Positions 1 through 64,000 of a stretch of 64,000 nucleotides of DNA are shown in pieces; positions within the stretch are counted from its first letter, which is position 1, and each line of letters begins with the position of its first letter. Below the pieces are notes generated by a model. It was not told the DNA's origin. It was given only the letters and a program-made list of their open reading frames with translations, and did no database searches. The DNA lies in NCBI GenBank assembly GCA_036250195.1, contig JAVHZZ010000002.1:364038124-364102123 (forward strand). Reading direction: 5' to 3'. Made by a program: the position numbers and the translations under genes. The stretch is from Mixophyes australis (lineage: Eukaryota > Chordata > Amphibia > Anura > Limnodynastidae).

Positions 1-480
1 TGGTGATGCAGATGAGTCAGCACAACATATTGACATCTGCTCTGGTCTAAAAGAATTGCCCAAAAATCATGACATCTCCGCCATAAAATGAACTACAAAT
101 TCCACGAGGAAGACCATTACCGACAACTATATCAAAGTGCAGAGACTTCTGTAATGGTGGATTCCAGGGGATGAATTAATATTGTGTGAGGATGATATAC
201 ACACTGATGGGGGTAAGGATGAGGGTGAGGATTATGACAGTGTAGATTGCAGGTGCCGGGATCTAGCTGAGAAAAGGAAGCTAGGTGATGCTGGTATGTT
301 TGTTAATATTTTAGGTACAATGGCATGTTGGTAATTTTAGATTTTTCCACAGTAAACTTTCCCTTCATTAGAGAGGTGTTTTTTTCTTTACCAATGTAAA
401 AAACGTTTTGGGGGATTTCAGTTTCCATAACTTAAACCCACTATGCCCTTGAGTATAGGCTTTAGGACTAGTCTCATCAT
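1..480. other. Unassigned intergenic sequence
   Basis: I recognise no gene or repeat family here. Positions 190-250 are mildly purine-rich (GATGA/GGTGAGGAT-like), suggesting decayed low-complexity or coding-derived sequence. No long open frame supports a protein. Confidence 0.4.
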
Positions 481-739
481 GACTGGTGCCAGCAGCTGGT
501 TGCCATATCGGTGGTGCAGAGCTATGGCACTGGAGACTGACAAGAACACTGCTACCCCTTCTGCTTCTGTGTGAGCAATGGCACTGTACAATAGTACTGG
601 AGACTGGAGAGTGACAAGAACACTGCCAACCCTCCTGTTTCTGTATGAGCAATAGCACAGAGCAATGTCACTGGAGACTGATAAGTGCATTGCCACTCCT
701 ACTGTTTCTTTATGAGCAGTGCAACAGATCAATGTCACT
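481..739 (+). repeat. Left half of a degenerate ~75-bp tandem array
   Basis: About three diverged units share the phrases CACTGGAGACTG, ACAAGAACACTGC, CCCCTCCTG and TTTCTGTATGAGCAATG. The array stops abruptly at 739 and the same units resume at 7274. The intervening 6.5 kb is therefore an insertion. The 11 bases TCAATGTCACT occur at 729-739 and again at 7274-7284, as a target duplication or as two in-phase units of the array. Confidence 0.75.
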
Positions 740-894
740 AGATCAAAAAGAACTAGAAATAGTCCCCCTAACCAATATCAAGATCCAGATGTCTCCTCTT
801 TTTTAGAGAAGAATCCGGATGTAAGGATCAGGAGTTTCACGCATCCAAATCCCTATCAACCATTGAGGGAAAGAACTCCAAAACGTACAAGGGA

Positions 895-3399
895 TTGGTC
901 AGAGGTAAGAGAGGAGGAAAAAGATATAGGCAGAAGACCGAGATTGAGGTAAATACCGAGGGGGTGTTCAACCTTTCCTCGAAAACACTTAGTAAGTCTG
1001 AACTATCTCTTTTAAGTAAGGGCCTTAATTTTGCTCCCTCAAAAGAACCTAACTTGTTTGAACTATTTGTTGAGCTAAATCGGTTTGTACGCACTTTATG
1101 CAGGAAAAAATATTTTGCTAATAAAAGCATAAAGAAAATTTATTCAGATTTGAGTCCCATTGTATTGGATAGTAGGGATCGTGAATGTCTCCATATACTA
1201 GAAGAGCTTAGCTGTGAGGGTAGGGGATCAATGAGGGATGACACTTCTGAATTGATCTATGATGTTACAAATCTTAATGGGAGGGATCCACCGTTGAAGA
1301 GATTCAAATTGAAGTCAGAATTTTTTCCCACTTCATATAAAGGGCCTCAAATCGAATGCTTTTATCAGTTAACTCTAAAGAATTTTAAGGAGTTATGTGA
1401 GAAAAGTAGATATAGTCAGCCTAATTTAACTAAACTGGAAAGAACAGCATTACAGGAATTCAGAAAGGACTCCACAATTGTCATCAGGGCAGCGGACAAG
1501 GGAGGAGGGGTAATTGTTCAGGACACTACGGATTACATTAGTGAAGGATATAGACAAGTGACTGATTTAGCTTTCTATAAGAAATTACATTCCAACCCCA
1601 CTCTAGATTTCCAAAGAAGTTTAAGGATGCTATTACATGAAGCCCTAGAATCTGGGGTGATTGATCGAGATGAATTTAGATTTTTGTATCCGCTGTATCC
1701 TGTCACAGCGATCTATTATCATCTACTTAAGCTCCACAAAAATGCGGTCTCTCCTCCAGGGAGACCGATAATTTCGGGAATAGGATCCCTGACCTCTTCT
1801 CTCTCCTTTTATGTAGACACATTTCTTCAACCTAGGGTGGTTCAACTTAAATCACACATTCGAGACTCCCTCCACTTATTGAACCATCTAAGAAATTTGG
1901 AATGGGAAGATAACTATGCGTTCCTCACTTTGGATGTAGAGGCTCTATATTGTAATATACCGCATGATAAGGGTATTCAAGTGATTGAACAGCTGTTGGG
2001 AAGAGATTCCCTTGTAGATGATGCACAGGGGAAGTTTATTGTTGACTCCATTTCATTTATTTTAACTCACAATTATTTTCTGTTTGATCACCATTATTAT
2101 TTGCAAATCATGGGTACTGCCATGGGGACCAGGTTCGCGCCGAGCTATGCCAACCTGTACATGGGCTCCTTTGAGGAGGTCCATGTGTGGGGAGGTGGGT
2201 TCGGCGTGGACCTGGTCTTTTATGGGCGGTACATTGATGACCTGTTTATCATATGGAGAGGGGGTGAATCACGTGCACTTTCATTTATTTCTGCTTTGAA
2301 TGACAACGAATACAATTTAAAGTTTGTTGGCCGCTATCATGCATCCAGTATGGATTTTTTGGATATTCAGATGAATGTTGAGAATGGGAAGTTGGTGACT
2401 TCCACTTATAAGAAGAAAGTTGATGTTGTGAGTTATTTACACTACAGAAGTTCACATTATAAGAAATGGAGAGACAATATACCAAAGGGACAGTTAATGC
2501 GACTTAAAAGAAATTGTTCTTCAATAGAAACATTCAATCTACAAGCAGAGTCTATGTTGGGGGACTTTAGAAAGAAAGGCTATCCCGATTATATTTTGAA
2601 TAATGCTTTGAAACAGGTGTCCTCATTAGAAAGAGATACCTTGTTACAGAAAGATGATTCCTATAGGCCTAAGAATCAAAATGGGTAACAAGCTGATACA
2701 AAAGGGCTGGTTGCTTTTATATCCAAATATAATAATAAGTCGGGGGAAATCAGGAAGATCTTTAGTAGGAATTATCCTATCCTTCAACAAGATGAGTTAC
2801 TTCGACAAATATTGCCCCAAGATCCTAAGATTATTTTTAAGAGGAACAACAATTTAAAAAATATATTAGCGCCCAGTTTGGTTCAGGATGTACTGACTAA
2901 AGTGGATATGACATCTGTAGGAGGTGGTTGGTTGTCTAAACAAACAGAAGGCTGCTTCAAATGTGGTTCAAATAGATGTCTAACTTGTTCTTTTATCAGT
3001 AATAGGGTGACTGAGATCACCCATTCAGATAGAAACTTTAGAGTGAGGGGATTTATGAACTGTAGCACGAGTTATGTCATTTATTTATTGAAATGTAGTT
3101 GTGACCTCCTTTATGTTGGAAGAACGACTAGATCACTGAAATTGAGGTTTCTGGAACACAGGAGGAATATCCTAAATAGGAAGACCAATCATAGTGTTCC
3201 AAGCCACTTTAATGCGGTTCACAATGGGAGATTAGAAGGTTTATCTATATGTGGTCTAGAGCATATTAAACAGACCACGAGAGGAGGGGATCGTTTTAAA
3301 AGATTATGTAAACAAGAGGTCTTTTGGATCCATCAACTGGATGCCTTGAGTCCTAGAGGATTGAATGAAGCACTTGAGCTCAATGAGGTGTTGTCCTGA
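895..3399 (+). pseudogene. PLE reverse transcriptase/GIY-YIG protein, one in-frame stop
   Basis: The protein would copy PLE RNA by reverse transcription and cut target DNA with its GIY-YIG domain. From ATG 895 the frame runs to a TAA at 2686-2688. The same frame then continues without interruption to TGA 3397-3399, so one nonsense codon (codon 598) separates the RT from the C-terminal part. Visible landmarks are KGGGVIVQ near residue 203, LDVEALYCNIPH near 345, GTAMGTRFAPSYANLYMG near 405-420 and the catalytic YIDD near 446-449. After the stop come a Cys-rich CFKCGSNRCLTC motif, YVIY near 727 and YVGRTTR near 740. The YIDD aspartates and the GIY-YIG core are intact. A further N-terminal stretch, rich in Arg/Lys/Pro, is open in another frame at 719-952 and overlaps the start, suggesting a frameshift near 900. 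At ~834 codons the length fits intact PLEs. Confidence 0.85.
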
Positions 3400-3876
3400 A
3401 CCTGATCCTTTAAGTTACATTCTCTATTCATGAGTATTTATGAATTTATCTTGGTTGCCTGTAAGATACATTAGTCCTATTTGTGGGACTGATGTGTTAG
3501 TTTAGGGGTCCTTATTCGGTATTATTCACGAGCTTACTTATGATATTTGTAGGACTTACTCTATCTCTTGACCGATATGTACACCCATATTTCCTTATGT
3601 GTGTTTTCAGCACTTTTTTAAGTCATCCGAGTGGCTACCTATGCTTCAATCTATAGGTTGTAATTTTTATATTTCTGTATTAATTATACCACCTATTATC
3701 ACTGTCTACTCAGGTTGGATTATTAGTGTTCGCTTTATCTAGATTGACTTAGATATGTGTCTGTATATTACTATATTTGCATATATATATATGTGTAGTT
3801 GCGGTATCAGTGTGAGAATTTAGGACTCTAAGGTGTTTTCTCTGAGTCCTAATCTATCTAATATGCTCTATGTGGG
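3400..3876 (+). other. PLE 3' untranslated region, first part
   Basis: This noncoding stretch follows the PLE stop codon and has a short TA-rich run at 3781-3791. It ends at the target duplication GTGGG (3872-3876) of the solo LTR and resumes after 5816. Confidence 0.6.
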
Positions 3877-4108
3877 TGTCACTCACCGGACTGTGAGTGC
3901 TACTTCTCGTGTGTTTAGGAACCGTGGCCGTCCACCATCCTGAGGGTCTGCGCATGTGCAGCCCTTTCAAAACCTTCAGTACCTGTTCCTTTTAGTTAAT
4001 TGGCTGATCAGGCAACACTCCCTATTTAAAGCACCTGTTGTCTATACCTCGTTGCCTGATCTTGGAGTCTCATTCCCCATGAGCCTCTGAAGATGTTCCT
4101 GTGTTTCC

Positions 4109-4735
4109 TCGTGTATTCAGCTCCTGCTGATTCCTGTTGTTCGTTTGTGGTTTCCAGACCACTTCAACTCTCCTGTGTTTCATCGTGACTGCACCAGCTG
4201 ATTCCTATCCGCTGCCTCCGTGCTTCTACAGTTTCCAGTCCACTTCAACTCTCCCTTGTTCATCGTGACTGCACCAGCTGATTCCTATCCGCTGCCTCCG
4301 TGCTTCTACAGTTTCCAGTCCACTTCAACTCTCCTGTGTTTCATCGTGACTGCACCAGCTGATTCCTATCCGCTGCCTCCGTGCTTCTACAGTTTCCAGT
4401 CCACTTCAACTCTCCTGTGTTTCATCGTGACTGCTCAGCTGATTCCTATCCGCTGCCTCTGTGTTGCTACAGTTTCCAGTCCACTTCAACTCTCCCGTGT
4501 TTCATCGTGACTGCACCAGCTGATTCCTATCCGCTGCCTCCGTGTTCTACAGTATCCTGCTCACCTCAACTCTCCCGTGTTTCATCGTGACTGCACCAGC
4601 TGCTTCCTATCTGCTGCCTCCGTGTTCTACAGTATCCTGCTCACCTCAACTCTCCCGTGTTTCATCGTGACTGCACCAGCTGATTCCTATCCGCTGCCTC
4701 CGTGTATCTGCAGTGTCCTGCTCATCGCTACCCTC
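4109..4735 (+). repeat. ~80-bp tandem repeat inside the solo LTR, about 7 copies
   Basis: The phrase CTGCACCAGCTG, or its variant CTGCTCAGCTG, recurs at 4189, 4269, 4350, 4431, 4511, 4591 and 4671, a period of 80-81 bases. Each unit also carries CCGCTGCCTCCGTG, TCCACTTCAACTCTCC and TTTCATCGTGACTG. The array is C/T-rich and lies downstream of the TATA-like box, so it would lie in the transcribed part of the LTR. Confidence 0.9.
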
Positions 4736-5329
4736 CAGTACTCCTCGTGTCTGCAGCCAGCTGATCCGCTCTCCGTGCTTCTACAGTGTTCCTGCTTGTG
4801 TCAACTCGCCTGTCTGCATTGGATCAACGTTCCGCTGCTTTCATCTCGGCTAGACCATCTCTACTCTCCAGTGTTCTCCAGGTGTCCAGTTCTATATACT
4901 ACTGCTTCCTGAGTATTGTTTCCATCCTTGCTGGTCTACCTACCTGTGCGCTGCACCTACTTGGTTACCGCTTTCACCCTCCTGGGACTTCGTATCCTGC
5001 CGGCCTCCAGCCGTTCAGGTATCCCTGCACCTCTCTCTGACAGCCTGCTCTCCTGAACCACGGTATGCATACTTCTCATTGACTGTGCTGGTGTATTGCA
5101 TATCTTGCTGGACTGAGTTGTTCTCCTCTGGAGTTTCCTATCCACTGAGACTATTACCATCATTTGACTGTGTTACCTTTTAGCCTGGATAGTTCTTGTG
5201 ACTTTGTATATTTGTGCAGTGCTGCTCAGTTATTACTATTTTGTGCATATCATCGTGGGATCAAGTTCAGTGTGCCCGTGTATACTCTGCATTGCATTTA
5301 TCTCCCCGTGCTCCTCCTCACATATATAT

Positions 5330-5605
5330 TTCAGTGGTACAACTTGCTAGAGGCAGACCATTGTTCCCTGTTTCCTGACTCACCAGTTTCCAGTATCCTT
5401 TCACATAGCAGTGGTACAACTTGCTAACGCAGACCACTGACTTCCCGGATACCGTCACTTGGATTCCATTCCCTCACCTAGACAGCGGTACAACTTGCTA
5501 TACGCAGACCGCTGACTCTCATCACCTCCTCGTTACTTCTGGACATTCCTCCTCACTATAGCAGTGGTACAACTTGCTATCCGCAGACCACTGACTACCC
5601 TCACG
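5330..5605 (+). repeat. Four copies of a GGTACAACTTGCTA / GCAGACC motif
   Basis: Near-identical ~36-base blocks occur around 5333, 5411, 5484 and 5561. Each reads CAGYGGTACAACTTGCTA, a few variable bases, then GCAGACC and a CACTGAC- or CGCTGAC-like end. Within a block CAGTGGT and ACCACTG are inverted, so each copy can form a short stem. The block with CAGCGGT carries the matching ACCGCTG, a compensating change. Confidence 0.75.
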
Positions 5606-5822
5606 TTTCCTTGTCCATCCAGTTCCTCGTGTACAGTTATCTATTTATTACCAGTGCTGCTAGTCATAGACTTTCCACGAGCATTCTCTACCATCTGCTG
5701 TCTCCTGTTCTGTGATCACCCCGCTACCAGAGTACCATATTACCACCTATAATGCTCTGGTAAGTCCATCATCTGGTGATCCCTGGGTAAAGACTCCTAG
5801 TGCCCGTGACAGTGGGGAGGAT

Positions 5823-6202
5823 CAGGCCCGGCGCTCCCATTAGGCAAGGTTAGGCACTTGCCTAGGGCGCCAGGCTCTGGAGGGTGCCTGGAGGGCGCCA
5901 CAGAATTCTAAAATACTTTAAAACTGTGCGACGACTGCTGACCATACCTGTCACGGCCGCCGCACAGCATTCAGATGGATGGGGAGGGGGGGAAGAGGCT
6001 ATTTTGTCACCACCGCCGCCTCTCTGCTCCGTCTCCTCCCCTCCACTTACTAGTGTCAGTGAGTGGAGGGAAGGAGATGGAGCAGAGAGGCGGCGGTGGT
6101 GAGACAAGGTAAGGAGAGGAGGGAAGAGGGCGGCGATTTTTGCGGGGGGGCGCCACTTTTTTAAAAGTGCCTAGGGCGCCGTGGACCCTAGCACCGGCCC
6201 TG
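5823..6202 (+). mobile_element. Non-autonomous hAT-type element
   Basis: The left end is CAGGCCCGGCGC and the right end is the inverted GCACCGGCCCTG. Longer subterminal inverted repeats include GTGCCTAGGGCGCC. An 8-bp target duplication flanks it: GGGAGGAT (5815-5822) and GGGACGAT (6203-6210), matching at 7 of 8. Eight-base duplications and CAGGG-like ends are hAT features. The interior is GC-rich without a transposase. It landed 11 bp from the end of the solo LTR, in PLE sequence. Confidence 0.85.
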
Positions 6203-6220
6203 GGGACGATGGTATGATTA

Positions 6221-6228
6221 TTATGATA

Positions 6229-6262
<34 letters not shown>
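6221..6262. repeat. (TA)n microsatellite
   Basis: A pure TA run lies in the PLE 3' region just beyond the hAT-type element. Confidence 0.95.
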
Positions 6263-6267
<5 letters not shown>

Positions 6268-6489
6268 TTGATATGTATTGTTTTCTCTAATAGTGCTTTG
6301 TTTTTGCTCTATATGAATTATAAGTATTCGGTATTTCCTTGTATAGAAGATATTTCAATGTTTTCAATTGAATCAACCATATCTATGTATCCCACTACAA
6401 GTATGGTATAGGTACAAAGTGCCCGTTATGAACCAGCTGCAGACTGAGTAATTGTGTCAAGGATACTTAAAGAGGCATTGGAGCACAAC

Positions 6490-6545
6490 AGAGCACTTCC
6501 TCTGAAGAAATCACCAGGCAGGTGATGAAACGCGTCAGTTGATTT
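6490..6545 (+). ncRNA. Hammerhead-ribozyme-like motif in the PLE 3' region
   Basis: CTGAAGA at 6502-6508 fits the CUGANGA core. A 6-bp stem II pairs 6510-6515 with 6521-6526 around the loop AGGCA. The second core strand GAAA follows at 6527-6530. Stem III is minimal (AC 6530-6531 with GT 6534-6535, loop GC), then C6536 as the predicted cleavage base. PLEs are known to carry tiny hammerhead ribozymes of this kind (established knowledge). Defects are one extra A (6509) before stem II and only about 2 bp of visible stem I, so activity is doubtful. Confidence 0.65.
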
Positions 6546-7273
6546 GGATGTTCACTGAGCCGCTGGATAGCACTATTCCATGACCCAGCTCATATCCCTA
6601 GTGGATTCTTGGAGGTTGCCTTTTTTGAGCCATATTATCGCTATATATTTGGTGCCACGATTGTGTTAGCTGCTATTCCACTACTTACACGGATTGCCGT
6701 CTTCACCTACATATTTACCACGGAGGTCCCGGAGTTCGTTCTGGGTATGAGGTGCGTGCGCATACAGACCACAATACGGGACTGAGTATCGGACCAGGTC
6801 TGTATTGCGCTTTCTGCTCAAGCAGTTTAGCGACTTTGATTTCCAATCAGGAGTGGCGGTTTTCTCATTGTGACATATATGGCATATTCTCCTCCATACT
6901 ACATGTGTAAGAAGCATTGAAGTGGGGTTCACCATCATCGCGGTGACGTACACTTTCCACCACTAGTGTGGCCACACTTATTTTTGAAGCTCCACTTCAT
7001 GATCTTCTACAGGGTCATTGGACAATAGTATCTATTTGATGTGGGACATTTAGCTGGTTCTCTTTAGGAGTGATCGATTCGATGGTTCATCAGCCTTATT
7101 GATGGTTAACACAGTCGGTTTATCTGATTTTTCATATGTCAAGTTGTTATCCACTGGCCAGTGTTGCATATTTTATGGTTCATTTTTAATAAAGTGTTTA
7201 TATGCATTTATTACCCACGGATGGTTGTATATTGATTGTGTTTATCAGTCATCAACGCTGTTTTCTGTTGTGT

Positions 7274-7450
7274 TCAATGTCACTGGAGACTGATAAGAAA
7301 ACTGCCACCCCTCCTGTTTCTTTATGACCAATAGCACAGAGCAATCTCACTTGAGACTGATAAGAACACTGCCAGCCCTCCTGTTTGTGTGAGCAATGAT
7401 GCTTAGCAATGACACTGGACACTGCCAAGAACGCCGCTACCCCTTCTGTG
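7274..7450 (+). repeat. Right half of the split ~75-bp tandem array
   Basis: Units match those at 481-739: CAATGTCACTGGAGACTGATAAG, then ACTGCCACCCCTCCTG and TTTCTTTATGA. The array resumes exactly where the PLE ends. Confidence 0.75.
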
Positions 7451-8189
7451 TCTGTGATATGGCGCTGGATCTCCTTGGAGGGTGGTACTTATGGAATCCA
7501 AAACTTGGGAGATTCAACGACACCCCAATGACGTTTTGCCTTGATTTCAGTTCCGAGGACACGTGAAAGTACAGAGCCGAGCCAGATTGCCTAAGTTCGG
7601 GAAGGGGGGGGGGGGAGCTTGGTTTTCAAAAAGCTGAGCATCCCTAAAATAAACATGCTGCTAAAAAGAGAAGGTACTTGGAAGCATCATATCATTAATC
7701 AGGTTTACAGAAAGTGCATATAAAAGTAAACGTTCACAAATAACTGTAATTAATTAGAAAGCTGTACCAAGCGAAATTGACTAAAGCCTACATATGCAGG
7801 AAAGCATACAAGATGTACTTTATACATGGTGAAGCACCTGTGAAGCATAAAATAAAATGTATTCCTGTAGCATTGTACTGCTCACTGTTGTACTAGCACT
7901 TGATGTCTGACCAGATAATGAACTCACATTAAGATATGTTAAAAGCAAGCTTGTGGATGAGTATACATGTATACAGCGGAAAGTAGCACACAACCAGCAT
8001 TAAAACACAAGGTTCAGGTTAAAAATAACAGTCAGCAACGGGAAATAAGTGAATGTATTGTGTTTAAAAAGGTCAGTCACTTAAAGGCAGGCTGCACACA
8101 TTGGTAAATCAAAATAAATCAGCTACAGAAACATGTTGCTCATGAAAAAGTCAGTAGTGTTAAAAAGAAAGCAGAAACCACTGTAGGAA
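7451..8189. other. Unassigned, with a short poly-G tract
   Basis: I see no gene. A pure G run of about a dozen bases lies near 7604-7616. The remainder is A-rich unique-looking sequence that may include decayed upstream parts of the copia remnant that follows. Confidence 0.4.
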
Positions 8190-8194
8190 GTGTG

Positions 8195-8290
8195 TTGTCT
8201 TCAATACCAAAGTAGGAGCCTCATTATTAAATAGCTGGTGTATTGATTCTGGAGTCACAAGCCATATGATGAAAATGTCTTCACTTAGAT
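8195..8290 (+). pseudogene. Ty1/copia protease remnant
   Basis: Read in the frame through 8221-8280, the sequence gives SLLNSWCIDSGVTSHMMK. That closely resembles the copia-type aspartic protease signature W-x-x-DSGA-[TS]-x-HM, with Val replacing Ala after DSG. The catalytic Asp is present. Upstream sequence reads in several frames with stops, and the hAT-like element at 8319 ends the similarity. Only this short fragment supports the call. Confidence 0.5.
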
Positions 8291-8318
8291 TATTTCCCCT
8301 TTGTATGCGTATTAAACA

Positions 8319-8645
8319 CATAGTTGCCTACTCTCACGGAATGTCCGGGAGACTCCCGAATTTTTGGGAGTTCTCCCGGACTTCCGGGAGAGCAGGACAA
8401 CATCCAGGGTCCAGCTCACCTCATTTGTGAAGTGGGTGGGGGCGGGCCAGGATGCAGCGTTTAGCCCCGCCCCCACCCACTTCACAAATGAGGTGAGCTG
8501 GACCCTGGATGTTGTCCTGCTCTCCCGATAGGCTGAAATGGGCAAAGATTGACAGGGGGCATGGCCTAACAGTGTGATTGACATGGCTACGCCCCCAAGA
8601 TGGAGCCCCCTCCCGGACAGCTGGCTGCAAAAGTTGGTAAGTATG
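8319..8645. mobile_element. Non-autonomous hAT-like element with a long perfect hairpin
   Basis: The ends are inverted: CATAGTTGCCTACT on the left and CATACTTACCAACT read inward from the right. An 8-bp duplication flanks it, ATTAAACA (8311-8318) and ATTAAATA (8646-8653), 7 of 8 identical. The interior holds repeated CTCCCGGA/TCCGGGAG motifs and a 143-bp palindromic segment (8385-8527). No transposase is present. A similar left end appears at the right edge of the window (from about 63953). Confidence 0.75.
8385..8527. repeat. Perfect 62-bp inverted repeat, 19-base loop
   Basis: Arms 8385-8446 and 8466-8527 are exact reverse complements by eye, separated by 19 bases. The arms include a GC-rich GGTGGGGGCGGG block. 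The transcript of either strand would form an uninterrupted 62-bp hairpin. Confidence 0.95.
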
Positions 8646-8961
8646 ATTAAATATTATGTATTTTGTAAAACAAAAAATATGGGTTAACGGGTGCAGCTGA
8701 TCAAATGCTGCCTTTTACTCCCGGGATCTCATCCACATAATGTCCCAAAACATTGTGATATTCAATAAAATTCACTTCCGAATTTTTTTTCCAAAAAGTA
8801 AAAAAAATCTGACTTTTTAGTAGATAAAATAGAGTAGTTCCATGAGGATCCGTAATTAATGAATCTCTTGAGTTCTTTATTTGTAAACATAGCAAACACA
8901 TATAGAAGGGTAGTGTTATCATAAGAAGCTTCAGTGTATTAGAGCCGCAGGGACAGATTTG

Positions 8962-9175
8962 CAGGGGCGCACGCAGGATTTTTAAGGGGGGGTTTCCCCC
9001 CCACCCCAAAAAAAAAAACAGACACCCATGCGCAGAGGCTCCATTTCGGCAGCACTGTACTATACACTGTCGGTGCTGTATACAATACAGCACCGCCGCG
9101 GACGCTTCTTTGACAGCGCCGCGGCTGCTATATAGTACAGTGCCGCTATGTAGGGGCACTTCTTTAGCGGAGGGG
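8962..9175. mobile_element. Non-autonomous element, CAGGGGCGCACGCAGG family, copy 1
   Basis: The start CAGGGGCGCACGCAGGAT is shared with the element at 52671-52829. The two also share the phrases CCATTTCGGCAGC and GTGCTGTATA-AATACAGCA. An internal poly-G/poly-C fold-back lies near 8984-9005. The right terminus is not clear, so this copy may be 3' truncated. Confidence 0.65.
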
Positions 9176-11689
9176 AGCCCAGGATCCTGAACAACATCAG
9201 GAACATATTAGGGCATAACCAAATGGTAGCCATTGTCAGATGGGTGTCATCAAGTTTGTCATGGGATAAACAATGAATGTTATAAAGTTATTATATGAAA
9301 TTATTTAGCACTCGTTGAATTTAAAAAAACATTGAGTCAAATTATATTTATTTTTTGTTATTATTATTTTTATTTAAATCTGCTTGTTTTATTGCACCTA
9401 TATTATACTATTTTAACAGTGTGGTTACAGTGTTAGATAAGAATGGTACAGTCACTGTACAGAAATCATAACAAATGATATAATGCTACACAATGGGAAA
9501 AGAAGTGTCTTTACAAATGTTAGTTGTTAATGTGGCAGTCATTATACACACTGTTAATGTAGCATTACCCTATTTGTACAGAATAGAAGAAATGCAGTAT
9601 ACACAAAAGTGAATAGTGTGTTTACAGAGGGCTATCTGTAATTAGCAATGTGGCATATGCTTCACTCTAACTTATAAATCGGCTGTATTTTATACTAGCC
9701 GCATCTGTATGCTATAGATAGAGTTGGGTATATGTCTAGATATGTTTGCCACAAATGTTATCTTTCTGATTTGGATGCATCTCAAGATGCATTTGACTGA
9801 AAGTTTGCTTATAAATATGCTTTTTTTCCATGCATCTTTTTCCTCTACGTTCTAAATGCATGTGAGTCCACCACTACATGAGGATCTGTATCTCTAGCTG
9901 CCTGCACTGTATGTGAAACACCAATCCCAGAGTGTTCCGACGAGCCAAGGCAGGTGGGTTGGTTTGTGCTCGCTACAGTTTAGTCCACTTGCAGACAATC
10001 CAAAAGAAGCCTCTACTAGGCAGGTAGTGAAGCAGGTCATTAGTAACAAATGTCACCAGACACCCCTGTAGGAGCCATTGGAAAATCATTCACTAGAATA
10101 GGAGGTAAGTCTGGTGAGCAAAGAGCCATCTTTCCTCCTAACACAGAATAGCATTTCTCTCTCCCCATGACTCGGCAGGAGCCACCAAGGTTATTTTGGA
10201 TACCAAAGCCGTTGAGAGTTTAATTTAATTGAGGTTTGCCATCAAGATTGGCCTTCCCCTCATTCTCAAGATATGACAGATTGCCATGAAGGCTCCACGC
10301 TGTGACACGAGACACATCATTTACTGACATGTACCTGGACCGACAGTGGGAACTCACCACCACCTCTCCTAAATGCCCCATAAATCAGGGATACTCATGG
10401 CTCTATATTGACAACCCCACTTCTGTCTGGAGGACAAAGCTGATTATATGATGAAATGAAACATATAGGGATGTCTTCTACTGGCCCACTACACCAACTA
10501 GCTTCTGTAGGGATCGCTTCTCCAAGCAAGGTTTGTGACAAGCTGATCTACCAGAGGAATGCCAAGACTTTCACCGGGTCATCAACAACAGGTGTCTAGA
10601 GATGAGTCCTGGCACTAGTATTAGGCTACTGCCTACAGTGCCGGGATAAGAAGGAAGTCTCACAGCACTCCAAACCATCCCTCAGTACATGGTCTGAGTA
10701 AAGTACCATGATATGCTGAGCAGGAAGTAATCTGACAATGCAGATAGCACTCATCAGAGCAGCGGAGAAGAAGGAGGCTGAGAGGAGGTAAGTGCAGTGA
10801 GTGTGTGTCCTATGTTAGTCAATTGCCTGGCTGAGAGGGTATATTACATATAACATATTGTACCTCTGGCAGAGAAGGTGTTCTTTATGTACTACAATTC
10901 TCTAAACAGTGAGATATGTGGTTTGTTTAATGTCAATACCAATTAAACAAAAATGTATCAGTCTAAACACAATTCAATGTTTCCTGCTTTTCTGCTTTCA
11001 AACATAACAGTAAAGAAATAGATGAATAATTAAACAGATTGTCCCAGTCCTGGTAAATACTTCAGAGTTTAGCGATGTTATACTCAATAACAGTTTGTGG
11101 TATTCCAGTTCCTTTAAACTTAGTTCTTTCAAAATCATCACAAAAACAGTCTGTTGCTGGATAATTGTGACAAGCTATTTTTGTTTTGTTCAAAAATAAG
11201 GTGAAACAAATCTGACTAACTATCTTGAAAACTTCTCCTTTAGAGATCCTGCTTTTGTCCCTTTGCAGCAGTGGAGCCTGGACAGTGTTGTACATCAGAC
11301 TTCAGTGCATCTGGACTGCAGTCTTGCCAGCCAGGAGGATGTAAGGTTTAATTTTTTTACTTTACAAAAATCAAGTGTGTGAGGGGCTGGAAGAGGGTTT
11401 TGGGGGTAGGAGGAGCGGTAGGCTGAAGCTGTGCTAGGGCACAAAGAAATCTTGCACTGGATATGCCAGACACTCTTCCAGAGAATGGGACTGGTTGATC
11501 GACATGCCTGGCACAATGCTCATGAGGGTCAAGAAGTACATGCTCACCGAGCCTAAAACTGAACGTGGTGAAACAAGGGGTTTAGACAATAATAATACAA
11601 GTACCTTGTTTTACACAGGAATTAGTGCTGTATTCATGATACTTTTTATAGCAAATAAAAAACAAGGGTTGCGCAGAATCTCCTAATAT
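9176..11689. other. No recognisable feature
   Basis: AT-rich, largely unique-looking sequence. Short open frames at 11062-11516 (-) have no recognisable motif. I cannot assign a gene, RNA or repeat family. Confidence 0.5.
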
Positions 11690-12144
11690 TTATTCGATGA
11701 ATCAATATAAGTAAATATAGCATATAAAATATGTGCACAATATAGAATGCAATAAAAAAGATCAACTGAATAGATCTTCAAGCCAAAGTTAAAACACAAA
11801 TAATAATACAAATGACATGTATATTCTTCATAAATTCCACTTGAGCTTGAGATGGTGAACGGTATATAATGGTATCCAACTTATATAACGTTGTTATGAT
11901 GTCCAGATAAATTGGTGTAGATAACAAGGATATCCCTCATAAATATTTAGACAATCATGCATGCGTTTTTTAGATATGGAATCCACAAGATATATGAACA
12001 GTGATCCAATAGTGAAGAATCATGTAAATATTTGCAGTCCAGAGTAAGGTTAAATTTCCTCGGATATATACCCTTCAGGGTTAAACAGCAAATCTCCTGA
12101 TGTAGCTTTTATATCACAGTTGTAGTTATGGCATCCATAATATA

Positions 12145-12480
12145 TCAAATATCTGAGGCTAATCACGGAATAGGCACATATTAATCAGCTTCTTACCGCC
12201 TAGGTTGCTGATAAATAATTGAAACAAGTACCTCCAATGGTTCTGCCTCCAGAAATAATGATAATTGAATCTAGTCCAGTATCTGAGGCTAATATCGGAC
12301 TCGGCACATAGTAAACAGCTTCTTACCGTCTAAGTGGCTAAAGAGTAAATTGAAACACGTACCTCCGATCGTTCTGCCTTCAAAGATGATAAAAGTGATC
12401 TCTTGTCCGGAATAAAAGTAGAATGGTTTAACTTCTTACCGTGTGAGCGGTTAGTAAAAGCGTAATACATGTAATCTTCG
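12145..12480. repeat. ~115-130-bp tandem repeat, 2-3 copies
   Basis: CTTCTTACCG recurs at 12189, 12319 and 12432. Flanking phrases also repeat, including ATCTGAGGCTAAT, GGCACAT, AACACGTACCTCCRATSGTTCTGCC and a GGCT/TTGCT-TAAA segment. The units are diverged. Confidence 0.75.
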
Positions 12481-12592
12481 GTGCGCACCAATTCAGACGT
12501 CCGGATAGAAAACAGATAGCATGAATGAAAGTTCCATATGAATGGTAGGGTGATACCTTGTAACAATCTGATCTGGATGATAGGCAGCAGAC

Positions 12593-12635
12593 AAAGCAAC
12601 GCGTTTCGTATGTATAACAGACTTTCTCAAGCAGT
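12593..12635 (-). ncRNA. Hammerhead-like motif, degenerate
   Basis: On the minus strand the order is TTGAGAA, an extra A, an imperfect stem II (GTCTG and CATAC around TTATA), then GAAACGCGTT. Relative to the CUGANGA core, positions 3 and 8 are U and A instead of C and G. The minimal stem III (AC/GT with loop GC) is kept. Probably inactive. Confidence 0.45.
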
Positions 12636-13090
12636 AAATCTCTAACTAGGAGGCTGCCTTTTAAAGAGGAAATATCTTGTTAACCTTAATTGGAAACATA
12701 TGTGTGTAGACAACAAGCATATGCAAGTGGATCTATTTTAGCAATGGACTTAAAGTAATCCTTTATATAAACCTATACAGATAAATATCTATGTAATAAT
12801 CAAATTAAAATCCTCCAACAAAATATAAAAATTAGAATATTAAAAATATGGAAATAAAAATAAATAAAATAAAATATTATATTCATAAAAATTAGAAAAA
12901 TAATAATAATATAAAAAGTCCAGAAATGTATATACATAAGAAAGTACTATACCACTCAAATAAATCTAAAAAAATATAATATATATAAAAATATATAAAT
13001 TATTCCTATTGTATTTATGGTTATTTTTCTAATAATTATTATAAGTAAAATAAAATAAATTTGTATATACACATGAATCCTCCAAAAATA

Positions 13091-13885
13091 TATACAAAAT
13101 ATCAAGATGTGGGCTGGCGACCTCTCGTAAGTTCAGTTCTGCGTACCACACTAAATCGCCAAATGTGGTGGGCTTAGCAGTCTCTTTAACAGTTTCTTTG
13201 GTGCTTCAACTCTGATATCCACTAGTCCTGACTCCATCATGTAGGCATAAATTTTTAAGTAGAATCTAGTTTAAGAGTCACCCTTTTTCTTCAATCACAG
13301 CCTCCACCCACTTCTTGTTCCTTTATCACATTTCTCCTCTGTGGTTTTGTCCAGTGAACAGCAAACAAGACCTGTAGGTACTATGGAAGAGACTACAGGG
13401 GAGAGGGGTCTCTCCTGAAGCAAGTCAACCCTGATCAATTTCCGGAATTACTGTTGGCACCCAGCCTGCAGTGGATATTGAGACCACCAGAAATACATCA
13501 TTTAGGAGATTATGAACTCCCACTGAGTTTGTAGAGGGGTACAGCATACGGTGCATTGAAGGCGGCCCCAAAAAGTCCAGAGATTCCAATCCAAAGTCTA
13601 CTCCTATAGAGGTGTGTGTAGTGTTATGAATCTATACCATACAGGTAATTTTCTGCAGATGGCAACACAGCTCACATTTGAAACACAAGGAGGTGCAACA
13701 CCTGATTGTAGCCCAGAAACAACCCTTTTACTATATATGGAGAGAAGAAAAAAAGTCCATCTTCAGTGAAAAAAGCTATTTTTGGCAATATGGCTTTTTT
13801 ACATTTGATCAATCATCCCCTTAGCTAGATTCTATTCAAACAGCTTGTCCTGTGGACATAATTCCTTGAACAAGCTGTTTGGATG
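13091..13885. other. No recognisable feature
   Basis: I see no open frame of interest and no repeat family I can name. Confidence 0.4.
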
Positions 13886-14065
13886 GGATGTGTTCGAAAT
13901 GTCTACATTCATAATAACAACATTCAAAATGTCTACACCATAATGTTGACAGAGATAATGTCTACACTGTTATAATGTTGACTAACAAAATGTCTACATA
14001 TTCATAATGTCTACATATTCATAATGTCTACATATGCAAAATGTCAACATCCAAAATGTTGCAAT
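13886..14065. repeat. AATGTCTACAT-type short repeat cluster
   Basis: The decamer AATGTCTACA recurs about eight times with spacers such as TTCATA, interleaved with AATGTTGACA-like variants. A related GTTGACA/GTAGACAGTATTATTAGG cluster lies at 15668-15765. The two clusters look like diverged pieces of one MITE with internal GTCTACA/GTTGACA repeats. Confidence 0.6.
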
Positions 14066-15640
14066 AAATAAATAAGTGTAAAAAAAAATAATAAAAAATG
14101 GTGTGCTCCCCCCACACAACTTTACCCAGCCTAGTGCTGCCAACCTACACTGGTACTAGCAAAATCCTTAATATAACAAGACGCTAAGCTCTCATCATTC
14201 ATAGATAGGTCCATTTGTGCTGGAGTTGCAAAAACACAACATTATTGTAGAATGCAAGCAAAGAACAGAGGGGTTTATTTATAATTCATGTTAAGTGCCA
14301 CTGCTGCTAATTTCACTTGCCTTGTTTTAGGTTCTTTAGAGAACAACGTTGAATCTAATGCAGTTCAGTAGTCCTGACACGTGCTGGAGTCCCGGTCACT
14401 CATGCATAAGCTGAAACACTGACGTTGTAAGAGGGGCAGTGATGCATAAGATAGTATTGTTAATTATGCATGGTAATACTCAGAACAAGACTATAGGAGT
14501 GGAATATTTAATTCATATGAGGGGAGAATATTTTCCAGAGTTATCAGACTAATGACTTGTATTACATGCACAGGATATTAACACCTTTCATTGTGAAAGC
14601 TGTCTGTATAGGAAGGTATTGTGTAAAAACCTGTTTGCGGGGAAGGTCAAATTTATAAATAGACAGTCTAGCCCCATGTCTGTAGATGTCTGGATATTAG
14701 GGACACCTGATTATCTACTTTGCCTTGAAAAATGGCCTTTGGGAGTACCATGTTTAATGACTCATACAATTTTGTGCTTTAAGAGATTTGCTACTACCAC
14801 GTAGAAGTTGAATATGACGCAAGGAAACTGCTGTGAAATTTATTTCAAATTTATTTGGCCTGTGCACAGAAAAGGAGGACTAAGTCTCTGCCTTTTACAC
14901 CCCTCCAGTTTACAAAATGAGCTATTTGTACAAGATGCCCAATGTACACTATACTATAGTAACAACTAGAGATTTTTCTGTCCTCTCTCCCCATAAGTAT
15001 ATAAGAGTCCCCTGGTTTACTTCATAAGGGCAACATTATGACACAGGCCATATAAGTAAAACATGTTATTGAAAGCCATGCTCTTAGCAACCGATGAATT
15101 CTCTGGCAACGTATTGTTTGCCTAATCTTTGAATATTTGTAGTATGTGTACAGGCCACCTTCATCTCTTAGCATCCTCATTTATATATATAGCGAGAGCA
15201 AATTAGGTAGCTCTTTACAATTGGGTGTCTACTTTTCTAAATATCTACTTATGCCTCTGCCTATCTAATGTCATTGGATTGTTACTGCCTCTTCACTCTA
15301 CATAATGCCTGATGTATAAAGTTTCAAATTTATTGTGTGCATAGCATTTCAACATTTTTATCTCTTGCATCTTACAAATTGTTGTTTAATTTATCCAATG
15401 GGCTTGCTTCAGTTGGTGGCATGGCAGATGACATTTTTTTTTGCAGCCACTGTCGAAAATGCCCAGCAAAAATCCCTCACATACAAACTCCCTTTTTTAA
15501 ATATAGATTTCACTGAATGACACTTCCAAAATGGACAAGTATTGAAAAATAGAAGATATAGAAGTCACAACTCGGTTTCACAAGGTTCCCCAATGTCGGA
15601 TTTCACATCCGCTCATCTCTACTAACAGCTATAATGCAAA
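14066..15640. other. No recognisable gene; one MITE-end scrap
   Basis: Mostly unassigned. Positions 15590-15625 (TTTCACATCCGCTCATCTCT) resemble the terminal CGCTCATCTCTA sequence also seen at 17707-17720, a recurrent MITE end. Confidence 0.4.
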
Positions 15641-15770
15641 AATGTGCATCCACAGTCACAAAATATAATGTTGATAGTATTATTAGGTCGACAGTTCAAA
15701 TATAGACAGTAGTAGTAGGTTGACAAATTGAAATGTAGACAGTATTATTAGGTTGACAATAATAAGTAAA
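15641..15770. repeat. GTTGACA/GTAGACAGTATTATTAGG repeat cluster
   Basis: Three or four ~40-base units share GACAGTA.TA.TAGGT.GACA. They are related to the cluster at 13886-14065. Confidence 0.55.
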
Positions 15771-16280
15771 ATGTATGGGTCTTGTTTTCCCTCAACTTCT
15801 ATTCCCTTTAAGGTCAGGCAGATTCTGGAGAGGTTAGTAAGCAGGTCAGTATGCACAGCTTACCATCCGATCAGTACCGTCGGCAATATGGTTTTAGTCC
15901 ACTAAATACTTCAGATGTCACTGATACTGCCCCTCATTCAATGCTTGCAGATTGAAACACTTTTTTAAAAAGCAAGAAATCGCTTTGTTTTTTGGGATGT
16001 ACTGCTCAGGATCATACAGCACCCTGCTTTTTCTCCACTAAATAGTTCATATCTCTATACTATATACTATAACATACTATTACAACAAACAGTTTTTACA
16101 ACAATAGTTAAATAGAAATTGACAAGGGCAAATGTAGGATTTATAGAGGAGGATTCATATGCCACACTGCCAGAGTGTATGCAAGGGGCGTGGCTATCAT
16201 TTGAGACAGTGCTAGGCAGCTCTCCAACTCTTCCTATCCTTTCAAATACATGGGCAATGGTTGCCAACTGCCCTTAGTCT
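15771..16280. other. No recognisable feature
   Basis: Unassigned sequence to the left of the inverted-repeat element. Confidence 0.4.
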
Positions 16281-16533
16281 CTGAGATAGTCCCAATTTTG
16301 TGTGACTGTCCCTCTCCGACAGGTCTTTGTTCAGTTTGCAAGGATAGTTGGAGGGAATGTCTTGCTTCACACTGTACTGATAATTAACGGTGAGCTGTTT
16401 GCACCTAACTGTAGTGCACACAGCTGGCCCTTAATGAGCAGTACAGTGGGAAGCCGTACATACCTCCCAACTATCCTTGCAGTCGGGATAAAGTCCTAAG
16501 TGGGACAGTCACACAAAATTGAGACTATCCCAC
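16281..16533. mobile_element. Fold-back MITE with ~80-bp imperfect arms
   Basis: The left arm 16281-16362 (GAGATAGTCCCAATTTTG, GTGACTGTCCC, GCAAGGATAGTTGG) is the inverse of the right arm 16455-16533 (CCAACTATCCTTGC, GGGACAGTCAC, CAAAATTGAGACTATCCCA). A spacer of roughly 90 bases separates them. It has no coding capacity. Target duplications were not identified. Confidence 0.7.
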
Positions 16534-17722
16534 TGTAACGGGACGGATGATTGGCACCCCAGAAGTAGTGTAAGGAAGCATTCTACAGGCCCAGTGGTTT
16601 GGTAAAGAAGCAAAGGTCCCCCAAGTAGTGTTGGAATAAAACAAGGAACACCGGGCTAAAACTGCAAAAATTTGTGGGTTTATTCTTTTTGTTTGTGGCA
16701 TAAGGTTTTATCACTGCGGCATATAAGTAGCTGTAGTGTAGGTAATATCACGATTCCATCGATATGCAATGTTTTTCAACATGCCAGAACAAAAAAATAA
16801 CTTTCAACAATATGCAAACATAAACACATAGGTCATTGAATAATTATATTGCACTTTAAATGTAGGCACTGTGCTTCAGTGAAATGGATTTCACTGGATA
16901 AATACTTTGTGAGACAACCGGTTGCTAACGAGTTAATTAGACCATTACACTAAATGCTGCTGCAGCAAATTATCTAGAAAAATCAATCACAATAGAATTT
17001 TAGTGCAATTATACAACACTTATCACACAAAAACAGTAGAGATGCAACAAGGCTGAATCCCGCTTGTTTAGATTAAATATTTTTGCATACATGACTGTAG
17101 ATTAGGGTCACTTTACAATAGACAGAACCCATGGGGCTAAATTGTAATCCTGGACACACAAAGCTTCTTTACTTGTACAAGATGCAATCAGTTATCGATC
17201 TCTCCCAGCAACTGTAGAGTTAAACAATTTGCTTTTCTCTTCTCAGCAACTGTTTTAGGCAGTTTCACAATATAATTAAACTGATATAATATAGACACAC
17301 TTTTGTGACAAATGATTGCTATCTATGTCCCTTGCACACTGCATCAGCTTGCAGATAACTTTAAAATACAGCAGATCTGGCTGGAATAAACTCTTCCTTC
17401 AGAAGTTTTAATAACACATTTTGTTGTCTCACTCATTTCAATAACTTGAACACAGCAAAACAAAATAAACCATAAACTTATCAGTCTTCAAATGCATCCT
17501 GCTGACATCTCAAGGGCAGTGGCAAGTTAAGTTTTTTCCGTTGCTGCAAAGATGCTTCCTTCTGGGCTTGCTTTTACATCTGGCTTTTACATATGAGGTT
17601 AAACATCTTGGTCGTAAATGATTATCTGGATTTGGCGCGCAAAACCAGCTTATATTTCGGTTGAACTTGAAACCCCAAAATTTGGATGTCGGATTTCTCA
17701 GAATCTAAACCGCTCATCTCTA
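16534..17722. other. Possible minus-strand LTR-like segment plus a MITE end
   Basis: The left boundary TGTAACGGGACGG could be the end of a minus-strand LTR. A minus-strand AATAAA lies near 16680-16690. No second boundary or duplication was found. Positions 17630-17722 end in CGCTCATCTCTAA, a MITE-like terminus. Everything else is unassigned. Confidence 0.3.
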
Positions 17723-17729
17723 ATTTATA

Positions 17730-18292
17730 TATATATATATATATCTAATATATAAATGCTTAGTGGCGTCTGTGTGTGAAAAAAAAAACAACAAGTTGCA
17801 GCGCCACCTGCTGGGCAGAGTTATACACTGACCTACTAAATTCTTAGTGTGTGTGTGGGAAAAAAATTTCAAAAGGGCTGAAATTTGGTAGGGCTCAAAC
17901 TCATTTTCGTGAGGTAATTTTACCTCATGAACACATATGTGTAGAGGCGTGAGTTAGTGTGTGTGTGTGTGTGTGGAAAAAACTATTTTCTCAGAAAGGG
18001 CTCATCCAATTGACCTGAAATTTGGTATACTGACATTATTTGACAAAAAAATTAGAATAGTCAAGTCAGTTAAGTTCCAACATCCCCCCTTCCCCCCGTG
18101 GGAGTGGTAGTAAAGGCTAAATTTACGAGTTGAGGGGTCAAACTCATTTTCGTGAGGTAATTTTACCTCATGAACACACATTAAAAAGGCCGCTTGCATC
18201 GGGAACTAACGCTCTTCCCCTGAGGAGGCCTTTTTAAGACCTTAAGTAGCTTGATTTGACTAGAATGCATGAGTATCATGCACGGGTTAACT

Positions 18293-18293
<1 letters not shown>
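17730..18293 (+). mobile_element. Helitron-like non-autonomous element, copy 1
   Basis: It is bounded by TA-rich DNA on both sides. The 5' part reads ATATATAAATGCTTAGTGGCG and the 3' part ends with the hairpin GCATGAGTATCATGC followed by ACGGGTTAACTTG. Both ends recur in the copy at 39640-40058. A terminal hairpin near a fixed 3' end, with no inverted repeats, suggests a Helitron or Helentron derivative, although the end is not a canonical CTRR. A CTCF-like motif lies at 17800-17815. The interior has a duplicated block with GTGAGGTAATTTTACCTCATG at 17908-17932 and 18151-18175. Confidence 0.5.
17800..17815 (-). promoter_or_regulatory. CTCF-like motif inside Helitron-like copy 1
   Basis: The minus strand reads CCAGCAGGTGGCGC, matching the CTCF core consensus CCASYAGRKGGCRS. 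The same motif sits at the equivalent place in copy 2 (39711-39726). Binding is inferred only. Confidence 0.45.

Positions 18294-18328
<35 letters not shown>
18294..18328. repeat. (TA)n microsatellite
   Basis: A pure TA run directly follows the Helitron-like 3' end. The same arrangement occurs at 40059-40105. Confidence 0.95.
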
Positions 18329-18329
<1 letters not shown>

Positions 18330-18376
18330 TGTTGCAAAGAAGGAATTCCCCAATAAATTTTAAGATAAAAAGGGTG

Positions 18377-19221
18377 TGTGACAGGCTGTAGTGTGGTGTG
18401 ACAGCCTTATACAGACATAATCTCAAAGATGGTTTGGACTCTTAGCAGTCTGTTTGGTTTGACTCTACCCACCACGAAGTCTAACATGATGAAATTTTTC
18501 GCAAGGAACCCCCGCAAGGAGATTTGGGCTTCCCTGCCTAATCCCACAGGCCGCAGTCCTCCGGATGGGTACCAGGCGAGACTGACAGGAAAATATGTTA
18601 TAACTGCCAAGGAGTGAACAGAATAGGAACGGATACTGAATAGCAGGTTAGCAGGATAAGCTGAGAAGCAAACAGTACAGGATATCAGGATCTACTGAAT
18701 AGGAATGAATACTCAATGCCATGGTGCCAGGATTAGCTGAGAAGCAAGTATTGCAGGATATTAGGATCAGTAAAATATGAACAAATGCAGGATACCTGAA
18801 TTAGCTGAGAAGAATATGGCACTGGATAGCAGGAGCACATGAACAGGCATGAATATAGGATACCAAGGATACCAGGATTAGCGGAGAAGCATATGACTCT
18901 GCATACCGGGACCTGATTAATGGACTCAGATACAAATACCAGGATACCAGGATTCAGAGGAGCCAAACAATCCAGCAGTTTAGCAGGCTACAGGACTTAA
19001 AGATCTTGCACCATTTTGCCAAAACAGGTACCTTAAATAGTTTGAAAAATGAGCGGCAGTGCCAAGTTGTCAGTCAATTGTTGAATAGCAAATATTATAA
19101 AACACAATAGCTGCTGCCATTGGACGCCTGCAGAGCTGTCAGTGCCTGGTGGAGGCCCAACAGAGGAGACCAGGTCTGTGCACGGACCTCGTAAGTAAGC
19201 CAGAGGCTCCAGTGCATGACA
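18377..19221 (-). mobile_element. 3' LTR of a Ty3/gypsy element
   Basis: Read on the minus strand, the integrase region is followed by a polypurine-like GGTGGGTAC (19230-19222) and then TGTCATGCACTGG at 19221, the usual polypurine tract-LTR junction. A TATA-like TATTTAAGG lies near 19030 on the minus strand. The distal end is near 18397 or 18377 (minus TGTCACA or TGTCACAC). The interior contains tandem GGATA/AGCTGAGAAGCA-type units (18650-18900). Its distal part resembles the LTRs at 20257, 35693 and 47368 (GGAACCCCCGCAAGGAG-like block). Confidence 0.65.
18640..18960. repeat. Degenerate ~65-bp tandem units within the LTR
   Basis: Phrases such as AGGATTAGCTGAGAAGCA, CAGGATAC and GAATAGGAATGAATACT recur four or five times with substitutions. 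Confidence 0.55.
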
Positions 19222-19254
19222 GTACCCACCCTGTTAAGGGTGGCACTGAACACC

Positions 19255-20252
19255 CTACAAAAGGATTGCTGGGAAATTTAAAATGGTATTTCTTCAGAAA
19301 AGTAGGGTCATGAATATCAGAGTAATCAACTCAAGATCATTCTTTGGGGCCAATGCCCTTCCAATCCAACAAATACTGAATTTTTCCTCTGGAACGTCTG
19401 GAATGAACGATCTGTTTGACTTCGAATTTGTCCCCTTGCTGAGTGCTGATTACAGATGTAGGAGAAGACGAAGAAGAAGAATGATCGATAATGAGTGGCT
19501 TCAATGAAGAGATATGAAAGGTATTAGAGATGCGAAGTGAAGGTGGCAATTTCAACTTGAATGCCACTGAGTTTTTTACTTGAAGATTTTTGAAGGGTCC
19601 AATATACTTAGGTGCAAATTTCATACATGGAACTTTTAAATGTATGTTTCTAGTTGAAAGCCAGACTTTGTCTACCTTTTTCAGTGCAGGAATAGCACAT
19701 TGTTTCTTGTCAAAGAAGATTTTGCAGTACTTGGAGAATTCCTTAAGATTCTTAATAACATTAGACCAAACAGTAGGAAAACCCTGACACAGTTTACTGC
19801 AGGAACTACTGTAGGAGGCAAAGAAACAAAATTTGGACCTAGAGGATAAAGTTCATACACAGTGAAAAAGGGAGTAGAAGAGGAGGACTCATGAAAAAGA
19901 TTATTATGTGCAAGTTCTGCCCACAGAAGTAGTCTGTCCAATTATCTTGAGTCAAACAAGTGTAGATTCTGATGCAATTCTCTAAATCTTGATTTAGTCT
20001 CTCAGTTGGCCATTCGATTGGGGATAGTAGGCCTAGGAATAGTTGAGACGAATATTAAGATATTTACAAATAAATCTCCAAAATGTAGAAATAAGCTGAA
20101 CTCCAGAGTCCGAAATGATCTCCTGAGTTCCTCCATAAAGACAGAAAATTTCTTTGATAAAGATTTTAGCAATAGTTGAGGACGAGGGTAAACCAGTTAG
20201 AGGGATGAAATGGGCCATCCTAGAGAAACGATCCACGGCTACCCAGATTGTG
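19255..20252 (-). pseudogene. Ty3/gypsy integrase C-terminal half with chromodomain, truncated
   Basis: Three minus-strand pieces in order form the end of a pol gene. At 20252-20033, VAVDRFSRMAHFIPL and EIISDSGVQLISTFW match the integrase core, with the second catalytic Asp in SDSG. At 19941-19681, WAELAHNNLFHESSSSTPFF matches the region after the core. At 19624-19337, FAPKYIGPFK and KLPPSLRISNTFHISSLKP are followed by a chromodomain-like YLLDWKGIGPKE. Stops interrupt the chromodomain tail (19255-19337). Protease, RT and RNase H are absent because a different LTR begins at 20257. Chromodomain integrases are typical of chromovirus-type gypsy elements. Confidence 0.85.
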
Positions 20253-20256
20253 CTAC

Positions 20257-20770
20257 TGTCATGAAACCGGGTAACTGAGGCTACTTACTGGTATTAGCAC
20301 TGCTAACCAGGAGGCGCGGAGTCTAAACATACCCCTGGTCTTCACCAGGGACCCCCGCAAGGTAGTTTGGAGTTCGATGAAAGGAATATGCAAGTCGCGG
20401 CCCTCCAGGTCAGCCACCAGTGAAGTGGCGTAGACAAACAATCCGAGAACAGGCTGCTGATAGTAGTACAAGGGGTCAGGCAGAGGCGTAGTGAGACAAT
20501 CCGAAGTCACGCTGGGCTGGCAGCGAAGTACAAGGGAACAGGCACAAATGTAGTCAGACTGTCCAAAGTCAATATCAAGGGAGTGATAATGCCAATGGAA
20601 GATCCGCAGGGAAAGTCAGGACAAGCCGAGTCAGGAGCCAGGAAACCAATCAGGGTGCTGGGAAGTTCAGTGAGATGCTGGAGCAGAAGGATCATTGACC
20701 TAGATACAATGGCACCCTAATGGTGCCAGAGACTTCCTGAAATGGAGACTACTTACCTCTCATTGGTGGG
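20257..20770 (-). mobile_element. LTR fragment abutting the truncated integrase
   Basis: It begins TGTCATGAAACC on the plus strand and shares the block GGAGGCGCGGAGTCTAAA, then CCTGGTCTTCACCAGGGAC and CCCCGCAAGG with the LTRs at 35693 and 47368. It is not the mate of the LTR at 18377-19221, whose far end differs. No matching right end in TGACA was found, so it is truncated or rearranged. Confidence 0.6.
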
Positions 20771-22508
20771 CAGGGACCAGCTGAGTGCCTCTTGGCGTCC
20801 CGTTACCTAGCAACGGCGACGCAGCTATTTTGTTGTCGCAGTAGCTCATGGATGGTGCAAGCTGCACCATCCACAAGGTATATATGTGTGTGCTTTTGTT
20901 GAGAGTCGGTGAGACTGATGACTAATTAGTGGGTCGGTGACTATTCAATGTTGCTGTTTTAAAGGGAACCAGCTCTATATGGAACAAGTTTGGTTCAACA
21001 AAAAGTTTGCGTTTGCCTAACTCAACCAGTTAAATTCTGACTTGCTTGAATAGATAAAACATCTCTACCAACCAGGGCAGATTTAAGTCTGACCATGGCA
21101 TATTTGCCAAATGTCCCTAATAGCCAGAAACAGTCCTAGGTTTTAAAAATTTGTCCCTGGAAATATTTGTATATTTTGTTTCTGACCAACTGCCCCATAC
21201 AAATAATCTTATTCTGTTTATGTAATGCAATTCTATTGTTGTGCTCTGAACTTTATACATTAACATTTTTAGAGATGGGCATTTCAAAAACATTACATCA
21301 TAGCCTATTGGAGTAAACATATTATGACAGAGATTGTAGTACACGTAGGTCTGCTGTGTCAGTACACGGCATGTTGTGTTTATGTACAGCTACAAAGTGT
21401 CCCTGGAGATTATTTTAAAACTCCAAGGATGTGATGTCCTATTGAGACATGTAATCCAGTCTATTTGTTGTTTTCTTAATGAGACAGTAGGGCTGATTTA
21501 TTAAAATTGTATTTAGGTGCAACATTTGTATTTGCAAACATACAAACCAGACACTTCCATTTATTGTCCAACATGCAATAGAATTGCTGATCTTAGGACT
21601 GGTTCATTGGTTTTAAGAGGTAAAGTACACAGACCCTGTGGTTAGAACTTCTCTAATTTGTATTTTTGCAATCCATCCATGAGTAAACGTAATCAGTGGT
21701 GTATTATATGTATGCCATGAGCCCTCAACCCACTGGCTCCCCTTGTCACATATAACTCTTCACAGTAATTTCACAGGTGTAAAATGGATTAAATCAACAA
21801 GACAGTCACTAGCATTCAACTCCCACTACAGGCTTGCCACCAGCTGCCTTAATAGTGATTCTCTGAGGAAGGGTGAACTCTTCATCTACCTAACTTTCAG
21901 ATTTGCACCTCTTTCTCTTCCCAGTGACACTACGTCTCTTACGGGCAAGGTTTATCAAAGAGTGAAAAGCCCTAATGTACGTTTCCACTGCGGATAGGTC
22001 TTTTTTTCAATTTGTCCTATACATGAAAGGGTTACAGCTGGAGGTAACAGTGCTATTGCCTTTGCTTTGGTATACCTATTTAACAAGAATATGGTTCTGA
22101 TGCCAACAAAAATGAAGGCTCACACATGCACACATCTGCAAAGAAGGAGCTTGTGTCTCACACACATACAAAATACAGAACTTACTGGTTACCATTTGCA
22201 ATGTCTCTGGCGGCATATAACCTCCTTCCCAGGTTTTAAGAGACTGATTGAGCCTTGCAGTCTTTTGCCAGCACTAGACAGGTGCAACTTCTGATTACAA
22301 GCAGAGTGAACTACAACACACTCTGGTAAAGTGGAAGACCTGGAATGGGCCTTATGAATGGAGCCCACTCTTCTCTCTCCATTCATACCCCAGGGAACCT
22401 TATACCAGCTATTCCTGTAGCTGAACAAAGTCTTGGGGAAGCCCCCTTACTCACAAAACAAAAGCATGCAAGCAGAAAGCCTGTGGCATATACCTCTGTC
22501 ATTCACCA
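20771..22508. other. No recognisable gene
   Basis: Several short open frames lack recognisable motifs. Positions 21110-21175 carry diverged GTCCCTGG/GTCCCTAATAGCC phrases that may be an old MITE. The rest is unassigned. Confidence 0.4.
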
Positions 22509-22515
22509 CTTGCTC

Positions 22516-22561
<46 letters not shown>

Positions 22562-22580
22562 TATATATAAACATATATCT
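22509..22580. repeat. (TA)n microsatellite with TAAA/TAAAC interruptions
   Basis: Pure TA at about 22518-22555, then imperfect TATAAATATATATAAACATATAT. Confidence 0.9.
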
Positions 22581-23129
22581 ACATAATTAAATAATAAATA
22601 AAATTGACAATTTAAAATAGCAGTACAATGCAGGTAAAAATAAAGACACGACATAGTTCCAATACATGTTGCATTCCACAGTATTTAGCAGTGGCATAAT
22701 AACAATTCAGATATTGCATTGCACATCATCAGAAAAGAAAAAAGAAAAAAAACCATGGTATCCGTATGGCAATATAGCGTAACAAGTATTATATTCTCCT
22801 TTCAGCTATTAAAACCTCTCCACTGTAGACTTATATTAAGACTTGGTAAAGACAATAAGATAGGTGAATGTTTGCGGTCAACCCGTGATGTTGGAAATAC
22901 ATATATGGAGGGTGGTGGGGGGTGGGGGGAGAAGCAGTATCAGGTTCTAACAAATGCAAGTGAAGGGCATCAAATATGGTCAAAATCCCCAGCGGGACTG
23001 CACTGCATACCATGACTTTGCCCATCTTGACCATACTTTGAAGTATTTTGCCATGGTGTTCCTGGACTAGTGAGTAAAACGTTCATTTCCTACTGCTACG
23101 TTTACCATGGCTACCTAGGCACAAAAGTC

Positions 23130-25790
23130 AGGCCCATCTTGTGCCATACACACTCTAGCAATTGTGACCTTAGCTATAGAAAAGAGATTAAGGACTCCCC
23201 AACAACAAATCAACTCCTAAACCAAATATACATGTCTTGGGGTACAGCAGTGGAATATCAATACCCATATCTTGAACACATGCCACCACCTGCGACCAAA
23301 AGTCTCGAACCACAGGGCAGCCCCAGAACAGATGCCAGAAATTGGTGGAGGTACCTCCGCATTTTGGACAGCTAGAGTCGGATTGGGCACCCATCTGGAG
23401 GAGCCTGTGTGGAGAGTAATATACTCTGTGTAAGATATGCAATTGAACTTGCCTATACCTGGTACATGAGGTGGCCTCACAGGCACTGTCGAGCGCATAG
23501 TTCCAGTCCTCGTCCATCAAGGGTCCCAAGTCTAGTTCCCAATCCCATTGCAACCCAAATCATCAGCGATAAATAAGTTGAACCCACCTGTCTAATGAGC
23601 ATTTTAAGAAGGTCCGTACTAAAGGCAACATGAGTATTTCCCAACTGCGCCATCAGAGTGTGCTGAAGTTGTAGGTATGTATAGAAGAGATTATTCGGTA
23701 AGTGGAAATCTGCTTGTTATTGGGCAAAAGACTTGAGGACCCCATTGGAATACAAGTGGCGTAATTACCGCGGCCCTCTACCTTGGAGACTGTCGTAATT
23801 TGTAAAGATCCGGAGTGTGCTATTGGCCCATAACAGAGTATCCGTGTAAAATCCCACCAGTTCTAATGTCCCCTTTACAATTTTCCAGATCATTCGTGCC
23901 TGCTTAAGCAATGGTGGAATCGTTCCCATGACTTTGGTGCCCAGCAGGACTTGTATGGGTGGTCTGTCAAATCCTGTACATCCTCTAAAGAAACTCGACA
24001 GGTTAGCTGTCGGAGAGTCTCCAATCCATCCCCTAAGATGCGTCAGATGCGCAGCAAAATAGTAAGCCCTGAAGTCAGGGAGGGCCAGGCCTCTCGCTGT
24101 CCGGGGCTGGCATACGGAGATCAACTCAATGTGCTCGTTTTTCCCCCCAGACCAGACAGCACATGTATTTATTAATTTGAGAGAAGAGCGTCCATGGGAG
24201 TAAAACCGAGGAATGGTGCAGTGGGTACAAGAATTTTGGTTGCAGAACCATTTCACTTAGTTTGATCTTGCCCGTCGCCAACAGGGGCAACCTCATCTAG
24301 GTAGAGATCTTGTCCCGAAGATAACTGGTGATGGGATTGATATTAAGTGTTACATAGTCAGTAGGCGAATTTGTGATTCATATTCATAAATATTTGATTT
24401 TTTGTGTCCACATCAACGTGTTCAGGTGGGGGACCAGCAGTGCTATCCAGGACCCCCTACCAAAAGGATAAATGCCAGAGAATTTGCCGAATTCATCTAC
24501 CAGGTGTAGCACTGTGGCTAGGGATGCCTTCAGGAAAAGAAGCATATCATCGACATTAAGTGCGACCTTGTATACCCCATCCCCAGCCGAGTCCAAATCC
24601 TCATAGTTAGCTCGAAACACAATGCCAATTTTTTCCGTCTGGAATTGCATGGACCCTGATCAGTCACAAATGGCAGGTACAGTCTTGTTTTGCAGTTCCG
24701 TCCTAGTCAAGTATGCCATAAGGCTACCACTATTGTTACCCTGTGCATACATATCATGTTTAGAGAATAGAAGCCTATGGGCAGACTTATCTAGCAAATA
24801 ATCAGCCCATTTCTTCTGTGCATGTAACCAAACTGGCCAGACAGCAGGGAGTCCTGTTAACAACAGGCATGATCTAATCTTGATTCCTCTGCCCTGGAAG
24901 ACCTTTTTTGACCCTCAACACGGTTGACCAATGTTCAATGAAGGAACGTTTAAAAAGGCATCACAGAAGACTGGCAGGCTTGCAGTGGCAGCATTGCGTG
25001 AGAATAACCCCACCCAATCCGTCACCAGATCACTCACTACCCGTACCCATAAGAGTGAGCTAAAAAGGGTTACGTTTAAAAAAATCTAATTCCAGCATCT
25101 GGTACAAGGGCAGCAACTAGTAGTATCAGGTAGTGGTCAGATATTCCCTTAGAGTGGTATCCAAGTTCTCTAGTTAAATGGGCCAGTTTGCCGGATATTA
25201 GGACCAAATCTATGGGGGAGAAAACATGATGAGATGGGGAGTAGCAGGAGAATATCCTCTGTAAAGGATAGTGAGTCCTCCAAATAACTATTAAGCCCAT
25301 ATCTGTTACTAATTTGGCAAATGGGGAAAGGCTCACACTTGCAACCAAGGATGTCTCCTGCCATCTGTTAAGACCCACGTCCATAACCGCATTAAAATCT
25401 CCCATGCAGATCACCGGGACATGAGGGTAGAGTGCAAAGAACCTTCTTGAGTACTTCCAAATTGAAAGGTGGAGGGATGTACACGGCCAGGATTATGAGA
25501 GGTGAATTACCTATCAGGGCTTGGAGGAATACATACCGACCATAAGCATCAATCGGTACCTCCTCCAACACAAATCTTAAATTCTTTTTTATCAATATCA
25601 ATACCCCCTGTGAGTGCGAGGAGTGGACCGAATGGTATGCCCATCGCACCCAGAACTTCTTCAGAGCCAGTACACAACCCCCCACCAGACGGGTCTCTAC
25701 AAGACATGCCACATCAGGGTTATACTTTTTGGTCTGTGTGAGAACCAGTTATCTTTTTATGCAATCATTAAGCCCCCGTACGTTTGACGA
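23130..25790 (-). pseudogene. LINE ORF2 (endonuclease/reverse transcriptase), multiply broken
   Basis: An apurinic-type endonuclease is visible in pieces: an ETRLVGG start region (25712), VLILIKKN and FLQALIGNSPLIILAVYIPP (25640-25480), MGDFNAV (25405) and the terminal GISDH motif (25150). The RT follows as fragments, with LNVDDMLLFL near 24560 equivalent to the usual [YF]ADD box (the residue before DD is Val, so the motif is altered). Later pieces hold WIGDSP and the linker region, and the C-terminal zinc-knuckle-like CPKCGGTSTNFWHLFWGCPVV near 23400. At least six frame changes separate these. The product would have nicked target DNA and primed reverse transcription. Confidence 0.8.
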
Positions 25791-26154
25791 GAGGAACTGA
25801 AGCCCCCCAGACCCCACCCTAGTGACCCCATCATCTATCTTTAAGCACATGAGAATCTTTCCCTGATACATCTTACAGCTGAACACTGCATATTTCAAGG
25901 AATGGTATACTTAATCCCCTAAACATTGCTAGACTAAACTAAGTAAACTCAAACAATCTCAACTATTAACCTACTTGAGAGCTACCTAGTCCTAGCTTGT
26001 AACAAGGGAAATCTCCCTTATTATATCCTCTACTACCCAGTTAAAGGAAAAAGAAGTAGAACACATTGTATCACCCCTTCAAGTCAAGTTTACTTAGCAA
26101 ATAGACAAACAATAGCCAAATTCTAATCCATGAGAAAGTTTATCTCGCCTGTTC

Positions 26155-26690
26155 GGGAACATGACTACCACCGCAGCATGGGGCCTGCCGTCCAGCCAGT
26201 CCATGGCCTCCTTAGGTGTGGAGAAGAAGTTGGATCACCCATCTGCCACCACTCTGAGCCTTGCAGGGAAGAGACGCCAAATTAGGCTCTGCTCTTTTGC
26301 ACCTCAATAGCAAAGTCTGGGAAGACTGATACTACATAGTTTTTGTATTTGAGCAGTCCTTGTCTTCTGGCCAGGTGGAGAACGGTATATCTGTCCCTGC
26401 AATGAAGCAGTTTAGCTATGAACATGCATGCCGGTCCCCCCGACTGGGGAAGCTGAGGCGGAAGAAGGTGAGCCCGCTCGACTGCAAACTGTGAGGTGAA
26501 GGCCTATATACCAAACTCGTGGACAAGCCAACTCTCCAGGAATGTTTCAGGAGCGGATCCCTCCGCCTGAACGGGAAGGCCCACAAAACGGATATTATTC
26601 CTACGGAGACGGCCCTCCATATCGGACATTTTTTGTTTACACATGTTAACTTTAGTAGATAAGTCTGTGATTTCTCCCCAGCCAGCACAT
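26155..26690 (-). pseudogene. LINE ORF1 C-terminal part
   Basis: The minus strand reads MEGRLRRNNIRFVGLP near 26620-26570, the junction of the coiled coil and RNA-binding domain in L1-like ORF1 proteins. Next come TFLESWLVHEFG, ERAHLLPP (near 26470), FIAKLLHCRDR (near 26400) and a C-terminal DWLDGRPHAAV segment near 26200. Frame changes separate the pieces. The product would be the RNA-binding chaperone of the LINE. The N-terminal coiled coil is missing. Confidence 0.75.
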
Positions 26691-26877
26691 TTGAGGAGAA
26701 GTGAATGGAAGAAGATTTGTGGTGTCCTTCTTGATTATTATTGATTATGATGTTCAAATTGCAATATTCAATTTGATGTGTAAATAAATGTCTGCAATAA
26801 GTTTTCATGTATATGACATTAATAAAATAGTGCATAAAAATGATCCAATATTAATAGTGCAAACACTATAAAGAGCT

Positions 26878-26925
26878 GAATAATAATAATAACAATAATA
26901 ACAATAATAATAATAGTAATAATGT
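26878..26925. repeat. (AAT/AAC)n microsatellite
   Basis: Trinucleotide run of AAT with AAC interruptions. Confidence 0.9.
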
Positions 26926-27482
26926 CTACCCCTCTTGTAGTTGCACTTACTTGAAACAGACTGCTGATCCTGCTCTTCCTTAATGTTATCCTAGAATATT
27001 ACCTTTTATTTGAGAAATCATAAAATAAGTGAATCCACTTACACATAATTTATAAAAATGTGAATATATAAATAAGCTTATTTATGGATTTAGGGCTTCT
27101 CCCTCTATCAACTACTATCACCGGGTATAGTCTGCGATAGTTTTCACCAGAGCTCCGTTGTCATCCTACCGCTATTGCCACCTCAGGATGGCTATATCAG
27201 AGACACTGCACAAGTTAAAATGTTTTACAATTTCTTAATTTCAATATACAAGTTTTTTTTCTTATACTTTTTCTTTGTTAAATTACCCAATTTAACCCGA
27301 TTTAAGCCAGTATGCCTTAGCTGATATACATTCTTATCTATAATCTCACTCACCTGACCTTAAAGAAGGGCCCAAACCTCCAGATAAGCCTTGGGCCTGG
27401 TGTACAGTTCCAGTTCACATGACAAACTATAGAGTGTACACCCAAAAACTTGCCTATAATCTTTATAGCAAAACACCTGGCG
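26926..27482. other. No recognisable feature
   Basis: AT-rich sequence without coding or repeat signals that I recognise. Confidence 0.4.
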
Positions 27483-27652
27483 TTAAATTTATCAAACCTT
27501 CTAAAAAGGAAAAGTATAGGAACCATAGAAACCAAACAGATTTTAGCTATCATTTTATAGACTGTACTAGACAAATGATTGCTAGAATCTGATTAGTTGC
27601 TATGGGCAACACCTCCACTTTTCCTTTTTTAAAAGGTGATAAATCTATCCCC
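27483..27652. mobile_element. Fold-back MITE, ATTTACTAA family, copy A
   Basis: The inverted arms contain TAAATTTATCAAACCTT and the centre AGCTATCATTTTATAGACTG. The right arm holds TAGAATCTGATTAGTTGC, TGGGCAAC and CTCCACTTTTCC. It is the most diverged of five copies (others at 31711, 53248, 55866 and 60117). It has no coding capacity. Confidence 0.75.
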
Positions 27653-28129
27653 TGATAGTAAGGGATTAAAGCAAATAGATTAATGTCCACATTGAGGCCA
27701 GCCTGCATATGTCCTGACTAGAGATGCTCTACATAAGTTTGGCAGTTCTTCAGGGATAACAGGGAGGTATCCACAGAGGAGAAGGAGATTAAAGATGGAG
27801 CACTATCAGACATGGTTTAATAATGTAAAGTTCATTGACTGCACTGTTGGGCTTAAGGCAGATAAGCTATTATTAGCTTGTTTTGTGGGGGCCCAAGCAA
27901 ACCAAGCACTTCAGCCACAAAAGTGGCACTGGTTGTCGCTTGAGTGCTTGATTTGTTAAACTGTACATGTCCTTTTCAATAACTTACATAAGGTTGTTTG
28001 GGAGGGCCCAAGGACAATTCCATCTTGCACCACTTTTTTCTGCCACTGCTGTGTGGAAATGTTTCCTAGATGTGCTGTGAACTGACATGTGTTTGTGCCA
28101 TTGCTCTGTCACTTACCATCCAGCCAGGT
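27653..28129. other. No recognisable feature
   Basis: Unassigned. GGGCCCAAG-like short repeats occur at 27890 and 28008. Confidence 0.35.
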
Positions 28130-28811
28130 CGCTACAGTCTTTGTCTGAAAGTAAAGTACACAAAAATAATATCAGGAATGGGCGCTGATGAACTACCCAA
28201 AGCTGCCTGAGATATATAGGAGAAAGACCACCTGCTTTCAATACAGGATAAATAGAATAAATAATATAACTCACAGCGCTAAGTGGATAAACACACACAT
28301 GAATTCACCAGCACTCTGATCATATGGAATACTGTAACAAACAAACAGAATACATAGAGCAGTATAGTCCCAACATGTGAAAATACAATAGACTATGGTG
28401 TCCCAGGGGATCTTCCCTTCTCCAAGTGTGTTTAAAATGATGTGGCCACTAGATGCTGAAAACCACGTGAAGGGGTCCCCGCAGGGAACCTGCTTACAAA
28501 GAGGATTATTGAACACAGCATATCAACATATTCATGATGTTTAAGATGATCCTTTTCCATCAAAAACACTCCACCGATGAATATAGAATACCAGAAACAG
28601 AATAATCATAGTGTAACTCCATTTATTGCAAGTAAAAGCATAGTAAAACATAAAGAGATAGAAGTGGTGTCCTTTTATCAGCGTACCATCAGCAGCGGAA
28701 TAACAGGCATAAAAACAGTGAGAGAGGATATGGGTTATCCGGGTCCAATCTTCCCCCAACCACAAAGTGTAGTAGTCCCAGCTGCTGACAGTCACTGCCC
28801 TCCAGGTCACC

Positions 28812-28856
28812 CAACGCGTTTCGAGTCTCAGAAGACTCTTTATCAAGGTAACAAGG
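28812..28856 (-). ncRNA. Hammerhead-like motif with a U-A core pair
   Basis: On the minus strand a 6-bp stem I is possible (GTTACC with GGGTGAC, one G-U). The core TTGATAA follows, then an extra A. Stem II is a perfect 6 bp (GAGTCT and AGACTC, loop TCTG). GAAACGCGTT completes the motif with minimal stem III AC/GT. Against CUGAUGA, C3 is U and G8 is A. C3 and G8 form a base pair in active hammerheads, so the double change keeps pairing. Activity is unknown. Confidence 0.6.
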
Positions 28857-29382
28857 AAAGGCAATATCGGAGTCTTTTAAAGTAACTTCCCCCGATCATG
28901 TGATGTTTCTGCACGAATCAGCGTTGTTCTGGCTGTCACGTGATCATATCAATAACGTCAAGGACTTCCGCATTCAATGTTCAAATCGAGGCTTGGATGT
29001 AACATTTATTGCACATGCGTAATCGTGTTGTATAGAAGATATGTAAACAGGAGAGTTCCAACCAATCCATACTCCATACATTATTGATAATGGAGAAAGA
29101 ATATAAAACAATGTTACTATTATATCAGTCTCCACATTAAACGTCAATGCTACATATATAATAACAATGTCTAACAATCCGTACACATTATAGTAAAACA
29201 ATATCCTAATATAAAAACATATATAATAAATATTATATAAAATCAAATAAATCTCTAAAATAATAGTAAATAAATCATAACGCAATGATATAATGTACAG
29301 CAAATGGACTATATATAAAAGACACCAAGATAAGCTGGACTATAAATACGCTCTCATTATGAAAAATGGCAGATCATAAAAA

Positions 29383-31370
29383 TCATTTCAACTCAAAATC
29401 AGCGTTGAGTCCTCCAGGTACCAAAGTTTTTAATCGGTAGATCCACCTCATTTCTACCTGCGCCAACCTCTGGAGTGTATTTCTGTATCTCCAATGAGGT
29501 TGGATGCGTTCTATCTCCCAAAATGTAACTATATCCTACGGGTTGCAATGGTTAATCTTTTTGAAATGTTCGGAGAGCGTATGGCTCTCCAAACCTTTCT
29601 TGATATTGTTCACATGCTCCCTTAATCTAGTTTTTAAGGGTCTGGTGGTTCTGTCCACATATATAAGATGGCAAGTGCACTCAATAGCATATATAACATT
29701 AATCATGTTACATGTAATAAACTGGTGTATACGGTAAGTATGGTCCGCAACTGTGAAGTTGTCCAATTTCAGACAATTTGAAGGTTTATTACTGCACATA
29801 CTGCAACTACCACACCTATAAAATCCAGTACTTTTAATCTGTGATGAACCAACATCAAACATAACACTCCTCACAATTTTATCCTTTATGCTCGGTGTCT
29901 TTCTATATACAAATGAGGGTCTATCAGGAAGGTCTATACCTCTTATAGGGTCCTTTTTCAAAATAGACCAATGTTTATAAAAAATATTCTCTATTTGTTT
30001 ATGGGCCATATTATACTGCGATGTAAAGGCCGATTGACATTTACCCTTCCTTTTCTGTAAGGTATTATTTTCTTGAATGGCTGGATCTTTCTTGTCCCAT
30101 TCATGGACCTTGTTAGCAGCTTCACTTAATAAATCTTCTTTATAACCTCTAGATCTAAAGCTTTCTTTCAAGTCATTAAGTTGTTCTACAAGTATATTTT
30201 CCTCCGTACAGTTCCTTTTAAGCCGCTTAATTTGTCCCAAAGGTATATTAGAGAGCCAGTTCTTATGATGGTGGCTATCAAAGTGAACATAACTAGGTCT
30301 ATCCGTAGGTTTCTTATAGGTCTTAGTATGCACTATTTTGTCTTTTATGTACACTGAAATATCCAGAAAAGTCACAGTGGTGGTACTGTAATCGAATGTT
30401 AGCTCTACATTAGACAGATTTGAATTAAGATGTTTGCAAAATTCATCCAAATGGCACTGGGGACCATCCCATATAAAGAAAATATTGTCAATAAAACGAA
30501 GCCATAGCACCAGACTCGCCCCAAAGCCACACAGACCCCTCACCCACTCCTCCTCCCAAAGGACCTTAAAGAGGTTCGCATAGCTGGGGGCGAATCTGGT
30601 GCCCATGGCAGTGCCTATACACTGAATGTAATAATCTTCATTAAATCGAAAATAATTATTATTTAAAATAAATGTAATAGATTCAATAATAAACTCCTTA
30701 CATCCCTCTATCATATCTGTGGTATTCAAAATGTGGGAAACTGCCTTAATTCCCTGGTCGTGTCTAATAATGGTATAAAGTGCACGTACATCGGCAGTGA
30801 CCAGGATATAACTAGGTTGCCATTGGACATGAGAAAATCTATCTAAGAAATGCTTTGTATCTCTCAGATATGCCGGAGTTTTTTGAAGCAAAGGTTGTAA
30901 ATACCCATCAATAATTTCTGACATATTTGAAGTGATAGAGCCTGTACCAGCAATGATCAGTCGTCCTGGTGGGTTGTGAGCGTTCTTATGGACTTTGGGT
31001 AAAATATAGATGACTGGAATTGTAATGTCATCCATCTTTATATAATCATACAGTTCCTTATCCAAAATCCCCTTATCAAGATATTTATCCAATAATAACC
31101 CAAATTTTTTTTAAGATATTACTCGTTGGGTCACTCTTAAGTTTTCTGCATGTACATCCTTCGTCGAGTTGTCTCAAAATTTCCCCATCATAATTACTCT
31201 TGTCCATCACAACCACACTTATCAGCCGGTTTTATTACAATATCTTTATTTTGTCTTAAACTTAATAGAGTCTTTCTTTCTTTATAACTTAAATTCCATT
31301 GTTTTTTATATTGACCTTTTTCTGTAATGGTGTTAATGTCACAGAGGAAATCAAGTGCAGAGTGAGAGAA
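29383..31370 (-). pseudogene. PLE reverse transcriptase/GIY-YIG gene with frameshifts, stop and catalytic changes
   Basis: The largest open piece (31092-29536) carries VTADVRALYTIIRH, GTAMGTRFAPSYANLF, FIDN and a C-terminal GIY-YIG region. Upstream, KDIVIKPADKCG (near 31250) matches the KGGG region in another frame. One frameshift lies near 31210-31217, where a G appears lost, and a second at an A8 run (31105-31112 complement). A TAG at 29536-29538 interrupts the C-terminus, but the frame continues through LQRLAQVEMRWIYRLKTL to TGA at 29383-29385. Two active-site positions also differ from the usual PLE motifs: FIDN for FIDD (codon 30484-30486) and YVDRTTR for YVGRTTR. The gene is dead by several independent lesions. 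Confidence 0.85.
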
Positions 31371-31710
31371 GGGGTTACCTGGGATGAAGATGGGGCACGT
31401 GGGTAGTGGACAGACAAAATAAACAGATGAGGGAAAGGAGAAGGAACACATGGGAGACATAAGGAACAGGAGAAATTAAGGAAAAGAGAAATAACACAGA
31501 AGACATGGCAGAGGTACTTGAACACAGAGAGGTGGTGGACAGAGGATGAATAGCCTTACATTGTTTAACTTGTTTTATACTGTACTATATTATGTTAAAA
31601 ATAATGTGAAATTTGTGTTAAAAAGCTACAACACTTCAACCACCAGCCCCTGGCCATTCGCTTCAAAATTCCATACTTCAAAATTCCTAATATGGAACGA
31701 AGGCAGTCCT

Positions 31711-31889
31711 GGGGGTAAATGTATCAAGCTGAGAGTTTTCCAGCGGGTTTGAAAAACCAATAAGATTCTAGCTATCATTTATTTAGTACATTCTACAAAA
31801 TGATAGCTAGAATCTGATTGGTTTCTATAGGCAACATCTTCACTTTTCAAACCCGCTGGAAAACTCTCAGCTTGATACATTTTCCCCCC
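31711..31889. mobile_element. Fold-back MITE, copy B
   Basis: The left arm (GGGGGTAAATGTATCAAGC, AGAGTTTTCCAGCGGGTTTG, TAGCTATCATTTATTTAGT) is an almost perfect inverse of the right arm (ATGATAGCTAGAATCTGATTGG, CAAACCCGCTGGAAAACTCT, GATACATTTTCCCCCC). The arms are about 80 bp. The left arm has lost ~30 bases present in the right arm (the TTGCTATAGGCAACATC equivalent). Confidence 0.85.
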
Positions 31890-32315
31890 TGATGTCCTCT
31901 TCTTCTCATGATGTTTTTAAAATATAAATGAGGATGGAGTCACTGAAAACAGTATTTTGGGGAAAGATAAAAAATTGTGATTAATTAAAAGGGCAACTCA
32001 AAAGTGATAGCTGGCAGGACCTTATGTTGACATAGGCATATCTAAGATGAATCATGATATGCACATGCCATCTACATTGAAACACTTCCAATATAGAAGC
32101 TGGGATGTTTGCCTGTGTATGCCCAAGGTGGTCAAATAGAATAACTAAAGAGCACTTTGGAATTCGGCCTCTTTCACATAGGCATTTTAGGTATTACACG
32201 AGTATCCTTAAAGATAGTGTACTGTACTTAAAGAGCAAGTAAAGCCATTAGTTGACATTACTATACAGTACTGTATATCAAAGGTTGAGTATAACTGAGC
32301 TGAATAATATTCATA
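31890..32315. other. No recognisable feature
   Basis: Unassigned sequence. Confidence 0.4.
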
Positions 32316-32930
32316 GAAACATAGGTAAGAACTACTTGGCCCATCTAGACTGCCCATTTTGTAATTGTCACGAATCACAGTAGAGACTAGGGTCCCTAGA
32401 GAGGAGTAGCGCTGAATAGCGGTGAGGCAATACAGGAACAGGTACCCAGGAGCAAAGAGCCACGACCACACGCAATCAGGATGGATAAACGAAGAATAGG
32501 CAACTTGAGTATCAGCACAGGTGCCTTCTATGGTGAGCAGATTGAAGGACTGGCAAATGGAAGCAGAGAAGAGATGTCAAATAGCAGGATGAGTCAGCGC
32601 ATGCGCAGACCCGAAGCCAAGATGACCACCATCACCGGAGAGACGTGGCGCTCGGCGCCAAGATGTGGTAGTAATCTATAGTAGCCTCTAATCTTATTTA
32701 ATCCTTATTTCTTTTAAAGGATATCCTTATGTCTATCTCAAGCTTGTTTAAATTGCTCTACTATATTAGCCCCTACCACATCTGATGGGAGGCTATTCCA
32801 CTTATCCACCACTCTCTGTGAATAATTTTTTCCTTAAATTTTCTCTGAACCTACTTCCCTCCAGTTTCAGTGCATGTCCTCATGTTATACAGATGAATGT
32901 TATTTGCATAATAGTTTCCGGATGTGAAAG
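32316..32930 (+). repeat. Ancient interspersed repeat split by an LTR-like insertion
   Basis: ATAGAAACATAGGTAAGAAC and TGGCCCATCTAGACTGCCC at 32316-32360, then from 32676 CTTATTTAATCCTTATTTC, GGATATCCTTATGTC, CCCCTACCACATCTGATGGG and TTCAGTGCATGTCCTCATG. I recognise this as a highly abundant repeat of amphibian and other vertebrate genomes (SINE or CR1-like; class uncertain). It is interrupted at 32366-32670. Confidence 0.6.
32366..32670. mobile_element. Short LTR-like insertion, 305 bp
   Basis: It starts TGTCACGAATCACAG and is flanked by an exact 5-bp duplication GTAAT (32361-32365 and 32671-32675). The right end is GTGGTA rather than the expected GTGACA-like end, so the terminus has mutated or the element is a derived solo LTR. 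The phrases ATGCGCAGACC and GGCGCCAAG fit other LTRs here. It has no coding capacity. Confidence 0.6.
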
Positions 32931-34371
32931 AAAATCTACTTTAATTAAGTCCATTGCAGTGTAGCACATTCTGAAACATATATAGAAATAATGGCTGTAG
33001 ATTAAAAGTACAATTTTAGACCCATACACATCCCACAAGTCATCATGTCTGACATCTCATCATGGTCCTCAATTAAAGAGACATCTACTGGACTTGGGAG
33101 AGCAATCAAACATCTGCTCCAAACCAAGAACACTGACAGACTCTCTGCCTCACACTTCAGTGAGATACACTATACACAGTACATACATGTTCATTAAAAC
33201 CTGAAAGTAACATGATACTGTGGGGCTGCAACAGAGAATATGGTTAAATCTTCCCCTCCCTGCAATTTTCATTGAGTAAACACAAGTTTATTTTATGGGA
33301 ATCTTCTCCCACTTGAGGCTGACAGTGACTAAATTATCATTTTTAGGATCTGTAAAGGAGAGTAAGTGGCGTTGCTATTATATAATGTGGGTTATATATG
33401 CATATATAAAAACATTGGGAATTTCTCTCTGACTGGCATATATAATCATTTGTAGGGGACACTGCTTGTGACAACGTGCAGGCTCATGTACTGTATGTCA
33501 CACTGCTGGTAATGTGTAGGGAAGTACAGAGGACATGGGGGTCTCAAAACCTCGCTTAGGACTCCATTTTCAGCAGAATTATATTAAAGGCGATGAATGT
33601 ACTTATTCTCTTTCTTTACAAGACTACCACTAATCTTGACTACAATTTAGACAACAATTAGGAACAATAGTATTGCGAGTAATTGCGAATCCTGCCAAAG
33701 GAATGGCAAAGAAACAAAGCAGTATAAAAAATTCTTTTCAACAGGATATGAGAAATCCGTCACTAACAATTTGTGATAAGTTAGTAACACAACGGCTGTA
33801 GATGGTGACCAATTGTTCCTAAATTCTCTGTATTCATCTCTGAAAACAGTTTCCCCAGAATACAAATATTATTTAGTAAATACCTTCACTTACAGTATAT
33901 ATAACAACCTTTAGCAAACTTCACTTCATTTACACATCAAACCCCTTTCTAAGCTCATATGCCATGGTGCCACCTCGTTCCACCTTTTCAAATGGCACTA
34001 TTCACCCACTAGCACACAGATCCATTCTCATTAACCTTGGAATAGTATTGATAATGCTATCAGTCTGGATGCACCTGTAGAATTCAACCACAACTGTATA
34101 AATGTGATTCATACTATGAACAGGTGTATTTGTGAAAATGTTTCTTGCAAAACCAAAAAAAGCTGGTTTGTAAATCTTTCAGCACAGTTTAGTGTGTATT
34201 AAATGCATATTTCTGTTTTTGGTTTATATTGCTGAAAAGCTGAAAAAGACTGTGCTCTATTTATGATAGATAAACAGATATATCTAAGTCACAAGCAAAA
34301 GAAAAAATCATGCAAAACTCTGTGTAACAAGAGCATAAACTCTGCGGTAACACACAAACGGTTATATATTT
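32931..34371. other. No recognisable feature
   Basis: Unique-looking AT-rich sequence. Short open frames are without motifs. Confidence 0.4.
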
Positions 34372-34580
34372 ATATTTATTCCAAAAAGAAAACATACACA
34401 GAAACATTTTAGGGAATGAACCCTTCTATCAAACCTCCTTCATATATTATGGCTTGACAAAGGGAGCTCTGCTCTGAAATGTTGCTTTTTTGTTCATATG
34501 TTCTTTTTCTATATATGCATATATTTGTATATATGTGTATATCTTTTTGTGTATATCTTTTTGGAATAAAATGTAGAGGA
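34372..34580. mobile_element. Head-to-head pair of PLE-end-like segments
   Basis: The outer bases TTTATTCCAAAAAG (34372) and CTTTTTGGAATAAA (34555-34568) are inverted. Inside, a minus-strand motif (34436-34401: TTTGATAGAAGGG, then ATTCCCTAAAATGTT) faces a plus-strand motif (34451-34484: CTTGACAAAGGGAGC, TCT, GCTCTGAAATGTTGC). Both resemble degenerate PLE hammerheads. The arrangement suggests two ends joined in inverted orientation. Confidence 0.5.
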
Positions 34581-35692
34581 TTACCCTTTTGGTTTTCTGC
34601 AGCTTAATTTACATTCTTGATAATTCAGGGACTTTCAGGTGTCTTTAATCTGAAAGTAGTATATGTGGATTTCTAATGTTACATTGGAAGTTCAACACTG
34701 TATAACACATATGTCATCTTTTCAAGTTAGCTATACAATTTTGAATGGTTTAATTAAATGAATAAAGAAAATTAAACCTAACAATGTTAATATTAATATT
34801 ATGTCTTGCACAAATTGTAAAGTTTAATATAATAATAAAGAAACTTTAGAATGTTTAGAAATTTACATGCAATATATAACTTCAATTCAAGATATTATAA
34901 CACAATTTATTTAGGTCTTGTAGAGCTGCCAAGGAAGTGCACCAACAGAAGACATAAAAATAATTGGCAAATCTTTCCCTTATAAGACATAAGAGGTACT
35001 TTGAATAACAGAGCCATTGATTTAAAATAAAGGGTTGTTTGGGTCAATATATTCTTAAAGATATACTGTATCCATCGTTGTCTCTTACTAGATTGTGTGA
35101 ATACAACAGGCTTTCACAACATTAACCATATAATCTGGGTCCAGATTTATTGTGGTATGAATAACACTCCATTTATTGGCTAGAATGGCAAATACATATT
35201 TTACCATCGTGCATGCTAAAGAAAGTCTATACTTATAAATATGCTTAGCATTGTCTATGTTACATCTAGGGTAAGGCCTTTAGAGGTTGTCCATCATTGG
35301 AAAGATTCATCAGCAACATGACACATGTTTATGGTAAATGTATAGAAGGTCATGGTTTTAGTGGAAGAGACATCTTTAGAAGACTTTTATAAATGTCAGT
35401 GAATTTATATGGAGAGTGTTCAGGATACAACAGAGCCAATGAAAAAATATATGTTGTACAACATATTATTTATGGGCTTTTTCAAAGTTTAATGATGTGC
35501 TTCTCTTTGAAGAGGGCACATTTTAAAACAAAGTTCAAAAAATAAAAATTGATTAACAAATAAATAACACTGCAAACCTGTCACACTCTGCTCCTAGAAC
35601 AGTACTGCCTAACCTAATGCTCCCTTTTACTAATGCCGGAGCAACTCAGCCTGGCAAAATGTGACCATCTGCTCAACAGGCCACACTATGCG
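34581..35692. other. No recognisable feature
   Basis: AT-rich unassigned sequence. Confidence 0.4.
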
Positions 35693-36263
35693 TGTCATGA
35701 GATACTTAGAAGCTAGGAGGCGCGGAGTCTAAATACGCCCCAGCAAGGGAGTTTAGAGTTTGCTGCAAGAGACGTGCAGGTCGCGTCCCTCTAAGTTAAC
35801 TATCAGCGAAGTGGATGGTGAACTGACGTGGTCGTACAAGCAGAGGTCAAACTGTTCGGGCAAATGTGGTACCAAAGGAGTAAGTAGATTGGAGTCAGCA
35901 AGCCAAAGGTTAGAGCAGTCTGGCCAAAGGGCGATCCAGGAGCAGAACCAGAGGAAGCCAGGTCAGTACACAGGAACTCAGTCAGAGAGCAGGGAAACAG
36001 GTAGGAACGCTGGAGCATATGTAGACCACATACTCTGGCACCCTAATGGCTCCAGAGCCTCCTTTAAATAGAGGACTCCTCTGATTGATGGACAGCTGTT
36101 CTGACTGCCGACAGAAGCCGCAAGCAGCGTCCTTGATGCCAAGCAACGAGAATGCAATAGGCCACACATGCACCCAGACACCTGGCAGTCAGGAAAGAGA
36201 CAGCGACTCAAGGTAGACGACCGTCCCTGGCTGCCAGGGAGAGAGCGGGGATGGCGCCTGACA
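35693..36263 (-). mobile_element. Solo LTR, gypsy-like, 571 bp
   Basis: It begins TGTCATGAG and ends GCCTGACA. It shares GGAGGCGCGGAGTCTAAAT with the LTR fragment at 20257 and a similar block at 47430. A TATA-like TATTTAAAGG on the minus strand near 36060 gives the orientation. The possible duplication is poor (ATGCG versus ATGTT). Confidence 0.7.
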
Positions 36264-36685
36264 ATGTTCTTCTGACATATGCACAGTGGAGAACTGCTTA
36301 CGCTTTCATTTCCACTGTGATAATTATAGATATTCTGGCCTTTTGTAAGTTAAACTAGCTTTAACATTATTATTATATTTGTGTCTAATACTGAAAGTAG
36401 AAAAAGAATAAAAGTTGTAAACAGTTTTTATATTATTAATGACATCATAGTTTAAGTCAAGATTTTAAATGTAACTTGAAGGTCAACTCAACCTTTAGTC
36501 AAGATACCTTCAAGACTCCTTCTGTTACTCATAGTGGTACCTACAGTTGTTCTATGGAGCTCTATTTGGAGCAGCTCTGTAGTGTGCTTTGAATGCCGTG
36601 GTGCTGAAGGGAAAGCAAGCTCTTGCTACACAGCCCCGCTGCGCAATACTGCAATTTATTAAATCGCATCATCAAGGCCCTGTCC
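36264..36685. other. No recognisable feature
   Basis: Unassigned. Confidence 0.4.
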
Positions 36686-36850
36686 CAGGGCCGTAACTAG
36701 GGCTGGGCGATAGGGACAACTGCCCAGGGCACAAGGCTGAAGGGGGTGCAGTTTATGAATGTTTTAGGTTAATTTCATTAAAATTGAGGGCTAGGGGGGT
36801 GGCATTTGCTTTCTTGCCCCAGGCGCTAAAATTTTAAGTTACGGCTCTAC
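36686..36850. mobile_element. Small non-autonomous hAT element, 165 bp
   Basis: The left end is CAGGGCCGTAACTAGGG and the right end is the inverted TTAAGTTACGGCTCTA. The 8-bp flanks CCCTGTCC (36678-36685) and GCCTGTCC (36851-36858) match at 7 of 8. Interior phrases GGGCGATAGGG and CCCAGGGCAC are typical of short hAT MITEs. It has no coding capacity. Confidence 0.85.
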
Positions 36851-37259
36851 GCCTGTCCCAACCACTTCCAGACTAACAAGAGAATTACCTACTCTCAAGG
36901 GATTCCTGGAGAACTTCGTAGGCAAGTATAAGTAAAAACCTTTAGAATGTCACTTTTAATAAGAGGTTAGGGTGAAAAAATTATCATTCTCTTCTATAAA
37001 AACATTATTACATGTTGCAGCAAGTATTATCTTTTTTTTTTTTACAAATTTACTGAGAAAGTATCAATGCCTAAACAGTTCAACTGTATAATTTGCTGTT
37101 TTTATGATATGTATACTTGATTGAAGTTAATAACTTTACGCCAATATTAATAAAAGAATAAGAATATTTGTTTTATCTCTACATGTACTTTAAGTGTACA
37201 TTCGCAGGTATTTGTCGAGCACCTGAATGTACATTTGACTGCATCATACATACTAGACT

Positions 37260-37528
37260 ATGAGCAGTGATTCTATGTTGTCCAACCAATAACACAACGA
37301 AGCATTGAGCACAATCCTTTATGGCCCCCTGGTGGATGTTTGAATGTGTGTGAGAGCATGCCAACAGAGACCCATGAAGCATTTAAACTGCAGGTTAGCA
37401 AAAGAAGAGCACATCGTCTTCTAACAGCAGCAGATAGTAACAGCTTCATCTCAGCACTGTTGAACTAGAAGACTCGGAATAGACCTTCCTGACAATACAA
37501 TTTGTAGACCAGGATTACAGAGACAAAG
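37260..37528 (+). promoter_or_regulatory. Candidate promoter with noncoding first exon
   Basis: This stretch is free of repeats I recognise. It has a CCAAT box (CCAACCAATAACAC near 37280), a CTCF-like site (37322-37338) and a TATA-like GCATTTAAACTG at 37379-37390. Downstream there is a purine-rich possible exon ending GAGACAAAG, followed by the strong splice donor GTAAGGATAT at 37529. No ATG-initiated coding frame is seen in the exon. It is read as a possible 5' untranslated exon of a gene whose coding exons lie outside the window or in introns not recognised here. This is an inference from signals only. Confidence 0.3.
37322..37338 (-). promoter_or_regulatory. CTCF-like site
   Basis: The minus strand reads ATCCACCAGGGGGCCAT, containing the full core CCACCAGGGGGC of the CTCF consensus. 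It is the best-scoring such match by eye in the window and lies outside any recognised transposon. Confidence 0.5.
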
Positions 37529-39590
37529 GTAAGGATATTTACATATGTTATATGAGCATCCCTTGAGAAGGGCAGACAAAAGGGAATCCTCCTCTAGACT
37601 TAAATCTTGTTTAGATGTGAAATGTCCTACTGTGTCTGTTTAGAACGCAATCACCAAATGACTTGTGAATGGAATGTTTAATTCTCTACATGCCACAGTA
37701 TAATGAATTTCCATGCTGATGTTGTCCATTGATTATTACTGCTGAATATGTGGTTTGCTGATCTCTGCATACGTGCACAGAAGTTAGCTTTAAAGGCTTA
37801 ATTATTTACTATTATTATTTTATTTCTGCCTGCCATAGGGATTGAACAGGGGTTCTTTTGACAAATAATACTACCTATTCTCTCTGTAACATATTTAACC
37901 TGTTTTAGTCATTACAATTTTATAGACACCTGCTGATAGGGAATACCTCTATCCAAACGGTAAATAGGTGTTTTCTTTAAGTGCTTCTACTCACAGGCAT
38001 TAAAATGAGCCTGTTTGCCGTGCCCCTACAAAGCCTACTAAACACTTTGATGCCGGGGCTCCAAAGATAATGAAAGTAAATGACCCTGTACCCACATACT
38101 TCTGACAATCATTTGCTTCATATTGTGTGTCCATTGAATTTTGACATTGTCTGCAGTATTCACAATTGTTAATGCTTGGTAAACTATACCAGAATTCTAT
38201 GTGAATACTCATTTAGCACCTGTGAAAGCCCTATAGTACACCATGCTGCAGCGTAGCTTTGAGATACGTTAATGAACGCGTCTCAAACCTCCCCTAAAGC
38301 GAGGTCAAATTACCTATGCTTCAATGAGTGTTGCTTGTCAATGCCTGTGTGTACGTAGCCTTACTTTACTTGACAGCTCTGCCAGGTGACCAAGCAATAT
38401 AGGATGATTATAACAGAGGTTCACATTTACAATGACCGCCACTATTGAATGTATTTATTGAATATTTGTTTATAAACCCTGATTAGTTTACAGTCTCTCA
38501 GTGACACGCTGTAGTATATTGAAGTTGGAGTCCTTTTTATGTGATAAATGATTGATTCAGGTCATTTGGAAGAGGAAAATGCATAAGGGGAGTCAGAGCA
38601 TCATTGTAAAACATATGTAAGTGGGTACATGCAGGCACCTGTTGTTCACAGAGAAAGCCTGTAAAGCAGAAATGTTCAAAGCCAGTCTACAAGACCTACC
38701 AAGCAGGTCATGCTTTCAGGATTTCTATCTGCTGAAACAGGTCAGATAATTACTGACCCAACCAAGTAGATTAACTCACCTGTGCATGATTAAAGAAATC
38801 CTGAAAACATGAGCTGTTGGTAGCCCTTCAGGACTGAGTTTGGGCTCCTCTGTTTTAAGGGATTTGCAGATCCATTGAGACTTATTATGTGATTTCCATC
38901 AGGGAATTTATGTGTGCATCTGGTGGAACAGAACAGGTGCCTGCAGGAAAACACAGTAGCCCCACTACACTGATATAGCCTGCATGCAACTATTCAGTGG
39001 TCCATAATATGCTTTGAAAAGCAGGACAATTTCACTTATAATTAATCTTAGATATAGTCACACATGGAGTACACTTTACTGAACACTCTGTGGCTCACTC
39101 AAGTCACATATCACAGAATGTCGCAGCATGCCGCAGGCTACAACCATTGTTCTTCCATGGAAATGTTGTGACATTGATCTATGTATTGAGTAAGCAATGT
39201 AAATTGGATTCTGTAATAAAGGCTGCTTCATGTGTACATTGATCTCTATCCTAGTACACTTCAATTATTTACAGTGTGCATTATCAGGATAACCTGGTTA
39301 AGAAAAGTCATTGGTTAAATAAAACTAGTGTCTAAACCAAACAGATCTCTACATGTACCTCTTCCATGTAATGACATTAACATCACTTTCTATCTTATTT
39401 GATGTGGTGTGTGTCAGCACAGTTGTACAAGCAGTTTTGGTATTCACAGATCTGGTTGTATATAGGATAACACATGCAAATAATATTCTGTTCAATGTGA
39501 AAACTTTTGCATGCAGCTCACAGCTATTTAATATTTGCTCAAAATTTTTAGCCATATATTAAGTAAATATATCAAGTAAATCTTGCACGG

Positions 39591-39594
<4 letters not shown>
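37529..39594. other. No recognisable feature
   Basis: Unique-looking sequence without identified repeats. Positions 38640-38850 carry several CAGGTCAT-like phrases, possibly an old MITE (TTGGTAGCCCTTCAGGACTG). Confidence 0.4.

Positions 39595-39595
<1 letters not shown>

Positions 39596-39642
<47 letters not shown>
39596..39642. repeat. (TA)n microsatellite
   Basis: A TA run directly left of the second Helitron-like element. Confidence 0.95.
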
Positions 39643-39649
<7 letters not shown>

Positions 39650-40056
39650 TGTCTAGTGGCGTGTGTTAGTCTATCTGTGTGTGTGTGTGTAAAAAATAAA
39701 ACCAAGCTGCAGCGCCACCTGCTGGGTGGAGTTATACACTGGCCTACTAAATTCTTAGTGTGTGTGGAAAAAAAAAATCAGAAAGGGCTGAGATTTGGTA
39801 TACTAAGATGTTTTTAATTTGTTAATTTAATTTGTTAATTGTTAAAAGTGTTTATAAAGATTTTAAAAAAATATATATATATTTCTTAAAGGAGAAGTGA
39901 CAGTTGGGAGTGGTTGGTGGTTGCCGGGGGTGACAGTGGGGAGTGGTTGGTGGTTGAGGCCTGGGCTATGGCCCAAATGCATGACAAGAACCTTTTTAAC
40001 ACCTTAAGTAGCTTGATTTGACTAGAATGCATGAGTATCATGCACGGGTTAACTTG

Positions 40057-40058
<2 letters not shown>
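39643..40058 (+). mobile_element. Helitron-like non-autonomous element, copy 2
   Basis: The 5' part AATATAAATGTCTAGTGGCG and the 3' hairpin GCATGAGTATCATGC with ACGGGTTAACTTG match copy 1 (17730-18293). The middle differs: GTTGGGAGTGGTTGGTGGTTG appears twice near 39903-39957, and part of copy 1 is absent. (TA)n flanks both ends, as in copy 1. Confidence 0.5.
39711..39726 (-). promoter_or_regulatory. CTCF-like motif inside Helitron-like copy 2
   Basis: The minus strand reads CCAGCAGGTGGCGC, identical to the motif in copy 1 although the flanks have diverged. Confidence 0.45.

Positions 40059-40105
<47 letters not shown>
40059..40105. repeat. (TA)n microsatellite
   Basis: Follows the Helitron-like 3' end, as at 18294. 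Confidence 0.95.
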
Positions 40106-40108
<3 letters not shown>

Positions 40109-41133
40109 GATGGCACAGAGGAAAAGTACAGGATGTATGACAATGCTTTTAGTTCATTGGCATGCTACATGTTTGCATAGTGTTGGCTGGAGACATGCAA
40201 GCCGTGTCTCAACTAATTGCAATCCGATCATACAGTTTCCAGAATTTGTAGCATTGAGTGACTGTTCATGGCAACCTTAATATTAACTGATGCGAAATGC
40301 TTAGAATAATACACATCCTGTTTGGCTTAGAAAATAATATTGCAAAATACAGCTGTTATTTGTGGTTCTATTGCAGAACATAAAATTCATCCTTTGTATC
40401 AGCTTCCTGCAGTACATTGCTATGTGTACGCGCCTCTTATATCTTTTATACTCATGTAGACAATGTTTTGTGTCTGTGACCTCCATGTGTCTTTCTTTGG
40501 TTCTTCTACTACCTAGGACGAGATCTCAGCTAGGCTGGGGTGTCTACACAGAATATTAAACAGTGGAGATAAAAACATGTTGAATGAGGTGTTACACAGC
40601 ATATATCTCCCTGCTTTGCAATTTACACAGTACAGGAAATGGCATAGTTAAGTCATACAGATTTTACGGCTATCTGATGCAGTAGCTCATATGTCAGCTG
40701 TAGCTTAGCTGATATACAGTGCAATGAAGAAACAGGCAATTATGAGTAATAGCTGACATGTCTGTGTGTCACAGACTCTACTTCTGTTTGTAATTAAAGC
40801 TGCAGCAATTCTTATAGAACACATGCATCATAGGAAGGATAGTACTATTACCTAGGTTGGTCATAAACAATACAGTTAAAGTAAGTCAACAAAAATCAAT
40901 AATACTGTATGTTATACTTGATATACTCTTGCAGTGAGCAACAAGAGGTAAAGGTCACCATTATTAATTCAGTTCTCAGTCATAAATCACAATTGGGTAA
41001 TGCTCTCTACAATTTAAACAGCTCATGTCATTTATCATTTTGAGTTTTTGTGATTAGAGTGTTTATATCTATTACTACTTTTATACTGTGCCACTGGCTG
41101 AGCAATTTATGTCATTACAGAGCAACTTCTTAT
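40106..41133. other. No recognisable feature
   Basis: Unassigned, unique-looking sequence. Confidence 0.4.
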
Positions 41134-41331
41134 TTAGAGCATCTTTAGTGATTTCTTTAGATCTACAGCAGGAAGATGACTGACTTCAGTTCTGTCTTTC
41201 AGTTCTCCCAGCCTTTCAATCAATCCTCCAACCACATATTCTGCAGCTCTAGTGGGAGCAAATTGGGCATTGTGTGACTTATTGTTGACCAGGCACATGA
41301 CCTTAGACAGGGATACTATCAGTTCTCTGTG
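41134..41331 (-). CDS. Candidate terminal coding exon of an unidentified host gene
   Basis: On the minus strand a consensus-like acceptor (ACCTGTTTGCAG at 41343-41332) precedes a phase-0 open frame to TAA at 41134-41136. The 65-residue product includes SLSKVMCLVNNKSHNAQF, RAAEYVVGGLIERLGEL and HLPAVDLKKSLKML. It has an amphipathic, helix-rich composition unlike the junk frames nearby, and no transposon similarity that I recognise. I do not recognise the family. It could be the last exon of a gene transcribed leftward, or a chance frame. The reverse reading of the same junction (CAG/GTAACC) also resembles a donor on the plus strand. Confidence 0.3.
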   Translation of the reverse strand, partial: HRELIVSLSKVMCLVNNKSHNAQFAPTRAAEYVVGGLIERLGELKDRTEVSHLPAVDLKKSLKML

Positions 41332-41617
41332 CTGCAAACAGGTAACCATCATTCATACAATAACAGACACGACACCATGCAATGGAGAAAAAATGACCAC
41401 AGGTTTTAATTTAAAATCATAACCTTTAAGGGGAGGGGTGTACCAGGGTGACCCATTGCCTGTTAAGCCACATATACCAAACCAGATAATCTAAATTCAA
41501 GGGTTATGTTAACAGTGCCCATCACACCTCCTATTCAGGTGACAAACCCAAACCGGTGTATAATAAACTTAGGTGCGGGATAAGAACCCACACAGGACTG
41601 CCCCTACCCAAAAATAT

Positions 41618-42010
41618 CTATATATATTTATAACTGTACAGTGCCATCTCTGCCAGGTCATCCACTAAGTCCCCTCCTTTTAACCACCAAAAGGACAACA
41701 CATAAAAATGGCCTCTTCTCCCCATCCACTTAATGGCTCTCTCCACCTCTTCTTCAATGGGAATATTAGATTTTTCAAGGCAAATGTCTGATAAATGCAT
41801 TCCGTCCAGCATGCACAATTTTGTCCTCCAATTCACAATGTCTGATGACAAAGGACCCCATCATACCCAAAAAGCAACCACTATTATTCATTTTTTAAAG
41901 CTCTTATTCCCTGCATTTCAATTAGTAGCCATTCTCCATGCCAACCATTGCACCGTCTCTGACCACACTACCATATAACTACCAACGATCTCAGTAGTCT
42001 GGACAAGGTC
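41618..42010 (-). pseudogene. Fragment of a transposon ORF, possibly SGNH/tyrosine-recombinase-associated
   Basis: The minus strand encodes LDGMHLSDICLEKSNIPIEE, VERAIKWMGRRGHF and GGDLVDDLAEMALYS. I associate the phrase DG-x-HLSD with the end of the SGNH-hydrolase-like domains found in amphibian retroelement proteins (from memory, unverified). Further upstream pieces (42000-41850) read in other frames with stops. Confidence 0.35.
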
Positions 42011-42079
42011 ACCACATATTGCACTGTTCAACTCACGTTGTTAGCACCTGCTTAAAATATAATCACAACTGGGTGTAGT

Positions 42080-42258
42080 CAGGGGAGGGTTGGTAAATTT
42101 TAGCCTTTGGGGGGCACGAATCGACTTAGCAGCCTATTACAAACATTTTACAGAAAAAAAAAATGCAGGTGGCCCAGTGACCCAGCCCAATGTAACCCTC
42201 TATGAGACTGGTCTGGAGGGCACATGTTCCCCTGCCCCCCCAGCTCAGCCTGCCCCTG
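42080..42258. mobile_element. Non-autonomous hAT element, 179 bp
   Basis: The left end CAGGGGAGGGTTGG and the inverted right end CAGGGGCAGGCTGAGCTGG form the termini. The 8-bp flanks GGTGTAGT (42072-42079) and GATGTAGC (42259-42266) match at 6 of 8. It is probably inserted in the decayed element on its left. Confidence 0.65.
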
Positions 42259-42266
42259 GATGTAGC

Positions 42267-42997
42267 CTTCCCTCATGGAGTTATGTCAGAGTAGGGATCA
42301 CCTATTCCCACCGCATGCCTTTTCTTTAGAATCACATGAGCACTACTTGCTTAAAGTTAAGTCTCAGATTCTGTCCTGGTACCTCCTCCACTGTCCTTAG
42401 TCCAGCTACAATGGATGTAGAAGTGCATGCATATCCACAGCAGGCTGGGACATACATGTAAAAAACACAGCCATATTACTCAACACCCATGAACAACCAC
42501 ATCAGGATTTACATTCCATACGTAAGTTCTACCTCTTCCTTGGTTAACTTTTAATACTGCTTACTAAACATTATTTATTTATCCTTAATATTATGACATA
42601 TCTTGTAACATTAATATCTTCTCCAACTTAAAATAATTTGACCTACCTGCCCCATTCTCTCTTCCTCCTCCCGAAGGATTCCAATCCTCTAACTCGACCC
42701 TGCTGAATCTCTTGTCAACCCACTTTCTTTAAAACATATAATGATCAGCTGGCAACTCAAGGACCCCTTCCATTATTTTTATATGCCTGCTCGCACCGAC
42801 TCTGTGACAGCACCTAAACATAATGAATAAATCCTCATGAATGAATAAAGGACCAGGAACTCGTGGGCACAAGTGTAAAAATTCTTTCACCCCCTCTACG
42901 TGACAGACTTGCGTATCTTGTCTAGCCTAACCCACTTCCCTTTCCCCAGCTGATCAGTCTTAGACCTCGTGATAAGAAATATTAACTCCCCACCACT
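42267..42997. other. No recognisable feature
   Basis: Unassigned. It may include more of the decayed minus-strand element at 41618-42010. Confidence 0.35.
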
Positions 42998-43577
42998 TAC
43001 ACTACATTGCCAAAATTATGTGGACACCAAATCATTACATCCATATGTACTTGTTGATCATCTAATTCCAAAACCATGGGCATTAATATGCAGTTGGTAT
43101 CCCGTTTGGTGCTATAACAGCCTCCACTCTTCTGAAAAGGCTTTCTACTATAATTTGGTACATGACTGCAGGGATTTGCATCCATTCAGCCACAAGAGCA
43201 TTAGGGAGATCGGGCACCCATGTTGGACAATAAGGCCTGGCTCGCAGTTGGCGTTCCAATTCATCCCAAAGGTGTTCAATGGGGTTGAGGTCAGAACTGT
43301 GTGCAGGCCAGTCAAGTTCTTCCTTCTCAAACACAGGAAACTCTTTTTTTGTTGGACATCACTTTGTGAATGGGGGCATTTTCATGCTGGAACAGAAAGT
43401 GTCCTTCTCCAAACTGTTGCCTCAAAGTTGGAAGTGCACAATTCTCTAAAATCAGTGTTTGCTAGAGCATTAAGATTTCCCTTCACTGGAACAAAAGGAC
43501 CCAGGCCAAACCATGAAAAATAGCACCAGATCATTATTTTTCCTCCAACAAACTTTACAGGTGGCAGTATGCATTCA
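42998..43577 (-). pseudogene. Tc1-like transposase C-terminal part with terminal inverted repeat
   Basis: The left end TACATTGCCAAAATTATGTGGACACC resembles Tc1-family terminal repeats. The minus frame 43334-43083 gives DWPAHSSDLNPIEHLWDELE, the region of the third catalytic acidic residue (the E of NPIEHLW), and then LPNALVAEWMQIPA. Upstream pieces (43577-43340) read [11 protein letters not shown] in other frames and correspond to the middle of the transposase. The N-terminal half and other terminus are missing, cut at the ATT microsatellite. The element is immobile. Confidence 0.85.
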
Positions 43578-43578
43578 T

Positions 43579-43624
<46 letters not shown>

Positions 43625-43760
43625 CATCTTTAATTTAAAAGGTGCCAAAAGGCTTCTGCAGCACCATAAATTGGGGATTGGATCATATAAAAAATGATGC
43701 AATGACAAACAGTTAAGAACAATGGGTACAGATGGACAGAATAATTAATGCATAGATTCA
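43578..43760. repeat. (ATT)n microsatellite plus GCGCC-type LINE/SINE tail
   Basis: (ATT)n at 43578-43624 is followed by TTTAATTTAAAAGGTGCC and AAGGCTTCTGCAGCACC. This resembles the common vertebrate repeat tail TTTATAAAGCGCCAACATATTCCGCAGCGC, also seen diverged at 53160-53240. Confidence 0.6.
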
Positions 43761-45574
43761 ATTAACAGAGCAAATCTCATGGCATGCGAAAACAATCTGG
43801 CATAAGACAAAACAGGGACAGAGAGTAGGATGGATTGTGGGCAGACATAAAATATTGAGTACAGACATGAGACATAGGATAGAGGACTCTGCCAGTGAGA
43901 GCAAACATTATAAAGGGATTGGGAAAAGAGAGACAAAAGGAGCAAATAGGAAAAATAGGCATAGTGGGATTAACTATGGTGCAGTAGTCTGCAAGTTACT
44001 GAGGCCATGATGTATAGAGACCTAGATTGGGCCATGAAGGTGCACGGAGGCTAAGAAGTATACAGTTCTGGATGGTTTATATGGTGCAGAGGCCTATTTG
44101 GGCAACATTCAAGAGTAGTCATAATGGTGTCTGGTCCTGGGTAGTGTAGAAGTCCGGATGGTGGAAAAGGAGTTGACAGTCTGCAATGGAATCAAAGAGA
44201 GAGAGAGAGCAGGAATCGAGCAACTGCATTGTGAGAGTAATGCAGGGAAATAAAGAAAGAAAACAAATATATAATTGTCAACAATCTCCAGAAACATGAA
44301 ATAAGTGCAGTGGCAGGCTGCATCAGATGAACTTAGTTATTGGCAGGCAACAGGTGTGTTCCCTATTTGTTCAATTGTATTGTTTAACTGAACATCTCCT
44401 AACACTTTGTGAGAAAAACACTTAGGGGATCATGTTGAGTTGTATGCAAATTTCGGTTTCAGATATTACCCTTTTTTTTACTTCTGGGTATGCGCACACA
44501 AGTTTCGGAACTAGTGCTTTGTGCACGTGCGCAGAAGTAAAGAAGCATATCATATGCCAAAAACACAATTTGCGCATAACTCAACATAGCCCTTGTAGTG
44601 TAGAAAACCCCCAAAACGTTTCTCCTTAGAATGAATACTTAGATATAGTTGAGAAGAATACAAACTAGCTACATCTGTGCTAATTGGTCAGCTGATCAAA
44701 AAACATAACATAACTATTGGTCTTAAGCTAAAGGAGAGCCAGGCCAGAATAGTGTCATAAACTATGCTTCCCTGATAAGCAGCCTAGCATATGCTTTCAC
44801 CATATCGAAATTTCATAAGCCGGTTCTGTTGGAAAGGATGTCTCCCTCGTCAATCTAAGCATGCTTATAGTGTTTTCGTTCCTATCTTGTGTCTCAGCAC
44901 CTGCTGACCCACATATTCCTGTTTGTCTGTTATGTCATCTACTGCTCCATGTTGTGTAAGCAATCCCCGCAAAGCATTTTGTAATGAATCTGTGTGTCTA
45001 CCTGATTCAGAAAGCAGACTCGTCTTGCACTGGCAGTAGCTCCAGTTGAAGGGGCTCCCTTCACTCCCAGCAGGTATATTACCTACCTCTGGATTAACTG
45101 TAACTGGAGACTCCTTTTGTCACTATTAAGATATACTGGTCAGTGACTATTCATACGTGCACCTGGTGGCAACGAAGTACAGGTGAACACATTGGGACTG
45201 TTGCAGAGCTTGAGTCAACTTTCAGTCTCATGTAGAAAAGGAAAAAAAAGTACTTAAATATGCACACAAAAACAGAATTTTTTCCCAAGTGACAAATCAA
45301 AGCCCCAACCAACTTCAGCGGTGCACTGGCAAACAGCCAATCAGAAGCATCATAAGTTCATTAGAGCCAGAGACCATCATTGTCATCATTATTATCCACT
45401 ATTTACACCTGTCCTTGACCACTCGCAAATAGTACAGCTTTCTCAGGCACAAATACATTTTTATCTATGTCTACATCCATTTGCAATTGCACATACACAG
45501 GCTTACTGTGTGATTATATTAGAACGTCCCTATCCCTCCTCTCAGGTGCAATTTGACATAAGTGGCAGAAACAC
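43761..45574. other. No recognisable gene
   Basis: Mostly unassigned. Positions 44410-44600 have inverted phrases (TCATGTTGAGTTGTATGCAAAT and ATTTGCGCATAACTCAACATA), a probable ~190-bp MITE. Confidence 0.4.
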
Positions 45575-45830
45575 ACAAATATGATGGCTTTATAATGCAG
45601 AACCCCTACATCTCTGACTATGTTTCAGTGTAAACCACTAAAATCTCTGGGGGATATATAATGCACACCATCCCAAATTTTTGGTAGCTTTAATATAAAT
45701 ACTCCAGATCTATGGTGGCTTCATCATGCAGATACCCCCTCATTTCTGGTAACTCTAGTATACAGAACTGAGATCTCTGGTGGCTTTATAATGCTGCCCC
45801 CATCCCACGTCCCCTAATTTCTGGTGGCTC
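45575..45830. repeat. Degenerate ~45-60-bp tandem repeat
   Basis: Phrases ATCTCTGGTGGCTTTATAATGC, CCCCTAATTTCTGGTGGCTC and relatives recur five or six times with substitutions. Confidence 0.65.
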
Positions 45831-47362
45831 CACGCTATGTTAATAACATAGAATATTTGTCGCTTACATATTTCTATATTTTATTAGTAAAATAGTTTGG
45901 CAATTGTACTTATGTCACTTATCCACATTATTTTATACACATAGCTTTGGATGGACTGCATTGGCTGCCATGTAGAGATGCACAACGTTTTGGTGAAATT
46001 TCATGCAAATTTTGCGGCGGGCGGAACAGGCCGTCTGGTAGAAGTGCAAAGTTCCAGCAACACAATCTTCCAGTTCTGCATTTGATTCACCATTCTACAT
46101 TGAAATTTAAAGACTCATGAAATTTAAAGTCTATGAATAGAACTGGGGCGACGGCGGTCAATTAATTTAACTGTGCGGTTGGAGTAGGACTGAGAACACT
46201 TAAGTCCAAATTCCCCTTGGTCAAACATGCACAATTTTGATGCCAAATGCGAAGTTTGGAGAATATTTAGTGAAACGGTTCAGTTTTGAAAAGTTTGCTC
46301 ATCTTTCCTATCGTGCCTCTGTTTTAATCTCAACAATGAAAACTGGTTTCAGACAATTTATATTACTGCAAATCTAAATGGGTATTATCACAAAATGATA
46401 ACTTAAAGGATTATTCCTCTCTCCAACAAGTGTATTCCATTAAACCCAATAGGCCCAAACATATATATGTGTTAAAGCAACGTAGTTTCGGTTTAGAAGT
46501 TCCAGTGATGTCTGGCTCCACTTTGGTGTAATGTTGTTTAGTTTAGTTGCTATAGATACGGACAGTGCTGTGCAACCTTGGGACTGTCTGGCAAACCTCT
46601 CCCACTTAATGTTCTATTATTTGGTTACCTTTTCTGCATGTGTTAGCTTGCTTATGATGCAACCATGCTATTTGCAGCTTGGAGAGGATATTCCAAGGGA
46701 GAGGTAGAGACGGATAGTATCCCCTGCTGCTTTTGAATACATCTGACAATGACTTATAAGAATTATTGTATATTGCCAAAACAATGTGAAGAAAGATTAT
46801 TATCAGTTGTGATTTCACAGCAGATGATCAGGTGAAAAGATCTCTCAGGAGAGACTTCCACACTAGTTCCTAGTTCCAAAAAGGTGAAACATTGAATTTG
46901 ATGCCTTTATCAGGAGACCTCAGTCTCAAGAAGATCACCGCAATTCTATGGATTTTCTATGACTGTGCATCAGTGTCAAGTTTCTCCTGCAGACACATCA
47001 CTAGCTATGATAGAGAGAAAGTAAAGAGGCTGGCAGCAACATTTTAGTTTCTATACTTCCTATTTACTCTGTGTATGGTGCCCAGGTTTGTTGAAAAGGG
47101 AAGTCCTGGGAGCTGTCCTGACTGCTGCTACTGTTATTTACAAATTAGAGAGAAGTTACACTGATTTCTAAGACAACCTATAAAACTTTCACAAGAATAT
47201 GGGTATAGGAGCTAAGTCCAGGATGACAGGGGTGGATATTGCATTGCAGTCACTACCTGAGATTTGGGGTTTGCTTTGGGTAGCCACCAGACTTGGGGAC
47301 TGCATTGTATAGCAGTCACCAGTACACAGGATTTCTAGAGGGAGGGGGGGTTTCTATGCCAC
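45831..47362. other. No gene; one MITE-like segment
   Basis: Positions 45973-46310 begin GTAGAGATGCACAACG and end GTTTGCTCATCTTTCC, resembling the GAGATGAGC-type MITE ends at 15600 and 17710. The rest is unassigned. Confidence 0.4.
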
Positions 47363-47367
47363 CAGAG

Positions 47368-47946
47368 TGTCAGGGCTGTGAGCTGGATGGAGCTACTAAC
47401 CGGTGTTGACACTACTGTACAAGAAGGCACGGAGTCTAACGCACCCCTGGTTTTTGCCAGGGACCCCTGCAAGGAGGTTTGCACTTCGCTGCAAGGGATG
47501 CGCAGTTCTCCAAGACAGTCACCAGTGTAATAGCGTATAGGGTAGTCAGGTCAAGCCAGGTCAAACCAAGAGGACGATGCAGTACCGAGGGAGAATCACA
47601 AGAATCACAAGAATGGTCAGGAAAGGTCTAGCCAGGAGAGTGTATGAGCCAAAACAGGATCCAGGAGAGAAGTCAAGCAAGCCGGGTAAATACAGGAAGG
47701 GAAGCAAACATACAGAGAACACTGGCGATAGGAATGAACCTGATACTCTGGCACCAGAGTCAGATTTATATACAGGGACTAAGGGAATGATTGGTCGGCG
47801 ATCTGGGCGTCATAGACCGTAGCGCTAGAACATAGGGTTCTGTTGCCTGACAACGGGGCGCGCGTCTGTGCCTGCCCTAACGGCGCTTCCAGACCGGAAA
47901 TGACAGTCTCCGCTTCCTGATCGCATTGCTGGGACGGTGCCTGACA
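47368..47946 (-). mobile_element. Solo LTR, gypsy-like, 579 bp
   Basis: It begins TGTCAGGG and ends GCCTGACA. The flanks CAGAG (47363-47367) and CAGAA (47947-47951) match at 4 of 5. It shares GGCACGGAGTCTAA, CAGGGACCCCTGCAAGGAGG and overall layout with 35693-36263. The minus strand carries TATATAAA near 47768-47775, consistent with a promoter in that orientation. No internal region remains. Confidence 0.8.
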
Positions 47947-48030
47947 CAGAATGGACATGGCCAGCATACAAGGGGCATGACTCTCCATATAACCAGTACC
48001 ATACCGCCACTGCTGTCATTTTCGCTCCCG

Positions 48031-48130
48031 ATGTGCAGCCTATTACATCTATGTAATGTGTGGCCATGCACCCCCCTCCCCCCACCATCAGTGCGGCCAC
48101 ATATTACATAGATGTGACAGGCTGCACATT
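48031..48130. repeat. Imperfect 39-bp inverted repeat
   Basis: Arms 48031-48069 and 48092-48130 share GTGCAGCCT, CATCTATGTAAT and TGTGGCC in inverted order with about five mismatches. A pyrimidine-rich loop (CCCCCCTCCCCCC) lies between. It may be the core of a short MITE. Confidence 0.75.
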
Positions 48131-48360
48131 CACATATAAGACTTTGGACTTTTGAACCTCTTTGCACCTCTGCAGCTCCCGTACTTAGCTGCAGAGAAAA
48201 GTGAAAGTATGCGCTCCACCTGCATTCCATTCACTCTCACCAAGGGAACTGAAAAGTCAGGAGAAGAAAGAAAAGTGGTGAAGCAGAAGTAGGAAAATAA
48301 ATGAGAGAGAGAGAGAAGAAAGTTTCAGGAGCATAGGTAAGAGGAACAGAGGAGAAGATT
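48131..48360. other. Purine-rich lead-in to the minisatellite
   Basis: Unassigned, increasingly GA-rich (GAGAGAGAGAGAAGAAAG near 48303). Confidence 0.5.
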
Positions 48361-48364
48361 GTGC

Positions 48365-48960
48365 AGCTGGATATGAAGGTGCAGGGGGATGTGTGACAGG
48401 GACAGGGGAGGAGAAGTTGCAGGGGGATGTGTGACAGGGATGGGGAGAAGAAAGTGTAGGAGGACGTGTAACAGGGGAGAAGGTGGTTCAGGGGGATGTC
48501 TGACAGGGACAGGGGAGAAGATGGTGCATTGGGATGTGTGATAGGGACAGGGGAGGAGAAGGTGCAGGGGGACGTGTAACAGGGACAGGGGATGAGAAGG
48601 TGCAGGGGGACGTGTGACAGGGATGGGGAGAAGAAGGTGTAGGGGGACGTGTGACAGGGACAGGGGGAAGATGGTGCAGAGGGATGTGTGACAGGGACAG
48701 AGGAGAAGACGGTGCAGGGGGACGTGTGACAGGGATGGGGAGAAGAAGTTGTAGGGGGACGTGTGACAGGGACAGGGGGAGGATGGTGCAGGGGGACATG
48801 GGACAAGGACAGGGGAGGAGAAGGTGCAGAGGGACGTGTGACAGGGATGGGGAGAAGAAGGTGTAGGGGGACGTGTAACAGGGGAGAAGGTGGTTCAGGG
48901 GGATGTCTGACAGGGACAGGGGAGAAGATGGTGCAGAGGGATGTGTGACACATCCTGGAC
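48365..48960 (+). repeat. ~37-39-bp GA-rich minisatellite, about 15 copies
   Basis: Each unit reads like GTGCAGGGGGATGTGTGACA, then GGGACAGGGGAGGAGAAG. Variants differ in GAC/GAT, TAACAGGGG and short deletions. Higher-order repetition is visible: the run GGGGAGAAGAAGGTGTAGG recurs at 48628 and 48849, and GGAGAAGGTGGTTCAGGG at 48476 and 48884. Long open frames on both strands arise only from the repetition. Confidence 0.9.
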
Positions 48961-49649
48961 GTCAAGAAGGTGAGTCATGTGACAGGGAGGGATCACAGTC
49001 AGAGCAGAGCTGACTGATGAGAAAGTTTTCAGTTAGGAAAATGTATGCCAGCTTCAGCTGGCGTACAGTTACATGTAGAAAAAGAGAAAGATTTCACAGA
49101 GCAGACTTTGATACATAGCGGTAATGAGCACTCCCCGTAGACTGTTACGGGGAGTGCTCAGAAAAATGATAATATATGCAAAGCAGCAGATATCTGAGAT
49201 ACCTGCTGCAATGTTAGAATGATACATAGTAATTTAGCGGTAAAACCAGCATGGGTGATAGCTTTGATAAATAGGCCCCATAAGCTCAGTTGCTGTTTGT
49301 CTGCATCCTGGAATGATTAATCCCTGTTTGGGAAATGCATAGGTACAGGATATATGGACAGCCATCCTAACAATGAGTGAACACTCAAGGCCTCCCTCCC
49401 CTAAACCATCCTGGACATTAAATCTATAGCACAAACATTTATAGTTAGGTTCCTTACCTGCAACCAGTCTCAACATATAATATCATTCACATTTATTAAA
49501 TAGCCCTCCCTTTCACCAAATTCATCCCCACATTCAATCAATAGTCCCAAACCACCAGCATTAAATTAATAGTCCTGTTACACCACCAAAAATGAATAGT
49601 ACCCCACTATTAAATAATTAAATATTAAACAATCCCCACCATACATTAA
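48961..49649. other. MITE-like segment with a central perfect hairpin, otherwise unassigned
   Basis: A hairpin with 14-bp perfect arms lies at 49126-49159 (GAGCACTCCCCGTA and TACGGGGAGTGCTC, loop 6). Flanking ACATAGCGGTAAT (49113) and ACATAGTAATTTAGCGGTAA (49224) suggest a larger fold-back element at about 49020-49280. Confidence 0.6.
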
Positions 49650-50007
49650 ATAACTGTTGACTCGCTTCCTCTGCTCCCCTGTGTCCCGGCCGTCACCTTG
49701 ACGACCAGGACGTCACTGCCGGGCATGACCCTACCGTTGCCAAGGCAACGGTCACACGCTTGTGTTTTAGCGCCGCGTCCCGGCAATGGAAGGAAGCCGG
49801 GCGCGTGCGCAAGCTACAACACCAGCCTGCGGGCTAAATAGTTTAAATTAATTAATGATTACACTGGCCTGGGGATCTTTGCAGAGCTAGGCTCTGATTG
49901 GCTACCTTTAGTACTTAAGGCAGGGAGGTCTTAGCCTCCCTGCCGGTTATAGCATCTCAGTGGTTGTGCTGTGCTGACCTGCGTTTAGACACTTGAATTG
50001 CTGATTA

Positions 50008-51490
50008 CACAGGCCTGCAACCAAAAAGCTGTTTTCATAATTTTATCTGATTCTTATGTTTTTTGGTGCGCTGAATTCGAAAATGACCACCGTTTTTTCC
50101 TTGGACATCAGGTATTTTCACAATCGAAATGTGCCTTGGTCAAACAGGTAGCTGGAAATCGCTAAATTTCAAATTTATCATACTTGGGGAAAAAAAACTG
50201 AACATGGAAAAACAAATTTATTTTCACTGCCAGTGCTCCCAAAAACATGAAAATACATGTTTATTGGTCCTGATGGTGATCACTGCATTGTTGAGTGTGC
50301 ATGCTAGGGCCTGCCCGGACATGTTCTTTCATGCATTAACTTGTTCTCTGAATTCTCCACAATCTTGTATTTCATTTCAGTCATCATCCTGCTATTGTCT
50401 GTGTGATTCAAAATTAGTGAAATGCCTCCAAGAAAGTGTGTAAATTCGCCTGACAGTTTCTGTTTCATATGTGGAAAGTTCATGGTGAAAAAGCAGCAGA
50501 AACTGCAGAAACCAAATTGGTATGTGGGGATTTAAAAGTATTGTGTATACTGCTGGGACAACAGGCTGGGTACACCAAATACCCTTGTTTTCTATGTCTA
50601 AATCACTGGAAGCAAAAAAATTGGCCACCAAGAAGTCTAGTTGTTGGTGAAATTCTCAGAGATACATTGGTACCCCCTGAGAAGGTTTTATTACCACCAC
50701 TCCATATAAAATTAATGAAGCAATTTGTTAAGGCACTTCCCAAAGATAGCAAATGCTTCAAGTACTTGGGATCCAAGTTTCCAGGTTTAACGGAGGCAAA
50801 ACTGAAAGAGGGGGTTTTTGTTGGCCCGGATATTAGAAAACTCATATCCAACAAAGACTTCATCAGTTCAATGACTCCAACTCAAAAAGAAGCGTGGGTT
50901 GCCTTTACTGTGGTCATAAAAAACTTTTTTGGAAACCAAAAGGACCCAAATTACAAGGAAATGGTGGAAACAATGTTGAAAGCGTTCCACAAGCTTGGTT
51001 GCTACATGAGCTTAAAAGTCCATTTTCTCAACTCACACCTTGACTATTTTCCTGAAAATTTGGGAGCAGTGAGTGAAGAGCAGGGAGAATGTTTCCATCA
51101 AAATAAATGGAAAGAAGGTGTCAAGGGAAATGGAGTGTTACGATGATGGCTGACTACTGCTGGATGTGGTACAGGGATCTTCCGGAAGCCACCTACAAGA
51201 GGAAAAGCTCAAAAAGAAGTTTAGAGTTTAAAAAAATACGATTTCACAAGCAATCTACTTGAGTGTGATGTTAATTTTGTCGTCACCTGTGCAAATGAGT
51301 TAATATTTTTCATGTAAATAAAATATTTGCGTTAAGAGATTTTTTTAAATGATGACCACCCGTTTGTTCGAAAAACCTGACGTCCCATGACAAAACGGCT
51401 GTTGTTTTTGGATTCAGCGCACCAAAAAATGTAAGAATCAGTCAACTAAACCAAAACAGCTGTCCCAAATTTTTTTTGTGCAGACCTGTG
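50008..51490 (+). mobile_element. 1.48-kb DNA transposon with long terminal inverted repeats, family not named
   Basis: The ends are CACAGGCCTGCA (50008) and TGCAGACCTGTG (51490). The inverted repeats extend about 110 bp with small indels. Conserved blocks include AGCTGTTTT, CTGATTCTTA, TTTTTTGGTGCGCTGAAT and GACRTCAGGT. The target duplication is TTA: GCTGATTA before, TTATTTGC after. Joining the flanks restores an uninterrupted LTR. The interior encodes a broken protein (50422-51262) and has an AATAAA at 51317-51322. A 3-bp duplication with CAC-type ends is seen in the CACTA group, but I cannot place the protein there. Confidence 0.85.
50422..51262 (+). pseudogene. Putative transposase of an uncharacterised MPPRKC-type family, internally deleted
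   Basis: Three pieces lie in three frames. The N-terminal frame from 50422 reads MPPRKCVNSPDSFCFICG (a possible zinc-binding Cys cluster) and reaches TAA at 50535. The main frame 50469-51146 holds VCGDLKVLCILLG (Asp at residue 21), GYTKYPCFLC (Cys 40 and 43), LLPPLHIKLMKQFVKAL, HFLNSHLDYFP and SEEQGECFHQ (about 202-211). The C-terminal frame 51143-51262 reads MADYCWMWYRDLPEATYKRK. From memory, full-length relatives are ~600-700-residue uncharacterised proteins common in arthropods and cnidarians. A few hundred residues between the first two pieces are missing here. Position inside terminal inverted repeats implies a transposase. Asp 21, the SEEQGE glutamates and a further acidic residue could be a DDE triad, which is only inference. 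Confidence 0.6.
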
Positions 51491-51861
51491 TTATTTGCTG
51501 TGACTCTCTGCCTGTTTATTGGACTTTCCCTGCCTGCTCGTGACCCTGACCCTTTGGCCTGTTCCTCGGATTTGCTGTTCTGCCTGTGACCTTGACCTTT
51601 TGGCGTGTTTCATGACTACTCTTCCTGCTTGTGACCCCTGACCTTGGCCTTCGTCTGACCATCCTTACCATCTCCGCTGCTTCCTGTGCTCCAGCTGCGG
51701 TTTAGTATAACGAACCTACACTACTTGGAGTTAAGTCCTGGGGGCATCTGAGTACCTGTGAGCACGTCTAGCTCTACGGGATAGGCGGCTGCTATAGGTG
51801 AAGACTTCCGCCAATCTGTACTGCAGGTTCGTTATCTGACCACCAGCAGCCTAACAATAAC

Positions 51862-52670
51862 CACACAATTTAATTAATATCCCGCCCTACCATTAAATGA
51901 TTAACCCCCACCATTAAATTCATAGCCCATAGCAAATGTCACAGGTTTTCAATGTGTTAAAGAAAGAAGTATTCATGAAAATAGTTGCTGCATAGCTTAA
52001 TGGTTTGAATACTTCACGCTTTTTCAAGAGCAAAGTCATTAGATTTTATTTCAAACAATCAGTCTCTGTTGAATATAATTACTATACAGAATTTGACTAT
52101 TATAGCATTCTTTACATTTCAGTCAAAATAATTATACTATTACTATTGTAGAACATCTTACATGTAAGACAAAGGCTACAATCAAACAATTGCATTATCC
52201 CTCCCCCCACACTTACTAACATCTGGCGCTGCAGACTCTTCTGTATGCCGCTCATGCTGTATGCACATGTGGGACGACACGTATGTTATATGATGCGTGC
52301 TCCCCGTAATGTGTGGTCAACAGGCGAGAGACGGGGAAAGGAGCTGAAGAGTGGATCTATACGTGGCGGAAAGTAATAAGATGGCTGGTCCAGGATGGAG
52401 GTCACTCAAATGACCACCCTATTTCTGTGCCAATGGAGGTTTCTGGGCAACTGGACATTCCCCCGCCTAAGTGCATGTCTGAGAATGAAGTATTGTATAT
52501 TGGTCATCAGAAAGTTGCCTCTATTGTGTATCGCTCATTCATATATAAATGATTGCAATAGATTCTATATTGGATACTTGCCAGAGGGGACTATGTTGTT
52601 TTGGATTTATAACTCTTTGAAATAAAAAAAATCATATGCTTCATAGGCTGGAGAAAACTGTAACCACAAC
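51862..52670. other. No recognisable gene
   Basis: AT-rich at first. Positions 52230-52620 are unassigned with short open frames lacking motifs. Confidence 0.4.
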
Positions 52671-52829
52671 AGGGGCGCACGCAGGATTGCGCAGCAGCTC
52701 CGTTTCGGCAGCGCTGTCCTATACAGCAGCCGCAGCGCTGCCAAAGAAGCGTTCGCAGCGGTGCTGTATATAATACAGCAGGGGGGGGGGTTTCTGGAGA
52801 CTCAGAAACCCCCCCTGCATGCGCCACTG
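52671..52829. mobile_element. Non-autonomous element, CAGGGGCGCACGCAGG family, copy 2
   Basis: The left end (C)AGGGGCGCACGCAGG is inverted in the right end CCTGCATGCGCCACTG. CACAAC occurs at 52665-52670 and 52830-52835, a possible target duplication. An internal fold-back GGGGGGGGGTTTCTG/CAGAAACCCCCCC lies at 52786-52815. Related to 8962-9175. Confidence 0.7.
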
Positions 52830-53157
52830 CACAACACCCAAAAAAATTCTTTGTCCATGCCCTTCCTAATTTTCTTCCTGCCTGTAATCCTTTGTGGCGA
52901 TATGGGGGATAGCCATGAAGATAAGTATAGAAAAGTTGAGAGTAGCTTGATGATGCCACTTTCGTCAAGTGGGTGGGGCAAAATGCTAACTTTGCTATCA
53001 TGCCCCTGCCCACTTAGCATTAATTGAGGTAGACAAAGCTTGAAGATGCGGTTTGTGCTATCATGGCACATTCCCACCACAAAGCAGGCAGGTAAGCACT
53101 TTTGTAGGAGGATTGCCCAAGTAAAACCTTCAATAAAAGTCTGTGTGATGCAACTGA

Positions 53158-53240
53158 CAACAATTATTATTAACATTTAATTATATAGCGTCAGCATATT
53201 GCGTAGCACTCTACAATTGGGACCAAACACATTAATAAAA
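53158..53240. repeat. Diverged ATT...GCGTCAGCATATTGCGTAGC repeat tail
   Basis: ATTATTATTAACATTTAATT, ATAGCGTCAGCATATTGCG and AGCACTCTACAATTGGG correspond to a widespread vertebrate LINE/SINE tail (compare 43578-43760). Confidence 0.6.
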
Positions 53241-53247
53241 CAAGACT

Positions 53248-53427
53248 GAGGGCTAGATTTACTAAGCTGCGGGTTTGAAAAAGTGGGAATGTTGCCTATA
53301 GCAACCAATCAGATTCTAGCTTTCATTTATTTAGTACATTCTACAAAATGAAAGCTAGAATCTGATTGGTTGCTATAGGCAACATCTCCACTTTTTCAAT
53401 ACCGCAGCTTAGTAAATCTAGCCCTGA
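53248..53427. mobile_element. Fold-back MITE, copy C
   Basis: It is the cleanest copy. GGGCTAGATTTACTAAGCTG at the left and CAGCTTAGTAAATCTAGCCC at the right are exact inverses. The inner arms TGTTGCCTATAGCAACCAAT and ATTGGTTGCTATAGGCAACA also match, and the centre is TTTCATTTATTTAGTACATT. The arms are about 80 bp, nearly perfect. Confidence 0.9.
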
Positions 53428-54717
53428 GTGTTAAAGACAGACTTTTAAGTATATGGAATTTACTGTGTTTCAGAAACTGCTGTATGTTTAATGGTGAAGG
53501 AGTATAGAAAGGTTTTTTATATGATATTTCTAATGTGTTTTGGGTTGTAAACTGACTTTTCTTTTTATCACTGTATTTTATAAATATTTAAGTGCAAAAA
53601 TGAATCCCTTTCTGTTTTTATTTCCATACTTCTTTTAATCTCATATGACTAGCCTTAGGACAGGTAATCTATAGTGTGGAATAAAATTTGTCAGATGCTA
53701 AATATTTCAGATCATGTAGCTATTTCCTGGATTAGGAAAATTGAAAAATATGCACTGAAAACCCAGGGGCTTGGCATATTTCAAATTGTATATCTTGGAT
53801 GCAGTTTCTCATAAATTCATGTATATATTCATAACATTCTGTAAAGTGTTTGTATCCAAGCCTCACCGTCACGAAAAATGTTAAGAATAAACCTATTTTT
53901 TTTATTAGTCCCATTAACCTTGCTTATAAATATATCCGTGAAAAGGATTACAGTATGTTATCATCTGATTGTTATTTGACTTTTATTTTTGGTGGTCTAA
54001 ACACTAAACAATCTCAGCTCACCTATGGTCCAGCAAAGGTATTACTTTGGCAATAGCACCCCATGCATTGGCTATGGTGCCCAATAGGTTAGCTGAAAAA
54101 AATCAACCACATAACTGCCAATTCATGGATAGGTTGTAAATAACTGAACTTCCATAGCAACCGTTATGACCATGGAAGCAGTCTGCAGGTTTCCATGGTT
54201 ATAGATGTTGCTAAGGTAGATCAGATTTTCACAAACTATATGTTAATTGGCAGTGAACTTTTGAGTTTTGGTCAGACAATTTCAGGCAAAAGACCTTTTT
54301 CAAGAATCGGGTGTTTTTCTAGTAAGTTGTACACAACATAATTAGACAACAAATGTTTTTATTTGCCCCTTTAGAACAGAGTATATTGTGGGTGAATACA
54401 CTGAAAGACAATAGAAAGCTGTTGTTCATATTACCTATTATTATTTCAATGCAAAGTAAGTTATTTCATACATACTTTACTGATAACCTAGTTTCAAGGG
54501 AAGAAGTAACCAATAATAAGAAGACAGAGGTGTAGGACAGAATGTCTCTTACTCATTATCCACACCACTCCCCTTCCTTATAGGAAGTTTTCTTACATTA
54601 TTTTCTTATCAGACATTTCTTTAGAGTACAGGAAGTAAAGGAGCAGGAGTTACCATTGATGCCACTCATGACTTCCAGCTGTGTGTAAATAAATATGTAT
54701 TGTGACCGGATGGGCTT
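53428..54717. other. No recognisable feature
   Basis: Unassigned, AT-rich. Short open frames are without motifs. Confidence 0.4.
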
Positions 54718-55760
54718 ACTTCGCCACCTGGTCTGTAGGGGGGAAGGAGGAACGGAGGGATGTTCTTCCTGCACAGTTTATCTTAGTTTCCTCCTTATCT
54801 TCAGTAACCAGCTGTTAGTGACCATTCCTACTGGTGTCACCTTGCCACCAGATAGTCGCCGACTGTGAATGCCAACTGTGCAATAGTTGTAGGAGAATTT
54901 GACTGCCACCACAAGGCTCTTTTGCGGCACCTAGAACTGCATACTTCTGGGGTATCTGGTATAGCTGCTGTAATGCCTCTTTGTTGTGGGCTGGCTGGAA
55001 CCTCCTGACCACATACTATGGATCAGCACTGCTAGGTAGCAGGAAAAGCATTGACATTGAGACACTGGGTTCAACACAAGGCAGCCGTAGAACAGATTAG
55101 AGTGTAAGCTCTTATCTGTTGGTCACAGGATATAGCAGGTAATAGTCACAGCCAGAATCTTCAAGCAATGATGGTTTATTGCTCAAGAGTCCTGACAAGG
55201 ACTTTTACACACCAGGCTGTGGTACTAGTGATCATTCAGAAGTTCAGATGAAAAAATGATACATTACATGGTCAAACAGTCCTCCTTTTATACAGATTTA
55301 CACACATACCCTGGCAGGTGGTAATCCAGCCCCCCTGATTCTAGTTGGCACCAAAACATCTGATATTACGTCAGATAATTTAACATCAGGATGAGATACA
55401 TCCTGTATTCTTGTATTTAACACAATTTAACTTACAAATGTCAGTCTGTAAGTTCCTAAAACTTGCTGTGATTTCCTGCATCCTGTCTTAGAGACATAGG
55501 CAAGTTCAATTATAGCCTCCTGTTCCTTCAGGTTATAGAATGTGTTGGACACTCACACATCAAAAGGTCTAATTAACATGAGATTAACATGGGGTCTTTT
55601 CTCCAGACATTTGCAAAAAACATATTTCATTCACACACATGGCTATTGCATCAGAAATTAATACATGAATATGAAAATAAATACATTTATACTCCCAACA
55701 CCCAGCTCAGGGACTTAGGCCTTTCTGGCGCTGTGCACCGGTTACTAACAGGCACCACAG
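54718..55760 (-). mobile_element. Possible LTR in minus orientation
   Basis: The left boundary TGTGACCGGATGG would be the LTR 3' end. On the minus strand a TATAAAAGG box (near 55283-55297) precedes an AATAAA (near 55170) by about 115 bases, the expected order of promoter and polyadenylation signal in an LTR. The right end near GGCGCTGTGCACCGG-ACAGCGCCC (55729-55765) is GC-rich. No target duplication was found. Confidence 0.45.
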
Positions 55761-55865
55761 CGCCCATACATTAAATATTTACATTTAAATTAATAAATAT
55801 ACCCTATAATACATCTTTAATCCTTTAGTGCTGTGGTTTAACCCATTCGATGCTCCTCCAGCCAC

Positions 55866-56035
55866 AGGTATATTTACTAAACTGCGGGTTGGAAAAAGTG
55901 GAGATGTTGCCTATAGCAACCAATCAGATTCTAACTGTCATTTATTTAGTACATTTTACAAAATGACAGCTGGAATCTGATTGGTTGACATACACATCTC
56001 CACTTTTTCAAATCCACAGTTTAGTAAATATACCC
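55866..56035. mobile_element. Fold-back MITE, copy D
   Basis: GGTATATTTACTAAACTGCG and its inverse CAGTTTAGTAAATATACC bound the element. The inner arms hold GTTGCCTATAGCAACCAATC and GATTCTAACTGTCATTTATT. The right arm has lost several bases (TTGGTTGACATACACATC). Confidence 0.85.
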
Positions 56036-58157
56036 CAAACTATTTTCACATTTACTCTCCAGTAAACAACAAAAATAAAGAAGTCCCTTTTAAAATGAAG
56101 CTCTTAATTTTCGCTTATGTTTACTTGTGTAAAACTGCTACGGCCATACCACTTATATTTTAAAATATTTCTTTTATATATTTTTTAATTATTAAAAATG
56201 TAATTTTAATTTTACTTTTTTTTTTTTCACGTGGAACTGAAAGCAAAAGTCAGTGCTTTCAGTTTCACTGTGCATGCCTAAACCTGCAAGCTATGTTATG
56301 AATGCGCAATTCCACTAAGACTTCCCCGGCAAAGTGGTAAGACTACTCTACCCATCTAAGACTACTAACGCTGCCGGGCAGCTGAGTATCACTAAGCTGC
56401 CATGGCAGTATTGTCGAAGTCGTATAATTGGATGAACGAAAGTTTATTGGTTAATATTGTTTTATCGTATGATTGCACTCAGTATGCCACGCTACACGTG
56501 GCATATTGCGATCGCACGGTAAAATACGCACGCACACACTCGCACTACAACATTTCGTTATTTATATATTTCATATTTATAATGATTCCAATCCACAGTG
56601 ATTTATGAGCAGATAGTATTTAGTTTATTATTAGTTTATATATTATGATTATATGTACACTTTAGTGTTATTTAAGGTTCAGGTTATAGGAAATGTGTCA
56701 TGTCTGATATAATTTTAATCCCCTATTCATCAGCAGTTGTCCGGTTATTTTGCCGTAAAGATCGCACTTTGCATACTCTAGTTAGTAATGTTAGGGAATA
56801 AATACTTAAAGTTATATTGACTGTGATGTGTAAATAGACTAGCTTAAACTGGTTTCTGGGTGGGAGAATCATCTGGAATGTTGACCCTCAGCCTTAGAGG
56901 GGGTTGTTTGAACTAGCCTATGACCTGTTTACACTGGACCCACCTGAAGTCTGGACCTATAGAAGCAAGCCACTTCATCTGCAATGTTCTTTCTGTAACA
57001 CTGAATGTATATAATCATAGCTGTGCTCCCACTGGCTTCAGTCATTCTCTGACCACAGTATTCTGGAGTGAAATACTGTCTTCTGATACCAGTGGGAGTG
57101 CAGCTAGCGCAAGCTAACGCAGCGGTATGTATTTATCTTTTAGTATTGGCTGTACTGTATTATAATCATGTATTGAATTGTTAAATTTTGCATCTGCTAA
57201 AAAAAATTACTTTGTGCTTCGGATACACAATACAATCGCTTATGCAATGCTTATTTGAAAACGATAGAATTACTTTAATAGTATATTTACTTGGTAAATT
57301 ATGGCACTAAGAGATTTTCTATCGCTGCAATAAGCAGCAGAAAACCAACCCTATGAGCATTTGTTAAAAAACAGACGCCAGAGATGAGAGAGTGCAGAGT
57401 TTTTTTTGAGAACCTGTGCCTTCTTTTTAGAATCACTTGCTTATCTGTTCCAGAACTATTGCTTCAATGTGACATGTGGACAAGCATATAAGCAAAGCTC
57501 CTCTGAAATATCTCCAAAAACTTCTCCTGTTTGTTTCCAGGTCACTAAGCAGGCCTTCAACATTGACATCTCTTTTGTAAGTAACATACTTTCTAATCCA
57601 CAGACTAAAAGTCAATTCATGGTTTTTATTTTAAGTGCTTTGATCTTGTATACTGTATTTTAAATGTAGAATATGCAGCCAAGAAAGCACTAAAAAGAGA
57701 GTGTAGAGATCGAAGGCCTATATCTTATCGTTCTCAAACTAAACTAATAGCCCATTAGGGAGGCTTATCAATCTGCCTTACCATCAATGGAAACTCAGAG
57801 ATCCGTGCATAGATTACTGAAGAACTCACTTCAGACTTCCCCATCCTAATCCCTCTATTACTTTCCCACACCTTTAACCCTGTTGTTTGGGCACCTCATT
57901 CCCTTATAATATCCTGGCTCACCCTCTGATTTTCTTTGGTATTTCTGGTGGGTGGATTAAGTCTGCATCTGGGCTAAGGAGGCTTCAAGTCCCAAAGATT
58001 TTCCATTTGTTTATACTGTTATTAATGCTGTTGCAGTCATACCAGCATGTTATATTGATTGAAACTTTAATAAAATAAAACTTTAATAAAATAAAGAGAT
58101 TATACAAAAAAAGAACATAATCTGAATTAAATATTTATGCCAATTTTAGAGTCTAAT
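56036..58157. other. No gene; weak LTR-like segment
   Basis: Positions 56825-57120 contain a TATATAAT (57006) and a GAGTGAAATACTG segment, with an inverted CCCACTGG...CCAGTGGG pair (57030, 57088). This could be an old LTR, but no ends were found. The rest is unassigned. Confidence 0.3.
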
Positions 58158-58290
58158 GCAGGGGTTGGCAACCTTTTCTTATCAGCGTGTCGGCTAAAAT
58201 CTAGCCAAGCCCAGGTGTGCCAGTTCAGTGTGTGTGTGTATGTATGTATGTATGTATGTATGTATGTATGTATGTATGTATGTATGTGTA

Positions 58291-58345
<55 letters not shown>
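58158..58345. repeat. Element start CAGGGGTTGGCAACC leading to (TATG)n and (TA)n
   Basis: CAGGGGTTGGCAACCTTTT at 58160-58178 is a common hAT-like terminus. It is followed by GTGTG, about eleven TATG units (58238-58287) and a TA run (58301-58345). Confidence 0.75.
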
Positions 58346-58399
58346 TTAATTATGTATTTTATGATGCCAATATCATAATATTAATAGTAATGGGACCAA

Positions 58400-58800
58400 C
58401 AAATAAATGTTCATGTTATGCCACACAGTGGTGTCCCAGTTCAAGTTATGTCACATAGTGTGCCCCCAATTCATTATATGCCAAATAGCTGTGCTCCCAA
58501 TTCATGTTCTGACAATTAGATGTGCCCCCAATTCATAGTATGCCACATAGATGTGCCCTTTAATTCATAATATGCCACATAGATGTGCTCCCAATTCATA
58601 GTATGCTGCCTAGATGTGCCCCTCAGTCCATAATATGCCACATAGATGTGCCCCCAATTCATAGCATGCCACATAGATGTGTCCCTCAGTTCATAATATG
58701 CCACAGAGTTTTGCCCCAATTCACAGTATGCTACAAAGATGTGCCCCTCAATTCAAAATATGCCACTTAGATGTGCCCCTCAATTTAAAGTGTTCTTCAT
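58400..58800. repeat. 31-32-bp tandem repeat, about 13 copies
   Basis: Units read like TGTGCCCCCAATTCATAGTA, then TGCCACATAGA. Starts at 58521, 58552, 58584, 58615 and 58647 give the period. Together with the terminus at 58160 this looks like a non-autonomous transposon with an internal minisatellite. The right end may be near 58925. Confidence 0.85.
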
Positions 58801-59269
58801 ACTTGCCTTTGGAAACACGTCTTTCGTTCCAGAAACCTGGGAGCTGCTTCACTATATACTTCATTCAGTGAAATCTGTATTTTAAAAAACTGTTTATGAG
58901 GTCAACTTGCAGCCGCACACCCCAAAAAAACGCTATATATTATAATTCTATTTTACAATCTATTCAATTCTATTCTATACTATATTCTATAGCTGTCACT
59001 ATATAAATAACTGAGGATGCTAGAGATGAAGGAAGCCTACACCCATAATTCAAAGATTAGGCACACAATACTTTGCAAGAGCATTCATTGGTAGCCAAGA
59101 GCAGGGCTTTCCTACCTCATTTTCTTTACATGCTCTGTGCCGTAATGCTGCCCTTCGGAATCAAGCCAGATGTAAATATTTATGTGGGAGGGAGGAAAAA
59201 TCATTGTGCCGGCGTAAAGAGGACTGATTGAGACTTGCAACAGAGGCTGTCCCCAAGAAGTGCTGTACT
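58801..59269. other. No recognisable gene
   Basis: Probable right part of the preceding element to about 58930, then unassigned. A small ATTCTAT/ATACTAT cluster lies at 58947-58991. Confidence 0.4.
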
Positions 59270-59503
59270 CACTCTGACGTCAGGGCTGCGTTCCAGCTGG
59301 TAACAGGCACCCAGGGTGCGCTGCTTTTTAAATTAAATTATTGCTGTCTCCTGAGTGCTCTTGGACCATTTCTCCTATCTCTGTGCTATCAATTCATGAC
59401 CCTGGGTGTCTCCGAGTACCTGTGAGTGCGTCCAACTCTACAGGAAAGGCCGCTGCTATTAGTGAAGTCCTCTCCTGCTACTTCTAAAAACTTATGACAG
59501 TTA
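59270..59503 (+). mobile_element. 3' fragment of a gypsy-like LTR
   Basis: TCTCCGAGTACCTGTGAGTG, CGTCCAACTCTACAGG and GGCCGCTGCTATTAGTGAAG match the 3' part of the LTR at 49655-51856, and the fragment ends TTATGACA. The 5' part is missing or too diverged. Confidence 0.65.
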
Positions 59504-60112
59504 CTAGGAAGCCGGAACATCGCAATGGATTATGTCCTGGAACCAGTGGTGTAATAGCAATTTGACCTTCCATTGTTTTGCTATTAGTTGTTAGCTGACT
59601 CTCATTGCTCTCTCCACCACCATTTTTGTTTAAATAAAAACTGACCTTTTGCCAAATTTACATTGGTGTCCATGTGGTTATTTATTTATTCAATTACAGT
59701 AATAGTAGTCTGAACGTGCGAAGGAGGTATAGGTGCAATGAAAGGCAGATATCAACATTATTCAGTTTATTATTTTTTGAACTGAAGCAATAATGCCCCT
59801 GTTACATTTGCTTTGCCTGGTGAAATCTTAAAGAATTCTACCAGTTTTATATACATCTCACATTGGGGCAGTGCTCTGTTAGAAACATTGAGTAAAATGC
59901 AGTTGAAATGACGGTTTAACCAATATATCCGTATCCACATGTATTAACCTATGTAAATATAAAGAGAATTAAGCTTTTCTGTGAAGTGTAAATTATGTTC
60001 ATTATTCACTGAATATGTACAGAATGTTTACACTTTTGTTGTAAATAGTGTAGGTTTTCTAAAACCCAAGTTACATCTTACATCTTATCTTTAAAATAAA
60101 TATAAAAGGGAT
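59504..60112. other. No recognisable feature
   Basis: Unassigned. Confidence 0.4.
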
Positions 60113-60116
60113 TTAG

Positions 60117-60290
60117 GGGTATATTTACTAAACTGCAGGTTTGAAAAAGTGAAAATGTTGCCTATAGCAACCAATCAGATTCTAGTTATCATTTATTTAG
60201 TACATTCCACAAAATGACAGCTAGAATCTGATTGGTTGCTATTAGCAACATCACCACTTTTTCAAACCTGCAGTGTAGTAAATATGCCTC
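60117..60290. mobile_element. Fold-back MITE, copy E, with TTAG duplication
   Basis: GGGTATATTTACTAAACTGC and CTGCAGTGTAGTAAATATGC bound ~80-bp inverted arms containing TTGCCTATAGCAACCAATCA. TTAG occurs directly on both sides (60113-60116 and 60291-60294), a 4-bp duplication close to the TTAA preference of piggyBac/Kolobok-type elements. Confidence 0.85.
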
Positions 60291-60294
60291 TTAG

Positions 60295-61560
60295 AGTCTA
60301 AATAGGTTTTAAAATCCTCTTTACCCATGTTTTTGCTAATGTCGATACAAGAACAACCTTTAAATGACTGTAACTAGTGCATATACAAGTCCAGAGACTT
60401 ACAGCTCTGGCTTTCTTGTCTCTTCTATCTGTTCTGAACATTTCTGTTGAATGCACTAAAAATAGTTCCTGCCGATCTCTGCAGATCATAGAACATAATG
60501 GCAGAGAGATTCCAAGTTCGGGAGAAAACATGACCTGGCAGTTATTTAACCTATACTGTAGTTTAAAAAAAAAAAAACGTTTCTATAACTTTCAGGGGAT
60601 TATTTGCAAACTGATGGAGCAGTGTTGAAATCCCACTAAAGGCTTCTTGTTGCATGTTTTGACACTGAGAGACATGATTTTGCATACCATGATGCTATAC
60701 CTTGAAGAGGTGCTATTTAACGTATTTGTGGGATATAACCGTGTAAGTGGGATTTAAGCATGTGAATCGGATGTAAACGTGTACCAGTAACAGCACTAAA
60801 GCAAGATTTTGCTTTGTGGATAGTATATTACAGTGGAGTTTTTTTACTGTCTAGCTTCATAATATTAGCCTACCCATAAAGCTGCTAGCACAAACAAATT
60901 AAATTAAAATTAATCTCTGTGATACTTTAAAAAAGACAACATAGATGTCTAATTAATTTATATATACATAAATGTAAGGCATATGAGCAGTACAAAATAC
61001 AAGGGTGATCCCAATTGTGATGGTAGACAATGCTATGAGGTGTCATAGCTTTGATCAATAGGGAGCTTATATAGGACCAGGGCACCAACAGTGATGTCAC
61101 TGGAAGTTTAAAGTGTCATGTTGCCCTGTGCTATATGACTGATCTCTGTTTAATCAGTAACTGTAAGCCATGAAATGCTTTATATAAGAAAATTTTACCT
61201 TTTGGACCTACATTTCCATTCCTCGTCCATCCATAAGCGCACCCTGTTTATTAAACTTAATGGGACAACCGTCCACAGGCATCCTGGAACCCACACCCCT
61301 CTGGGCTAATCGTAATGCACCACCAGTCAGCCCAGATGAGCTGTACTTGCACCGAACCTAAGCCGCCTCTTTGAAGGCACGGGTTCCAAATGACTGACTA
61401 ACATAAATGTGTGCTTTACCACTTTGCTTATCCTGTACAGTGTTCACCTGCCACTTTAAAGACTGCACCAGCCACTGAACGGCAGACCATGCCATCTTCA
61501 CTCTCCCAAGCATCTGTTACCTCCGGGGTTGAACCACAACACCAATACCATACCAAGGCC
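60295..61560. other. No recognisable gene
   Basis: Unassigned. GTGTAAGTGGGATTTAAGC and GTGAATCGGATGTAAACGTG near 60740-60780 are short repeats of GTAAACGTG type. Confidence 0.4.
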
Positions 61561-61564
61561 CATT

Positions 61565-61745
61565 GACATGTGGCACCAAGTACATCCAGAACTGTACCAC
61601 AGCCTGTACTATACCACTGCCTTCTTTCACGAGGCACCAGGTACATCCAGAGCTGAACCACAGCCCATACTATACCACTGCCTTCATTCACGAGGCACCA
61701 GGTACATCCAGAGCTGAACCACAGCCTGTACTATGCCACAGCTTG
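61565..61745. repeat. 61-bp tandem repeat, three copies
   Basis: GGCACCARGTACATCCAGA recurs at 61571, 61632 and 61693 with CTGAACCACAGCC-TACTATACCACTGCC between. Diverged relatives (CCTCCGGGGTTGAACCACAAC) at 61518 and 61889 suggest a larger, older array spanning about 61510-61930. Confidence 0.8.
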
Positions 61746-63625
61746 ATTTCTTTGCTGGCTCAATAATCCCTCTGGGCTATCACAACATCACGCCAGTACC
61801 ATACTTTGGCCATATCTCCTTGTTGGCCCAACATACCACAGCACCCGTACCATTCATTGGCCTTCGCTCCCTAGTGTACCAACATACCTCCGGGGTTGAA
61901 CCACAACACTCGTACCATACCACGAACCCATGCTCCAATCAGCTCCTCATACTACCGGCCTGCACCTACAATCCATTGTCAGCACTGGTCCCTGCATACT
62001 TTGGCCATTTGTACCAAAGCATGAAATTCTGTACCTTTAGCATGTAGCGAACACTTGCACCAGGACTCGGGAATGGGAGGGAGGGATTGCTGTCCTGAAT
62101 CAAGAGAGTGATCTAACTCCACCCCCATTCTTTTTAAACTGATCCCTTGTCCCTTCCTCCTCATGACACTTATTTGTACATTACCACACCTACTCTTTTT
62201 GTTAACCCATAGTAATCCAAAAATGGTTATGTCCCCAAACAACATCTTTTAATTTCCCTCGGACTTAATTCATCCCTCAGTTCTAATTCACAGACTTTGA
62301 ATTCAGCGTAATGAAAATTTATAAATAAAGTTCGGAACAGCATTCCGTATGCGTTGCCTGAATGGCAACGCAAGATTGGAACTTGAAGATTGTGTCATCG
62401 GACCTTCGCACCTCTGCTAATCAGCCTCTTCCATTGCTAAACTGTATTTGCAATGAAAAATCTCTACACATGACATAATGTGAACCCATCATCTACACAA
62501 AGTAGAGGTGGTCATCATGTGGAAAAAGAAAGACATTTTTTTGCGGGAGGATTTAGGCGCCTAAGTAAACAAAATCTATTTAATTGTATTAATGCAAACT
62601 TTAAGACTAATATATAAATAACTAAAGCAGCTGTCAGGTGAGGGGTCTTGACAATTCCCTCCAAAGATGAGAAAATTTATATTCTGAAGGAATTGACTTA
62701 ATTAGTAGATAGATACTTCTTTAAAATGCATAAAAATAACATAATCATCATATATTCCGAGAAACCTAGTACTTATGTATATGCTACAGCAGGCAGAAGT
62801 TATTATCAGCACCAATATATGCTTAATATTAATATCAATATAATGAGAAAAGGCATCTAAATCATCCCACCGAATCCAACTGAGTTTTAGCACATTTTCA
62901 AAATGCTGAATCCCATTCAGTGTGGAGGTAGATGTCAGAAGGTCTCAAATATGCAGTGCAATTCCGTGGTCATGCATCCGGGTCCAGGCAGTAGTGTAAG
63001 TGTTGAAATTAAATCCAAGCAATACATATAGAAGAGGTACGATTACATCAGATAACGTACATCACTTTTGTGGCTTGGTCTTTTGATATAACTGTCAGGC
63101 CTCTATATGTTCGTTTGCAGCTCTACAAATATGACAATTGGAGGAATCAGAGATATCAAAGAGTCTGTTTCTTCAACTCAGCTGGTTCTTTACCTCAATG
63201 TGTTTTGTCTTCTTTATCAACAGTGTATAGAAATAGCTGTGTTCTATATTTGCATATATTTTTGTATATACCCCACCTCAGGGCTTATACTCTTCCCAAA
63301 CTAGTTTAGTTAACTGGCAGCTCACATATAAATACATATAAAATTACAGATTAGTTTAGCCAGAACATTATTAATAAAAATTAGGCTAAAGTCAATTCTT
63401 TGATGTTTTAAAATCTGTAACTCAATAGTCAATTAAAATTCCAATGAGACAAGGAAAGCGCTATATTGCATTTAACCATTGTCATTTTCAACACTCCCAC
63501 TCAAATTAGTGGCTTGCGTGAAGATCATTTGTATAATTAACATAAAGAATAAATACAATTATGCAATTTATATGTATAATAAAACAACTTACATCTTTTA
63601 TCATTTGGAAAATAACAAGACACAA
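61746..63625. other. No recognisable gene
   Basis: The first part continues the degenerate ACCATAC/TTGGCC-rich array. Positions 62260-63620 are unassigned AT-rich sequence. Confidence 0.4.
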
Positions 63626-63850
63626 AGGGGCATATTCAATTGACGGCGGGATCGCTGAAAATCCCGTGCTCCAAAAATATTACAGTTAATCCTGCGCGTA
63701 AATACTGTTAACATGGTAATTTACTCGCTGGATTTCAGCTCGCAGCTCAGGGAGCCGCGAGCTGAAATCCAGCGAGATATTACCGTATTAACGGTAATAT
63801 CTTTCGAGCGCAGGATTTTCGGTGATCTCGCCGTCAATTGAATACCCCCC
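63626..63850. mobile_element. Fold-back MITE with GGGG-TATTCAATTGACGGCG ends
   Basis: GGGGCATATTCAATTGACGG at the left is inverted in CCGTCAATTGAATACCCCCC at the right. An internal hairpin (CGCTGGATTTCAGCTCGC and GCGAGCTGAAATCCAGCG, 63727-63775) and TTACCGTATTAACGGTAA add further symmetry. AAAG-like bases flank both sides. It has no coding capacity. Confidence 0.85.
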
Positions 63851-63909
63851 AAAGAAAGAAAAATGTTTATGTACTGTTTGCCTAAAAAGAGACAAACAGC
63901 ATTATATGT

Positions 63910-63911
<2 letters not shown>

Positions 63912-63943
<32 letters not shown>
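63912..63943. repeat. (TA)n microsatellite
   Basis: A pure TA run. Confidence 0.95.
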
Positions 63944-63949
<6 letters not shown>

Positions 63950-63952
63950 ATC

Positions 63953-64000
63953 ATACATGCCAACCTTTTGAAGCTGGCTTCCTGGAGCTGGGGGAGAAGA
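63953..64000. mobile_element. Start of a hAT-like element, cut by the window edge
   Basis: CATACATGCCAACCTTTTG with CTTCCTGGAGCTGGGGGAGA resembles the terminus of the element at 8319-8645. Only about 48 bases are visible. Confidence 0.4.

Follow-up and report, generated by a model that had tools for sequence, protein, structure and literature searches.

Positions 50008–51490 of the window (the whole 64-kb stretch of DNA analysed here) hold a 1483-bp element with inverted ends, which encloses the remnants of a transposase gene on the plus strand. The parts of the element are given below, together with its immediate flanks; P0121 (559 aa) and P0014 are related proteins.

50005..50007: left TTA target-site duplication, preceded by A at 50004 (read directly)
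50008..50126, + strand: 5′ terminal inverted repeat (TIR), first bases CACAGGCCTGCA (ungapped and gapped alignment with the 3′ end)
50422..50499, + strand: transposase codons 1–26, with the MPPRKC... start and a CxxC belonging to the N-terminal zinc region (73% identity in tblastn with P0121; translation)
50454..51146, + strand: 230-aa open frame (70% identity to P0121 residues 305–510)
50520–51104, + strand: later half of the predicted catalytic core, part of the 230-aa frame
50529–50531, + strand: second catalytic D, in the 230-aa frame
50586–50597, + strand: C(2)C motif, in the 230-aa frame
50700–50705, + strand: LH motif, in the 230-aa frame
51021–51038, + strand: H(4)H motif, in the 230-aa frame
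51078–51080 and 51087–51089, + strand: candidates for the catalytic E, in the 230-aa frame
51107..51262, + strand: end of the transposase in another frame, stop codon included (within the P0014 tblastn match)
51317..51322, + strand: AATAAA polyadenylation-type signal, 3′ of the coding region (motif match only)
51361..51490, − strand: 3′ TIR, CACAGGTCTGCA on the − strand (ungapped and gapped alignment)
51491..51493: right TTA target-site duplication, followed by T at 51494 (read directly)

When the element ends were paired without gaps, 91 nt matched at 77%. The gapped alignment joined 50004–50126 to 51361–51494, corresponding to TIRs of about 120–130 bp, and its local score reached 121, against maxima of 52 in 200 shuffles and 55 among 990 random pairs of window segments. 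The first-pass annotation had proposed TIRs of about 110 bp; long TIRs are indeed present, but by gapped alignment they are somewhat longer than that. An exact search of the 64-kb window for CACAGGYCTGCA found only CACAGGCCTGCA (50008–50019) and the inverted CACAGGTCTGCA (51479–51490), the inverted ends claimed earlier. When two mismatches were allowed, 11 matches were found versus 9.05 expected, which is no more than chance. Within the 64-kb window we detected neither TIR copies besides the element's own two ends nor a second copy of its flanking sequence. The host LTR that the first-pass annotation saw restored by taking the element out is not confirmed from the window. The termini read CACAGG...CCTGTG, i.e., 5′-CAC and GTG-3′. 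The TTA claimed on each side is present at 50005–50007 and 51491–51493, giving an insertion context of A-TTA / TTA-T in this one copy, and TTA is all that the flanks share (left GCTGATTA, right TTATTTGCTG).

Most of the sequence between the TIRs belongs to the gene. Aligned with P0121, the copy retains residues 1–26 and then 305–510 with three short in-frame gaps; after residue 510 the frame shifts, and the remainder of the protein is read in another frame to its end. The segment 51107..51262 is covered by a tblastn match to P0014 (68% identity) that starts upstream of it. Residues 27–304 of P0121, where the first catalytic D falls, found no match in the copy by tblastn. All protein pieces named in the first-pass annotation were recovered: the MPPRKC start at 50422, GDLKVLCILLG, YPCFLC, SEEQGECFHQ and, in another frame, ADYCWMWYRDLPEATY. 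The copy appears to have lost about 830–870 bp, including the codon for the first catalytic aspartate, and to have drifted afterwards. Because this aspartate is gone, the copy is not itself a working element. With 1483 bp present and about 870 bp missing, an intact element should measure ~2.3–2.4 kb.

With the 230-aa frame as BLASTP query, 1263 proteins were found at E ≤ 0.001, and the longer relative P0003 matched 3445; the best 120 of each set were examined. Among the best 120 of the 3445 P0003 matches, 88 were 540–610 aa long and many were encoded on contigs of 2–3 kb. Named sources were Trichonephila (four times), Araneus, Venturia, Clavelina and Ranitomeya among the best 120 of 1263, and Trachymyrmex, Trichinella, Diaphorina and Myxine among the best 120 of 3445. 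In the 240 rows listed, 12 relatives carry an organism name, and all 12 are annotated as uncharacterized, hypothetical or unnamed. The size of both match sets and these labels agree with the abundant, mostly unnamed animal protein family that had been proposed. The closest relatives among the matches listed were P0014, P0002 and P0001, with identities without gaps of 93% (129 positions), 90% (173) and 80% (193), respectively; by BLASTP, their identities to the window copy were 92%, 80% and 75%. We then used an alignment, A1, of 47 hand-picked, mostly near-full-length proteins out of 234 fetched with P0003. Mean column identity in A1 was 54%, indicating a well-conserved family.

The C(2)C, LH and H(4)H motifs do not vary among the 47 relatives of A1. 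The window copy, devoid of the first catalytic D, has all three as well. The predicted catalytic and motif residues are D308, C327/C330, H483/H488 and E502/E505. Conserved Cys pairs mark the N-terminal region in A1, where a zf-AD signal was obtained for 28 of the 47 relatives, below the cut-off for P0121; no Chapa model was seen in the library searched. The catalytic fold of the family is predicted to be RAG1-like, a feature common to Transib. The RNase H fold with a DDE core suggested beforehand is in line with the prediction of a DDE RNase H transposase. A PDB sequence search with A1 returned one match only, at chance level (E 0.6). Identity to the RAG1 core (PDB 5zdz and others) and to amphioxus BbRAGL (6b40) was 11–14%. 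RAG1 differs in being a domesticated V(D)J recombinase that acts with RAG2, whereas no second gene was seen in the window element. Transib (HzTransib, PDB 6pqx) is among the closest known systems and has the RAG1-like catalytic fold in common with the family. The HzTransib rows were low, and this slightly reduced our confidence in the main reading. Transib elements produce a 5-bp target-site duplication, whereas the flanks of the window element share 3 bp (TTA).

In PMC4079192, Chapaev3 elements are described as having CAC/GTG ends and as encoding the C(2)C, LH and H(4)H motifs; every member examined there had duplicated TWA at an insertion site between A and T. The same article gives 2,289 bp and 556 aa for Garfield_BM and 2,451 bp and 78+484 aa for Merrow_PM, describes the Merrow and Garfield genes as two exons, and presents a Chapaev3 group (Zhang et al. 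2014) that includes Merrow, Garfield and Conan as well as Chapaev3-1_PM and Chapaev3-1_ET. The window element likewise has 5′-CAC and GTG-3′ TIR ends and, in its one copy, a 3-bp TWA duplication between A and T, and its family has all three motifs in a predicted DDE transposase. Sizes also correspond: the Chapaev3 transposases of 556–562 aa and elements of 2.3–2.45 kb compare with ~560 aa and a deduced 2.3–2.4 kb for the window family, and hosts of both include vertebrates and arthropods. The difference is that the window copy has been deleted down to 1483 bp. Since, apart from the N-terminal zinc domain, the features that could be compared agree with the published description, we file the family as very probably of Chapaev3 type, a comparison made by description rather than by Repbase sequences. 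On the same basis, the label "unclassified" given to the encoded protein in the first-pass annotation very probably does not hold. Kapitonov and Koonin (PMC4411706) place Chapaev3, Chapaev and Transib in one superfamily, the source of RAG1, in which they report a Chapa zinc domain.

This filing was weighed against the alternative that the family is an unnamed clade of its own among the RAG1/Transib-like transposases, a sister of Chapaev3 and not part of it. Such a clade would fit the Pfam results, as no family above its cut-off was in the table for P0121 and none matched the three window protein pieces, which are short and broken and make a weak test. The uniformly uncharacterized, hypothetical or unnamed labels of the 12 organism-named relatives listed, and the comparison with Chapaev3 by description instead of Repbase sequence, would fit it as well. 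No relative named Chapaev3 was found among the best 120 of 1263 or the best 120 of 3445. However, the A-TWA-T context, the CAC/GTG ends, the C(2)C/LH/H(4)H motifs, the protein length and the deduced element size are all the same as those described for Chapaev3, and we regard a clade outside Chapaev3 as unlikely.

Duplications of TTA are typical of Harbinger too. Harbinger elements duplicate TWA or TTA and encode a Harbinger transposase and a Myb-like protein, and the ends at the locus could belong to this TWA-duplicating superfamily, with the transposase remnant as a passenger. The window protein instead carries the C(2)C/H(4)H RAG1-type core, the window pieces (short and broken, hence a weak test) are without any Pfam match, and most of the space between the TIRs is taken up by the gene. 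Despite the TTA duplication, a Harbinger origin of the ends was set aside as very improbable, as the CAC/GTG ends, the A-TWA-T context and the catalytic motifs suit Chapaev3.

The relationships among hosts were followed in a tree of 28 hand-picked proteins (12 of them organism-named) of the 234 fetched, plus the window copy, over 194 window residues. The window copy groups with some of its relatives and then with a group holding an Araneus spider protein, and the partner of the Ranitomeya frog protein is a psyllid protein; several supports in this tree are low. This patchiness is the pattern expected from horizontal transfer, and what the tree shows is patchiness rather than a dated transfer or a demonstration for the window copy. 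According to PMC4079192, horizontal transfer of Chapaev3 into vertebrates has already been published. The transposon is real and very probably of an already known kind, and horizontal transfers of that kind have been described before. It is improbable, in our view, that the MPPRKC proteins are a large unnamed clade next to Chapaev3, as its sister, made up of RAG1-fold transposases that jumped repeatedly among arthropods, nematodes, tunicates, hagfish and frogs, with the window copy as a relic of one arrival in a frog. The host distribution also bears on whether the window gene could be what is left of a host gene, either domesticated or single-copy, with no transposon involved. The good conservation of the family (mean column identity of 54% in A1) would suit a host gene, but its members are patchy among hosts, as in the neighbouring frog and psyllid proteins. 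Moreover, the TIRs and TTA duplications enclose the gene, and its reading frame is broken. A host gene was rejected on these two grounds, and we rate it the least probable origin, with a negligible chance of being correct.

Taken together, 50008–51490 is in all likelihood a broken, internally deleted transposon with 5′-CAC...GTG-3′ TIRs and TTA on both sides, likely Chapaev3, with a transposase that would, by prediction, cut and paste DNA in the manner of RAG1 and Transib. The earlier reading, a cut-and-paste DNA transposon that has long TIRs and duplicated TTA, is supported by the ends, the flanks and the predicted DDE RNase H transposase. An intact relative (~2.3–2.4 kb) would encode a protein of ~560 aa, with a zinc domain at the N-terminus and a DDE RNase H core. 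This RAG1/Transib-like enzyme would bind the TIRs and cut both element ends, freeing the element, which would then be joined to a 3-bp TWA target between A and T and thereby duplicate TWA. The family, the predicted fold and the footprint suggest each of these steps: binding, excision and insertion. In its present form the window copy could at most have moved with enzyme supplied by another copy. For proteins that carry no better label in public databases than uncharacterized, hypothetical or unnamed, these results offer a likely name and mechanism, namely that of Chapaev3 transposases, which likely share RAG1's structural family. With a searchable model of these proteins, a common annotation gap would close.

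Copies and relatives were also sought in other collections. Viral contigs gave no match with the window protein, nine pattern matches with A1, none of which was confirmed, and one match (L001) to an 18-base TIR pattern. In genome contigs, a 16-base TIR pattern, which is too short, matched at least 119 stretches that look like chance. In 120 fetched loci with short TIR-pattern matches, the TIR matches spanned at most 33 bases and tblastn with P0121 found nothing. No match was obtained in phage sequences (tblastn) or in Rfam. The BFVD fold search returned nothing at E ≤ 0.001, and hence the published bracovirus Garfield copy is absent from its results. A search for published papers printing six short family peptides found none; papers rarely print such strings.

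Other repeats were observed in the window. A likely Penelope-type retroelement lies at 772–3399 (+), with a 638-aa frame that gave a sub-threshold reverse transcriptase match and, 3′ of it, a 236-aa frame without a Pfam match that by eye looks like a GIY-YIG-type end. A second Penelope-type frame (524 aa) at 29536–31110 (−) had no Pfam match of its own. Among the best 120 of its 416 matches, frogs and other amphibians lead the named ones, Ascaphus, Leptobrachium and Xenopus being the top named matches at ~40% identity, and one coral protein is also present; these matches point to an amphibian host, likely a frog. The end of a chromo-type Ty3/Gypsy integrase remains at 19337–19852 (−), with a Tf2-1-like SH3 match and a weak Chromo match. 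Local tandem or overlapping repeats form three blocks (48369–48950, 4150–4796 and 58410–58785). Imperfect palindromic foldback repeats, likely foldback MITEs, were found at 53242–53432, 55867–56034 and 60115–60291, and also at 31755–31856 and 27525–27622; they are about 80–93% alike between places, with arms of 87 and 80 nt and 17-nt loops in two copies and shorter paired arms in a third.
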